Assembly: GCA_036872755.1 (NCBI GenBank)
Contig: JAVHNS010000018.1
Location: 186,001-250,000, forward strand
Source: Orbilia blumenaviensis
Taxonomy: Eukaryota > Ascomycota > Orbiliomycetes > Orbiliales > Orbiliaceae
Direction: 5' to 3'
DNA: 64,000 nt
Position numbers and translations under genes: made by a program. Below the pieces are notes generated by a model. It was given only the letters and a program-made list of their open reading frames with translations. It was not told the DNA's origin and made no database searches. Shown here in pieces: positions 1 to 64,000 of the stretch (positions are counted from its first letter, which is position 1; each line of letters starts with the position of its first letter).

Positions 1-1305
1 TCGAAAAAACATAATGCCGACGGGGGATTCGTTTACACGGATCACCTGAACAAACCACCGGTGGAATTACTTCAGATCGCGGGGCTCGTGCCGGAGGAAG
101 AGGAGGCTCCAACGCTCGTCATGGGTATACTGCAAAAGAAATTCCCAGTTACGGAACTTAGAACACCAAATATACATTGCGGAATCATAGCCTCGGGGGA
201 CTCTGTAGTCAAAAATTCCGAGGTCAGAGATACCATTTCAGATACAACAGGCGCGATTTGCATTGAGATGGAGAGCGCCGGGTTATCAGATCGTCATAAT
301 TGCTTCACAATAAGAGGAATATGCGACTATGCGGACGAGGGTAAAATTAAAAAGTGGCAACAGAGTGCGGCGCGAGTCGCTGCCGCCGTTGCAACATATA
401 TTCTCGGGGAGTTGGCCCCTTTGGGTAAGTGATGAGCCCTCAAAATATAGCCCCGCGGGGAAAACGAAACCCTCGGCGTTGAGGAAGTACTTGCGTGTGG
501 AATAACGATATGGTTGGGTTACCTGACATGTTTTGCAATAGAGAGCGAAAGCACGCACCAACAATCTCACTATGCGAGCCATCAGACTCAGTACGAGATC
601 AACCATGACTCTAACTCTCGCAATCGAATTTCCCCCCCTATGGATACAGACCGTCGAAACGTTGCCCTCCTGCAATATCCACAGCACCAACGACCACTAG
701 CCTTGGAAGACACTCCAAATTCGGGGTATTCAAGCTGGGATACCCAATCTTTCTATCCTAGCCATCAATCGATTAGCGCAGAGTCACGAGACGCAAGGGA
801 CCATAATCCCACATACCCGCGACCTAACGAGAGTGGTAGTACTTCCGGGATGGTGGGGGAAGTGGGGTCTCAACTCATGGTAGTTCTGTGCTGTCTTAAC
901 GATTTGGAAGAGCTTAGTAATAATCCGAGTGAGTCTAGGACCTTGATTAGGGAGAAGATCGAACATGCAAAAAGCTATGCTTCCAGCGCACTTTCTTCAA
1001 TCCCGCAGAGACTCAGTGATCGTAAGCTCGAAGAGCTAGCCGGCAATGCAAAGGTTCTGTATGCCAGAGTGGTATATGATGAACTCAACTTTATGTACTA
1101 CAATAGGGAGGACGAAACGAAGGAATTTGGGGATTTGTTCCGAATCTGTTGTCGGTATCTTACGGAAGGGCAGCGCATAATGGCGCAGTTCAACACAACG
1201 GATACCTCTGACAACAGTTTCAAAATTAAAATGATCGGAGACCGGTTGGATAAACACCTTCAGACCCAAGAGTGGGCGATTGCAACTCGCAAAAAGTGGC
1301 CATAA
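1..1305 (+). CDS. Nucleoside phosphorylase (PNP/UDP-type) domain protein, 5' partial, with long C-terminal extension
   Basis: The frame is open from base 1, so the start lies outside the window. I predict exons 1-424 and 542-1305. The intron at 425-541 has a GTAAGT donor, a CTGAC-like branch site and a TTTTGCAATAG acceptor, and the phase is kept (G+AG). Without splicing the frame stops at 430-432. About 395 residues are visible. The first 140 resemble the end of a PNP_UDP_1 domain: GAICIEMESAGL (about 247-285) holds the family's EMExAG ribose/phosphate-site motif, followed by RGICDYAD and KKWQQSAARVAAAVA. In fungi this domain is often the N-terminal module of NLR-like proteins or stands alone. 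Here a low-complexity Ser/Gln/Pro/Asn linker (about 542-840) leads into a roughly 150-residue, probably helical domain I do not recognise (about 850-1305). It is convergent with the next gene. The domain call is firm, the tail's role unknown. Confidence 0.8.
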
Positions 1306-1608
1306 AACTCCTTTTCATAGTGCGGGCTCTTAACCCGAAATGCTTTATACAAGGCGCATTAGTACCTGAATTATCATTTTGTAGTAATGAATTATTTATT
1401 ATTTGAGGGATATGGAAAGGTACAGCTGAGGAAATTTGGATGTTGTATGAGCACTAAGTTAATCGATTAAATTAGAGAAAAACTTCATCTCCATCGGTCA
1501 ATATTGCAATCTGACTAATCATTCATAAAAAAATTTTTTTTTTCCCGTAACACTTGGATTTATTAATGGACCTAGAATGCCCATATTCTTCCATGTTGCT
1601 AGGATGCT

Positions 1609-2682
1609 CTACGTTAAGCCTCCCCCCGCCCTGTATATAAATGATCTTCCACGCCTAGGTCCCTGATCAACGAGCCCTGATTCGGCGACCCTTCCGGGCC
1701 TGTTTCCATTCAGACTTGTTTTCTCATTAGAATTAAAAAAAGAGATGGGTGTTGAATTGGGACTGAGGCCCTGACTGGATTCGTAGATATGCTGCGCCAT
1801 ATTTCTCTCTCCCTCGGGTCTTGCGTCAGGTTCAGCCACCGACACAGGCTCGGAGCTGGCGCCCTGGCCGGGTGACTCCTCCACGATCGAGTGCGCCGTC
1901 TTCTTGCGTATCCGGAGGCAATAAATAATTGCTCCTCCCGATAACAGTGCCACAAAGACAATTACGCCTACGATGATCCCAGCGACCCCGCCTGCGGATA
2001 GCCTTCCGCTTTGTTCTGGGATCCCGGTAGCTGCTGTAGTAGGCTCCGGTGTATTAACGAGTTGATCTGTTTCTGAGGCGAGATCTACTTCAGATGTCGA
2101 GGATGAGGTCTCGGCTGAAGTCGTAACGGATGACTCGAAAGGCCGTGTCACCGGGGGAGGCTCCGATGTATTAACGAGTTGATCTGTTTCCGAGGCGAGA
2201 TTTATTTCAGATGTCGAGGATGAGGTATCGGCTGAAGTCGTAACGGATGACTCGAAAGGCCGTGTCACCGGGGGAGGCAACGTGGCTAAGGTAGGCTCAG
2301 ATTTGTTGAAACTCGAAAAGTCGATACTATCGCACCAAACGTTCAAGTAATATTTCGCTTCCTTCGAGCAATTGTAAGACGGACAACATTCCCAAAACAC
2401 CCCAGAGTAACCACCTTCAGGATATGGAGGTGCATTATAGTCTCCAAAATTGTTCGGGCTACAAAGACAGACTATGCCTTGTTCATCTTGGTCGGGAATT
2501 TCTGGGCAGGATGTTAGGTTTAAATCGAGAACCGAATCGACACAGGTTCGAGCCTCCGATGAAAGGCTATAATAATCAGGTAGAGCTGAAAATGGAGGGA
2601 AGGTTGCCCATTCTGCATAGCCCTGACGGAATTGTATGAGGTAGAGAAGTGCTATCAACAGCGTATGGTACGAGAGATCCAT
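1609..2682 (-). CDS. Putative secreted/cell-surface type I membrane protein with tandem Ser/Thr repeat
   Basis: This is a single 357-codon frame. Residues 1-23 form a hydrophobic signal peptide (MDLSYHTLLIALLYLIQF...). About residues 40-120 are a Cys-rich ectodomain (CVDSVL, SCPEIP, VCLCSP, ECCPSYNC, WCDS) that recalls CFEM-like fungal surface domains, but the spacing does not let me assign CFEM. Next come two tandem copies of a 39-residue Ser/Thr/Pro unit starting PPPVTRPFESSVTTSA, a likely O-glycosylated stalk. A transmembrane segment follows (AGIIVGVIVFVALLSGGA, about residues 230-255), then a basic stop-transfer RIRKK and a disordered cytoplasmic tail of about 100 residues. The architecture suggests a wall sensor or adhesion protein, but that is inference. 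Met at 2682 is kept because the signal peptide begins there. Confidence 0.75.
   Translation of the reverse strand: MDLSYHTLLIALLYLIQFRQGYAEWATFPPFSALPDYYSLSSEARTCVDSVLDLNLTSCPEIPDQDEQGIVCLCSPNNFGDYNAPPYPEGGYSGVFWECCPSYNCSKEAKYYLNVWCDSIDFSSFNKSEPTLATLPPPVTRPFESSVTTSADTSSSTSEINLASETDQLVNTSEPPPVTRPFESSVTTSAETSSSTSEVDLASETDQLVNTPEPTTAATGIPEQSGRLSAGGVAGIIVGVIVFVALLSGGAIIYCLRIRKKTAHSIVEESPGQGASSEPVSVAEPDARPEGERNMAQHIYESSQGLSPNSTPISFFNSNEKTSLNGNRPGRVAESGLVDQGPRRGRSFIYRAGGGLT
2044..2277 (-). repeat. Tandem direct repeat, two copies of a 117-bp unit, within a coding sequence
   Basis: Two adjacent copies, at about 2041-2157 and 2158-2277, are offset by 117 bp (39 codons). They differ at only a few positions, for example aggctccggtgtatt versus aggctccgatgtatt. 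Each encodes one PPPVTRPFESSVTTSA...LVNT stalk unit of the surface protein. High identity with a whole-codon period suggests recent duplication and a likely length polymorphism. Confidence 0.9.
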
Positions 2683-3883
2683 CGATGAATGAGAGTAACT
2701 ATGGTGTATACTTCACATATATTTGGTAAATCTAGGCTGAGAACCAATCCCAATGAACAACAGCAGAAGAAATGCAGTCCATTATTGTCATCCCCATATC
2801 GAAATTTCTGGAAGATGCTCCCAGCAAAACAGAGCCCTTTGCAGCAGGCAAGAGCATCACATATTTGTCTCAGCGCACTGTATTTCAATTGGCTGGCTGT
2901 AACCTGCGCATCTGGTACGCACCTGGCAATTTCAATTGGACTCAGTCAACCCAATCATCTTTCACGGTTGGTCATGCGCATCGATCACGGCTAGGACATG
3001 CACGAGGAATCACACAAGGCTGGCCACCGGTCATGGAATCTGAAGATTAAGGGTCCCAGCCTCCAACCCCCGATTTCTTTCTTTCTTTCTTTCTTTCCTT
3101 TTTTCCTTTTTTTTTTGTTTTCTCGGGTTTAAAAAAAAAAATGTCGCTGTGGTTCTATATACCAGGTCACAAGACAAGAGGATCCTAGCTATTTGTTTTG
3201 AAGTCGATATGCGCGACCACGAATTCAAAATTAACAGAATCTTGTTTCTTGCCGCGGGTTTTGATCTGAAAGTGATTTGCGCACTAGTGTATACATGTAA
3301 ATTCAGGCCATATTATTTACTTAGTTAGCAGATAGACTACCAAGTATTGCTGGATTAGCTAATAACACCAAATACTACTAGTACTACTAATGCTACTGCT
3401 ACTGCTGCTAGCTTGCGAGCGTAGATGGCATAACATAGCTCTAATAAATAGGTGTGCATGCACATGCATGGCGTCACCCCGTATAATTAAAATTTGTTGC
3501 AGGATTTGCGTTGTGGTACTAACATAACTACCAGCCGATTCTGATGGAACAAGGACGAGTGAAGAGAGAAGAGGGGCTGGAGACCTCTGGCATAATATGA
3601 ATAGGGATCAGAGGGATGTACAGCTGATTGGTAACAGATTCCGCATGAATAACCCTGCGTCTTTTTGAGGCTCTGCAAATGTTTGCCCCTTGGCGTTGGA
3701 ACCAAACCCCTCGACATTCGAATTCCTTCCCCGTAATCGAAGTATCTCTATGTACATGCACAAAAAAAGGGAACGATCATCATCATTACATCGCGCCGAT
3801 AAAAGAAAGAAGGGACAAAATGGTATCATAATTAATCAAAACCAGGAAACAAAAACACTACGACCGCCCCAAAAACCAAAGCT
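2683..3883. other. Intergenic, no supported gene
   Basis: This lies between two minus-strand membrane-protein genes and should hold the promoter of the 1609-2682 gene and the terminator of the 3884-5203 gene. The only clear structure is a pyrimidine tract of TTTC units at 3073-3120. Short open frames on both strands lack any recognisable domain. Confidence 0.6.
3073..3120. repeat. Pyrimidine microsatellite (TTTC)n grading into poly-T
   Basis: Consecutive TTTC units run into T-rich sequence, with a poly-A run nearby at 3130-3140. It is non-coding. Confidence 0.85.
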
Positions 3884-5203
3884 TCACTGAAATCTCGACG
3901 TCAACCTTCTCGTCCTTTTTGGTAGTCCCAAAGTCGCCAACGGTCTCGAATCAAGTTCCACCGCAAACTCCTGGCTAACCGCTTCATGTACCACACTTTC
4001 TCCTCTACTCCTTCTCATATCGTCATTCCACATCCCGGGACTGGCTTCCAACTCCATGATAAACTCTTGTGACGTATTTGGCGGCTGTGGACTATTCGAC
4101 CGGGTTTGGATAAGACGAGAGTCAATGCTTCCCGAGCGAGGACGACGTTGCAGTTCTCGAGAGATGGCGTCAAGGTCTTCCTGGAGTTCTGCGTCGGAGC
4201 GGGATAGATCTACGGCGGAAAGACTTCGGCCGCGGTTATGGAGCAATTGTCGCTGAGTGGGCTCTGGGGTTATAGCACGCGCTGTATGTGGTGACTGAGA
4301 GCGTTTGGCAAAGATAGCTGGCGAGGGCGTGCGTGGTGGAGTTATGGTTACACCATCATCGTTGTTTGGGATACCGCGGGGCGCAAGGAGTGGGTCTCTA
4401 GGGCTTATCGGACTAATCAGGCTGGCGATACCCGCTGGGACTAAGAATTCGCTTGATGCTGATGGAGAGTGTGAGCGGAAAGACGACGGAGGCGCCTTGA
4501 AGCCCTGTGGATACTCGAACCCTTCGACATCATAAAACTGCCCGCTGTTCCGAGAGCTAGAAGTCGACCATCTGCGTCGATCACCGGGTTGGTGGTGTGG
4601 GGGTGGGCTGAGAAGCTTCTGTCGTGGAGAAGCTGGTGGTGATATATCCCTACTCCTAGCTCGACTAAGTCTTCCCTCCTCCTCCTCTCCATCACCAAGA
4701 CTGCTTTTAGACCCCAGTCTTTGACGGTATTTGCAAGTGAGACCCTTTTCGTCGCAGCCGCATGTTCCGTTACGATGCCTCTGTCTCACACGCCAAAAAA
4801 ACCATGCACCAACCATTGCAAAGATAAGAGCTATCCCACCGCAGACGCCAACAATTGTAGCGGCCTTATTAATGGAACTGCTAGCTCTAGCATGGAGCCT
4901 ATGGAGACTAGGATCTGGAGAAGTAGCGACAGACGACTCCAGGTTCTCAATTGAAGACAGGGCGCTCCTGGAAATCTTCAGTCCATGCATATATTCCTCC
5001 CTTGAAGAACCGCTCGGAAAGGCATCAGGTACTGGAGTAGCCAGACCGACAGCCGTCAAGGACCCCAGTAGGGCTACACAATACCTTGTAAATGATTTGG
5101 AACATGTCGAGGGTGCAGCTGTCGCCATCCGTCTGCGCTGCTGTCGGATACTCGCTAGATGAGAACACGACAGCGTCGGCTCCGCGTGCTGCTGCTGCTG
5201 CAT
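3884..5203 (-). CDS. Putative single-pass membrane protein with long disordered cytoplasmic tail
   Basis: This single frame is 439 residues from the first Met. A second Met at residue 26 (MATAAPSTCSKSFTRYCVALLGSLTAVGLATPVPDA, start codon at 5126-5128) begins a much better signal peptide, so the real start may be 5128. A short ectodomain (about residues 60-110) precedes a transmembrane helix (AATIVGVCGGIALIFAMVGA, about 115-137) with a basic flank RVRQRHR. The remaining roughly 300 residues are Ser/Pro/Arg-rich and disordered, with many SP/TP sites, acidic patches and an RRLTSRFQ terminus. I do not recognise the family. The layout resembles fungal stress/wall-sensor-like proteins, but there is no WSC or other ectodomain to support that. 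Confidence 0.7.
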   Translation of the reverse strand: MQQQQHAEPTLSCSHLASIRQQRRRMATAAPSTCSKSFTRYCVALLGSLTAVGLATPVPDAFPSGSSREEYMHGLKISRSALSSIENLESSVATSPDPSLHRLHARASSSINKAATIVGVCGGIALIFAMVGAWFFWRVRQRHRNGTCGCDEKGLTCKYRQRLGSKSSLGDGEEEEGRLSRARSRDISPPASPRQKLLSPPPHHQPGDRRRWSTSSSRNSGQFYDVEGFEYPQGFKAPPSSFRSHSPSASSEFLVPAGIASLISPISPRDPLLAPRGIPNNDDGVTITPPRTPSPAIFAKRSQSPHTARAITPEPTQRQLLHNRGRSLSAVDLSRSDAELQEDLDAISRELQRRPRSGSIDSRLIQTRSNSPQPPNTSQEFIMELEASPGMWNDDMRRSRGESVVHEAVSQEFAVELDSRPLATLGLPKRTRRLTSRFQ

Positions 5204-7008
5204 ATTTTGGTAATAAAATATGTGGAGGAGCCAATTGAAGCTTAAATACCAGTTTCAGGTAGGTTGGCGTAACTGTATGATGATTTGTCGTTTTCTTGTG
5301 TCGGTGTCAAAAAATGATATTAGATCGACGGAGTCTCCGACCGCAAAAGGTATTCCCTTGGCCGAAAATGATTAAGACTCGTCGTATCGATTCATAAGCA
5401 AGGGATAAAAAATCTCAATAATAAAGATCTTCCACTTGATCAGGAGCTTAGAGGTATGTCTAAAAAATCTATCCTTTTCTTTCTTGTCGGAGAAATATAA
5501 AGTGGTAGGTATGATCGCAGGTAGGGAAGGTGCAGAACAAGCTAGCCCAAAGAGAAGAAGTAAAACGTAACGTTAGACCCGCGCGGGCTGGCCGTTTGTG
5601 TTATATCTGCCTTTCAAAAAGCTTTGCGTAACGTAACCAAACAAGGCACGTAGCTATCCGCCAGGCAGGCAAGGCAGTGGGTCAGCGATCGATTGCGTTT
5701 CCTTTTCCTTTTTTTTTCTTCCGGGAGGGAAACAAAAGCTGGGTTGAAAAAGAGGCAAGGAACCGTACCGTGATTCGCAAGCCTGTGATATCGTGGTATT
5801 ATATGGTTACTCCGTGGAATACGGCCGGTAGAGCGGATAATAATGTTCTTCCCCCAGGCTGCTACTTTTTTCTGACAGGATATAAGTTTATATTTCAGAA
5901 AACGAGACAAGAGGGCAGGCGCAGGAAAAATAAAATAAAATAAAAATAAGAAAAGTGAACCGACCAATTCCAATCGTAAAGAAAGACAGACGAGATCACC
6001 TGGCTGGGGGAGGGTAGCAAAAAGACAAATGTATGAACGACCGCGGGTGTGGTGAATGCTGGCTGCGCAGCAAAGTACCGACTATTTCACACGCACCAGA
6101 CCCCTGGTATTCTTCCAAATATTTAGTATTGGCACCCTGTTCGGTGTTGAACGGGGGGGGCAGGGGTTCGTGGGGAAGAAAAACCAGGACTATATTTACT
6201 GGGAGGCGGAGCCGCAAGGGAAACCAGAAAAGAACGCTGTTTCGAAAATCGAAGATAGAAAATGGAAAAAATAAAAATAAAAGTAATGAATTGAATGGGC
6301 AGGAAAGCCAGTTCCCCGTCTGGGCGGTGTATACTAGAAGTTTTACCGTAAATGGGGCCCGGATTGCCAATCATCATCAAGGACTTGGTGACGGTGGGAA
6401 ACCCCGGCTATCAAAAATCCTATACCTGGACCGATCAGAAATAACGGCGGACAATACAGTAGATAGATCCACTGCCACGATGCATCTTTCTATTCATTCT
6501 AAAGCATTCCCTTTTCTACTAATAATATTGTATACTTGTTTTCACAGAAGACTAACAATGGGTGAGAAATAAGATTGTGCTTGGCTTGGCTGCTATGTAT
6601 GGTAAGCACTTAGTGAGATCTCGATGGGATCCGGACACGAGGACCTGTCGACATGGGTGAGTAAGAAAAAGAATCGAACCAGTAGAAAAAAAAGAACAAC
6701 AATCAGGTAAGAAGATGAAACCGCAACGCCATTAAAGTCAGCCAGCGATCGATTGATCCGAGCCACTAGCTAAATTAAAAATCAAAGAGTCGTCTTTTTG
6801 ATTAATATAATTTCAGACATTTTTACCAAAATTATTCGAAACGGTAGACAAGCTCTTGTCTTTCTAGTTTTTTCTATTTTTCGAAACAGTCCGCCCTGGT
6901 CCACAAACACATTCCTGTGATGATTCCTTCATCTCGCCCAGGTCGACGAACCGCAGTACCCGTAGACGGTTAGGTACTTCGAAATGCCGGAAACCTCTCA
7001 ATAAAGAT

Positions 7009-7015
<7 letters not shown>

Positions 7016-7045
<30 letters not shown>

Positions 7046-7056
7046 AGAAAGAAAAA
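7016..7056. repeat. Poly-A / (GAAA)n tract
   Basis: A run of about 27 A residues is followed by GAAA units. It is non-coding. Confidence 0.9.
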
Positions 7057-10000
7057 AGCCTCCGGGATACTACATAGCTAGCCTGTCAACCTTTAGGTAT
7101 ACTAAGTAAAAAAAACTGTTGACCATCGATGCATCAGTCGTCAAAGCTTCGACGCAGCTTCTCAAGCTTCGCACATCAATGCAGAAAAGACACCCACTTC
7201 GCCCTCCGCGAACAGCCGTGAACCTTCTGCGGCCAGTCCACCAAATGTCAAAGCCCAGACCGTTAAGGGAACCTATAGACGAATCCTGATTTGGCCAGAC
7301 CCAGATCTCTCTCTCAGGAGCCTGTCTTAGAAAATAAAAAAATAAAATAACCAAAAGAGAGGGGACTAAGGCTTAAGCTCTGCTATCAAACCGAAGGTCC
7401 CCCACAACCTCAGCACTGGTATCTTCAAACCCAGACGAACCGGGGCCCTTCGGAGTTCCAGCCTCGGCTCTTTTTACTCAAAACTTGAAAAAGCCCAAAA
7501 TAAATCCCAGTAGACGGGGTGAGCAAATCAAGAGGTATCAAATTCCTCGGCTACAAATCATGGATTTCTTCACCTTCCCGAACGTCCCTTAGGGCCGTAA
7601 AAACAAAGAAAAGGAAACAATCGTTTAAGAACCAAAAAAAAAAAAAAATGTTTAAAATTCCTGAAACGTTCGGAACTCCACTCTTGAATGCGCTGGTATA
7701 CTGAATATAGCACAATAGCACACGTAAAAAAATAAAATAAAAAAGCTTCCATTCCCCTGCAAGCCAAGATGCCGGGGCGCTGAACCAAGAAAAATGTCGT
7801 TCGGTCGGGGATGCTTAGTCTTTCGGCACAAAGCGAGCACATGTATGGGCGGGGAAGAGGCTAAGGCTAAGCCACTTGAGCAATCAGGACATCGGAATGT
7901 CAATCTTCTCGTTAAGAGCTATGCAAGACCTTTAAATATACATATGTGGCCTATATCACGTTATACATAAGATGAGATGATGAGAAAGAGAAAAGAGGCT
8001 GCCATAGCACTGCACGGGCGGCTCGAGTTGACATCGAGGACAGTGCAGTGCAGTGCATAGGGATCTACGATGTGCTGCCCAAGACTGCTCGCTCAGAATC
8101 GCATCTTCAGCTGCGCTGATGACGAGTCCCTCCCGGGGATGGAGTGGAAAAAACGCGAAAGCCTGATGATATACTACCACTTTGGCGGGTGAAGGGGAAA
8201 ATACTTTTGCCTTTTTGGTTTTCTATCTTCCCCGGTCAAATAATTAATTTACTGCAGGTTCGTACTCCATGCCGTCTTCCTCCTTCAATCAATTTCGCAT
8301 TAGCAGTGTTCAGAGATACGATGATTGAAGATTAAAAAGTTCATATAAGGGCCGGCTATAAACAATGACGTCGGAATACCCGATAAATTACACGGGATCA
8401 AACCGTAGCCGTCTCGTTTTCCCGGGGTGGCCTCGTAACATCAATAATATTAATATTCATCAGCATAGTATAATACAAAAATAAAGCAAAAAAAAAGAAT
8501 TGAACTCATACAGATCATTATATTGAAAGTTGACACTTTGACAGCCCGCTACGCCTTGCTTGCGCTTGCTTCCAACACCAACATATCTGCATACACACAC
8601 ATACATATCAAAATATCAGCTCTGATATACAACCCCCAACTTATCGGCCGACGCATATAAAAGTCTGTACGACAATCCCGACATCCAACATGCCACTTGC
8701 GCCACTTCCTCTCGGGTGAAGCCATCAGATTGCAGAACTGTAAATGCAGGAACACCCCCCCATTCCTTTTCCCCGCTCCCAAAAATATTCTTATGCATAG
8801 ATGTGCAACATTCTAAAACGTTATGTCATGTTGTAGTGATGCAGCAGAGCCTCGATTCTTCTCGTCACATTCTTGCGAATATGGTACGTACGCAGCCTAG
8901 GGAGGTTATACCATTATATTGATACCGTATTGACACGACGTCGCGTTAGCTGTAGTTGTTATGTATGACGTTAGAGGAGGTTACATCAGCCGAAAAACAA
9001 AAAGAGCGAGCCTCTTTACTCAGCATTTATTCTGCATTCCTTCTTCTCCAAAGTAGTAGCTTTAACCGTAAACCGTAGCACAGAAGCCCCGATAACTTGC
9101 ATTCACATAACGAGCTGGGCAGGATAACCTGGCAGCAAGCACTCCCCAGACCTCAAACCGAAAGGAACCACTAAATCCTTTAAAACCTTAAAGACAAGCC
9201 AATGGCTTAGTATCCCCAAATAAGGATGGTATGAATAGGCTAGATTTATCAAGAATATTCCTTTTCCCGTTGCACAAACTAACATAATCACGATCGCATA
9301 GTAGATCTCAAAGGATTAGTGGGCTATAATTGTATCTAATACCAGTACTATACCACCCTTGTAGGCAGCTGTACTGTACACACATGCGTCGTTCTACGTT
9401 ACACGTTAGTCTCCTCAGCTGTTCGCCGTCCTTCTCGAGATCTTGTATGATGCGAGTAAAGACTTCAACGAAGCATAATAGGATCTCGGCACCAAAATCC
9501 TCCATAGCAATAGTTATGTTTAGAGTACCCAATTGAGGCGGTGTCTAAACCCGGTTTAGAAGATATACGAGCCTTTAAGCAGGGGATATGGGGTTAAGGC
9601 CCTTGTAAAAGATCATATCATAACGACGCATAATGGTCTGCGTGGTTTTTACGTAGGCTATATTCGGGATCCATGAGCGGACAGTAGGTATGGATGTACG
9701 CGTACAAAAAGGGTTAACAAGACCGGCTTTTTCCCCTGCTCGACGCTATTGGGTGTCATGGATTAGCCATCGTCAAGCCGTGGAAACGGAGTATACAGGT
9801 ACATGGTATACTCAGCGAGGGTTAGCCACGATAAACCGATCCCCTACGTGCGAAATGTCTGGGTACGAACCCGTCCGCCTTGTCAACGGGCCTCAAAAAT
9901 AAATACCTTCGTTGTCTATATACCTAATCACCCTTCTGCAAATTCGCTTGTTGCCGACCTTCGCCTCAACGAAATAATCCGGCGCAAAGTGCGGGAGGGT

Positions 10001-12390
10001 CGGACGGCTGGCTGCCGATTACATTATAAAATAGTATTATACTCTGTCGGCAGGAGGCGCAGTCCAAGAATAGCTGTAGCAAGCCGACGTCGAAAAAAAC
10101 AGGCGGGAATAGCGATAAGACCGTCGATCAAACCGTCGGCGATAACATACACAATCCTCACTGCGCTCACCCAGAATTAGCAGCATGCAATATAATATAA
10201 TATAATAATTCGAATTCTAATATCACGGTCACGGTCACGGTTACACACGAGGAAAGCAAAAGTGGGCTCGTTTACATAAGCCACACCTTAGTTACCAACC
10301 CACATCCGTCAGACCCACTGTAGAAAACCAATATGTTATACTTTTTCCAAATTCGTATTTCTCAGAGTTTCTGAACAACCTCGGGTTTTAAGAAGGCCCA
10401 AGGTGTGTGTGGGTGGGTTTGTGCTTGCTATTATTAGAAAGTTACGTCTTTTTCCCTGGTTTGTAGTCGGCCGTTGGGTTTGGGTGGTGGGGGTACCCCA
10501 GATATCTCGAGACCCACATAGCAAACAGAATTTCCGCGCTGTCGCTCTGTAACAATTAATAGAACAAAAATACTTCCCGACAAGAAACAAAAAAGGGCCC
10601 GATATTTTTCCTGTTACGAAAACTCGCTAATAGACGAATTTCTCGTGCCGCCGGTTTCCAAAACGTCTTGAGATGCTAGTGCCAGTCTTAACGGTTGGAC
10701 ACCGTGCTTTCAGCCCTGCCTGCCAGCGAGCTAACTAAGTCGCGAAGGTAGTAGCCACAGGAATCAATTATTTTCCTCAACCCAAAGTCACGCAACATCT
10801 ACAGTATAATTAACATTTCCGTAACTACCGGTAGACCCAATAAAGCGAAGCTAAAAGCTATGTCAGCCAGTTCCTCGACAGCCGGGAACAATGACAAATA
10901 ATTCTAAGACAACAAGCTGTAGGGTGGCAAGCGAATAATCATAACCCGGTAGTGTGGGTCTCGTCTCGACGATTGATTTTAGATTTTAGATTTGAGAAAA
11001 CGAGATGGAGAAGAACTAAATTAGCTGCCTAAGCCGAGATGAGCTATAGCTCTGCTGTAGCTTCGAGCTTTAGCCGTGGTAGCTGTGTAGGATAATACGA
11101 ACCAGGCAGCTGTTATTCTAGCGTATTCGCTATTTAGACGAAAGCTTAAGATAGAGCTGATCTGATGAAAAGATTAGATATACCTCTTCATCGCGAGAAG
11201 CGATCAGGCTACGCACCAATATATTTTCCTAACAATAAGATTTTTTGTGATTTGTGAAGCTCGAACAGCTTAGCTCAGCTCAGGCAACCACTTCTCATCA
11301 TCCTGTAATTTGTGTTGTTGCCCTCACAGGCTTCAGGCATCAAATGATACTCACGAAGCTGCGAGGAAATAGACAATAGTAATCAGTTTATTACTTTTAT
11401 TCCTGGGAAACGGAATAATATATTTCCTGTTCATTAAACAGAATACTATATACTAAACTCGCTGTACCATTTCGAGGTCATGAGTCAATGTAATTAATCC
11501 GAGATTTTATCAATTATTGTTGACGCCTGGACTCTCGAGCTTTCTGCCTTCTGAACTATTTCACATCGCGCATCAGCACGATGCAACCTCACTTTAAACT
11601 CACAAAAAACCTGCTCTATCACCGAACACTAGACAAGGCACCGAAATCCAGCCGTCTAAAAAAAATCCGGGTCTAAAGAACCGGACCGATCCCGTCCGGT
11701 TCCAGCATGCGCCGACCACTCAGTACTGCAAGCCACTAACAAACCCTCCCATCATACGCCACCTTCGCATCCACAGCAGCTTATTCAATCTGAAGCCTCT
11801 ATTGTGCCATTATCCAAAATACAAAAAAAACCCTCCCGCTCTCTTCATAATATTGTGATAGTACGAGCGTGCTATAGCTTAAAACGAAAGTTTAAGTCTG
11901 TAAGCGCGCGGTCTCGGTCTAATAATCACTGGTTCGCAAACCCTGGTCGTTTTTGTAGCACCTTGTTGCATTCAACACACCCACTCACCTACAAATATGA
12001 ATATAGCTGTGCATTTCTCTGTAGAATGTTTAAACTAGTCAATATGCATGGGTTTTTTGGGTCAATTTTAACTTGCATGCATAACTAGCTGCATGAATAG
12101 CATGTTCATTGTTCTTTTCCTTTCTTTCAGCGCTGTTCTCAAAGCTAGCCATTGTTCTTCAGTTTGACAGCCAGTGGAACTAGTACTACTGCCTAGCCTT
12201 GTAGACTGGGCGCTAGCAGGATATTATATATCCATCGGACTGCTGAAGGGCTCTGTAGATTTTGAATGCGTATAGTTACTTTTGTATATCAAAGTGTGGC
12301 TGGATCGAGGTTGGGATTGTTTATGTGTGCCAGGGTAGATTCTGGTAGCTACAACATGCATTGCAGACAACGGATACCGTGCCATGCCTA

Positions 12391-12415
12391 CCATGCCATG
12401 CCATGCCATGCCATA
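12391..12415. repeat. CCATG pentanucleotide microsatellite
   Basis: Five consecutive CCATG units lie in the intergenic DNA about 530 bp upstream of the Ser/Thr-rich surface protein gene. Confidence 0.9.
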
Positions 12416-12837
12416 CTGTTAAACGTTCAGGTTAATTTAATTTACCGAGTGAAACGGATGAAAGCGCTACTCAATACTTCAAGTCTAGCAAAAAAAAATC
12501 TCTTGGGTAGAAGTATAGCTTTTGTGGTTGAGCATGTAAGTAACATGGGGGTTTATAATCCGTACCCTCCCCATCCCCATTTCTCTCGCGCTGCGGCCCT
12601 TCGTCCCAAGTTATTTTGTCTTTCATTCATTCTTTTCGTTTATTTCTTGGAGCTGGTCTTCTGCAAAAACCAAAAAAAAGTATTACAGATAGCTGGCTAC
12701 TCGACTTGAGGGTGTTTGGACTAGACTATATACCGGGGCGACTTCATAGAATCTCGATATCGATATCTCGAAACGATTTAATACGCCATGACCAGGTAGC
12801 ATTTGGTATCACCATCCCGGCCATACTTCTCTTCTAT

Positions 12838-12848
12838 TCTATATATCT
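12838..12848 (+). promoter_or_regulatory. TATA-like element upstream of the Ser/Thr-rich surface protein gene
   Basis: TCTATATATC lies about 100 bp upstream of the ATG at 12942, followed by pyrimidine-rich sequence (CTTTCCCTTCTTAAAG), as is common near fungal transcription starts. It rests on position and composition only. Confidence 0.3.
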
Positions 12849-12941
12849 TTTTCTTTAAAAAAAATACCACACTCTTTCCCTTCTTAAAGTCTTATAATAA
12901 ACCGATCGATATACACACACAAATATATAACTTGGGCCAAA

Positions 12942-13973
12942 ATGCACACCACATTGATATCGCCCATCCTCCTACTCCTCACCACCGCCCTCGCAGCACC
13001 CGCCACAATTCCCTCAAATAGCAATAATAGCGTCTCAATCCTCTGCACACCCTCCCCATCCCCTTCATCAGAGCAGTCACCAGCCCAAATAATAACAATA
13101 ACAACAAACGTAACCACAATATTCCACGTAACAACCGCCACCGAAATCGATATCGTTACCGAAACCATAACCGATGATATCCCCCCTTTACCCACACCTA
13201 CCACTAATAACGTAGGAGGAGGAGGGGGGGAAGAGACGGTAACCTCGGTGGTAACGACTAGTGCTGGGCCTGTTGTTAGTGATGACGGCGATGATGGCGG
13301 GGTCGGTGGGGTTGTCAGTAGTAGCAGTATTGTTAATTATGTAACGCTATCAAAGCCGGATACGATTACTATGGTTGCATCTTCAGCGTCAGCGTCATCG
13401 TCGGCGCCGGTGGCGGTTATTAGTTCCAGTGATGATGTTGCTATTTCTACCGCCTCTTCTACTTCTACTAGTACTAGTGTCGAGACTGTTTCTTCTACTA
13501 GTAGTGTCGAGATTGTTTCTTCTACTACCACGAGTAGTAGTAGTAGTATTGAAATTACATCTACTACGTCTATATCTATACCACCGACAACAATGTCATC
13601 AGCCCTCCTAATCCCAATCCAAACTCCCTCCGCCTCTCCAGAGCCAATTATAAACAGCGACCCTTCCACCTCCCTATCATCAACATCATTAATACCAACG
13701 ACAACGATGAAAACAGGGTATCTTCTAACCGGTATCCTCACTCTTCCACCCTCCTCTGCACCAACACCACAGGAGGAGGATGAAGAAGGGGCACAGAGCA
13801 CGAGGATATTCTTGGATGGAGGGGTGGCGATGCCGAGTGTTAATACTAGTACGGTCGATTTGAATGGGAGACCGGAGTTGGTGTTTCGAGGTGCGGCTAG
13901 TAGGGATTTGGGGTTATTGGTGGGATGGTGGTGGGTTTTGGGGGTGGTGATTGTCGGGGCGGGTGTTTGGTAG
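12942..13973 (+). CDS. Ser/Thr-rich secreted protein, probably GPI-anchored cell-wall protein
   Basis: This single frame is 343 residues. Residues 1-19 form a signal peptide (MHTTLISPILLLLTTALAAP). Almost all of the mature part is Ser/Thr/Val/Pro low complexity (SSTSTSTSVETVSSTSSV-type runs, about residues 140-240), as expected for an O-mannosylated stalk. The extreme C-terminus is hydrophobic (LGLLVGWWWVLGVVIVGAGVW) with no charged tail after it, consistent with a GPI-attachment signal. A single Cys near residue 34 is the only mature Cys I noticed. There is no enzymatic domain. Codon choice alternates along the gene between C/A-rich and G/T-rich blocks. A structural wall or adhesin role is inferred from composition alone. 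Confidence 0.75.
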   Translation: MHTTLISPILLLLTTALAAPATIPSNSNNSVSILCTPSPSPSSEQSPAQIITITTNVTTIFHVTTATEIDIVTETITDDIPPLPTPTTNNVGGGGGEETVTSVVTTSAGPVVSDDGDDGGVGGVVSSSSIVNYVTLSKPDTITMVASSASASSSAPVAVISSSDDVAISTASSTSTSTSVETVSSTSSVEIVSSTTTSSSSSIEITSTTSISIPPTTMSSALLIPIQTPSASPEPIINSDPSTSLSSTSLIPTTTMKTGYLLTGILTLPPSSAPTPQEEDEEGAQSTRIFLDGGVAMPSVNTSTVDLNGRPELVFRGAASRDLGLLVGWWWVLGVVIVGAGVW

Positions 13974-13978
13974 GATTG

Positions 13979-14022
13979 CTTCTTCTTCTTTCTTCTTCTT
14001 CTTCTTCTTCTTCTTCTTCTTG
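13979..14022. repeat. CTT trinucleotide microsatellite
   Basis: A nearly uninterrupted CTT/TTC run starts about 6 bp after the stop codon of the upstream gene, probably in its 3' UTR. Confidence 0.9.
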
Positions 14023-14289
14023 TAATTAATTATTTCCTCCGTGCGGTGATATGCATGGCGGTATAGGAGTTTTTATACTCCCTCTCTCTCTCTTTTATTT
14101 CTTTCTTACTTTCGATTCCCTTTCTTTAGCGTCGTCCCCTTTTTTTCGAAATTTTTCATTATATCCACAATCTGGTACATCAACCTCCGCAAGAGAGTGC
14201 TTTTGTTGGAAAATATGCGTTGGCCAGACAGAATGCCATATATATTATATAGACTCGGAACCGTCGGAACAACTCCGACAGATCACTTA

Positions 14290-14312
14290 TCAATCAATCA
14301 ATCAATCAATCA
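14290..14312. repeat. AATC tetranucleotide microsatellite
   Basis: About five consecutive CAAT/AATC units, non-coding. Confidence 0.85.
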
Positions 14313-15462
14313 TTAATATCCACAAATAACTCCCTTAAAAGTATACCATAGAGAGGAAAGGTCAAAGGCTTTAGATTTTACTAGAAACTTTTTATTAGAG
14401 AAAAGGTAGTCGTAGATTAACAATCGGTTTCAGAGCTGTATACTTAGAATATATATATATATGTCGAGGGACCTTTTAATAGTTAAGGAATCTTCTCCAA
14501 AAGCAGAATGGAGGGTGCTTAGCGACCTGGTAGGGTTTCTATGGTATTTAGGGGGAAAGAAAGGTATAGTTCAAATGAGACATGCATGGTATCATGGGGA
14601 GATGACATGCGATTATCCGATATCCGATATGCACTCCATAGATCTGGCCCAGGTCTGCCGTTCAATCTAGCATACCTATAGCCAGAGTTCAAATGATGAG
14701 TATCAAGATCAGATCAGATCAGATCGGGTTGGGCCGGAATGGTACTCCTAAGTACTACATCGTATACTGGTACATAATTTGAGAATCGACAGCAACATGG
14801 CTAGTGCTTATATCCGGATTTGGGAGTTGGGGCATCCGTTCTTTTCAACCTATGAAACTGGGACGGTATATATAAGAGATAAGATGGGACGAAATTGAGT
14901 AGAATAGAATATTGGTATTTTTCATTATTAATATAAAAGAGTAGTATGTTCATAACACCTCCTCCCTCTCTCTCATCCACCACTTTTTGATATGATCAGC
15001 ACAAAGTTCCGCATGGTATCGTTGTCGTCGTCAAATATAAACCAGAAAACGCATTATTAACATCCACCCCCCCTCCATTCCAGCATTCCTTCCCCCACTT
15101 TGTTTTTATCTTTATTTTATATCCATTTTTTTTTTTTTTGTATGTGCTTTTTGGCGGGGTTAGTGAAGTTAAACACTTTCCATTCCTTCCATTTCTTTTC
15201 CATTCACAAAGTTCAGATCAATTGATCGAAAAGAAGAAGAAAAAAAGACTTCATTAGAGAGGGAATACGAAAAAAGAGATATTACAAAAAGCCACAGCCC
15301 AAAAACAGGTCAAGACATTGGAAAAAAAAAAAAAAAGAAGACTGTCATTAAAAAACTAAAAATCACCGTATTCATTCCACACACCCCCCTTCATTCATAA
15401 CAATTCATTGTCCCTTTTTTTCTTTCTTAATTATTCATTTAAAAAATTTTTGTTTTCACAAC

Positions 15463-16436
15463 TTAATACTGCTGCTGCGGCTGCTGTTGATACCCCTGCG
15501 GACCAGCCGGCACCGGCATCTCCGGATATCCCTGCGGTGGGGGCGGACTCTGCGTCTGCTGTGGATACTGATACTGCCCTTCCTGCGGATACGGCACAGG
15601 AGTAGGAGAGTTCATCTGCGGTGGTGGGCTAGACACGGGGACGGGTGTCTGCTGTTGCATTGGGTAAGTACCGTGTGTGGTAGCTACTGGGGGAGGGCCA
15701 GCGATTGCGCCGGCGGAGGCGAAGCCGCCTTCGGGGTTCGCACCTGCCGGTCCACCCTTTCCAGCACGTTCGCGGTAGAGGAGCCAGCCTGAGAAACCGA
15801 GGGTTGCGAGGAAGAGGAGGCTGTTAAAAACGGAAAGAGAAGGGGGAGTGACGTCATTAGTTTGATTTTTCCTTAAGTGTTGTTTTTATGTTTTTTTTTG
15901 AAAGAAGGGAAGGGAAACGTACAATTCAAAGACAACCATAGCCATATTACCCTTGATCGATCCGCAAATGTTGGAGTAGAAGTAGTCGCATGATCCGAGG
16001 TTTAGGACTGGGCTGGCTTGGTCGGCGAATCCGGCGAGGGAGATGAGCCAGAAGAGGAAGAGGAAGCCATCGACGCCGATGGTGATTAGTGGGGCGGTGA
16101 AAGCTGGGGCGACGAAGAAGGCCGCAAGCAGGCCGCCGGCGCCCAGAAGCGTGAAGATTGCGGTTACGAGACAGAACCAAGGCGACCTTTTTTTTTCCAA
16201 ATACAATTGTTAGAAATTAGAACTTTACGAATACATACCCTAAATCACCGAATACATTTACGGAGGTATAGATCTCGGAATCGAGGATTTGAGTGTGTGT
16301 TGTAGGAGGAGGAGGCTCACCAGTAGTTGCCGAGCTGGTCACCGACGTAGGCGCTGAGGCCGAGGACGATGATAGCGAAGAAGATTTGAGCGCCGCGAAG
16401 GGCGAGGAACGGGATTCTCGGCCACGGAGACGTCAT
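15463..16436 (-). CDS. MARVEL-like four-TM membrane protein with Pro/Gln-rich tail (three exons)
   Basis: I predict exons 16436-16321, 16186-15923 and 15820-15463, giving 245 residues. Intron 1 (16320-16187) has a GTGAGC donor, CTAAC and an AAAG acceptor. Intron 2 (15922-15821) has a GTACGT donor and an AACAG acceptor. Phases agree at both (TG+G, TT+C). TM1 is about residues 17-32 (GAQIFFAIIVLGLSAY), TM2 WFCLVTAIFTLLGAGGLLAA, TM3 LITIGVDGFLFLFWLISL, then a loop with two Cys (GSCDYFYSNICGS) and TM4 running into FLATLGFSGWLLY. This matches fungal MARVEL proteins. The cytosolic tail is rich in Pro, Gln, Tyr and Gly (QGYQQQPQQQY end). MARVEL proteins organise membranes or eisosome-like domains, but the substrate or partner here is unknown. 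Intron 1 also holds a 20-codon open frame that could be a skipped exon. Confidence 0.8.
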
Positions 16437-19400
16437 CTCTCTCTCTTTTTATCTCTCTCTATTTCAAGATCCTTCTAATATCTTCTGATTTCGTATAATT
16501 TGATGATGTCGGTATTGGTTTTTGGAGTTGAAGCTGTTGTTGTTGGCTGGTGGATATCTGACGGGGGGCTGCTTGCTAGCGAGCTCGTTCCTGCTGTCGG
16601 GCGGCACTGTTAGCCCTACTATTACTGCTACCACTGCTGCCTTCGTATTATTTTATTATATCCATGCGATAGCATAGCATAGCATAGCAGAATACAAAAT
16701 ATGAGACTTATAAAACAAAACCCAGACTCATCAATATATTCGCTCTTACCTCTCTACTATCCTCAAAGCCGATAAAAGACCAAAATCGAATCCTGTGGAG
16801 GTGTAAAAGAGAGAGGGGGTGAGAAAGAAGCAGCGCGCGACGGACCTCTAAATGGTTTAAATACACTTCCGCGAAAATGGGCGGAGGACCTGTAAACGAT
16901 GACGCCTCTTTTTTCTTTCTGCTGTTATTCAACTTTTTTTTATTTTTAAATTAAGTAATTCCTCTTGCTTGCTGCTTGCTTTCACTCTGCTAGTTAGCTG
17001 ATGCTGAAGGAAAAAGGCTAATGCAGGAATCGGGATTCTCCCAATCCAATCCATCCAATAACAAGGTTTCCTTTCTTTTTTTTGCGGGTCCCTTCGTTTG
17101 TGAAGATTTTTTATTTTCTTTTTCCCTTTGGGAGTCAAAGTTTCTTTTGCTTTCGTCACGGCTGTTTTTTTACTTTTAAACGCCCTTCCTAACTACTGCT
17201 TTTCCTCATGTGGGGCGCGCTGTTCTCTCTCCTCTTCAAAGCGATCGAAAAGGACCGCTGGTATGGTCGTCAAATTGATTGGCGATTTTCTTTGCAAAAG
17301 CTGAAAAGGATACCATGCTGTAGCAGGTACAGACTTTACCAGGGACAAGGGAGATAGAAGGGGGAGTGTGTCACCAATATGCCCTGCAGTTCCTCATTCC
17401 CTTGAGCACGAAGCAGAAGCAACCGCTACAGAACAAGCAGCTCCCATTTTTTCTTTAAAATCGTGGCACCATGGTCAGCCCTTACTGTTACTACTCAATT
17501 AAAACAGCCTCTTTCTCTGCGTGCTGAGATTTTATCGCTATCACAGCACATGCGCAAGAAACAGAAACAGAAACAAAGTTGAACGGGGAAGCTACGATAG
17601 TCTGATAATACGATAAAGTGACATGAGAAAAAGGGCCGCCAATGCTCTGGGCATCAAACATCGTCATAATCCCCGACCCCGAAACGAACAGACAAAATAC
17701 ATTGAGACAGCAGTCTCTCCGCCCCCCAAAAAGGAACAGCCTTGTGACTTGTGACCTATGCAAAGCCTCTGTTTTCATATCACTTTTTTTTTGTTCTTTT
17801 CGTGGCGATCGCGGTTTGTAAAAATGGGGAAACTATCGCATGACCACCGGGGCTGGTTCGGACTCCGGATACCCTCGTTTCTCTCTCTCTCTCTCTTTGG
17901 ATCTTTCGAGACCCATTTTCTGCGCCGTGGCGGGTTTATCGATAGATATTAATCTAACGTTATCGCCTTTCCCCCCCTCTCTCTAACTAGTTAGTCGGTA
18001 GTTTGTAGGTACACGTACTATGTATGGTAGAAAGGCCTCCAAGATTGCTTAGGATGAGGGGGGCTTATGGTACATACGTATGGACAAGACCTGGAAATCC
18101 GGTTTCAATCATCCTCTGCCTCTCTTCGTCGAAAATCAAAAAGTATAGATACTAGTCATGATTCGATCCATTTTTGGCAGCAAACAGGCAAAAAAAGAGA
18201 CGAAAAGAGACAGCGGTCGGAACTTTGGCCAAGGGGAAGGGCCAAGGCAGAGAGACAGGTTTGTCATGGTTTAAAGACTTCAGCCTCTTTTTTTTCCCGT
18301 CGCGCTGCGCAGGCACACTTGCAGCTCGCCTTTTTCTCCACACTTTTTTTAGTAAGTTTTTTTTTTTTGCCATCGGTTTGTAAAAAAAACTTGCTTTCTT
18401 TTGGAGGGGAGCTCTGAGAAAAACGGCAGGTCTGTTATGTATGCTGCTGAATCATGAGATTTTTTTTGAATGTCGGTCGCTTCAGAAGTCCCCGGCTGAT
18501 ATTAAAGAATGTAATGAAGGTGAAGGATATGATATGATGATACATATGATACCATGTATACCCTCCCACGAGCTCTGGACCCTGCCTACCTACATACATA
18601 CTACCAGGTGCTACAACCGACCTTCCTGCCCTAGGCCTGTGCACCACATTTATTTCTGAAGGATCATAATCCATTCCGCCAGGTCCCGAAAGTCTCCACT
18701 CCCACAACAATCCATTCTATTTTAGAGAGAAAGAGCGGGAAAAAAAGTATAATGCAAGCGCGTTTCATTGTTCGTTGAGACTGGCATAGCCGAAAACGAT
18801 TTTTTAGTTTTTAATGACGGATCACGGCAATTTTTTGCAATGGTCAATTTCGGCGGGAAGAGATAAGCTTTTTTCTTTTCTTTCCGTTTACTTTCTAATC
18901 TCTTTGGGTTTGAGATCCGATGAATCTTGGGATGATAATGCGATACGATACCCGAAGCTTAAGCTTCGTTACATTTGGTATGTAATTAAATCGGTACTGA
19001 TATCTACATACGTCTATACACAAGTTCAATCGCCCAATCTCGCATGTGCTTTATTCATTGAAAATCCAAAGGCGCAAAAAAAATGTAAAACCCCAGCTTC
19101 CAACCAACAACAACAAGAACAACTCAAGGACCCAGCTAGCTGGCTAGGTTAAGCACTTTCCCGATCCCGTACGTACGTGCGGCTGTAAACTCCCTTGCTT
19201 CAATTCAAGTCACCATGCATATGCTACTGAAATATCCGTAATTACTAATTAATCATCAAAAAAAAAAAAAAAAAATTTGAAGGAAGGAGAAAATGGCGCT
19301 TCCGAAACGCTGTATGTTAGAAAACATATTCTTTTTATGTCTACGATATGATAATACGGGATTTTATTGGTGTTCCCTTGTATACTGTACTTTTGATTTC

Positions 19401-20899
19401 GGTCCCATATATTGACTCTCATTTGGCGCTGAGGCTTTTCGACTCGGCTTGAGCTTGATCCAATTGCTGACAAACGCCGCACACCTATTTTGATGCAATG
19501 AAAATACAACGCTTTCAACACATATTCCCTTTTTTCATCTTCTCTCTCTGTTGTAAGGTTAATGCGAGAGCGTGGCAAGGTGCATCAGCAGCCTCCTGTC
19601 CCCACGGACCACGTTTTTGAAATACCCCTGTTAAATCTTCGACATAAGACTTTTTTTTGACAGGTGCCAAAATACTACTTCTCGGCAACGCTAGAGGAGG
19701 CAGGTCCCGTCCCGGCATGCCATAGATGCATCCTTAGATTTAACCCAGATCCTCCACCTAGAGTTATCAAGATCTGTGTTTCTTGGTAAAAAAAACCAAG
19801 GAAATAAAGCACACTATCCCTCCATGGTTCATTTTTTTTTTGTTTATGGTGATGAGGTATTAACCCATGCCTTGAACTATGCATGTATGGTATATATATA
19901 CATCTCAACCCTGGACTTGCATGCGGATCGCAACTATGTCCCCCTTCTTTAAATGCCTTCTAGAAAAAGTGCTACCTCCGGCATGCAGTGAATGCGCCTT
20001 CGTTCTTGGCTGAGTAAGGCTTCTGGAACAGTACTGGTTTCTCGATTTTTTCTTCTTCTTGGTGTATATAATATGTATGTATGATTCATTTGGTATTCCT
20101 TCAGCGCTGGCGTTCACATGCGTGTATATACCTAGCTAGTACTTACACTTAGGAAAGTATCTGTGCATGCAATATGTGCGGTTTGGACCGTTGGGATGCT
20201 AGCTGGGGTTAGCCAATTATAGCATAACTTCCGACCCTCCCTCCCATTCGAATTGGTTATGGTTAGTGAGTTGCTTTGTTGGGGCTATTGGTATACTATA
20301 CATGGTTCTTCTACGTCTGAATCTTTGTGGTGGTGCTTGATTGAGCACTCTGACACCGACCTAAGGCTTTACTAGATAGTCTCAGTGCTGTACATGTACT
20401 GTACGGTATTGTCTGCCGATTATTGCCGTCAAGCGGGGCCACGGACTGAAGGACCAAAACCAATATCAATATAAGCATATCCACACCACGGCTAGCAAAC
20501 TCTAATCAAATGTTTTCTAATTTTTTGATTTTTGACTTCAATTTTATTTCATTTTTTTTTTTTTTTTTGCAGTTTACTAGTAATGTCGCTTTGGTCGGTG
20601 GAGAGGACGAACTATTAATATAGTATTATTGATGTAACTAACGGCAGAAGGATGCGTTTTTCTGGATTTATATGCCTATCAGGCTTGCCGGCAATATCAA
20701 TATGCACCACCACAACAACTTGCGTATCAAAGAAATTCAGATCATCTTTAGGGATGTGATATATGAGAGGTCCCTCAGAACCCTACACAGTCCGAGACTA
20801 TAACTTAGCCATGAACTCGCTCAATTCAACCAATATGAAATACACAAAAAAAAAAGACTAATGCAAATCATCGCATCATCAAAAAGATATTTAAAAAAA
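16437..20899. other. 4.5-kb gene-poor region, no supported gene
   Basis: It begins with the upstream region of the MARVEL gene. Structure seen: a TAGCA pentamer array (16668-16690), pyrimidine runs near 17890 (TCTCTC), poly-T near 18359 and 20552, poly-A at 19259-19275 and a short palindrome GAAGCTTAAGCTTC at 18955-18968. Open frames on both strands are short and low in complexity, and no domain is recognisable. Confidence 0.5.
16668..16690. repeat. TAGCA pentanucleotide microsatellite
   Basis: Four consecutive ATAGC units lie about 230 bp upstream of the MARVEL gene start codon. The core word (ATAGC/GCTAT) matches the array at 51501-51544 on the opposite strand. Confidence 0.85.
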
Positions 20900-22396
20900 T
20901 CACACCAAAACCTGCGCCTTAAAAACCACCACCCTCCCCTCGCCCCACCCGCCACCCCTCCCATCCCCATACTTAACAACCCCCGGGAACACAAACCCCG
21001 TAACCCCCCTCCCCTCAGCAGCACACCACTCCCTCCCACTCTCATCCGTCCCCACCTCCCACTTCTGCTCCACATCATCACAACTAGCATACTCAAACAC
21101 CGCCGCCTCATCCTCCCCCGCACTCTCCCTGGTAACGCTAAAATACGGCGTAAGCTCATAATACGCATTCTGCGTAGCAAGCTCATAATACAACTCCGCA
21201 GTCCTCCTAACCAACCCCTGTAAATACTGTTTTCCAGTAGATTTTGGCCTGAACGGCGTTAACACCGTCCAGATGTGATCAGCTACCGAATTCCACGCCG
21301 TAACCCTCGAATCCTCGCCTATACCAGCTAACACACGACCGAAGGTCTGCACGCGCCATAGATGTGCGTACTCACGATTCGTGCCCTTGACGACCTCACG
21401 TTCTAAAGTTGATAGCGCGTGTCCTGGTTTTCGACCTAGGAATTCGTGGGATGTCCATGCTCTTCTTATTAATTCTGCGGTAGTGATTCTTATGAGTAAG
21501 TTTCTACCTTTGGAGGTTGTAAGGAAGGTTGTGTGGGAGGTTATGCATTCTTCGAGGATTTCTTTGAGTTCGCCGGTTATTTGGGTTGAAGGGATTCTAA
21601 CACTACCACCGCCTGAGGAGGAGGAGGAAGAAGAGGAGTTTGAGAAGTGGTTTCCGGCGAAATCTCTAATTTCGAGGAATATACTGCTGAACGCGCGTTT
21701 TAGACTTCTGTCGTCCTTTGGATGGGAGGTTGACCAGCCGCCGGGTTGGGATGATGATTGGGAGAGTAAGGCGGCTTGGAGGTCGGAGACGCGGCGGCGT
21801 TCGAGGGAGAGTTGGTGCGTTAGCGTTGATATTTCGTTACTGTTGCTGTTATTGGTGTTTTCTTTTAGTTGGTAGGAGGAGGTGTGTTCGGTGCCGTAGG
21901 ATGAGGGTGGGGTTGCTGTATTTTATATCACTTATGTTAATGGATTTTCTTTATGTATAATATATAAGAGTTTGTGGGTATACGAACGAGCACTCCGAAT
22001 CCTCCTCCCCCTCCACCACACCAAAAACAGCAGAACCGCCGTCGCAGCGAACAGAAGCGCAAACACCACCGCAGCGGCAATAGCGCCCGTATTCTGCTTC
22101 ACCGAGCTGGCGGGTATGAGTTTCGTGCATTGGAAGGTATTGCTGAACAGTCCGTTTGGGTTTTCGGCGGTGGAGTTCGTGAGGCGACAGACGCCTGATA
22201 GGGACTTGTCGGATGAGAATTGGTAGGGAGGGGTTATTGATGTCGCTGTGGGCGCAGGTTGGTCTTGGGTTATGGAGAGGATGTTGGTGTTTGGATCTTG
22301 ATTTTGATTTTGGTTTTGGGATTCTGTGGCGGTGGGTTGGGCGGTGGGTCTGGGGGAGATGAGGGTGTTGAGGTCCTGGCGGCGGTCGAGCGCCAT
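20900..22396 (-). CDS. Membrane-anchored protein with coiled-coil-like stretch and conserved C-terminal region, function unknown (two exons)
   Basis: I predict exon 1 at 22396-21988 and exon 2 at 21915-20900, about 474 residues. The acceptor (AATACAG) is clear. The donor is uncertain because phase requires GTTCGT at 21987 or GTGCTC just upstream, and both are weak. Exon 1 encodes a Gln/Asn/Thr-rich N-terminus with no signal peptide, a short Cys-containing segment (SGVCRLTN, TFQCTKL) and a transmembrane helix (AIAAAVVFALLFAATAVLLF) followed by RGRRIR. Exon 2 gives a possible coiled coil (ISTLTHQLSLERRRVSDLQ), a Ser/Gly-rich insert, then an apparently globular helical region (LKRAFSSIFLEIRDFAGN, RAWTSHEFLG, WNSVADHIWTVL). 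It reads like a conserved fungal protein but I cannot name the family. It is divergent from the gene at 24132. Confidence 0.65.
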
Positions 22397-23670
22397 CCTT
22401 TCTGTCTATTCCCCCTCTACACTATCTGATTTTATCTGTCTTGTATGATCTTTTGGGTGTATATATGGTAGTAGATGAAGCTGGAGAACTGTCGCGCGAA
22501 TAGTTTAGTTTTTTAGTATCGTTATTAAAAGAGAGGGAAGAGAAGGGCTGGATGTTAAGTCGTCTGGGGGGTGGTGGTAGTGGTGGTGGGTGGCTGCATC
22601 TTTTTATTTAAACTAACCTGCATCCATCCAGCTAACTAGTTAGCCCATCGACTGCGCTAGCTGTAACTGAGCTATCAGCCTCAATTCAATTTAATCCTTC
22701 AACCTCACAAAAAATCAAATAAAAAAGTCTTAATTAATTAGAAAAAGAGAGAGAAGAGAGAAGAGAGAAGAGGAAGGATGCGCGGACCGGTAATATATCT
22801 AACAGTATGAAATTACCAGATGTGGGAATTATTTCTATATACATCGCCTGCATAAGGGAAAAAAAAATATATCTCCGACAGACCCGGCCACCGCATCTAC
22901 CACCCAGGTCCACATATAATCCATATCCAATATCCAATATTTCAGCATGCAAGAGAAGAAGGGGCGCCTGCATCCCTCCTCCTCCGCATTTTGCCATTGA
23001 ATCCCTCGAAGCAAGAAAGAAAGAAAAAAGGAAAGAAGGTGGATGTGGATAGGTAGACACGAAACAGGAATGGCGTCGAACGGCTGAAATTGTGTCTGGA
23101 CTGTCTGGACCCCGTTTGCCAATTGCCAACTAACAACGATCGAATCCCGCCAAAAAATCCTTCGAAAAGTGCGCTGGGTCGCAATGTGTGGCATGACCCT
23201 GGACAGACAGACAGACACTGCTATATTAGTATACTAGTTATCAGTATGGTATGGTACGGTAACAATTGCAACGAGGCTGTTGGATTTGGCTACTTTTCCA
23301 CAGCTATCACTAGAGTCTGGAGTTAGTTAGCGGGCGCTTGCCAGCGTAGTCAATGCACTGTGCGGCGGAGGGCTGAATTGAACTGAATTGAATTGAATTA
23401 AATCTCCCATTTGCTATTTGCGGCTGCATTTTGAAGGGGTGCATTTGAAAGGGCGTTGAGCCGCATTTCTTGGGAGGGTTTGTCGCCCCTCATTTGCACC
23501 CCATCCACTGCACTCCGTTTGATAAAACCGAACCGGATTGGATGCTTTTATAGCAGCAGCTGATATTTATTCAACTCTCGGAGTAACTATAGTTATAGCT
23601 GATACCACGCGCGAAGAAAGAGGGAAGGGGGGGCAAATTCTATAATTTCTATATCAGTTCCAGCTGGTTT

Positions 23671-23697
23671 CTTTGCTTTGCTTTGCTCTGCTTTGCA
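23671..23697. repeat. CTTTG pentanucleotide microsatellite
   Basis: About five CTTTG units, one with a T-to-C change. Intergenic. Confidence 0.85.
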
Positions 23698-24092
23698 ATA
23701 TCCAAAAGTTCGAAGCCTTGCCCCTTCTTCCTCTTCAAAGAAAAAGACTAACCAACCAAGTTAGCCAGCCAGCCAGTTACCTAGTTAGGCTCCATCCGAT
23801 TGATCTGATCCCATCTGGCTGGATCTGACTAAAAAAAAATAGGTACCTTTTTGGAGCCGGTACTTAGCGCTTTTACATAAGTCGGATCTTGGGAAGCTTG
23901 GTTACTTACCTACTTCTCTCCCTTTTCTTTATCCTACCTCCACTACACACGATAACTAGCCGATATCGATATATCCCTTCGACTTCCAATCACAAAGACC
24001 CCGCCTATCATATCATATACATATACATATATACAGCAATACACGCGGAATGTCGCCATAACCCCACCAAAACACCCCTCCCATAATACCAT

Positions 24093-24124
24093 ATTTTATA
24101 TAAAATAAATAAATAAATAAATAA
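24093..24124 (+). promoter_or_regulatory. TATA-like element and (AAAT)n run immediately upstream of the disordered-protein gene
   Basis: TTTTATATAAAAT is followed by five AAAT units ending 8 bp before the ATG at 24132. If the TATA-like part is used, the 5' UTR would be very short. Alternatively this is just an A-rich leader. Position-based only. Confidence 0.3.
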
Positions 24125-24131
24125 AAGAGGG

Positions 24132-27100
24132 ATGGAGGACTTCCTCATCTCCGCCGGCACCAAACTCGGCATCTCCGCCATCAAAGCCTTCACATCGGGC
24201 AGCAGCACCGGCACCAGCGCTGCAGCGGGCGCATTAGGCGCCATCGCCGGTGCCTTTGACGAGGATGGTGGTGGTGGTGGCGAGGATATAGATTTTGGAG
24301 GTGGTGAAGACGGTGGTGCAGAGGATTCTACTGAATTTAGTGGTGGTGGGGGGTATGAGAATGATAATACTGGAGGGGAGGGGTATGAGGAAGAAGAAGA
24401 GTATTATGAGGATGATGGAACTGGGGAGTATTATCAGGAAGAAGCTGAGCCGACGGGGTATGGAGAAGGTGATGCTGCTGCTGCCGAAGAAGGAGGGTAC
24501 TACAATGACGACGGGAGCTATACAGATGAATACGGGGTTACATACGACGAGAGCGGGTATATCCTCGACGACGGCAGCGGCGGCGGTGGTGGTGGTGGTG
24601 GTGGTGGTGGTGGTGGATATAACTATGACTACTATGGTGGCGGAGAGGAGGTTGGAGAGGATTATGTTTATGAATATGAAGGGCAGGGGGAAGAAGAGTA
24701 TGATGCTCATGCTGGGGGGTATTCCCATCACGGATCGAAACATAGAGGACTGGGAACTGGACTGGCGATTGGAGGGGCTGCCGTTGCTGGGGCTGCCGTT
24801 CTTGGTGGGGTTGCCTTAGCAGCTAGGAAGGCTAGGGGGAGGGGGAGGGGAGGTGTGCCGCCCGGACGAGGTCAATTTAGAGGAGGAGCAGGAGGTGCTA
24901 CTGCTACTGCATATGCTGCTCGAGGAAGAGGGCGTCCTCAAAGCTTTTCAGGACAAGGGGGGGTTCGGCCGCCGTTACAACATTCGGCTACTGCTCCTGT
25001 AGGGGCGGTGCCCCGTGGAGGGTTAGGAGGAGGAGGAGGGTTTAGGGGAAGAGGTAGAGGTGGACCGTTATCACCGGTTCAAAGGGGGGGTCGAGGGAGA
25101 GGTAGAGGCAGAGGGGGTGCACTCCCACATCACCATTCATTCCCTCCAACCACCACCACCAATACTCGAGGGGCCATCCGAGGGGGGTTCAGAGGACGTG
25201 CTAGAGGAGCACGAGGAGGGGCAGGAGGGGTTATAAGCCCGACCACCCACCACGGCCACCCTCCTATATCTCCACAGACGACCCTCGGCCAACCACCATG
25301 TCCTCAGCAGCAATCTACCCCCTTCAAGGCAAACCTCATAACCCCGCAAACGACAGGTTATAATAGTGCTACAGGCTACGTCGCCAACGGCTTCCAAGAA
25401 ACACTAGGCGCTCCGCCGCCATATACACCTGCTGCCTCTGCGCCGCCCTCTATCTCGAATATACCATCAATACCGCCAGCGCAAAAGCCGGTAGCAAACC
25501 CAGCCCAGCGCGACCAGATGGCCAAACGCAAGCTGGCGGCGTTACAGCAGATCCAGAGGAGGGAAAGGGACAGGATTGATGCGAAGCGACGTGAGGAAGA
25601 GCAGGATCGGAATAGGTTTGAGGCGGCCGGGCAGTTTGATAAAAAGAAGCCTCTCTATAATAATAATAACGGAGGAGTAGAACCGGAGGAGGTCAAGGTC
25701 ACTACAGTAGAGGAGGAGGTCACGGTTACAATTAACCTGCCGCCGGGGGTGAAGCCTGCTTCTTCTTCTAATCCTATACCTGTGTCTACGACTACGACTT
25801 CGACTACGACTACGACTACGATTACGACCATGGCTTCGGCTTCGGCGCCGCCGCAGTCAACTTTTAACCCGCCGCCGCAGGAGCAGCCGTTGAATACCAA
25901 TATCAATGGCAACAATCAGAACGTCAATACCCCTAACCCAAACTTCAACATACCCAATCAAAACGACAATACACCCGGTCAAAATGTCAATATACCTAGT
26001 CAAAATATCAATCAAAACGTCAATATACCGGGTCAAAATGGAGGGGTAGCAGGAGGGGCTGTACCGCGACCACAGGTCAATAACATGCCCCGGCCAATGA
26101 GCTACCCCAGCACCACTACCACAGTTCCCCCTCCTCACAACCACCATCACCACCATGTACCCCCCTTCTCTTCTGCTGCGTCAACTCCAACCTCATCAAA
26201 TCAACCGGCTCCAAACCGTGTGCCGGTGCCCGGCAGCCTCGTCGAAATGGACGGCGGGCAGTACGTCAACCCTCCACCGCCAGCACCACCAGCAGCACCG
26301 GTATCCTACCCCCAGAACCCACCAGCTTTATATCAGAACCAAGTACCAAACAAAGGACCAGGCACCTGGTCAGCCGCGAACTTACCCCCCGTCGAGCTGG
26401 GGAATACCCAGTTCACGCCTACTCCCCAGCAACAACAGCAGGCACAGTATCCTAATCCTAACGGCGGACAGTATCAAAACCACAATAATAATAATAACGG
26501 TGCCGGCGGCAATACACAAGGCCCGCAGCGAACACTATCCATGCTACAGCGCTTCCCATCCCGCAAGCCTGTGCAACAGCAGAGACCAGTGTCGATGATG
26601 ATACCCCCGTCTCACGCACAGAATTCTCTAAACAACGGGTTTAACAACCCTGGCAAACAGCATAGTTTCCACTATCCACACGAGCATGATCGTGATCCTC
26701 AGAACCAAGTAGTTAATAACGGTGCTGCGTCCGCTCCACCGCAGATATACCCCCATAACGCGCCGAGGGAGCCTAGGAAAAAGAAGAGTGAGGAGAAAAG
26801 GTTGCAGCAGCAGCAGCAGCAGCAGCCGGAGGAGGAGGAAGGGTGGAAGCCGCCGCCGTTGAAGGTTGTTCAGCGGCGCAAGTTTAATTCTGGAGCACCA
26901 GATCCCGCTCCTCTTCAATCACAGCAGCAGCAGCAGGAGGAGGGAAGGATATCTGAACATAACAATGCATCTTCAAAGCCATCTACCCATGAGACGGTAT
27001 CATCATTTATACCACCCCCTCCTCCCCCGCTGCCATTCGACGAACCCACACCCCCTCCTCCTCCACCCGGACAATCCGAGAATTCACAGCAGACATCTAC

Positions 27101-28229
27101 AACCCCACAACCAACCGAAACCACTTCTCCACAAACCCCATCCCTCTCCCTCCCCGTCCGTAACTCCATCTATTCAAACATCCACTCCACCAATACCCTT
27201 CCACCACAAAACGAAAACGCCAATATCCAACCCTCAAATCCAGCACGAACCACCGAAACCACGGGTATAACACAGCAACTATCACAATTAAACACCACTG
27301 AAAATGTGTATACCCAGGGTGGTTCTAATACCCCTTCCTCGGTGATAGAGCATCACGAACAAACAGTGATCGATACTCCAAGAGTCGAGACGCCGAAGGG
27401 GTATCATGAAAACTTTGCACCGGGGGTGGATATCCCCGGGCTTACTATCAGAAGGGGATCGATGCCCGTCCAGCGGCATGCTTATCAAGAAACCGCGCAT
27501 GTTCCTCATCCTCCTCCGCCACAGCAGGTATCACAGTTTGAAAACGCACAGTTCCGCCAGCCACAGTTTGAAAATACACATATTAATCATCAGAACCATC
27601 TCCAGCAGCAGCAGCAGCAACCCAACCACTTCCAACAGCAGTATACCCAACCACCAGAATCAACCCGCAGACACAGCACCTACACCACCACAACATCAAA
27701 CACCATCCCCCACCCCCCTCCACCGCACTTATACACCCAAGAAACCTCCACTCCCACAACCCACAAACAATTCCCCTTCAATCAACAACTACAGCACTCA
27801 ACGACCTTCCCCGCAAACTACAGCGATCTGAACAACTACCCCCGTCCGCCCGTCACCGCCTCTTCTTTCCACCACAATAATAGCAATATATCTCAACCAC
27901 CATCCCACATAATGGAAATGCCCGGCTCAACCGGCTTCGCGCCGTCTAATGGGGTTGTGATGACGCCGTATGATAATAATCCGTTTATTGCGGAGTTGCC
28001 CGAGATACCGCTTGCTGTTAATGGTGGTGGCGGTGGTGGTGGTGGTGGTGGTAAAGCCGGGGGTGATGCGATGGATGCGGAGTATTTGAATCGGAGGGAG
28101 GGGATTGGCTATGATGTTGCTGCTGTTGATGATGGGAAGGAGGTTGTGGTTGGTAGTGGTAAGGGAGGAGGGGAGGAGGAGGTGAAGATGAGTGCTAATA
28201 GTTGGGGGTTTGGGTGGGATCGGTTTTGA
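24132..28229 (+). CDS. Giant intrinsically disordered protein with Gly-rich, RGG, Asn/Gln- and Pro-rich regions
   Basis: This single intronless frame is 1365 residues. Order: N-terminal helical-looking segment (MEDFLISAGTKLGISAIKAF); acidic Gly/Tyr/Glu region with a poly-Gly run (about residues 35-200); Gly/Ala hydrophobic stretch (GLAIGGAAVAGAAVLGGVAL, about 208-230) that could be membrane-associated; RGG/GRGRGG repeats (about 232-365); a charged helix (QMAKRKLAALQQIQRRERDRIDAK, about 460-485); repeated (N)IPGQN units (about 595-640); then Pro/Gln/Asn-rich sequence with several poly-Gln runs and poly-Gly near the end, closing with SWGFGWDRF. There is no catalytic domain. RGG plus Asn/Gln-rich sequence is typical of phase-separating or RNA-binding proteins, and large disordered proteins also occur at fungal septal pores. 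Both roles are inference. Coding-strand composition switches repeatedly between C/A-rich and G/T-rich blocks. Confidence 0.75.
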   Translation: MEDFLISAGTKLGISAIKAFTSGSSTGTSAAAGALGAIAGAFDEDGGGGGEDIDFGGGEDGGAEDSTEFSGGGGYENDNTGGEGYEEEEEYYEDDGTGEYYQEEAEPTGYGEGDAAAAEEGGYYNDDGSYTDEYGVTYDESGYILDDGSGGGGGGGGGGGGGYNYDYYGGGEEVGEDYVYEYEGQGEEEYDAHAGGYSHHGSKHRGLGTGLAIGGAAVAGAAVLGGVALAARKARGRGRGGVPPGRGQFRGGAGGATATAYAARGRGRPQSFSGQGGVRPPLQHSATAPVGAVPRGGLGGGGGFRGRGRGGPLSPVQRGGRGRGRGRGGALPHHHSFPPTTTTNTRGAIRGGFRGRARGARGGAGGVISPTTHHGHPPISPQTTLGQPPCPQQQSTPFKANLITPQTTGYNSATGYVANGFQETLGAPPPYTPAASAPPSISNIPSIPPAQKPVANPAQRDQMAKRKLAALQQIQRRERDRIDAKRREEEQDRNRFEAAGQFDKKKPLYNNNNGGVEPEEVKVTTVEEEVTVTINLPPGVKPASSSNPIPVSTTTTSTTTTTTITTMASASAPPQSTFNPPPQEQPLNTNINGNNQNVNTPNPNFNIPNQNDNTPGQNVNIPSQNINQNVNIPGQNGGVAGGAVPRPQVNNMPRPMSYPSTTTTVPPPHNHHHHHVPPFSSAASTPTSSNQPAPNRVPVPGSLVEMDGGQYVNPPPPAPPAAPVSYPQNPPALYQNQVPNKGPGTWSAANLPPVELGNTQFTPTPQQQQQAQYPNPNGGQYQNHNNNNNGAGGNTQGPQRTLSMLQRFPSRKPVQQQRPVSMMIPPSHAQNSLNNGFNNPGKQHSFHYPHEHDRDPQNQVVNNGAASAPPQIYPHNAPREPRKKKSEEKRLQQQQQQQPEEEEGWKPPPLKVVQRRKFNSGAPDPAPLQSQQQQQEEGRISEHNNASSKPSTHETVSSFIPPPPPPLPFDEPTPPPPPPGQSENSQQTSTTPQPTETTSPQTPSLSLPVRNSIYSNIHSTNTLPPQNENANIQPSNPARTTETTGITQQLSQLNTTENVYTQGGSNTPSSVIEHHEQTVIDTPRVETPKGYHENFAPGVDIPGLTIRRGSMPVQRHAYQETAHVPHPPPPQQVSQFENAQFRQPQFENTHINHQNHLQQQQQQPNHFQQQYTQPPESTRRHSTYTTTTSNTIPHPPPPHLYTQETSTPTTHKQFPFNQQLQHSTTFPANYSDLNNYPRPPVTASSFHHNNSNISQPPSHIMEMPGSTGFAPSNGVVMTPYDNNPFIAELPEIPLAVNGGGGGGGGGGKAGGDAMDAEYLNRREGIGYDVAAVDDGKEVVVGSGKGGGEEEVKMSANSWGFGWDRF

Positions 28230-28974
28230 AGGTGTTGAAGGTGTTATTTTGGGGGGAGCGAGAGTAGTAGTTACCTACCTAGGTATTTAGTTACCTATTT
28301 TGGCATGCATCTGAAGGGGATATATATATTGGCTGTTTTTCTTTTCATTTTTGTTCTTCTGTTTTTAGTAGAGGGCTTTTTTGGTTTTATTTATTTTATT
28401 TTGTTGGTATGCCTCATCTGTCTTTTTGGTAATGCAGTTTAGGGCTTTTAGCGGTTCTTTTTTTTTTTTTCAGCAGGGTTTTTGAGTGCTTAGGTAGTTA
28501 TCTTGGTTTGCATACACATATACCTATATATATATATATATATCAGCTATAAATCATACTTCGTGCATGAATTATTTACGTGGCTACATCTATTACCCGC
28601 AGAGTTTTAGCAAACAAACGAGGGATGGCAGGGGGGGTTTTAGATGGTGATATATCGGCCTGGGAGTTATATTTGAAATAGCAGGTGGTACTTGTTCAAA
28701 TTGTATTAAGGAGGTAGCTTAGGCAGCTACTTGAGTAATATATATCAAGTGGGCGAAATGAATGAGAAGTACTAATGCTGTGTTCGGAATGCCCAGATTT
28801 ATAGACTTCTAGACTGTTAGACAGCGAAAGATTTAGTGGCTACTTTTTTTTATACCGATAAGTAGGTATAACTATAGCTAATAGTGTACGCGTGTTAATT
28901 AAGCGGCCGAGGTATATGAAATAGTAAAATTACGAGTTAGTACGCTGCCTGGCTTTTCTTCAGCCCCTGGCTAA

Positions 28975-29345
28975 GCCGGTGGGCAGGCTGATGGTTGGGC
29001 ATAATTGTGAAAAATTAACACACTTATGCCCCCGCACGCCTGAGTTGTACTATTAATATATATATTTACATATAATTTTGGCCACCACATTCGAACTTGA
29101 CCACCTTCTGGACACAATACTAGGTAGTTACCTAGGTAGTCATTGCGAATATATATAGTATGCACGTATGATCATGGTGGCTAGATTTGCAGATTGTGTC
29201 AAAAGGATATATAATACAAAGCTGTGGAAAATATATATTACAATTTCGCGAAATACATATATTACAACTTAGGCGAGGCATAAGTGTGTTAATTTTTCAT
29301 AATTATGCTCAACCACTAGCCTGACACCAGCCTGCCCAGCTAGCT
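28975..29345. repeat. Imperfect long inverted repeat, MITE-like element remnant
   Basis: The left arm (about 28981-29049) and the reverse complement of the right arm (about 29268-29340) match along most of their length. Shared words include GGGCAGGCTG, GAAAAATTAACACACTTATG and GAGTTGTA/AAGTTGTA. Several mismatches are G-to-A or C-to-T type, as RIP or deamination would leave. The inner 220 bp is AT-rich without an open frame. I could not define target-site duplications. Arms facing each other around a non-coding core suggest a non-autonomous DNA transposon or a foldback element. Confidence 0.7.
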
Positions 29346-30644
29346 AGTACTGTGATTTCTATAATAAATTCACGTATCCACCGCCACAAATAAAAAAGTT
29401 AGTTGATATTTTATATATAAACAATCAAGGAGACCACTTAAGTTATAATATATATACATATTTTGGATAGTATTGTAATAGATATTTTCAGTCTCGCATT
29501 ACTACGTTGAGCTCCTGAGACAAATGCTTTGCAGGGCTTCTTGATCTAACGCGCAATTTATGATTTGCGGAGCTAGCATGGTAACATATAAAAAAAGGTT
29601 GTTACAACTATCGTAAATTTGAATTTTGCAACCATTTCGACCCCAATCGACAGATGTCAAAGTTAAATGGATATATCAATATCGTGTAACTGTACAGCCG
29701 GCTACAACTATCATCTACCTAGCTAAGTACCCGCGCATTCTAGATCTACACCACTAATAGCGTATATAGCCGTGTCTCCTCGGGTCCGTAGATATATAGA
29801 CCGCCCGGCGCTACATTCTCAGAGACAAGATGTTTTCTTAAGATACAGATATTCATTTTATCTTGTTTCTATAATTGAGCAAGCAAATAGATTCCTCACC
29901 ATCTGTAACCTTAGGAAGCTCATATACCACTGCAGTAATTTGTCTGTTCTCAAAAATTCCTTAATAAATTATATTTAGATTATACAATATTTTTTATAGA
30001 AAAGTATGGGAGGTAAAGACTTTGGTTCCAAGACTGAAGACAAAGTTTGTTAAAGAATTTTCGCAAACTTGGTGAAACCTTGGCCCTGGACCCTTCAGCA
30101 TGCAGTTGTGCGATCCTGGTCTCGTACTAAACGCCACACAAAGCAGCAATCGATCCCCCATTATCAATTTATTAGTTACCTCTAGTTTTTTATCCCCTTA
30201 CGTTTGTCTGTAGGCGATCACCTGCAATTCTACTATCATATATATACTTAATTATGATGATCCAAAATATAAAGTTTAGGTTTGCCTTGTCTCATAAGCC
30301 AACCCCCACACAGGGATAAGATCTACCCCAGACACTGATATTATATATTTATAATTAATTATACATACATACGTGGTACCATCAATGCAATAAATAAGGT
30401 TTGGTGTTGATAGTTGCGAGTTGGTTCAGAATTGCAACCGTGGACTGGCATTCTACTCTTCGAAGAACATTCATCTCACGTACATGATCGATTACGAACA
30501 CGGGAGAGCCTCCAATTCTAGTTACAACGAATCTCAGTCGAAAGTTTTTGGCAAAATATGACGGAGGATAACTCACCGAAAAAAAACTCCCCGGAAGTTT
30601 AAAAGCTTTGGGAGACGAAAAATCTCAACACTCTTCCATGTTAA

Positions 30645-31476
30645 TTAAGCCAAAAGGCTGTCCGCGTTATCTATACCTGAACTGATCTCCACTATATGCC
30701 TGACAATTCCGCGAGCGAAATTCGCAACGTGCACTGACGGGATCCGTAGTTTTTTTCGGATCTTGTACGCCTGGAAACCGAGCAAGTCCGGCAGCTTAAA
30801 GAATATATCGTTGGCGATAGAGGAATGTGTCAAGCTTGAACGTTGGGTGATATCGGCTATCAAATGGTGCGCAGATGATTCAGATGCAGGATACGAATTG
30901 AGCGAAGTTATTGTGCTGGGAAGCGACTTTGTTGTCTTGAAAAGCTTGGAAAAAGAACATCACCGCCTGGCGCTGGCAATAGATGAACCGGGCCAGCGTT
31001 GCTGGTCGATACAAGTCGACGACGCTAACGGGCTCCAGTTCTGGGCGGGAACCTGAAATTGGAAAGAAATAGGTGTAAAGGGGGCCGCCACTTGTTTTAT
31101 TGGTGATGGGTATTCCGGTAGCCCACTTTTGAACGTCGAAGGGCACGTAATGGGCCTTATCACACACACAGTTGGGGGCCTCGGCGACACCATCCTCGGC
31201 CGATTTTACGGATCACCACTCTTACTTCGGTGCATCTTTAAATGCTTTCCTGAAATTTTAGGCGAGTTGAAGTCTGGGAATATAACAGAGGAACCGTTAC
31301 CCGATCGGTTTGTGCACTGGACACGTATAGGATCAGTAAAAGACTATACTCGAGCACTCAGTCTCAATGACCCAGATTCTGATGACGACGACGAACTAGA
31401 GCGAGCACTCAAACGGCAGAGACGACGTCCAAAGGTCAGGAGGATAGGGTATGCTATAAGCGGGCTCCGGTCATGA
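30645..31476. other. Ambiguous coding-like island, possible gene remnant
   Basis: Unlike its AT-rich surroundings, this stretch has long open frames on both strands. Plus: 30763-31056 and 31129-31476, in the same frame but separated by stops, the second ending in an acidic patch and basic ALKRQRRRPKVRR. Minus: 31193-30960, 31167-30880 and 30863-30645, with a good polypyrimidine acceptor TTTCTTTCCAATTTCAG near 31070-31054. I cannot tell which strand, if either, is coding and recognise no domain with confidence. It may be a decayed gene. Confidence 0.3.
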
Positions 31477-34400
31477 AAAGAAGCGTCAAAGGGCCTTGGG
31501 TTCAGCTAGGACTCTATCAATTATTAATTAACGAAAGCGCATTAACATTGGACAGTTGGTAATTAATGGGATTAGTAAGGATTGTGAGCCCTCTTTGAAA
31601 CTTTTATGCTTTTGGTGCAATTTGGGTGTACCAACAAGACAAGGTGTACCGTATTTGTTTCGTGGATCTATGGAAGGTGGTTTACGAGATCGGGTACCGG
31701 TGTACATATACTTTCGTTACATTAGGAAGTCTTTAGTTTCGAGCTATGACGGCTGTAGTTCACAAATTGGATATCAAATACTGACCTGGGTATCCCAGGT
31801 TTCCATGAATCTAATCGAGTGATTATACGGCCGTGTCCTGTAACGGACTTAACGAACATAATTAAGGAGGTCCTCAGTGAGCATATTCATTCGATGGAAA
31901 ATCACATTCAAGATACTTATTCCTACGCCTGTATAATTCCAGTAAAGTTTTTGAGGACTTTAGAAATCCTATTATCATAAAACCCGAATATTAATCTCTC
32001 CCGGAAACGTTTATATTCAAAATCTTGAAGCTCTTACTGCAGAGTTCTTCAAACTCGTCCACGGCCGGGGTAATTGCTAATAACCACCTTTCTCTTATAT
32101 TCACGGATAGGCTTAGTTTCATGAAGTAAATCTATTGGCAGCGGTATGAGAGCTTATAGATCTCTAGATCACAGACATCAGCTCAAAACTTTAATCGCTA
32201 CTTCTTCATATATATATACACGTATTAGTCCCATCTAAATATCGAGACTCGTTACCGAGACGAAGAAAGCGGTAGTGCTAGTGAAAGTCGGAATTAATGT
32301 GTCAAGCAATAAACATGCGGGCTCATAAAATATGTCATTGTTTCTAGAAAATTTCTGAGTTCAAATATTATATATATAATTAAGTTCATTGAAATCACTC
32401 ACTCGGTATGTACACCCAAGATCTGCAATATATAACACACTATTTAAAATCGATAGTCGTAACTTGCAAAATGGGATTTAGGTTGGAAAATCAATAACTG
32501 AACAATAGCATTATTCCGACCTAGGCGTATGCATGTGGAACTCAAGAATAGGAACAAAATATAACTACAGAGTGTTTTAACATAATTGACAGATGTTATA
32601 TGTTCCGACCCCTTTCGTCTGCAATATACATGAATGTCAATCGAGGTTTCATAATTTAAAAATTGACTGTGGTGGGCAAAATTAGCAGGCAAAGATTAAA
32701 ATGGAGTTCAAAAACTGGGGCATGGATGGGGTAATCTCACAATCAATTAATCAATTTTTGTTCTGTACCTTAATTGAAAGGTAATTAACCCAACATGCAT
32801 AGTATGCGTAGATCGAGAGCTTAGCCTAGATCTGGACCCGTGAATAGAAGGGCCCAATTGGCCGGATTAAGGTAGAAATGAGACTGTATGTGTATTTCCC
32901 ATTTGTTCTGGAATTCTACACTAGTCGATATCCAAATGCGATCCAAAAAAATAAGATCTCGCTCTGCGGTCAGAAAAAGCTCAATATCGGTATTCCCACA
33001 TGTAATAAGAGATAAATGACATCGGGTGAACATCGGAAAGCAAAAAAGCCGTTCGTCGTCGCGTCACGTCATTTGCGGGCCACAGAGGTCTTACTGCTCA
33101 GCGAATGAGATGTGTATATCTTAAATATGATTAGTTAACAACGACGTCAAGAGCAACATTAACTGGTCAGATCGAAGGACGTGGACCTAAACATGCTGCA
33201 TGCGAGTGCGCGCTGTAGATTACTTAAGCAGCTTAATCCAGCAACTTCTGAGACAAAAAATGTCTTAGGCTGAAATCGATTGTGATCAGAATTGTTATTA
33301 CATCCAAGATTGGTCTTATAAGTGACTTGCATTTGGCAAGATGGGGGAGAGATTTCGCTTGCGGGGGACAACAAACCCATCTTTTTTCCTAAACATCCTC
33401 TCTCGTATAACATATCAGATAATACCTGCCGACTATGCTAACTGGTTATGGAGCATGCTGCGTTGGTTTTTCTGTGGCTTGACCCAGTCCCAGGGATAGC
33501 AGTTATAACCACCGACGCCCGCGTGGCTCAGCCCGACGCCCTCAATATCCAAAATACCGAAAGCCGAGAAAGATAGCATCTCACAATCACACAAAAACCC
33601 TTCTCTCACGCATGTGAAAAAACACATAATTCCTTTTCCCCTCATCACCTATTGCCCCCCTCCCCTACTCCATTTATCTCACCGGTGATTGGTCCATCGA
33701 CGCTGGGAGGAATTCCCGAGTTTTTCGGGGCCCTGCTGTAACAAAACATACACGTTACATCTATAGCTATAACTATAACTATACCCAAATCTGCGGGGAG
33801 ACGAGAAGATATATCATATAGTATTAATTGTGAAATAATTATAATAATATATATATATCCCGTGTTATCAACGATGTATATATATCTAACTGCATAAGAA
33901 ATAAGAAAAAGCGCAAGCTTTCCTTTGCTGCGACTGCGAATGCCAGCGGCAAGGCATATCCTGGACGATATAAGGAAGAGAAGCCCACCAAAGTGGAATC
34001 TGAACGTGGCGCCATTGGCAGCCGTACGTCGTCGCCAATTACTTCCAAAATCCCACCCCAATTAGCTCAGAAGCTTAGCGTAGCTTACATGTTCTCTTCC
34101 AAACGAACAAGAGAGAGAGCTAGAGATATCCATGCTCGATATGCCGTTAGCTAACCACCCCAGCTAGGATCCTACCTCCATTTAAAAACGGGAACGAATA
34201 AATTCACGAACGACACATCCAAAATAAGAGCAAAAGTGGGGAAATTCAGTTCCGGATCCTTGCGCTTTGCCGCAGCATTGGGTGTGTCATGTGACAAGGC
34301 TGTAGGTTTCGATGAGAGGGAGGAAAACCAAAAAAAAAAACGGTTTTTTTTTTGGTTTTTTGGGGGAGGAGTATTATGTTGCTGCTGGTCAGGCCTGCAT

Positions 34401-35352
34401 GCATGAATGCATTGCAGTTTGGTGTTGCAGGCTGGGAAACCGTACGTACGGGGTTCCCACTTTTTTTTTTTGGGTTACGATTTAGCTGCTTGGTAAAAAA
34501 AGAAAAAGGAAGAGGGAAAAGGAAGAGGGAAAAGGAAAGGAAGGAGTGGAAGGAAGGAAGGGCCGTTTGGGCCCAAGCTCAGGCGATGCGTGTGGATGTG
34601 TAATGCCATGCCATGCGCGGCGGTGTGGGTGAGATGTGAGCTGGCTCGCCCCAGCTTGGCTCGCCTGCAGACTTGCGGGCTTGGTGCATTTGAGGAAACA
34701 AAGCAAAGCAGGTTAATAAAGTAAAAATGATTATAATTTATTAGATAAAAAAATTGTCCGCTTGGGAGAAGAGCTCGTTTGGGCGGGCGTGGAAAGTGGA
34801 GGAGGGAGAGGAGGGGGCAGGGCAAGAACCCGTTCATGTACCATGAACATGGCGTTGCGATACGAAGAGAAGGGAGATCTTGGGAGAGATAGTCCGAGAG
34901 GGATGAATGTAGAAGAGGCATTGGCTAGGCGATGTAATGTATGGATGTACTCGATGCAATGTACAGGTATACCAGAAAATTGTGGCACAGGATCTAGGCC
35001 GGCTGGGCTCCATGCATAATGCACGCGTGAGAAAAAAACGCAGCAGCCTCGCAATTCAGAGGTAGGCTGCGGGAGATAGTGGTTTGTCCTTTGAATTGTC
35101 TCGTCATCTGTCGGTAGAGCTAGAGTCAGGTTCTATACACAAAAAAAAAAAGAAAGAAAGAAAGAGAAACCCAAGTGTCCTAAATCTTAAACGTGCCTGC
35201 AAATTTAAGAAAAAACCCGGAACGGCTGGCTTTTTCGGGGGTATACGTGCGCGCACAGATATTTCTTGATTCTAGATTTTTTAGATTTCGAAATTTCTGG
35301 TATTTCGATATTTCATAATACCTTATAAATTATTTTATTTTTATTTCCCACT

Positions 35353-35374
35353 CTTTTTTTTTTTTTTTTTTTTT
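35353..35374. repeat. Poly-T tract
   Basis: A run of about 22 T residues lies some 115 bp upstream of the start codon at 35490. Confidence 0.85.
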
Positions 35375-35489
35375 GTTCCTTCGCATCAAAGGATTTGCAT
35401 TGGTCCTCTTCTTTACCTAAAGCCCCGAAGATACCCACCCAATTTTGCCTGCCTTGGTATCTTCGGAGCCCAAAGTCTAGACCTAGAGA

Positions 35490-36387
35490 ATGACTGAACC
35501 GTCGCATGATCCATCGCGGCAGCCGCCGCCGGCCATCCCAAAGCCCAAGCTGAAGGAAGGCCAGTCCGTGACGCACCAGATGCTCGAGGACACCGCGTTC
35601 AACCATCCGTATTATCTAGAAAAGACAGGCGACTGGTTGAACGTCAAGATTGGGCCTATTCTGAGAACTATCAAGGTTAGATATATATTTACTATAATAT
35701 AATAGAGATCTCAAGATCGGTGCTTTTTTTACACATATATTATATATGTGTAAAAAAACGAAATTTATATCATTGCGATCTCGCTACCGGGATAGAGTAT
35801 TTGACTAACCATGCGATATATGCATTTTTTGTGCTGCATTGTTTTTTATATATTCATAGGAATGCTCACAAGTAGCTCTTCTGGAGGTGGAGAAGGATAT
35901 GGATCCATACATCAAACGCTTCTCCGACCAGGGTGAACCCCTCCAACAGCGCACATACGAGATCTTTCTAAGCCAATTAGAAGGATTAAGCATCGACATG
36001 AGCGACGAGTTCTACTCGGTAATCACGGACATGCTCCAGTCGACACTGAACCTCAACAGCAGGCGGGATAAGCGATGGCTATGGCTTTGGGCTATGAATG
36101 AGCGCCAAAAAGCCCTTCAGAAGCTGAGGATCAAGAAAGCGAGGAAGAACGATCAGGACGATCAGGGGGATGGGGATAGCCCGCCTGTAGGCAACGATGA
36201 GGATGCTTTAGGGTCTTCGGATGGGATCGGCGGGTCCTCGGGGCCGGAGGATGGTAGCCTACAGCGCGGGTTCGGGTTCGGGAGGCGGCGACATTTGAGC
36301 ATCGCAGATCGTCAGTATTGCGGACTCCAGTTTTTACGTTTAAATAGTAGAGCTAGCTGGACGGGCGCCTTAAAACTAACAATATGA
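35490..36387 (+). CDS. Uncharacterised protein, two exons, acidic/Gly-rich C-terminus
   Basis: I predict exons 35490-35675 and 35860-36387, giving 237 residues. The 184-bp intron has a GTTAGA donor and a TATTCATAG acceptor, and phase 0 is kept (TIK then ECSQVALL). The N-terminus is Pro-rich (PSRQPPPAIPKPKLKEG). A probable helical core follows (SVTHQMLEDTAFNHPYYLEKTGDW, then ALLEVEKDMDPYIKRFSDQG and YEIFLSQLEGLSIDMSDEF), and then a Lys/Arg-rich helix (RQKALQKLRIKKARKN). The tail is Asp/Gly-rich. The last roughly 30 residues (after FGFGRRRHLS) may be read-through if another intron exists. I do not recognise the family. The intron carries an almost perfect palindrome. Confidence 0.65.
35724..35758. 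repeat. 35-nt near-perfect palindrome inside an intron
   Basis: Seventeen-nt arms (TTTTTTTACACATATAT and its reverse complement) flank a single central T and pair without mismatch. It lies within the predicted intron 35676-35859. In RNA it would form a hairpin close to the donor side of the intron. Confidence 0.95.
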
Positions 36388-39300
36388 GCTTCTAAATAGT
36401 TATGAATTCGAACGAAGAAAAAATGGAATGAGCCCGAATAACGGGATGAGGGTGTTTATTATATCATACATGGCGGTTCTACTCTGAGATGCGAAGGCTG
36501 GTTGTTGCGGTGTGTGGAAGTAGAAAGATGGAGAATATGAGGAAGGGGGCTTGAGAATACGAGAAGAAAGAGGTGCGCGCGGCCAGCATTCATATTAAAT
36601 CGCCATGATCAAGACTTGAACCAACTAATCTCTTCAGAGAGGGCTGGAAGGGTTCATCAAAGTGGGTAACTGGGTCGCTGCCATGGGCTTATACTTCAGT
36701 GTATCTGCATGATGGCAGCGATGTGAATGTTGCTGTGGCTGCGCGCATGCAAGTTCGGCCCCAGGTGATTTATCAAGTTCGAGATTTGCACTGGCGTATT
36801 TGGCATCCTTTTGCGCGTGTATGCATGGCGGATCATCTACTTTTGGTGCATTTGGTAGTTACTTTCCTTATTTCCTCATTTTTCGTTTTTCCATAGTTTT
36901 TGTTTGGGTTTTTAGTTCCAGTTTTCCTTTCTTGTTTACATTTTTCTTGTCGGCCTAGACTTTTTGTTATAGTGATCAATTGGATGCAAGGATACCATCT
37001 TCTAATCATCAACTTCCGTTACGTCTAATATCAAAGGAGCTAAGCCGGTGGACAGGGGTCGCGCACACAATGCACCACGCGTGGTATTGTGAACGCGGGC
37101 CCTAAAGCTAGCGCTTGGATACAAATCCAGACATCTCATATAGCCACACAGGGCATCTCAAAATCGGTTGCACTTTTCATAATATGCAGCATCTTTTAGA
37201 TCGCGATGGTGTCATTAACTTCCTGACTTGGGAGCCCGAACCTTATCCTCTTCCAAGCTTGCAAGAGATTAGAAATTCTAGGTTCCGCTTACAGTTTCGG
37301 CTGTCGGTCCTATTCTACTCCGATGTGCAGACACAGGAGCCCCGTCCAGGGGAGTATATAATATAGGCTTGGCCAGATCATCCCGTAGACTGTAACACGA
37401 GATCTTTTTTAGTTTTTGATCATCCGTTGACCCCCTCGATCCGGACGTCCGCTTAGTCGCGCTGCATCAACCTCACACGAAGCATGCAGCCCCCTCCTTG
37501 CGGCTTTGGTGTTGTAATTTTTTGACTTGATCCGTGCCGCAGCCCTCCCAGCTGCACGGTCTCGGCACTGACTAGCTGCAGTCGAAGCAAGGTGCTATGC
37601 CTAATGCAATGCCGAGACTGACAATTAAGTTTGCGAGGGGAGGGAGGCCCCACCAAAAGACCAGCTAGCTACCCGGTTTGTAATCCGTACTTGTACATAA
37701 GCACACACATACATACATGAAAAGCTGACCCCACCAGCAGCTCCTAAAAGGTATTAGTTCGTCAGATATGTATGAGTACCCGAGAAACTGGCTTACTTTG
37801 TTCCAAAAAAACCGTGCGTCTGGCCGGGGTTGACTTGGGATGAGGTCATTGTTGACCCAAGGACATATAATGCCCATAAAATAAAGTGTGTGAAAAGAGG
37901 GGATTCTTCATGCATGGTGGTGGGATTTGCCATGCCATGGTCCCTTCTTCTGCTCGCGCGTCTGCGGGATAACTTGACACCGCTTTGTGAAAACGCCCTA
38001 ACTTACGCAATCCATGTCAGGTGCTAGCAGGGTTCTATCGGGCTTAGTCATTTCTTCATCGCATTTAAGATGTGATCTGAACCTTATTTTCCTTCGCATA
38101 CCTTGCACACGATCTAGCTAACGCGGCAACTATGGGTCACCTCTGTGTTATCGTCCCATCCCATCGGGGTGTCCGTTTTCTTATTGCATAGACACCAACA
38201 AAAATGATACACGGCATATATGCATATGAAAAACAAGCTTCGCTTCTCCACACACGCTTTGAAGGTCGGCAGTTGTGATTAGTATACTTATTGGGGTCTT
38301 GGCGTCAGGGGGTCGGCTGATATATTAGTATGCTTATGGAATCACGCTCTGTTCGACTGGCGGGGGGGTGCTTACGGTGGGGAACAGCAAAGTGCATGCA
38401 TGGCGAATGAAACAATCCCGTTATGCTAAGAATGAAAGATTCGGTTACCGAGATTGAAAATCCTTGATGGCGGGGTTTATAGGAACCGCTGATTCGATAA
38501 TACCCCCTCTATGGGGGTCTGGGCTACATTTTGTTTAGTCTTGCATCTTAAGTTTTCGATATTTGGAGGCACGTCCACAAAACCTCCCAAATGTTTCGTA
38601 GCTTTTGACTAAGACATACTGTACTTCTCTGTTGCTCTCCCAAGAGCTTTTAACAATAGGGTGTGTTTGACTGCTTTACACGGATCCAAACGATACCGGC
38701 CACTAGAAAATATGTGCCTGGTGGCCGAATGTAGAGGTGAGGCCGGGACCGAGACTAGAGGTGAGGCACTGATACTCCCAGGTTATAATGGCATTTAAAC
38801 CCTTCTCTAAAACGGATCAAGGGGGGAGGTTTGGCAGGGAAGAAAATTTGATTGCCACCAGCCTTGATAAAAGGTCGAGTTATCGCGCAACGTCATATCT
38901 GCGAGCCAAGCACGTGCACTTCAGTGGACAGGAGAATCGGGAATTTGGCGCTTTAAACGCGCATCTCGCGTGACCATAGAACATTAGTTGCTAGTATTAT
39001 GCCAATAGCTAGACCGAGTACTACCAGCTATCAATCAAGGCACCTAGTAGTATTCCAGATTTCCAACATGAGACAATAGATACTTGTCGGGCTATATGTG
39101 CTGGTTTAAAATTTGAGGTTAGGGTGGCTTTACGCCACATTATATGACAATTTCTGTGACCATATGGAAGACATGGCATGAAAACGTATTTGATAAGTTT
39201 CCACCAAATTTAGGAGTAGTATAAAGTAAGATATTGTTGAACTCGTAGACTACATGGCTCGAGATAGGGTGTTGACCGGTACTACGGCGCCTAATATCCC

Positions 39301-40502
39301 CTATAGCTGAGGCTGGCCCAGGGGGAAGGCGTGTCTCATTTCGGGGATTCGCCTACTAGGTGGCTAATTAGATATTCTTTAAGTTATGATTCTCTATGTA
39401 CTTGCACAAATCCTTGCTTGAAGATACCCTTCGGACAAGGTTGTGATATGGTACCTATCTTCCAATCTAGATCTCCGTTGGTTGGACGACTGTAACCTCT
39501 AGCTCGCATTTCTCATAAATGCGTTGTAAGTGTTGCAAAATAGTATTTAAATCCTAAATAGGCAACTTCCAAATCAGGAAATCCAACCTTTCCTCGATTA
39601 GGTTTTCTGCGGGTTGCCAGAAAATCTTAAGTTTGAAGTGACACGAAGACGGTATCTTCCATGTCATTCACCTCCTCGATTCTAACCTCGTCTGACTTCA
39701 TACCTTCCTGTCCCTGATTTTTCCACCTGTCAGCAAGTTTTCCACGTATTCATAGCAGCTTGCATTGAAAAGTTCGGAAAGTTTCCATCATGAGCTTGAT
39801 GACCCCGGCACCCCCTTGCAAATCTCCAAGTACTTCGGGAAGGTCGACACTTTCAAATCCCGGGATATCCAACACTAGCGACCGCAATCACCCCTGCGGC
39901 TCGGAGGGAAAAAGCTCTAATATAACGTCACCTGCGGTTTTCAACCGATGCATCGATGAGGAGAAAAAAATAAAAAATAGTCAAATTAACCTTTTCGTTT
40001 CTTTGGCATTTTCGTTAAACCGAGGGAAACATTTGATATTCGGCTGACTGGGATGGTAAACTGACTTTGAGTGGTAGCTATACTCGCAAGGGCAGGCTCC
40101 AGAAAAGGTGAACTGTTCCGTTTCCCCAGCTTCTGGTTTCTCTTGTCTTAGGTAATTAGGCAAAAGATCTGGGGAATGACAATTTTACGATCGAGAAATC
40201 TCTTTAACACATGTGATATCAGCGGTGTAACATCAGATTTGCGAGGCAGGCCTAGGGCCGTGGCAAGATGTCGGCTGGAGGCTCTCGCCGCTGCTTTTTT
40301 ATATTCGACCCTGGCGCCAGATTTCCACACGCCCTAGCTTTCCCATTCTTTCTTCCCCTCACGAACTTTTTGCTTCTAGCTCCTGGGGTGAATCTCAACG
40401 TTAACGTTCGTTTTTCTTTGTTGGATTTTAAATACGGTAATGACGGTTTAAGAATTCTACGGTAACGATTGATTATACTACGAAATCCACGACGACGACA
40501 TC
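36388..40502. other. 4.1-kb region without a supported gene
   Basis: Only short open frames without domains are present (for example 37115-37366, 38788-38973, 39790-40047). The last few hundred bases should contain the sugar transporter promoter. I see no repeat array or RNA gene. Confidence 0.55.
40383..40388 (+). promoter_or_regulatory. CreA-like SYGGRG motif upstream of sugar transporter
   Basis: CTGGGG lies about 115 bp upstream of the ATG at 40503 and fits the SYGGRG consensus of the fungal carbon-catabolite repressor CreA/CRE1. Only one site is seen, so chance occurrence is quite possible. Confidence 0.25.
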
Positions 40503-42375
40503 ATGGCAGGCGAACGCCGCTACCTCGGCCTCTATGGCCGCCCGCTCTCCCTCACAATCTCTGCAATTTGCACTGTTGGTTTCCTCTTGTTCGGCTACGA
40601 CCAGGGTGTAATGTCCGGTTTGATCACTCATCCTAACTTTAATAATACTTTCCCGGCTACGAAAGACAACAGTACGATGCAGGGCCTCGTTACTGCGCTA
40701 TACGAAATTGGATGTCTTCTTGGTGCTATTTTTATCTTGTTCTTTGGCGATATCATCGGTCGTAAGAAGGGCATTATGGGCGGTGCTGCTATTATGATTA
40801 TTGGAACTATTATTCAAATCACAAGCTTCGGAAGCTTGACGCAGTTTGTGCTGGGGAGAATTGTGACGGGTGTCGGTAACGGGATGAATACTAGCAGTAT
40901 CCCAACTTATCAAGCTGGTATGTTTTCCCTCATGACCCAAGACAAACCTTTAATGCGACAGAATATATGCTAATTATATAATGATGATGTATAGAATGCG
41001 CGAATACCAAGAACAGAGGTCTCCTGATCTGTATCCAGGGCGGTGTCATCGCCTTCGGTACCTTGATCTCGTATTGGCTCAACTATGGTGTTACCCAATA
41101 CGAAAGTAGCTTCAGCTGGCGATTCCCAATCGCTTTCCAGATTGTCTTTGGTTTGATCATCCTCTTCGGAATGGCTGGCCTTCCTGACTCGCCTCGTTGG
41201 TAGGTCTAATCCCGCGGTCAGTCTGAATACTGATGTAGTATGACTAATGGGTAAAACAATAGGCTCCTCTCATGCGGTCGCGACGAGGAGGGTACTGCCG
41301 TCATTGCTGCAATCTATGGGCATACAATCGACGCCCACGAAACCCAGCTCCACAAGCGTATCATTCTAGAATCCATTGCCGCCTCCACCAAAACTGGCAC
41401 AATCTCAACAGACGGAAAGCCGCACGTCACCCCATTCTCTGAGCTTATTACTAACGGAAAGACCCAACATTTCCGACGTATGCTCCTCGGTGCTTCATCG
41501 CAGCTTATGCAGCAAGTCGGGGGTTGTAATGCCGTCATCTACTATTTCCCCATTCTTTTCCAGTCTTCGATTGGTCAATCCCGTCATTCGTCGCTTGTTA
41601 TGGGCGGTGTGAATATGATTGTCTACTCCATCTTTGCTACTGCTTCGTGGTTCATCATCGAGCGCGTTGGACGTCGTAAGCTGTTTTTGTGGGGTACCAT
41701 CGGCCAGATGTTGGGTATGATTATAACCTTCGCTGGTCTGATCCCAGGAACTCCCAATGCCGCAAAGGGTGCCGCAGCTGGATTGTTCGTTTACATCGCA
41801 GCCTTTGGCGCTAGTTGGTTGCCTCTGCCATGGTTGTACCCAGCAGAAATCAATCCGCTAAGGACCCGTGCCAAAGCGAATGCGGTTTCCACTTGCACAA
41901 ATTGGGCATTCAACTTTTTAATCGTGTTGGTTACACCAATCATGGTAGACAGGATCGGATGGGGCACTTATTTGTTCTTCGCATGTGTCAATGCATGCTT
42001 CTTACCCGTTATGTGAGTATTCCATCAACCCTCATTCTGTGGTAGACGTTGTATTTTGGAAGACTCTGTGTTGCTAATTCTTTAACTCTGAACAGCTACA
42101 TCTGGTACCCAGAAACTCGCAAGAGATCGCTCGAGGAAATCGACATTATCTTCGCAAAAGGTTATTGCGAGAACATTTCGTACGTCCGTGCCGCCAATGA
42201 ACTTCCATTGCTTTCTAGCGAGGAAGTTGAGGAAATGGCTCTGAGGTACGGCGCAGGTATTGACGATGGACACCGAGCCATCGCCGCCGCTTCAAGGTCA
42301 AACACCGGTTTGAAGGGTGATGTTAGCCCTCCTGAAGAGGTCGAGAAGACGGCTCAGTTTGATCCTAAGTCTTAA
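40503..42375 (+). CDS. MFS sugar transporter (STL1/quinate-like sugar:H+ symporter family), four exons
   Basis: I predict exons 40503-40917, 40995-41199, 41263-42012 and 42096-42375. Introns have GTATGT, GTAGGT and GTGAGT donors and AG acceptors, phases all agree, and the product is 549 residues, normal for the family. Signature motifs: FGYDQGVMSG in TM1; DIIGRKKG loop 2-3; GRIVTGVGNGMNTSSIPTYQAE (sugar-transport signature 2), whose last E is made by the first splice; PDSPRW; SQLMQQVGGCNAVIYY in TM7; ERVGRRK; and PETRKRSLEEID after TM12. It acts in the plasma membrane as a probable proton-coupled carrier of a sugar or polyol. FGYDQGVMSG is common in STL1-type carriers, but the substrate cannot be read from sequence. 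The short C-terminal tail is acidic. Confidence 0.95.
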
Positions 42376-43086
42376 AGCCGTTTAAATGGAAGGGAGAGCA
42401 GTGTTTGCTTCCCTTGATATTATTAGCCATCGGCTGGGTACAGTAGCTCCTTGGCTGGGATGTCCGATGAAATATAGTCTTTTTTATTCAGCCTATTTCT
42501 TGTATATAATTATGTTGATTCCCTTTTATCGTATCCAATATTTCTTAAACGGGATATACTTCCTCATGGGTGTATACTGGTATTCGTGATTTTCAGCGTT
42601 GGTGATAAGAATTTTGATTCCTGGTGCCAAGCGACCTCAGCCTAGTGCGTCGGGGTAGCAACTACTAATCGCGTGAAAAGGCGCCCGCACTGAACAAAGA
42701 TAAAATAAAAGGATGACAAAAGAAAAAAGATATTTTATATTATATACTGAAGGGTGAGGGATAGAGCAGGCCTGTTATCGGCGCGAGTTAAAAAAAATAT
42801 CGCGGGGAGTGGCTATACGCAGGCATGCAAATTTTAAGAATAAGGATGAGTAGAATGCTGAACAAAGGAAAGACAAATAATGATACTGAAAAAGGAATGG
42901 TCCAGCTCGCAATGAATAACGTCAAAAGAAACATTGAAAAAGAAAACCCTGCAAAACTCCCAAAAAGTTTTCGAAAATTTCGGCCGTTACAGTGGAAGGA
43001 AAAGTATGACAAAGGAAATATTCGTACAAATGATGTTAGGCATCAGAGATCCTACATTTCGTTGGTAAGAAAGTGTAGAGGACCGA
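42376..43086. other. Convergent intergenic region, no gene
   Basis: It holds the 3' ends of the sugar transporter (+) and the membrane protein (-). The small frame 42825-43094 is A-rich and overlaps the end of the next gene on the other strand, so I do not call it. Confidence 0.6.
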
Positions 43087-44577
43087 TTAATTAAACTCCT
43101 TACTATCCAGCAAAGCTTCCCTCTCCCTCTCAAGTCGCTCATCATAAGCAGGGGGAGGCGGAGCTGGTGCATCTTCCTCTTCATCGTCTTCTTCTCTCCC
43201 TCTTCTAGGACTTCTCCCGCTCCTTCCAGGGGGTACAGGGCTGACAACGACTCTTTCGCCGCCAACCTCATCGTCAACTCCGTCGAGACCCCAAAACTCC
43301 TCTCCTCCTTCCTCATCGTCCTCAACTCCTAGTTTCCTCCCGACGGCTACCCTTTCCCTAAACGCTCGAAGTCCCAGCATCCTGACTTCTAGTTCCATCT
43401 CTCTGTTTTCACTTCCCGGCGACCCTCTTCTTGCTTCCCTCCTCTCTATTATCTGCCGTAAACTATTCTTTGCGAATGCTTCCGTCTTCTTTAGATCTGC
43501 ATACCGACTTAAAAGCTGCGTCTTTTTCACCTCCTGTGGTCGCGCACTCAGTGTAGCGCCCTCCCTTGCTGCACCGCCAGGCGCGTTAGAGAAGAAGCTC
43601 GCAAATGTATTTCCGCTGTTACTGCTAAGTGTGTGTCCCGAATGTGCCAGCGCCTTCGTTCTACGTCCTTCAGCAGCCATAATGATCGTCATTCCTTGGG
43701 CAACCAAGGTCTTGAATTTTGGCAATCGAGCAGTGTAGGCGTCCAGTCCTCTACTGCTCTGGTTAGTTCCTGCCTGTTGTTCTAAGAGTTCCGTGTGGAA
43801 GGTAGTTAACGAGCTAAGCTCGTTGATCTTTGCTAAATCCGATGGCGTAAGTAAAGGAGGTGTATCGTCTTCTTCTGGTAATGAGGACAGGTCGGAGACT
43901 TGTGTTAATATTGTGTTTGCAGAATCAAGAGTAAGTCGAATGTCGGTGATTGTGGTTTCTAGGGTTTCGAGACGGAAGGAGTCAATATGATGTATTATAC
44001 TAGGCGGAGGCGAATGCCGGGGCGGAGATGACGTGGGAGTGAAGCGTGGTTGCGAAGTATCTGCGACTGAGGTGGAGGGTGTCGAAGTTCCTGGTCTGTA
44101 TGCGTGTGCAGGTGGTGGAGCGGAATAATGCGGCAAACTTGATTCTTCATCGTCCGAGAAATCATGGGGTAGTGCAGGCCGGCGGGAAGGGTCACGCTCA
44201 GCGAGCGAGTGGGTAGAGTGATATGAAGCACTACGATTATGTCCGGAACCTGGTATATGTGGATCGTATGGATCTTGGAAAGGGTCAGATGGCGCACGAG
44301 AGTGGTTTGAATGTGTGGGACGTAGGATCCCCAGTTCTTCCTCGGATATGCTGGGATCCCAAGCATCTGAACCGCGGCGGGGAACGGGTGCCCTGCCCTT
44401 ACCATTGCGACGGAAGAGGTCGGCGAAGGGGCGACGTTCCCGGATCGTATATGGGCCTCGTCCAGCCTGGGGTATTATGGTGACTTTGCGGTGGAGCACA
44501 AAGTACAGGACGACAAGGGCCAGGACGAGCACAAGGGTAGAAAATACGGATATGAGAATTATACTAGTGGTATCCAT
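43087..44577 (-). CDS. Single-pass membrane protein with large disordered/helical cytoplasmic region
   Basis: This single frame is 496 residues. A transmembrane anchor sits at the very N-terminus (residues 5-28, SIILISVFSTLVLVLALVVL) and is followed by HRK, with no cleavable signal, so this is probably an N-terminally anchored protein. Residues 30-195 are Ser/Pro/His-rich and disordered. The central part (about 200-300) looks helical (IHHIDSFRLETLETTITDIRL, LAKINELSSLTTFHTELLEQQ), as does 340-420 (LLSRYADLKKTEAFAKNSLRQIIERREA). The C-terminus is acidic with a PAPPPPAYDE stretch; PPAY would suit a WW-domain/Rsp5-type ligand (inference). I do not recognise the family. Confidence 0.75.
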   Translation of the reverse strand: MDTTSIILISVFSTLVLVLALVVLYFVLHRKVTIIPQAGRGPYTIRERRPFADLFRRNGKGRAPVPRRGSDAWDPSISEEELGILRPTHSNHSRAPSDPFQDPYDPHIPGSGHNRSASYHSTHSLAERDPSRRPALPHDFSDDEESSLPHYSAPPPAHAYRPGTSTPSTSVADTSQPRFTPTSSPPRHSPPPSIIHHIDSFRLETLETTITDIRLTLDSANTILTQVSDLSSLPEEDDTPPLLTPSDLAKINELSSLTTFHTELLEQQAGTNQSSRGLDAYTARLPKFKTLVAQGMTIIMAAEGRRTKALAHSGHTLSSNSGNTFASFFSNAPGGAAREGATLSARPQEVKKTQLLSRYADLKKTEAFAKNSLRQIIERREARRGSPGSENREMELEVRMLGLRAFRERVAVGRKLGVEDDEEGGEEFWGLDGVDDEVGGERVVVSPVPPGRSGRSPRRGREEDDEEEDAPAPPPPAYDERLEREREALLDSKEFN

Positions 44578-47500
44578 GATGGATATATTCGCGCTGGGTG
44601 TTTGGTACTATCGAACTGGTTGCCCTTCGATGCACAGGAAGGCTGGTATTCCTGGCTTCTAGTGGGCAGGGAGACCCGCGCTGGTCGTCGAAGCTTTTGT
44701 GAGAAGCTATCGGGCCGGAGTATATGTCAAAGCATTAGTGTCATTCGTATGCTGGAGCCAGTAGGTGAGAAGATCGAAGCCAGTAATTTCGTATTGGGCC
44801 TAAAGCAGCTGCGATGCCGCAACCTAAGCTGTCATCAATTGTAACTGCTCCGAATCAGGGCGGGATGTCGAGGCTGTGGCGCAGCCGTGTTGTGCAAGGT
44901 AAGATTTGAGGAGCCACAGGTAGCTCCAGTTTATCTACACCGAGAGTCGGAATTGGGGGATAACTGCCGGTGGTGAGAATTTTTTGATATCGCGGTTGTG
45001 ATAAGGGTGATTGGTGAAAGCGAGTAAGTCTTCGTTCGCTTTTTAAAGGGTCGTTCGGGCGGACCGTCCAACTTTGACGTCTCTTATTAAAGTTGCAGGG
45101 GAATGTGGTAAGCTGTAGGTCGGTTTCGGTCTCGATTGTCGCAGGAGCAATGCGTCTGCGAGTAAATTTCGGTCTTGGCCTCCGAGAGGCAAAGCAATGC
45201 TGTGTCGTATAAGCGTATAAGTGCAACTGTTACCGCTCTGTCGAAATCTGAATATCTCGTGTCTCTTCGGCGGCGTCTAAGCTCGGTGCACTTAGAACTG
45301 GCCAACTGGGAAGGAGGAGACAAGCCCTAGCCAAGCCTTGAAATTTCTGGTCCGAGGGAGGTTTGAGAGGATGTGAGGATGTGAGGGCCAAAGGGGAGAA
45401 TTAAAAAGGATAATGCCAAAGATGGTCTTCACACACGCAAGGGAAGGAGGAGAGGTGGGTAGTTCAAGCACCAGTAACGGTGGTGGTGGTGTAATATGCG
45501 GGAGAAATATCAGCCTGGGTAGGGCTGACGGAGCTAGTGCCTAGACCTGGGCCTTGTGGGCACATGTCGCTAGCGTTCTGCAAGAAGCTCTTGATCTTGA
45601 CGACTATCGAAGGTGGAGGGACATGAGAATGCACATGTCTACGTACACGCCCTTTGGCAATCCGAGGGGCCTGCGAATGCCCTGTTTAGGCCGTCGACGC
45701 AGCCCCAAATATGTTCCAGGTATATGCAGCGACGGACTGTGCATGTATCCCCGATCTTCGTCTGGCAGAGGATCACCGTGTGGACTGTTTCTTTTCTGAA
45801 GGTTCTTGGGGTTCTTGGAGGGCCTGCCCGAAATCTCCAGTTCGGCCCAATCACCTTAACAGAGCAAGCTAGGCGAGCCCGAGGGTGGGGCCAAGGGCAG
45901 GTCCGAAGAACAGGAGAACACAGGCCCTTGCGCGGAAAATATTACTCTTCTCGAAGACTTCTTCCCTGGGTCGGTTAGTCATGAAAACCTCATCTACTCA
46001 CGCTTGATCGAGGGAAGGAGGAGGCAGCTGTGAATTCGACGGATGTCCTGCTGGTAAGGTGCCCAGAAGTCTGCACCTCGTATGCACATGCAAAAACTCC
46101 CAGATTCTCCTATTTTCTCTATGCCTAAGCATTAAAACCCATCGAAACTTGAACCTGCGGAAGATTTGAGGTCCTGCATGGATTTTGCTTGATTCACGCT
46201 AATCATGTTAGATTGATGATGCTGTTTTGACAGGGTTCCAGTCAGATATTCGTCAGCTACGTTGACGCCACAGCGGATAGGTGTGGATGTAAGGCTCAAC
46301 CGGCGACTGCCTGCCTATCATTTATACATCCCATTGCCGAGTATCCATAAGGTTGAGAAATGTCGAAAGAGATACCATGAGTACCACGATACCACGAGTA
46401 AGTTCTTCAGCTCGATCTCGACGATGAACCCTGCGAGTGCACCCTAACGGTGCAACCTTGCCGTGGGGTCTGAAACGCAAGCGAGCAACTCGTTGGAGAA
46501 GTATCGCCGATAATAGCACCACATCAAGCCATTTTGATGCTTTCCCCTTGTTTTTACTTATTTATTTTTGGGCGTGACAGCGTTATATTCTGGATGCAGG
46601 TTGCTGCCTCTCTGTGACGATAGCCGCTTATGATTCGGGATGAATCTCCAAACAATGGAAGTAGGCTTCTCGGCATGGGCAAGTGTCGCACACCGGAAGC
46701 CGTAGGGCTGGCCAAGCGATAGGCTTGCAACGTCTGGTGGAAGATGCCGTGAATGCGACGACAGTGACGATTCCGATCGCCAGTAGCACTAGTTACCACC
46801 ACAATACGCAATCAAGTATATATCCTGTAGTCCGCATTGCAAGTGCGATACTTTGGTGCCAGGCCCCATAGTTAAGATTCGATTGGGAGCACGGTGGATG
46901 AAACACTACACAAGCGTTCCCTTTCATTCCGTCGGCCAACTGTCGTTTTCTTTATTTCCGCTGGTATCCCGAAAATCGTCCTGCATCCCATCCCATCCCA
47001 CATATTCAAGCTCCATAATATGGTATTGCTTGCATTTCTTGTTACTTCCAGTGCATACTCCAGCGCCGGCTCGTATCGTACACCCCAATTTCTTGTAGGG
47101 TCGTCCGACTGCCCTTTAATTGGGTGCAGGGAAGAGCCGACTAGGGTGTGCCGGGGTGACCGTGACCGTGGTTCGTTCTCATTGACTAATATATCCAGCG
47201 ACCTGGCCGAAGGTTAGATTGATGGCTGTTGAGGTAGTGTATTGGAGGTAGCCTATTGTGCTGTAGACTATTGTAGTTATATGCCCATGTCTACTACTAT
47301 TACATACGAAGAAGGAGCAGCCAGAATTAGCAGAGACCCTTTTTTTGCGTGGCAGAAGGTCTCGTTGTGATCGGCGTGTTTTGTGTTTCGTGTCTGGCCA
47401 TCAACAACACAGCAACCCCAGCTTGTCCTCGTCTCGAATTTCTTCCGCTCCCTCGCTGGCTTCTCTCCCTTTCCTCGTCACAACCTCATCTCCAAGACCT

Positions 47501-47611
47501 CACCAGCATCAGTCAACGCCCCGGTCCCTCCTTCATCGACCTGATACTCTCACCCCACTATCGTTCTCTCCAGGTTGTAGCAGGGAGTAGGCCTCCCGAG
47601 ACTCGAGGCCC
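44578..47611. other. 3-kb divergent intergenic region, no supported gene
   Basis: This lies between the minus-strand membrane protein and the glycosyltransferase (+), so it holds two promoters. Candidate frames (44855-45323 minus, 45554-45978 plus, 46262-47217) show no domain, no convincing splice pattern and no consistent frame. Confidence 0.55.
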
Positions 47612-48977
47612 ATGAACAATCAGGGGTACTGTCTGGCCATGTTCGGCCACAGGAGAGGCAAAATCATCTTTGGAGCTGTGCTCCTCTCCGTTCTTGCGCT
47701 ATTCTTCTTTACACATACAACTGTAAGCTTCATTGTACTTTCTATTCGCAGTGACAGCGGTAGCTAATGTCAGTTTTCAGAGCTCTGTGTACCTAAAGGA
47801 CTTGGCACGACCATGGCTGCATCCATCTGTCTCTTCTCACGACCTCACACTCTTCAAACAGGAAGACTACGATCGCAAAATCCACCTCCTCATCCCCATT
47901 ACCTCTCCAAACGCCAAATTTTGCAAGACGTTCTTTTCTTCCGTTGTCAATGGATACCCTCCCCCATTCCTTATCAACTACAACCAGACCTACTGGCAGG
48001 AGGCGATTGCTCGTGCGCAGAAGATTAAGGGCTTCCACGACTATCTGAACACCCGCACTGGTGATGATGATATTGTTATTATGATTGATGGATTTGACGT
48101 GTGGTTCCAACTTCCTTTACAAGTCCTGCTAGCTCGATTCTTGAAGTTGGGTGTCCCGGTTGTCTTCGGAGCCGACAAGAAGTGCTGGCCAAATGACATG
48201 AAATCCGTCGCATGCACTGCTATCCCTCAATCTCCGCTTCCCGGCGACGTTTTCGGCGACGACACAGATCGACAAACAATTCTTCGTTCCCGTCGCGAGA
48301 AATACGACAATTTTCGTCCTCGTTGGGTTAATTCCGGTACCATCATTGGTTACGCGTCTCATGTTCGCTCTATCTACCAGGAAGCGTGGAAGAAGGTTGA
48401 GGAAGCCGGACAAGAAGTCGACTCTGACCAGATGATTCTCGCTGAGGTTTACGGAGAAAGGGTTGTAAAGGGGGACAACTCTATGAGTGTAGATTTCTAT
48501 TCTACTCTCTTCCAGACTATGACATACTCCCACAACGATATCGCCTTCATTCGCAACCCGTCAGAGGAGTGGACCTCTACCACTTTTTCCAAGACCATCT
48601 CCACTGAGAAACTCCCTTTGGAAGACTTGGGATTGTCCAGCAAGTCACCAAACCCGAATAGAAGTCCATGGAAGTGGCGTAACCTTGCCTGGAATAAGGT
48701 CTCCAACCGTATTCCAACCTTACTCCACTTCAATGGTCCTAAGAATTTTATCGACCTTTGGTGGCCCAGGATGTGGTACTACGAGGATGGAGCAAAGTGG
48801 ACAGAGAAGATCAAGCAGGAGCCACATAGGGCCGGTGCATGGACAAACGTGAAAGAGGCTAACAAGCTAGGCTGGTTTGATTACCAGACCTTGTGTGGGC
48901 GGGAGAGATTGTTTGGCGAGCCAGAACCACAGGCACCCGCCAAACCTGATGAAAAGAAGAACCAACCGGCGCACTAA
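47612..48977 (+). CDS. Type II membrane glycosyltransferase, PLOD/GT25-like
   Basis: I predict exon 1 at 47612-47722 and exon 2 at 47781-48977, giving 435 residues. The intron is GTAAGC...TTTTCAG in phase 0. A nearer CAG (47771-47773) would break the frame. Exon 1 supplies a short basic N-terminus (GHRRGK) and a signal anchor (IIFGAVLLSVLALFFFTHTT), which places the enzyme in the ER/Golgi lumen. The lumenal domain carries a metal/nucleotide-sugar DxD-like motif IDGFD (residues 139-143, inside DDDIVIMIDGFDVWFQ), then VVFGADKKCWPN, RWVNSGTIIGYASH, DSDQMILAEVYGE and HFNGPK (about 353-358). This order (DGxD, FxAE/FGADK-CWP, NSGxxxG, DDQ/SDQ, HxNGP) matches the glycosyltransferase domain of PLOD/procollagen galactosyltransferase-type proteins that fungi also carry. 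Acceptor unknown. Confidence 0.85.
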
Positions 48978-49636
48978 TTGAGTCAAGAATAGTAAGGATC
49001 GGCTGAAAATTGATGAATACGTACGATGCATCTTTGGTGTTAGTTTATCTTTGCTTTCTTATTACCTTTTCTTCGTTTCTTGGAAGTTTTTTTATTGGTT
49101 TCTCTTACTCCTCCTCCTCCTCTTATTACACCTTAGTATCGGGTATGTACGCGACGCGGGCTTTGTTTCTTTTTCCTGTTTTTTCTTAGAATCTAAGTAT
49201 CTATTGACAGTTTCCTTAATTTTCAACGAGTTCTGGTCCCTTTCCGCCCCTGACATGTTTTTATTTGAAGCGCGACGAGGCAGGGAGAGGAAAGGGGTTT
49301 GAGCGAGCACAGATATTTCCACAAAATATTCTTCCAAAACGTGTATATTATTGATACTGAAACACCGAAAACGATGGTGTTTCCTGTCTCAGAAGTATGT
49401 TTCCACATACTACTAACGTTCTGAATATTCCTTTTTTTTTGGAGCGAAGCTCTACCAGTCATGCATTGCATTGCCATGTGGGTCCGAGTGCATGGGAAGG
49501 TAAGCCGACTGTGGCTGATCACCCGCCAAGCCGAACTGCTACCTCACGCGCAGAGCCGCATCTCATTACTCGGTACTCTGTCCCTTCGACTTCATCCCAT
49601 CTCAATCAGGGAAACCATGAAACCACCACCACCACG
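48978..49636. other. Tandem intergenic region, no gene
   Basis: It separates two same-strand genes. It is T-rich after the glycosyltransferase stop (likely 3' UTR), with a CTC run near 49108-49120 and poly-T at 49431-49440. No supported gene. Confidence 0.55.
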
Positions 49637-50790
49637 ATGATAAATTCCCAGTCCTTCCGCGAGCGCCAGCTTCTTACTGAATTGTACCTCTTTCCCTACA
49701 CATATACCCCAGAAATTGAGAATATCCGAGTCGTAGAAATGGCTGTAAGCTAACACGTGTCCAGCGCCACTCTTCGAACAGCTCCCATCCCAGGTGTATA
49801 CCTCTCCACCCACCCATCGACGCCTACAACCTGGTATGGTGTAATATTTCTACGGTCACCATCAAATCTCTACTCCAACCTACCCATCCGTTTCACCATC
49901 ACCTTCCCTACAAAATACCCCGAAGTCCCACCATTCGTCGTCTTACACGCTACGTCATCCGGAACCGACGACATTGACAGGAACTGGAATGGGAATGGCG
50001 GTGTTGTGATTCACCCTCTTGTTTCCAGGGGTGGAATAAGTAATGGCAGGGGGTTTGGAGTGGGCTATGCAGCCGCCCATACCGGAGCTGTGAACCTGAG
50101 GGATTGTCACGCACCATGGTTCGAGCCGCGGGGCAACGTGACCATAACCTCCACCGCGAAATTCGGAAGCATCGGTCGTTCCGGTAAAGTCGTCACCACC
50201 ACAGTTTCAAGCCCAATCTCGGCTTCATTTGGCAGGGATGCGATGGGGAAAGGCGGTAGTGGTGGTAAAGCCGGCGAAAAACACAATTCGGCATATTACC
50301 CGCCCGGAACGTCGCCTATTGAGGTTATCTCCTGGGTGAGGAGTATTTTTACGGATAAATATCTAGATGGACTGCAACGGCGGTTTGAGATTGCCACGGG
50401 CGAGATGGTGGTGCCGAATACGCCCATATCGCCGATTGAAATGCGCATACCAACGCCGCCACCGCCAGGCAGTGAGAATTTACCAGGAGAATCGGCTGTG
50501 ATAGTTGATGATGAAGCATGGAGCTTGTGGAAGAATAATAAGGAGGAACTGAGAAGACGAGTAGAGGAGGTTAGGAAGGCCGGATATAACGGCGGAGGGG
50601 TTTATCAAGAGTGGGAAGGGGGTGCGGGGATGGGTGGAGATGTCCCAGTGAGTATCTCATATTTTCATACACCTACGGCAAATTCTAATAGAAGAAATTC
50701 TAGATTCGTTTCTTGGACCTAGAAAGAGCAGCGTTAGACACTATTAAGGAGAACCTAGGGAGACGATTAGAAGAGTCTGAGGCCGATTGA
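49637..50790 (+). CDS. AKTIP/FTS-like inactive ubiquitin-conjugating (UEV) protein, three exons
   Basis: I predict exons 49637-49683, 49765-50647 and 50704-50790, giving 338 residues. Intron 1 is GTACCT...GTCCAG with CTAAC 14 nt before the acceptor. Intron 2 is GTGAGT...TTCTAG. Phases agree (TT+C; phase 0). Exon 1 gives FRERQLLTEL, the usual helix 1 of the fold. Exon 2 gives PGVYLSTHPSTPTTWYGVIF, FTITFPTKYPEVPPFVVL and IHPLVS. The HPL in place of the E2 HPN, and no Cys at the E2 active-site spacing, mark a catalytically dead UEV. The family's FTS/AKTIP binds Hook and FHIP to link early endosomes to dynein in filamentous fungi, the likely role here. VISWVRSIFTDKY matches the family helix after the core. 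A Gly/Ser-rich insert and Pro-rich loop are lineage-specific. The C-terminal exon encodes a charged helix (LDLERAALDTIKENLGRRLE). Confidence 0.85.
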
Positions 50791-51707
50791 TTTTTGATCT
50801 ATACAACGTCTCGTAATGTTGAAATCTACGAATCACGAATGAACGAACGAATAATTAGAATACCGCTGGGGGTGTTCTAGACACTGGCGTTTTAAGGCAG
50901 ATGTTATATAAGTATTACGACAGATGAGAGTAGTTTTTCGATACCATTCCAATTTAATCGTATTCAGCTTTCTCATAAGAGCGCGGTCCCAGTATCAGTT
51001 TTTTTTTTTTTTTTTGAGAACTGTGGTCAACAGTGCCTGGGACCAAGACTGGTTTCCTTACAATATAATGTAATAAATATTGTTTGTTGTTGATTCGAAT
51101 CCTAAGCTTAAGATCGTGCCTGTACTGAATCAGCCCTCAGTAAATTTACTCCCTAGTATGCTAGAATTACGGCTATGGCGACTTGTTTGATTGCTATTAA
51201 AGGAAACGGGATTAGTACAAAATTCATGCACATGTATGGTGCTGCGGCCATAGTATCGGAAGTCCAGGAGAATTTGTATTGCATTAGTACCTACTCAATT
51301 TAGTGTATAGTATCGCGACGTATCCGACTGGAACCTATACGGTGGATTATACCGGTTATACTACCTAGGTAGGTAATTAGCAATTTAAAGGCACTAGTAT
51401 TCGGGGATTGTAGACTTAGGTTTTTGATTCTACAATGCAGAACACTCAGGGTAAACGAGGAGGCAGATATGTAAGGAGCGTATTGAGGTCAATTCTTTAT
51501 CTATGCTATGCTATGCTGTGCTGTGCTATGCTATGCTATGCTATTACATTTTTTGGTTTTAGAGAAAATGAGGAGTTAAAAAATCAAATGAAATCATGAA
51601 ATCATCAACAGAAATCTAAAAGAAGAGAATGTCCCAATTACCCAGTGTACCAGTACTATAAAAGAAGATTAAAACCCGCAAGATGGCTACTTGGGTGGTT
51701 ATTCGAA
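50791..51707. other. Convergent intergenic region with CTATG repeat array
   Basis: It contains poly-T at 50999-51015, a palindromic ACCTAGGTAGGT stretch near 51363-51375, and the pentamer array at 51501-51544. No gene is supported. Confidence 0.6.
51501..51544. repeat. CTATG pentanucleotide microsatellite with CTGTG variants
   Basis: About nine pentamer units: CTATG repeated, two internal CTGTG units, then CTATG again. Its core word matches the array at 16668-16690 in reverse complement. Confidence 0.9.
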
Positions 51708-53522
51708 CTACCATGGCCTGTCGACATCAATATGGAATCTCTTATCGAGGAAAACTCCGATGTTGTAACTGAAGAGTTCATGCTCAACACCAGCCTCAAA
51801 TGCTCCACCAATTGAGGCATCTGCCTTGGCAGTACCCCTCATGAGCGCATCGGCATGAAGGTAGACGCACATGTCATTGCTCTTGGATCCGGGACAGTTG
51901 TCAAGGCTATCCAGTCTAGCTTCAACGTTGACGGCCGGGAACTGGATTGTAACGTCGGCGTGACCTTTTGCAATTCCGAATGCCAACTCAATATCCATGC
52001 CAATTCTTGGCCCAACCCAGGCGGTTATTCTGGCATCCTGAATACCCCATGGGGAAACACCTCCGAAGAAGATGGGCTCATGGAAGTCGATGGACGGGAT
52101 AAGGTCACCATCAATAACGGGGAGTTTTGTAAGAAGATTGAAACCGACGTGGAAAGTACCCCACGTACCCCTGAAACCAACTCCTTTAACTTGTAAGGCG
52201 GATTTAACATCGATGTCGGTGGCAGCAATGATTTGAGCATTGGGTGTAAGGGTTATTGCGTTTTCAATGTCGACATACCATGGAACGACGGATAACAATG
52301 GGATTTCGTGGCTGCCCTCATAGTGGAAAGTCCAGCCGACCCACAAGTCTATGTTGAAGACGGGGTTGACGATATCGATTCCAACAACGGCACCGAAATA
52401 CTGCTTACTTCGGGGACTGAGGGAAACGGATCCGAAGAGTCTCACGGCGCCCTCAATACCGCATTCAGTGCAGCCCAAGGCGGCAGATCCTCCTTGATTT
52501 GGGTCTCCCATAGCATCCCTATTGATTTGGAAAAGGTTGGTGCCAGTGAAGCTGAATTTTTGTTCCGGGGTCGTGAACCTATGGATAGTCTTGTCAAGGA
52601 GCTTCTCGATTTCCACAATTATTTTGTTGAAGCTAACGCCGCGTGCTCTGATTTTGCGGTTGATGGTAGTGTCTTCGGTGTGATTATGGATATTGAAGGT
52701 ACCGAATTCTGTGTCGATTTGGTCAATGACTTCTTCCACTTCGGCCTTTGTAACTGTGAGGGCAACCCCCGTGGCGTCAGAGGCAGCAACCGCCGAAATC
52801 TTGAAGTAATTATAAATCCCCTCGGTGCCGCAGTATTCACCTCCACCAGTCATGAGGATAATATCTTTGTTAGACCATGTTGAAACGGCAAGATCGCGGT
52901 AGGCTGCAGTAGTGAACTTGAGGGTGATGCTGTCTGCGCCACAAACTGGAAGGCCGTCGAGACCGCTGCGGAACTCATCAAGGTTGACTAGTAGAGCGTC
53001 ATTCGCAGCCTTGAAGCTCTGAAGTGCTACAAGAGCGGTATCGTTGTCAGCGCCGAGACTGCCCAAGACGGCGTTCTTGATGACGGCTGGTGGGATGCTA
53101 TCGCTCACTGACGCAGTCTCAACAGCGAGTGGGAGGGCTTTGACGGTTGGGAGGGGCTGTTTGACTGTCCAGGGCTGGGTGGTCGAGGTAACCGCAGGAG
53201 TTGGGGGCACATAGCTGCCAAAAGTGATGGTGCTGGAAGGCGCCCTAGTCGTCGTCGAAGCTACGCTGTTAAGGCAAGTACAGGCGCTGGAGAGTCTAGA
53301 GGTAGAAGCTGTGTATTGAGCATTCAGCCAAGTGGGGTAGGCTTGCCCAGTGGTAGCCGGAGTAGCAGTGTATGTGCTACACCAAACAGAGGCACTAGAA
53401 CTTCTTTCGGCCGCTCGAAGATGGCGGAGAACATTGTCTGCAGTACATTTGGCAGCAGGGGCAGCAGACACAGAAAGTGCGCCCAAGACCGCTGTAGCGG
53501 CAAGGGAAGAAGACAATTTCAT
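51708..53522 (-). CDS. Large secreted protein of unknown function, possibly DUF7223/DUF7029-like
   Basis: This single frame is 604 residues. Signal peptide at residues 1-20 (MKLSSSLAATAVLGALSVSA, then APAAKC). An N-terminal Cys-bearing part (KCTADNVLRHLRAAERSSSAS, SSACTCLNSVAS) precedes a Pro/Ser/Thr linker (about 90-130). The large C-terminal region is beta-rich, with GTNLFQINRDAMGD, a CTECGIEG motif (about residues 352-359) followed by AVRLFGSVSLS, and many alternating hydrophobic strands ending FLDKRFHIDVDRPW. The CxxCxxxG-then-beta pattern reminds me of the secreted fungal DUF7223 group, but I cannot verify it. No catalytic motif is seen. A GAA-rich tract (53597-53647) lies in the presumed 5' UTR/promoter. 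Confidence 0.8.
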   Translation of the reverse strand: MKLSSSLAATAVLGALSVSAAPAAKCTADNVLRHLRAAERSSSASVWCSTYTATPATTGQAYPTWLNAQYTASTSRLSSACTCLNSVASTTTRAPSSTITFGSYVPPTPAVTSTTQPWTVKQPLPTVKALPLAVETASVSDSIPPAVIKNAVLGSLGADNDTALVALQSFKAANDALLVNLDEFRSGLDGLPVCGADSITLKFTTAAYRDLAVSTWSNKDIILMTGGGEYCGTEGIYNYFKISAVAASDATGVALTVTKAEVEEVIDQIDTEFGTFNIHNHTEDTTINRKIRARGVSFNKIIVEIEKLLDKTIHRFTTPEQKFSFTGTNLFQINRDAMGDPNQGGSAALGCTECGIEGAVRLFGSVSLSPRSKQYFGAVVGIDIVNPVFNIDLWVGWTFHYEGSHEIPLLSVVPWYVDIENAITLTPNAQIIAATDIDVKSALQVKGVGFRGTWGTFHVGFNLLTKLPVIDGDLIPSIDFHEPIFFGGVSPWGIQDARITAWVGPRIGMDIELAFGIAKGHADVTIQFPAVNVEARLDSLDNCPGSKSNDMCVYLHADALMRGTAKADASIGGAFEAGVEHELFSYNIGVFLDKRFHIDVDRPW

Positions 53523-53614
53523 TCTGGAAAGGTCTCTGAGCGAGTGTAATTAAGGAAACTTGACAATAAAAAGGGAAGTATATTAAAAAGATCTCAATGA
53601 AGAAGAAGACCGAA

Positions 53615-53645
<31 letters not shown>

Positions 53646-55808
53646 TTTAATTAATGATGTGAATCGAAGAGGATGATGGTAGAAGAAAAAAGGGAATACG
53701 GTCGAGGGTATGCTCTGTATTTATCCTCAATCCTCAGTAATGCATCATCGTCAAAGGACTAGAATTTTGCGATAGTGTTGACATAGGCCTGCTGGTATAG
53801 CCCATAAGGCCCATAGCACCTTGCATGTCCGAGCTAGGGTTGAGATATTTCGGGAACATGAATGCCAATGGCTCAATTGACTCTCGACGACATCACGCAT
53901 TTCGCTTAACCCAATCTGTCTAATCGTACGACTAGCCACCTTCAGCTCAGGGACCAAACAATGCCTGCACGGATGGAATAGATATCATTTCGACATTCAG
54001 CCAATGCTGTTGTTTGTGACACCAAGGCAAGGAAGCCACCCGCGGAGGGAGTGTAGGGATAAAAGTCGTGTTGTTTTTGTGGTATCCGCAGATACGCCGC
54101 ATTTTCAAAGCCTTGGCATAGATTTGCACCAACCTTGGCGTTTCTCATAGGCTTGCCGGAGAGAGACCAAACCTAATTAGGAAGCATTCCGCGAGGCAAC
54201 ATGCGACTAGTGCGTCGGCGGCTTGTTTCTCTCTTGTCGATTCATTGTAACCTCAAATTCAGGGTCCTTCTTGAGTTCCCGCAATACAACATCGCTTATG
54301 AGCCGGAGGCAGGAAGAAAAATAAAAATTTACCCGTATATTGTTGGCTCTGTTCTGTTGGATAGCTTCGCAGAATGGGGAGGAATCATTGGTGTTAGGAT
54401 CACAAAGCTGACTTGATTGCTTCAGAGTCAGACCAGTCGTAGAAACCCATGAATTGCTGTCGGATACACTAAGCCCCACGAAGTAATCTGATCTATGCGA
54501 GATCATTAATTGTTTGTCTCTCGCTGCCGGGTTTTTGCCTTAAAGACCCATTATTGTGCAATGCGGACAGCTAGGCTGCAGATGCAACCTTGCCGGGGAG
54601 AGCGAACTCGGTTGATATATATAATTATACGTTTTAGAGGTCAGAGTTCCGACTGAGGGCTGAGGGCTGGAGCTTCGAACGTAAAGCCACTAGATTCTGG
54701 AAGCATAAGGTAGCTTGCTAATGGGGATTTACGTAAAGATTGAGAAATTATTGGCTGGGTGTGCGTTTGCCGTTGTTTCAATCATGGCACCTCGCGCTCG
54801 CAAGATTGATCTAGATTGGGCCCAAGGGCCTCCATTATATGACAGGGTATGGCCTGACTCCGAAATCCCATATCTGAAATCGATAAATGTTATCGGTGTC
54901 GATATCACTACACCTTAGAGGACCGAGGGTCTAGATGTCCGTTGTGTTGATAATGTGGTATTTCGTTTTACTAGGTGCGTGTTGGCATGCTAAGACCTGT
55001 CGCTTTGTATTGGGCTGGGTATTGGGGCCAATCTAAAGAGAGTCTATCTAAGTCGTCAGTTCAAACCCGAATGCCTATCACGAAGTAAGTTATAAGTTAG
55101 GTTTATGAATTTAATGATGTTTGATTTTAAAATTTCCCACGGTTGTGTTGGAATAGGTTGCAATCAGTTGTGGAAGTGGTCATCATAAAATTTTCAGACG
55201 CAGATGGCTGCATGCATGCATGCGCATACGAGATATTCCGGTATTTGCCTCAGTGGCCATGTTTAATCAAATGGGTGTGAGCACGTAGCATTGGTATGCA
55301 TACCTGCGGATGCATAGGACTGGGCGGATTACAGAGAGGTATGGAAGCATAGTTGTCTTCTAGCTAAAACGGATGGCTTTGGGGCTGTACTGAGTATACT
55401 AGAGAACAACGGTTCATCTGTTATCAATATTGCATTAAACTTAAATCGGTACCGGAATGCGAAGGGTGAACAAAAACCATACAAGTGAGACTAGAAAGGC
55501 TTTGACAAACTATTCTCCAGCCAGCCGGCCGTCTGGTCGCTTTTGAGATAGGGCAATTAATACTAATAGACTCAGCAATATAGAACAGTCTTAACGATAG
55601 AAGCCGTAGAAACAGTCACAATTTGTATTCTTCGCGCTGAGATATGGGGCAACTAAAAAAGAATTTCCGTAGTAGGAGAAGAAAAAATTGAAAAATAATA
55701 CAGTCTGATCGCGGGGTTTTTCGTCTTGCATTTTCGAATCGCGCGTTCGTCATGCAGGATCTATGGGCTAATGCCTGTCAGCCCCCCCCAATTATAATTA
55801 TTGCTGCG
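53523..55808. other. Intergenic region between secreted protein and the NLR locus, no gene
   Basis: The secreted gene's promoter lies at the left, with (GAA)n at 53597-53647. Short frames (53751-54148, 54201-54506, 54715-54918) are without domains, and a GCATGCATGCATGCGCA run sits near 55212-55228. I see no RNA gene. Confidence 0.55.
53597..53647. repeat. GAA-rich microsatellite
   Basis: An imperfect GAA/AGA run lies about 75 bp upstream of the secreted-protein start codon. Purine-rich on the plus strand, so pyrimidine-rich on the gene's strand. Confidence 0.85.
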
Positions 55809-58800
55809 TCAATCATCCGACAAACTCTTTTCGTTGCTGTCATCGTCATCTGCTCCAACTTTCTCTCCATTCGCTCCGAGTTCAGGTCCGTTAACCAAAA
55901 TTCCTTCTTCATTCGCTCCCGTTTCGTCTTCATCAGCTCTGATTTCGCCATTCATCTGAGGTTCCTCGTTCTCCGATACCTTATGTTCTTTTCTCTCAAC
56001 GAGAAGCCGCTCCAACTCGTCAATGTCTTTTTCATAGTCGGTAAACATGAATGGTCTGCTGCCGAAGTTGACATCTGCGGGGTGTTTCTGACTGATGGAG
56101 ATCGCAGGGAAATATCGCATCCCGCGTTTGCCGGTTGCCTTCACACCCAAGTATTTGCCATTCAGAGTAAAGTATACTCTCATAGTGCGAATATCAATTC
56201 CACAACCAACAGTATCCCGCTCGTGAGATCTTCCAAACAACGGGCAGTGCTCATCGACCCCCCAACTTCGATTACAAAATATTCCCCCGTCATCGCCGTG
56301 ATAACCGATTCCTTTGTACCAGCCCACCATCTTGTAGCCAAAGTAACTACTCCCTTCTTCTTGAATACCAATGCCACTGGATCTATGTTTGAATGCTACC
56401 GGTTAGCATTGCGGTCATCGGTTGGGTCGATACATATACCCCAATATCTTCACTGATAAAGGGGCATTTGGGTTAGTTGTATTACCCTGTGCCTTCGTCT
56501 TCGTCGTGAACAGTCATTTCAAAATAATAACCGTTTGTCCCAACGGGAACTGGGTGATCTGCCATAAGTATTTGGTAGTGCCCCTGCTCTAAATATCAAT
56601 TGAACGAATTAACTCTTGTTAGAATAAACGCGGGAACCCGGTATTTGGGTCAGGTCAGGTAAACGAACCTTCATGTCTAACAGAAAGGCCATCTTCTGAT
56701 ACGGTCATTCCGGATACGGAAGCTGAGGGTATATGACAAAGGCGGGAAGGGGGTAATGCCTCCCTGCTCGTCGTCTCCGCATCTGCTGCAATTTTATATA
56801 ACTGCCTATCTGTAAGTAGGCCCTTGTATACATCAGCCTTATTTTTCCAGTCCAAGACGTTGATTCGGGTCCAACCATGCTCATCAGTCTCTACAAGGTA
56901 ATGAGGGTTAATTTTGAGAGCCAGCGCAATTGAATCTCGAGATTCTAACTGGGGTAAATCCTTCGGAAACTCCTTTCTCATGCTGCTGATATCTATCCCA
57001 GAAACACTCTGCAGTAGCATTTCCTTACACGCCTCCAAATTGCCGAGCTTATGTGAATAATCGATGCCTGTTGCGGCGTTTGAAAGGATGTTTCTGATTC
57101 TAGCCTCACAGTCAAATACAGCAAAGGAACATGCCTGTGCCTTTTTGTTTTCTGGTAAGAGGATGCTGAGAAGGTGACCTAGAATTTCCTTGTTGCCACT
57201 CTGGGCTGCTGCAGTGATGGCATTTTCTTTCTTTGTTTTGCTTGGCAAGACAGCGTTCTGAAGGTCATTTGTGGAAGACGAATGATTCAATTTCCCTAAC
57301 AGCAACTTTAGGACTGACACATCATCGTCTGGTCGGCAAGCCGCGCAGTGAATTAAGTTTCCTTCGCCATAATCATCGAAAATAAAAGCATTGTCAGAAG
57401 TGTCGTAGCATTTCAGGAGTCTTTCGATGAATTTCCTACTCCGTCCCTTGACCGCTAGAGAAAGGGCTGTTTCATTTTCGCTCGTCTTTGCCTCATAATC
57501 AATATTGGCCCCAAGAAGGGTATCAAGGATCTCAAGATCAATTTCAGCGTCAACTGACAGAGGAACAAGGTCGAAGAATGAACCCAAGCCTATAGGGCCG
57601 GCAGCGAGCGTATGCAGAGCGTTCCGGTCATTAAAATCGGGATCATTAACATTCAAACCTATGCCGCGTTTAAGTAGTATATGGATCGACTTCAGATCCC
57701 CAACTCTTACAGCGTATGCCAAGGGGGCAACGCTCCCGTCATCCTCCGCATTTATGTCCGCGCCCTTTTCAAGCAAAAGCTTCAGAATTTTGCCGGGGTT
57801 TCTCTCTTTGTCTTTGCCTCTCGAGGGTGGTCGCGAAAGGAGATAGTGTAACACCATGCGCGAATCCTCGTCTATTGTTTTTTGGAGATCCCATTCCTGA
57901 TGGTTGAAAATCTTTTCGAAGAGGGCAAAATTTTGTATTCGAGCAGCCATTAGCAATGGATAGGTATCATAAAAAGGGTTGGCTGTTACCGCTCTCATAG
58001 GTTTCGGAGCATTACCGAGCAGGAGGCTAATACTTTCTATCAATGCACTATCATAAGCCGGATCAATAGCTGCGTCGCGCAGGGCCATCTCGAGCACCGT
58101 TAGTTCCCGACTTCGAGAGAATGGATCTGGGAGATCCAGATCCGTGTTGGCCCCTCTTTGAAGTAAATACTTTACTATTTTGGGATGCTTAACAGCAAGT
58201 GCGACAGGGGTCAATCCATCCCCATTAAGCTTGTTAAGATTATCTTCGTGTGTGTGCTCACGATCGCCCTCGTGACGATGTTCTAGCTGATGGTAGGCTA
58301 AGATATGTAGCCCAAGTCTCGAAGCTATATGGATAGGATACTCTATTTGTGTATTTTTGTAGGCCTCAGATTCGGAAGTCTTCTCTTTCGTAATTTTGTT
58401 TTGGATATGCCACCGAAACCATGTTTCAGACTTGGTAAAGCTTGTCAGCTGCCCCAATATGCTTTTTGTTTTTTCATTTTCTAGATTTTCGAGTAATTGG
58501 TATTCTTCGAGAACACGAAGATGGTCGTGCCAATGGTTTATTTCGTAACGACTGCGATTCTGAAGCTCGCCCTCGACTTTCAAGTTATTAGGTATACCTT
58601 GCATTGGAGGGTCAGGATCTAGACTTGGAAGTTTCTCTTTCCAGAATGTTGTCTCTTCTGATGGTGGACCCCAACGCATATACTGCTGCTGAAATCCTGG
58701 GTTGTTCAAGGCGCTCACTATTGAGTTGACCGATCAGCGTCAATTCGCCGTAAATTTGTTAGGGTGAAATTGATAATTCAGTCAGGGGATTAGAGTTTTA

Positions 58801-60555
58801 GATGTTTACCTACAAATGGCTTCAAGAATTGAGAAATGGCATTCGCCTCTGTCAAAAAGCTGGTATAGATGTAGGTGGGTGTTTGCTGAAGTTCCGTCGA
58901 TTAGTCATAGTATTAATACGCAAGCAATTGGTTTGCATGTTTCTCATAACTCAATTCGATCCATATAATGGCAATGGTTGGGAGAGGATATACTTACAAG
59001 GCAAAGTAATATTTAGTGTCCATTGGCCAGTTTTATCCTTTTGCCAGTTTGCTCCCGTTTTCATCTTAAACAGGCCCATTTTACCTGGCGACCCCTTCGC
59101 CTCGCTGAAAATCCATTCTCGAACTGACTCATGAACATCTATAGAAATCTGGTGTTCATCGAATTTGAAGAAGTCTCTGCCAGCCGTGTATAGGTGGTGC
59201 GTTATCTCCCTTATATTCGGATCTTCTCGTGGCTCGCGAAATTGAATGATCTGTGCTCCCTGACTAGCATTCTCTTCGTTAGGATCTTTTGACTCAAGCT
59301 CTCCTCTGGATTGGATACCCTTATCCTCAACTTTTACACGGTAGAAATTCTGATAGTGTTCAGCAATTTCTGCCACAGTGACCGTAGAGAAACTCCAAAC
59401 AACCCACTTGAGCGCGAATATGACGAGATCACGCTGGTCGATAGTCAGAGCCTCGAGCGTACTTTTATATACTTCGCCCATAGTAGTGGTCTTTTCCAAT
59501 TCCATCAACTTTTGGTCCAATGGCATCTTAGAAGGTTGATTTAGAAAGCGGATAGCTAACCCTGCTTTCATAAAATCACCTTTTGCTCCATTCTGAGTGA
59601 ATTCAACAATCTTGTTGACTTCTTCAGTATGATTAGTAGTTCCAACCATATCTTCCCCCATTCTCACATTAACTATTTTTATCGCTTCTCTTTTAAGATA
59701 CGCCCCGAGCTCTTCCTTATTTCTAGCCTCTGTAATTGTAATCGTCTTGACCCCATCAAGTGTTGAGTTTGGAATATCTTTTGGTGAGAGGAGATTTTTT
59801 ATAGCTATGTTCAATGTATCGCTTCGAACTGAAATTATAACCCTGATGGTAGTGAGGTTAGACTGAGCTAGCGATTTTAAGTAATAAACCAGCTGTTGCT
59901 CGCGCGATATGTCCTCGCATTCGTCAATTGCATCGACGATAATGTAAACCGGAGCGTGTAGCAATTCTGCAACCTTCTCGATGACCCTAATCTTAGGCGC
60001 AGATTTTGGCTCTATCTTTCCGTTCCGAGAGCGCATGGCATTCAGTCCATTATCTCCAAGAATGTCGATACACTCCTTCAAGGCATCGCTTTTGAACATG
60101 TCATGAGTATCGTTGAATATCGGATTGTTGAGGAGTTGTGCTCGCAATGTTTCCAAGGCTTGTTCGGAGCGTTTCACAAAATCATCACTTGCCTTAAAGA
60201 AGAAATGTAGCACAATTCGGCCCATTGATTCGAGTTTCCGCTTTAAAAACCCCATTTGAACAGATTTTCCGAAACCTCGAGGGCCATCGAGAATCAGCAT
60301 ACGAGTATCTTTAGCCTCCGGTTCTAACCAGGTAATGCAGTCAGCCTCCTGGTGAAGCCAGCCATCTGATCCTCGATCATTGATTATCTGATCCATGGTC
60401 TCTTCGAGCGTTCGAAATTTCGTGTTATGCACTTCTATCGATTTCGATTCACCCCTTTTCTGTTGGAACTGTTTCACTAAATCGCCCATCTTGTCCTTTT
60501 CATACAAATGTGTGACGTGCTTTTGAATTCCTATTACGCCACTTTTTATCAGCAT
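55809..60555 (-). CDS. NACHT-ankyrin-SPRY STAND/NLR-type protein, five exons
   Basis: I predict exons 60555-58998, 58885-58814, 58717-56669, 56588-56486 and 56382-55809. All splices are GT-AG (donors GTAAGT, GTAGGT, GTTCGT, GTAATA) and all phases agree, giving 1451 residues. NACHT: Walker A GPRGFGKS at residues 91-98, Walker B VYIIVDAIDECED at about 203-215, and IRVIISVRSD at about 237-246 as sensor-like strand. Ankyrin repeats fill about residues 600-1130 (NGDGLTPVALAVKHPKIVKY, LLLEKGADINAEDDGSVAPL, ENETALSLAVKGRSRKFIER). SPRY is about 1245-1368 (GYYFEMTVHDED, IGYHGDDGGIF, GCGIDIRTMRVYFTLNG, DVNFG). The tail is acidic. NACHT NTPases oligomerise on ligand sensing, and fungal ones act in incompatibility and immunity-like responses. 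SPRY would be an extra recognition module. An in-frame TAA at 60565-60567 precedes the Met. See also the upstream entry. Confidence 0.8.
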
Positions 60556-60760
60556 TAACCGCCATTACGTTTGAAATATCAATGCCTGGGGGGCATTTTA
60601 TTACCCCGGACATCGTTGCCAACAATCGCAAACGTGGAAAGCACTATTTGCGGAGAAAAAACTTAGTCTGTCGGAAGATTCTGGAAAAATTCAGCGAATT
60701 ATGCATTTAGCTATGGGAAATACCATCTTGGAATCCTGGAGGTAGCCGGTAGATGGATCG
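60556..60760. other. Gap between the NLR N-terminal ORF and the NACHT exon
   Basis: About 205 bp with stops in all minus-strand frames. No convincing donor follows the upstream frame (its stop at 60761 is preceded only by weak GT sites such as GTCGAA). A plausible acceptor (GCTGATAAAAAG, ending near 60542) sits just inside the NACHT exon. It could be an intron with an unusual donor, an insertion, or a true intergenic spacer. Confidence 0.5.
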
Positions 60761-61927
60761 TTAGAGAGCTTTGATTCGACTAGAAGTTGTATTTAGAGTG
60801 GATGCCGTACCAGCCTTCATTTCACTAGAGACTTTTTTCTCGAACAAACCCTTAGCTAATATCTCAATGGCCTGGAAAGCTGTATTTATGTCACTATCAA
60901 AAGTTTTGAATTCGCCGTTGAAGAACTCTTTGATAGAATCCGCTATTGTCAACCACTCGATTAGCGTGTTCTCCCGCCGGGTAAAAACCGTCTTACCCGC
61001 GGGTAGCGGGGCGAATATGAATAGTGCATATATATATTATCAAGAGGAGGAGAATGTTGAAACCAACCAAGTGATCCTTCAGAGTATCTGGCAGCTTCCC
61101 AGAAAAACCGAAAGATTGAAGAAAACAGCTGTGATATGCTTTCACGCAAATTTGATTCCGGGTTACTGGTATCTGGGGTAAACATTTGCGGGGGTATGAT
61201 GCTTCCGGGTTCGTCGTCCCACATTTCAGACTCTCCACATTCCGATACATCGTCAGGTATCGGCTGGGAACTACCAAGTAGGTATGTCTTCTCGTAAATG
61301 AGGCATCTTCCGATAATGGCCACGACATTTTGAGTGGTTGAAGAGATGGCCTGGTCGATTTCCCTAAACGCTGAAGCTACCTATTGCGAGAGTAAGAATT
61401 GGTCAGCCTGTCTATTAGTATTAATAGCATGCAAGACCGTCTAGATATCTGATCATCTCTTCCATGGTGTTTCAGCTTAGACCGAATCTGAATTTATATA
61501 TATAAGCCTATACCTTGATGGTAATACTAATTCCAAACCATATAATGCCGATGATATCTGGCGCTGTCTGCAAAAGAACCCCTGCTGTAGTATCTGTCTT
61601 TTGCAAGAAACTTATGAATTTCTCTAGGTGGCCGCCGTCATTGTTGTTCCCTGATGTTTCTAAAACCTTATCACAGGAGTTTTTGAGCTTCTCCAACGTG
61701 AAATTTCTTTTCCCCTTTACTTTCTTGAATATTCTATCCCGGATTCCCCGCCGAGATTTCTGACTATCCTCCGTGGCACCTGGTTGTTCCTGAAGATCTT
61801 CAAACGGCGACTTGGAGTTCTGCTGCTCCTCAATAAACCTTCTTAACCCCTCTTTCCAGCATTTAGATGTATGTTTAACATTATACACCCCTTCGGGCTG
61901 GGCCAGGGCTGTTTTGTCCCCGTTCAT
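60761..61927 (-). CDS. N-terminal region of a fungal STAND/NLR protein, separate or broken
   Basis: I predict exons 61927-61514, 61380-60997 and 60955-60761 (TAA), about 330 residues. Intron 1 (133 bp) is GTATAG...AATAG with phase 0. The second gap can only be closed by a 41-nt intron (GTAAGA...CTAATCGAG), very short with the branch close to the acceptor. Content is helical: LEKLKNSCDKVLET, then LEKFISFLQKTDTTAGVLL, QTAPDIIGIIWFGISITIK, VASAFREIDQAI and SQLFSSIFRFFWEAARYSEG. The hydrophobic Q.AP.I....WG-type helix resembles the N-terminal helical domain preceding NACHT in many fungal STAND proteins, here followed by WLTIADSIKEFFNG. It is on the same strand and in the right order to be the N-terminus of the NACHT-ankyrin-SPRY protein, so these may be one gene with a break or an unrecognised splice. 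Confidence 0.5.
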
Positions 61928-62461
61928 ATTCTAGTTTTCCGTGGGGCGCCAGTGCTTAGCCTCGATCCTGGACTTCAATCATGATAAAGAGGTATAGATC
62001 CTGATGTTGTGTGCTGGTCCCTAGAAACGTGAACCCTTTGATTCCTGAAGTAGGTGGATGTTGAAGAGGTGTTTGTGAGTATTGTGGGCCCAGGGGAATA
62101 CCAAAAAGCCTACCCCGCACTTAACAAACAAAATTGAGTGGAGAACTATAAACAGGGAACTCAAGTGCTGAGGGCTGAGAAATAGGTTGGGCTAAATCTA
62201 TAAGCCTCGCGAGCTCGAAATAACGAGTACATGGCCTGAGCGCCTGCATATCGATGCATATCGCAATCGTGATCCATATTGTAGGTGTGCCGGGCCCACT
62301 TTGAAGAATCTAACTATCTATATTGCAATGCTATCCTCGGACAGAGACGGGTAGGAAGGTCGTATAAAATCTGCAGATATGTGGCGTAAATGCGGGTTTT
62401 TAACTCATGGCCAACGCGCGGGCCGCCGAGTTTATATTGGGGGAGAAGAAAGTACCGTAGG

Positions 62462-62522
62462 GTAAAAGGGTTCATTTTCCGGGCCGTGTATCAAACGCAA
62501 CTCGGTCTTAAATCAGTCTTCA
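62462..62522 (+). repeat. Diverged direct repeat, copy 1
   Basis: This aligns with 63557-63613 in the same orientation: AAAAGGGTTCATTTTCCGGG here versus AAAAGGGTACGTTTTTCCGG there, followed by CCGTGTATCAAACGCAA versus CCGTTTTTAAACGCAA and a TTAAAT word. By eye about three quarters of positions agree. Many differences are C/T or G/A changes. Confidence 0.6.
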
Positions 62523-63556
62523 CGGTAATAAAGTCATTTTAAAGGGGCTTTAAAGAGTCTTCGAGGCACAAGAGGGTCCCTACAAACGCACTAAACTCTC
62601 TATAGTGTATATGCAGTGTTTGTCAATCTATCCTCGGGAGGATAATTCCTGTATAATGGGCGGCTCGGTTAAAATTTGCGTTTTTGCACAAAATCCCTCC
62701 ACGGGCCTGGCCAGGTAATAGCGGCGGTGTTGCACAAGGAGGAGAACTAAGATTTAATGTTCGCGGTTTAAAGATAACTGTCTCTATGCTATGCAATTAT
62801 TTGAGTTTTAGGAACTGCACCGTTAGGGTTGGTAAGCTCTAATAGGGAGATACTGGAGCTGATTTATTTAAAACACTATTATATGGCCACATCAAACGTC
62901 AACGTCGTGTAGGCGATATGCCTTAACTATCAAGGGTGACTAGTGAGCTTCTATATCATGAGTGTGTAAATCTTCTAGCCAGCAGTGCATGCATACTTGC
63001 CGTCTATAAGAGTGAATGGCAGACTCGGTAGAATCTTTCCATGGGCGGGTGCCCCGTACGTTGAAATATAGCGGCAGATTCGAATTTTCATTAGTTTATC
63101 GATTGTATTAATAAATTCTTAAGATGTATTGGCCTGATATCTAGTGCGTGACATAGAGACTAGAATTAACAGGCTAGTTTAACGATTAGTCAATCGACCT
63201 TTATGCCTGTGTCCAAATACTGAAGAATTGATATCGGGCTTCGATTGGTTAGATTAGTGATGGGTCCCGAGAGATGCCAAAATAATTGCGATATAAATAC
63301 GGGGCAAGTAGATGGTTCACATGCATCAACCCAGTTTCATGTTGATTTGATATCGTACGGGGTTTTGGCTGGTTTCTCTAGACGGTTTATAGAAAAGGGG
63401 GAGCTTAAAACAGTACACATAACGATTTGAAAGAAAATAGGATGGCTTGTTTTCTTTTTGAAATCTTTTAATATTTGAAAGCGGTCGTAGAAAGGTACCT
63501 CAAGCCCCTACCGTAGTCAACTACATAGATAGGTACCTACCTAGGTTTCCGTGGCG

Positions 63557-63613
63557 GAAAAGGGTACGTTTTTCCGGCCGTTTTTAAACGCAAGTCAGTT
63601 TTAAATTGGCCCT
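63557..63613 (+). repeat. Diverged direct repeat, copy 2
   Basis: Second copy of the element at 62462-62522, about 1.1 kb downstream. The family is unknown. The two could be ends of one decayed element or dispersed fragments. Confidence 0.6.
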
Positions 63614-64000
63614 CGTAGTGGTACAGGCATATGAAAGAGACCATTATGGTCCTGAAAGGGAACAATATTGTCCCTATATTAGGCGTTTTGAGTGCAGGAG
63701 CGTTAGCCTGAACGGTGAGGCTAGTACCGGCTTTTGAAGCTTTGCACTGGTACTGGAACTCAGGTGGATAAAATGGAATAATATTGTACTCAAAAGCTAG
63801 CAGCGTTAGTTCTCGGCCCTAGATGACATAGTTTAGAAGCTGCGTAGGTAAATAAGCGACGGAATTATAAGTACAAGTAAAAGTACTGTGACGCTAGCTC
63901 TCGAGCAGGTAACATGGATAATTTTTTGAAGGTCATACTAAAGCTTTTGAGAGATGCTTGATGGTCGATGAAGACTGCGGCAAGTAATGCGGTGGGAGGA

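What the first reader, a model, noticed from the sequence alone, without database searches (positions are those of the whole stretch)
55809..60555. Candidate NLR with a C-terminal SPRY domain (NACHT-ankyrin-SPRY)
Seen: three open frames for NACHT, ankyrin repeats and SPRY join through four GT-AG introns with matching phase. The apparent stops between the SPRY halves fall inside a 103-nt intron. Known: fungal NLR-type proteins usually end in ankyrin, TPR or WD40 repeats. SPRY/B30.2 acts as a recognition module in animal proteins such as TRIM and some fish NLRs. Inference: this could be a recognition receptor with two sensing modules, comparable in layout to animal NLR-B30.2 proteins but arising independently.
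Basis: partly seen in the sequence, partly recalled or inferred. Interest (0 to 1): 0.8.

Follow-up and report, generated by a model that had tools for sequence, protein, structure and literature searches.

The report
Fungal immune-type receptor with SPRY tail
This is a real gene, in what appears to be a nematode-trapping fungus, for an NLR-type receptor that ends in ankyrin repeats and a SPRY domain, an arrangement already described in other fungi and here seen as an apparently old family with many members.

Summary
Nine exons of the window give public protein P0001 (Orbilia blumenaviensis TWF730_004430, 1722 aa) letter for letter. The layout is not new: 46 NLRs with ankyrin and C-terminal SPRY are published for Sordariales, with the same comparison to fish NLR-B30.2. 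What I add: at least 15 NACHT-ankyrin-SPRY loci in this genome, beside 121 merged NACHT loci; a NACHT lineage shared with a Sordariomycete; a SPRY nearest to RanBP9/10, not TRIM; and, in two paralogues, an intron position shared with the genome's own RanBPM/Gid1 gene. SPRY is the most conserved segment against O. javanica (64%), though not against more distant P0003, so no sign of fast evolution; selection within the species was not testable. Function is inferred, not shown. New member of a known kind.

The parts
   Evidence: P0001 residues 1-138
61068..61380 (-). exon 2, N-terminal domain continued
   Evidence: DUF7708 match below cut-off
60811..60942 (-). exon 3, N-terminal domain, last part
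60724..60735 (-). exon 4, 12-base micro-exon of the public model; least certain exon
   Evidence: needed to reproduce P0001 letter for letter
60605..60643 (-). exon 5 of the public model
58998..60530 (-). exon 6, NACHT (NPHP3_N at about 60366-59824; P-loop GPRGFGKS and IIVDAIDECE, named Walker A and B from recall)
   Evidence: Pfam 1.4e-19; place; motifs in the translation
58814..58885 (-). exon 7, 24 residues, absent from the public model, supported here
   Evidence: alignment gain with P0002 and P0003, none with P0017
56669..58717 (-). exon 8, linker, ankyrin repeats and the stretch leading into SPRY
   Evidence: Ank_2 8.1e-20
56486..56588 (-). exon 9, first strands of SPRY
55809..56382 (-). 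exon 10, rest of SPRY (nearest to RanBP9/10), tail, stop
   Evidence: SPRY 2.9e-10; solved relatives
56383..56485 (-). 103-base phase-2 intron inside SPRY, same place and phase in paralogues L009, L010 and L015

Best explanation
A single gene for a fungal STAND/NLR receptor: N-terminal DUF7708/NACHT_N-like domain, NACHT ATPase, ankyrin repeats, C-terminal SPRY. Most likely mechanism: the ankyrin-SPRY end binds a protein or peptide (an invader's, or an altered self protein), which frees the NACHT for ATP-driven oligomerisation, and the clustered N-terminal domains kill or seal off the cell part. Shown here: the joined domains, intact P-loop motifs, relatives in other species, a family of at least 15 loci. 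Inferred: ligand binding by SPRY (from its likeness to RanBP9/10), oligomerisation (from NACHT), cell death (from the distant relation of the N-terminal domain to DUF7708/NACHT_N proteins, a group whose neighbours others model as an MLKL-like four-helix bundle).
For: Domains and motifs. Relatives aligned end to end: O. javanica, Dactylellina haptotyla (SPRY degenerate, Pfam E 0.051), Monosporascus. 11 of the genome's 14 Pfam SPRY matches lie 3.5-5.2 kb downstream of a NACHT match on the same strand. A custom SPRY profile finds SPRY at the corresponding place in 4 of 4 NACHT-nearest loci that lacked a Pfam SPRY, and all four also have ankyrin. Controls: no other window frame below E = 1 (next 2.9 and 7.2), nothing at E <= 1 in five shuffles of all frames, no SPRY at E <= 1 in the five public NACHT proteins used as rows without SPRY. 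An N-terminal profile matches 12 of 12 loci of the same NACHT lineage (one of them this gene, a seed of the profile) and 0 of 3 of the other. In paralogue L015 the ankyrin frame runs on into the first SPRY strands without a stop.
Against: No transcript, protein or phenotype. The N-terminal domain is below Pfam's DUF7708 cut-off in P0001 (14.6 against 25 bits), and its matches to DUF7708 proteins are modest: 23.4 bits for P0011, 14.4 for P0024, 6.7 for P0021, with E-values (8.9e-8, 5e-5, 0.012) for a set of only 37 proteins. Nothing shows that SPRY senses anything; its conservation against O. javanica fits a fixed partner as well as an invader's protein. In five relatives (L031-L034, P0003) SPRY is degenerate.
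Confidence: 0.6

Rival explanations
1. Integrated decoy (may overlap with the best explanation): the SPRY was copied from the fungus's own RanBPM/Gid1 gene, a core part of the GID/CTLH ubiquitin ligase, and is bait for invaders' proteins that attack Gid1.
For: Nearest solved SPRYs are RanBP10 and RanBP9, 2e-11 and 4.4e-11. The genome's own RanBPM/Gid1-like gene (L020/L035: RanBP9 1.7e-40, CTLH 1.5e-20) shares a phase-1 intron at NGxxL^G with NLR loci L012 and L014. The Sordariales paper argues such a case for a kinase domain.
Against: The shared Gid1 intron is absent from the window's gene. The SPRY tree is unresolved (1 starred of 12 inner branches). SPRY occurs throughout a NACHT lineage that reaches a Sordariomycete, so the fusion looks old and kept, unlike a recent decoy.
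Confidence: 0.2
2. Regulatory adaptor: the SPRY ties the receptor to the cell's own machinery (GID/CTLH or another fixed partner) and controls its level or resting state, while the ankyrin repeats do the sensing.
For: SPRY is the most conserved segment against O. javanica; RanBP9-type SPRYs bind partner proteins (recalled).
Against: Degenerate SPRYs in L031-L034 and P0003 show that it need not stay intact; against P0003 SPRY is not the most conserved segment.
Confidence: 0.15
3. Separate neighbouring genes wrongly joined in the model.
For: No RNA evidence here; compatible GT-AG pairs are easy to find (1 to 43 per SPRY junction).
Against: Joined proteins in other species, the same order in 15 loci, one unbroken ankyrin-into-SPRY frame in L015, a SPRY intron of one place and phase in four loci.
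Confidence: 0.02
4. Silent or decaying family member with no present function.
For: Degenerate SPRYs in relatives; an in-frame stop within the NACHT of paralogue L017, unless an intron removes it.
Against: The window's gene is open over ten exons and keeps its P-loop motifs; its SPRY is 64% identical to that of O. javanica.
Confidence: 0.05

Closest known systems
NACHT-ankyrin-SPRY NLRs of Sordariales (PMC12258605: SPRY in 46 NLRs, of 4613 in the set; always C-terminal, always with ankyrin)
   Same: same order of domains, same proposal of SPRY as a sensor, same comparison with fish
   Different: another class (Orbiliomycetes); here at least 15 loci beside 121 merged NPHP3_N loci, a count by other methods and another denominator; N-terminal domain characterised here; NAIP- or TLP1-type of the NACHT not tested
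Teleost NLR-B30.2 receptors (from the passage in PMC12258605, and recall)
   Same: NACHT plus a C-terminal SPRY-type domain
   Different: there LRR and PRY-SPRY (recalled); here ankyrin, no PRY, LRR or FISNA match, SPRY nearest to RanBP9/10
RanBPM / Gid1 (Vid30) of the GID/CTLH ubiquitin ligase
   Same: nearest type of SPRY
   Different: CTLH present in the genome's Gid1-like gene, not found in P0001; NACHT and ankyrin instead
Fungal incompatibility NLRs such as Podospora HET-D, HET-E and NWD2 (abstract starts, and recall)
   Same: tripartite NLR plan
   Different: WD repeats with high internal conservation there (recalled); here ankyrin repeats and no tandem DNA repeat in 55500-62200

Membership tests
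Fungal NLR (STAND, NACHT) | NACHT-type P-loop domain | tested here: met
   NPHP3_N 1.4e-19; GPRGFGKS and IIVDAIDECE; the Pfam NACHT model itself is below cut-off, 20.8 against 26.7 bits
Fungal NLR (STAND, NACHT) | C-terminal superstructure-forming repeats | tested here: met
   Ank_2 8.1e-20
Fungal NLR (STAND, NACHT) | N-terminal effector or signalling domain | tested here: inconclusive
   a domain conserved in 12 of 12 lineage loci, distantly related to DUF7708/NACHT_N, below Pfam cut-off in P0001; activity untested
Fungal NLR (STAND, NACHT) | ligand-triggered oligomerisation and cell death | not testable with these tools
   needs experiment
NACHT-ankyrin-SPRY class of Sordariales | SPRY at the C-terminus next to ankyrin repeats | tested here: met
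   SPRY 1.8e-11 at residues 1518-1640 of P0001, above cut-off
NACHT-ankyrin-SPRY class of Sordariales | same gene lineage as the published 46 | not tested
   their sequences were not at hand; a Xylariales relative (P0017) shares the NACHT clade
Teleost NLR-B30.2 | PRY-SPRY (B30.2) domain | tested here: not met
   no PRY match up to E = 1; no TRIM among 33 solved chains
Teleost NLR-B30.2 | leucine-rich repeats | tested here: not met
   ankyrin families only
RanBPM/Gid1 | SPRY nearest to RanBP9/10 | tested here: met
RanBPM/Gid1 | CTLH/CRA domain | tested here: not met
   no match in P0001 up to E = 1; the same library finds it in the Gid1-like gene at 1.5e-20

The most novel reading that the evidence does not exclude
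Before Orbiliomycetes split from the other filamentous ascomycetes, a RanBPM/Gid1-type SPRY was joined to ankyrin NLRs in one or two NACHT lineages and has been kept since, so that SPRY is a canonical fungal NLR sensor built from a ubiquitin-ligase recognition module. Nematode-trapping fungi expanded it: 15 of the 18 SPRY loci found in this genome are in such receptors.
Probability: 0.3. Interest if true: 0.55.

Novelty: new member of a known kind. Interest (0 to 1): 0.38.

Why it matters
It carries the ankyrin-SPRY NLR plan from Sordariomycetes to a class that branches first among filamentous ascomycetes, gives a testable source for the SPRY (RanBPM/Gid1), and points to a fungal route to SPRY-tailed receptors distinct from the fish one. 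It also adds an exon to a public gene model.

Tried and rejected
Rejected: separate genes (relatives are joined); a TRIM-like B30.2; a fast-evolving tandem array (no tandem repeat in 55500-62200). The PADLOC search gave one match only, over ankyrin residues 1121-1174. Horizontal origin was not tested. Inconclusive: the SPRY tree; whether all SPRY NLRs are one NACHT clade (not rejected, p-AU 0.302); SPRY intron places in L014, L016, L018 and L031-L034. Results against the age argument: with three long rows left out, support for the main NACHT clade falls from 99/96 to 90/94, and treekit warns of long branches meeting, among them L017 with P0017. Of 22 public proteins with a NACHT match the tree holds 9 besides this gene; 12 were left out by my choice, so only 5 of 17 without SPRY are in it. 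In the degenerate SPRY search the two single-protein scans saw only 7 and 9 of the 15 loci, so 15 is a lower bound. A census downstream of the remaining 106 NACHT loci was not possible. Structure prediction was not used: the N-terminal domain spans several exons and the public protein exceeds the length limit.
Full report
What is there. The window is bases 186001-250000 of contig C18 of its genome (42.5 Mb, 23 contigs). C18 is 914,144 bases long, the contig length given for public protein P0001, hypothetical protein TWF730_004430 of Orbilia blumenaviensis. Nine exons of the window give P0001 letter for letter. I infer that the genome is that of O. blumenaviensis TWF730 and that the gene is already public as a SPRY-domain protein. 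Taxonomy: Orbiliomycetes, Pezizomycotina.

Gene model. The public start lies upstream, at 61927: five exons encode about 300 further residues. The O. javanica protein P0002 matches 16 of 25 residues there. With the exon the alignment score rises from 528 to 633 (0 of 500 shuffled exons reach it); for P0003 from 224 to 268 (1 of 500); for P0017 it does not change. As a bare peptide the exon is not significant against P0003 (215 of 1000) or P0017 (948 of 1000). I take a ten-exon, 1746-residue model as best.

N-terminal domain. P0001 reaches only E = 0.029 for DUF7708, P0017 0.087. A profile from four relatives (P0001, P0002, P0003, P0017) matches upstream of the NACHT in 12 of 12 loci of the same lineage, 11 of which are not seeds, and in none of L011, L012 and L014. 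It also matches P0011 (23.4 bits) and P0024 (14.4 bits) over the stretches where Pfam places DUF7708 (and NACHT_N in P0011), and P0021 weakly (6.7 bits); the E-values, 8.9e-8, 5e-5 and 0.012, are for 37 proteins only. PMC9815663 (passages) reports that Goodbye-like domains share the four-helix core of MLKL and that NACHT_N overlaps that region. A membrane-acting effector is therefore an inference at two removes.

Family in this genome. Pfam SPRY gives 14 matches, 12 over the cut-off. Of the 14, 11 lie 3.5-5.2 kb downstream of a NACHT match on the same strand; by my arithmetic about 1 in 100 would by chance. The other three have no NACHT match within 70 kb. One of them, L020/L035, is RanBPM/Gid1-like (RanBP9 1.7e-40; CTLH 1.5e-20 just downstream). 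L019 and L021 were identified no further than SPRY (for L019 I recall Ssh4/Ear1). A custom profile finds degenerate SPRYs in all four NACHT-nearest loci that had no Pfam SPRY (L031-L034), and these too have ankyrin. Ankyrin-region matches are seen in the other eleven. In a search with P0001 all 11 loci matched in the NACHT part carry a SPRY (27 of 109 candidates scored). Two scans with SPRY pieces gave only loci already known, 7 and 9 matches. Total: at least 15 loci beside 121 merged NPHP3_N loci. Controls: no other window frame below E = 1 (next 2.9 and 7.2) and nothing at E <= 1 in five shuffles of all frames. The profile's seeds include P0001, so the window hit is not independent.

Relatives and age. 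P0002 has the full order. In P0003 SPRY is below Pfam cut-off (0.051). Monosporascus P0017 (Xylariales) has SPRY at 4.7e-18 and aligns end to end at 26%. Trichoderma P0007 has NACHT, ankyrin and SPRY in the listing. In the NACHT tree the 12 own loci with P0002, P0003 and P0017 form one clade (99/96; 90/94 with three long rows left out); L012 and L014 join P0007 (99/93; 100/100), L011 less firmly (92/92 in the first tree, left out of the second). The five public rows without SPRY fall outside, and the custom profile finds no SPRY in them at E <= 1 (P0021 at 3.2). A single origin of all SPRY NLRs is not rejected (p-AU 0.302). Orbiliomycetes branch first in Pezizomycotina (PMC3828140, passage), so the plan is probably old; transfer, long branches and thin sampling (5 of 17 public NACHTs without SPRY, and none from this genome) leave room.

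The SPRY. The nearest solved chains are RanBP10 and RanBP9; no TRIM is among the 33 listed. A phase-2 intron stands 12 residues after the same [FY]FE point in this gene, L009, L010 and L015 (best candidate in 4 of 11 loci tested; the frames left only one or two candidates in these four). A phase-1 intron at NGxxL^G is shared by L012, L014 and the Gid1-like L020 (3 of 4 tested; L011 differs). This hints at descent from a Gid1-like gene, but the SPRY tree does not resolve it. Against O. javanica, identity is 64% in SPRY, 58% in the linker, 57% in NPHP3_N, 54% in ankyrin, 48% in the rest of the NACHT region, 39% in the N-terminus and in the tail, 34% between ankyrin and SPRY. Against P0003 SPRY is 31% and NPHP3_N 36%; against P0017 35% and 30%.

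What is known. PMC12258605 (passages and section 14 read) reports SPRY in 46 NLRs, always C-terminal and always with ankyrin, in a set of 4613; it suggests SPRY as a further canonical C-terminal domain and cites teleost NLR-B30.2. Orbilia and Arthrobotrys do not occur in its main text. PMC4986451 (2014) shows 0 occurrences of SPRY in the listing; I read passages of it. A search for Orbilia, NLR and nematode-trapping together found 0 papers; Orbiliomycetes with NACHT found 6, 5 listed, of which I read passages of one. PMC3828140 lists NACHT and SPRY among domains of highly expressed genes on infection, but the passages do not say whether they are in the same genes. In these searches of this library I found no report of the family in Orbiliomycetes; more cannot be said.

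Mechanism. Best reading, about 0.6: an NLR whose ankyrin-SPRY end binds a protein, whose NACHT switches with ATP, and whose N-terminal domain executes a local death response. The first two steps rest on domain identity, the last on distant relation. Rivals are an integrated decoy of Gid1 (0.2, partly overlapping) and a regulatory SPRY (0.15).

Noticed in passing
58885-58814: The public model TWF730_004430 omits a 24-residue exon that two relatives support.
   Followed up: yes
L031, L032, L033, L034: Four NLR loci with SPRYs that the Pfam search missed but a family profile finds, so Pfam counts of SPRY NLRs may be too low elsewhere too.
   Followed up: yes
L017:3064-3066: In-frame stop inside the NACHT of a paralogue; a decayed copy, or within an intron.
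   Followed up: no
L012, L014, L020: Two NLR SPRYs share a phase-1 intron position with the genome's RanBPM/Gid1-like SPRY.
   Followed up: partly
proteins P0015, P0018, P0020 (not in the window): Proteins of about 2,400-2,700 residues with some ten or more SPRY-like stretches in a row each.
   Followed up: no
24117-28226 (+): Open frame of 1370 residues with no Pfam match at E <= 0.001.
   Followed up: no
47727-48974 (+): Frame with a PLOD glycosyltransferase-type domain, 5.6e-18.
   Followed up: no
51711-53549 (-): Frame of 613 residues with DUF7029, 1.8e-10.
   Followed up: no
55692-56456 (+): 254-residue open frame antisense to the SPRY exons; probably spurious.
   Followed up: no
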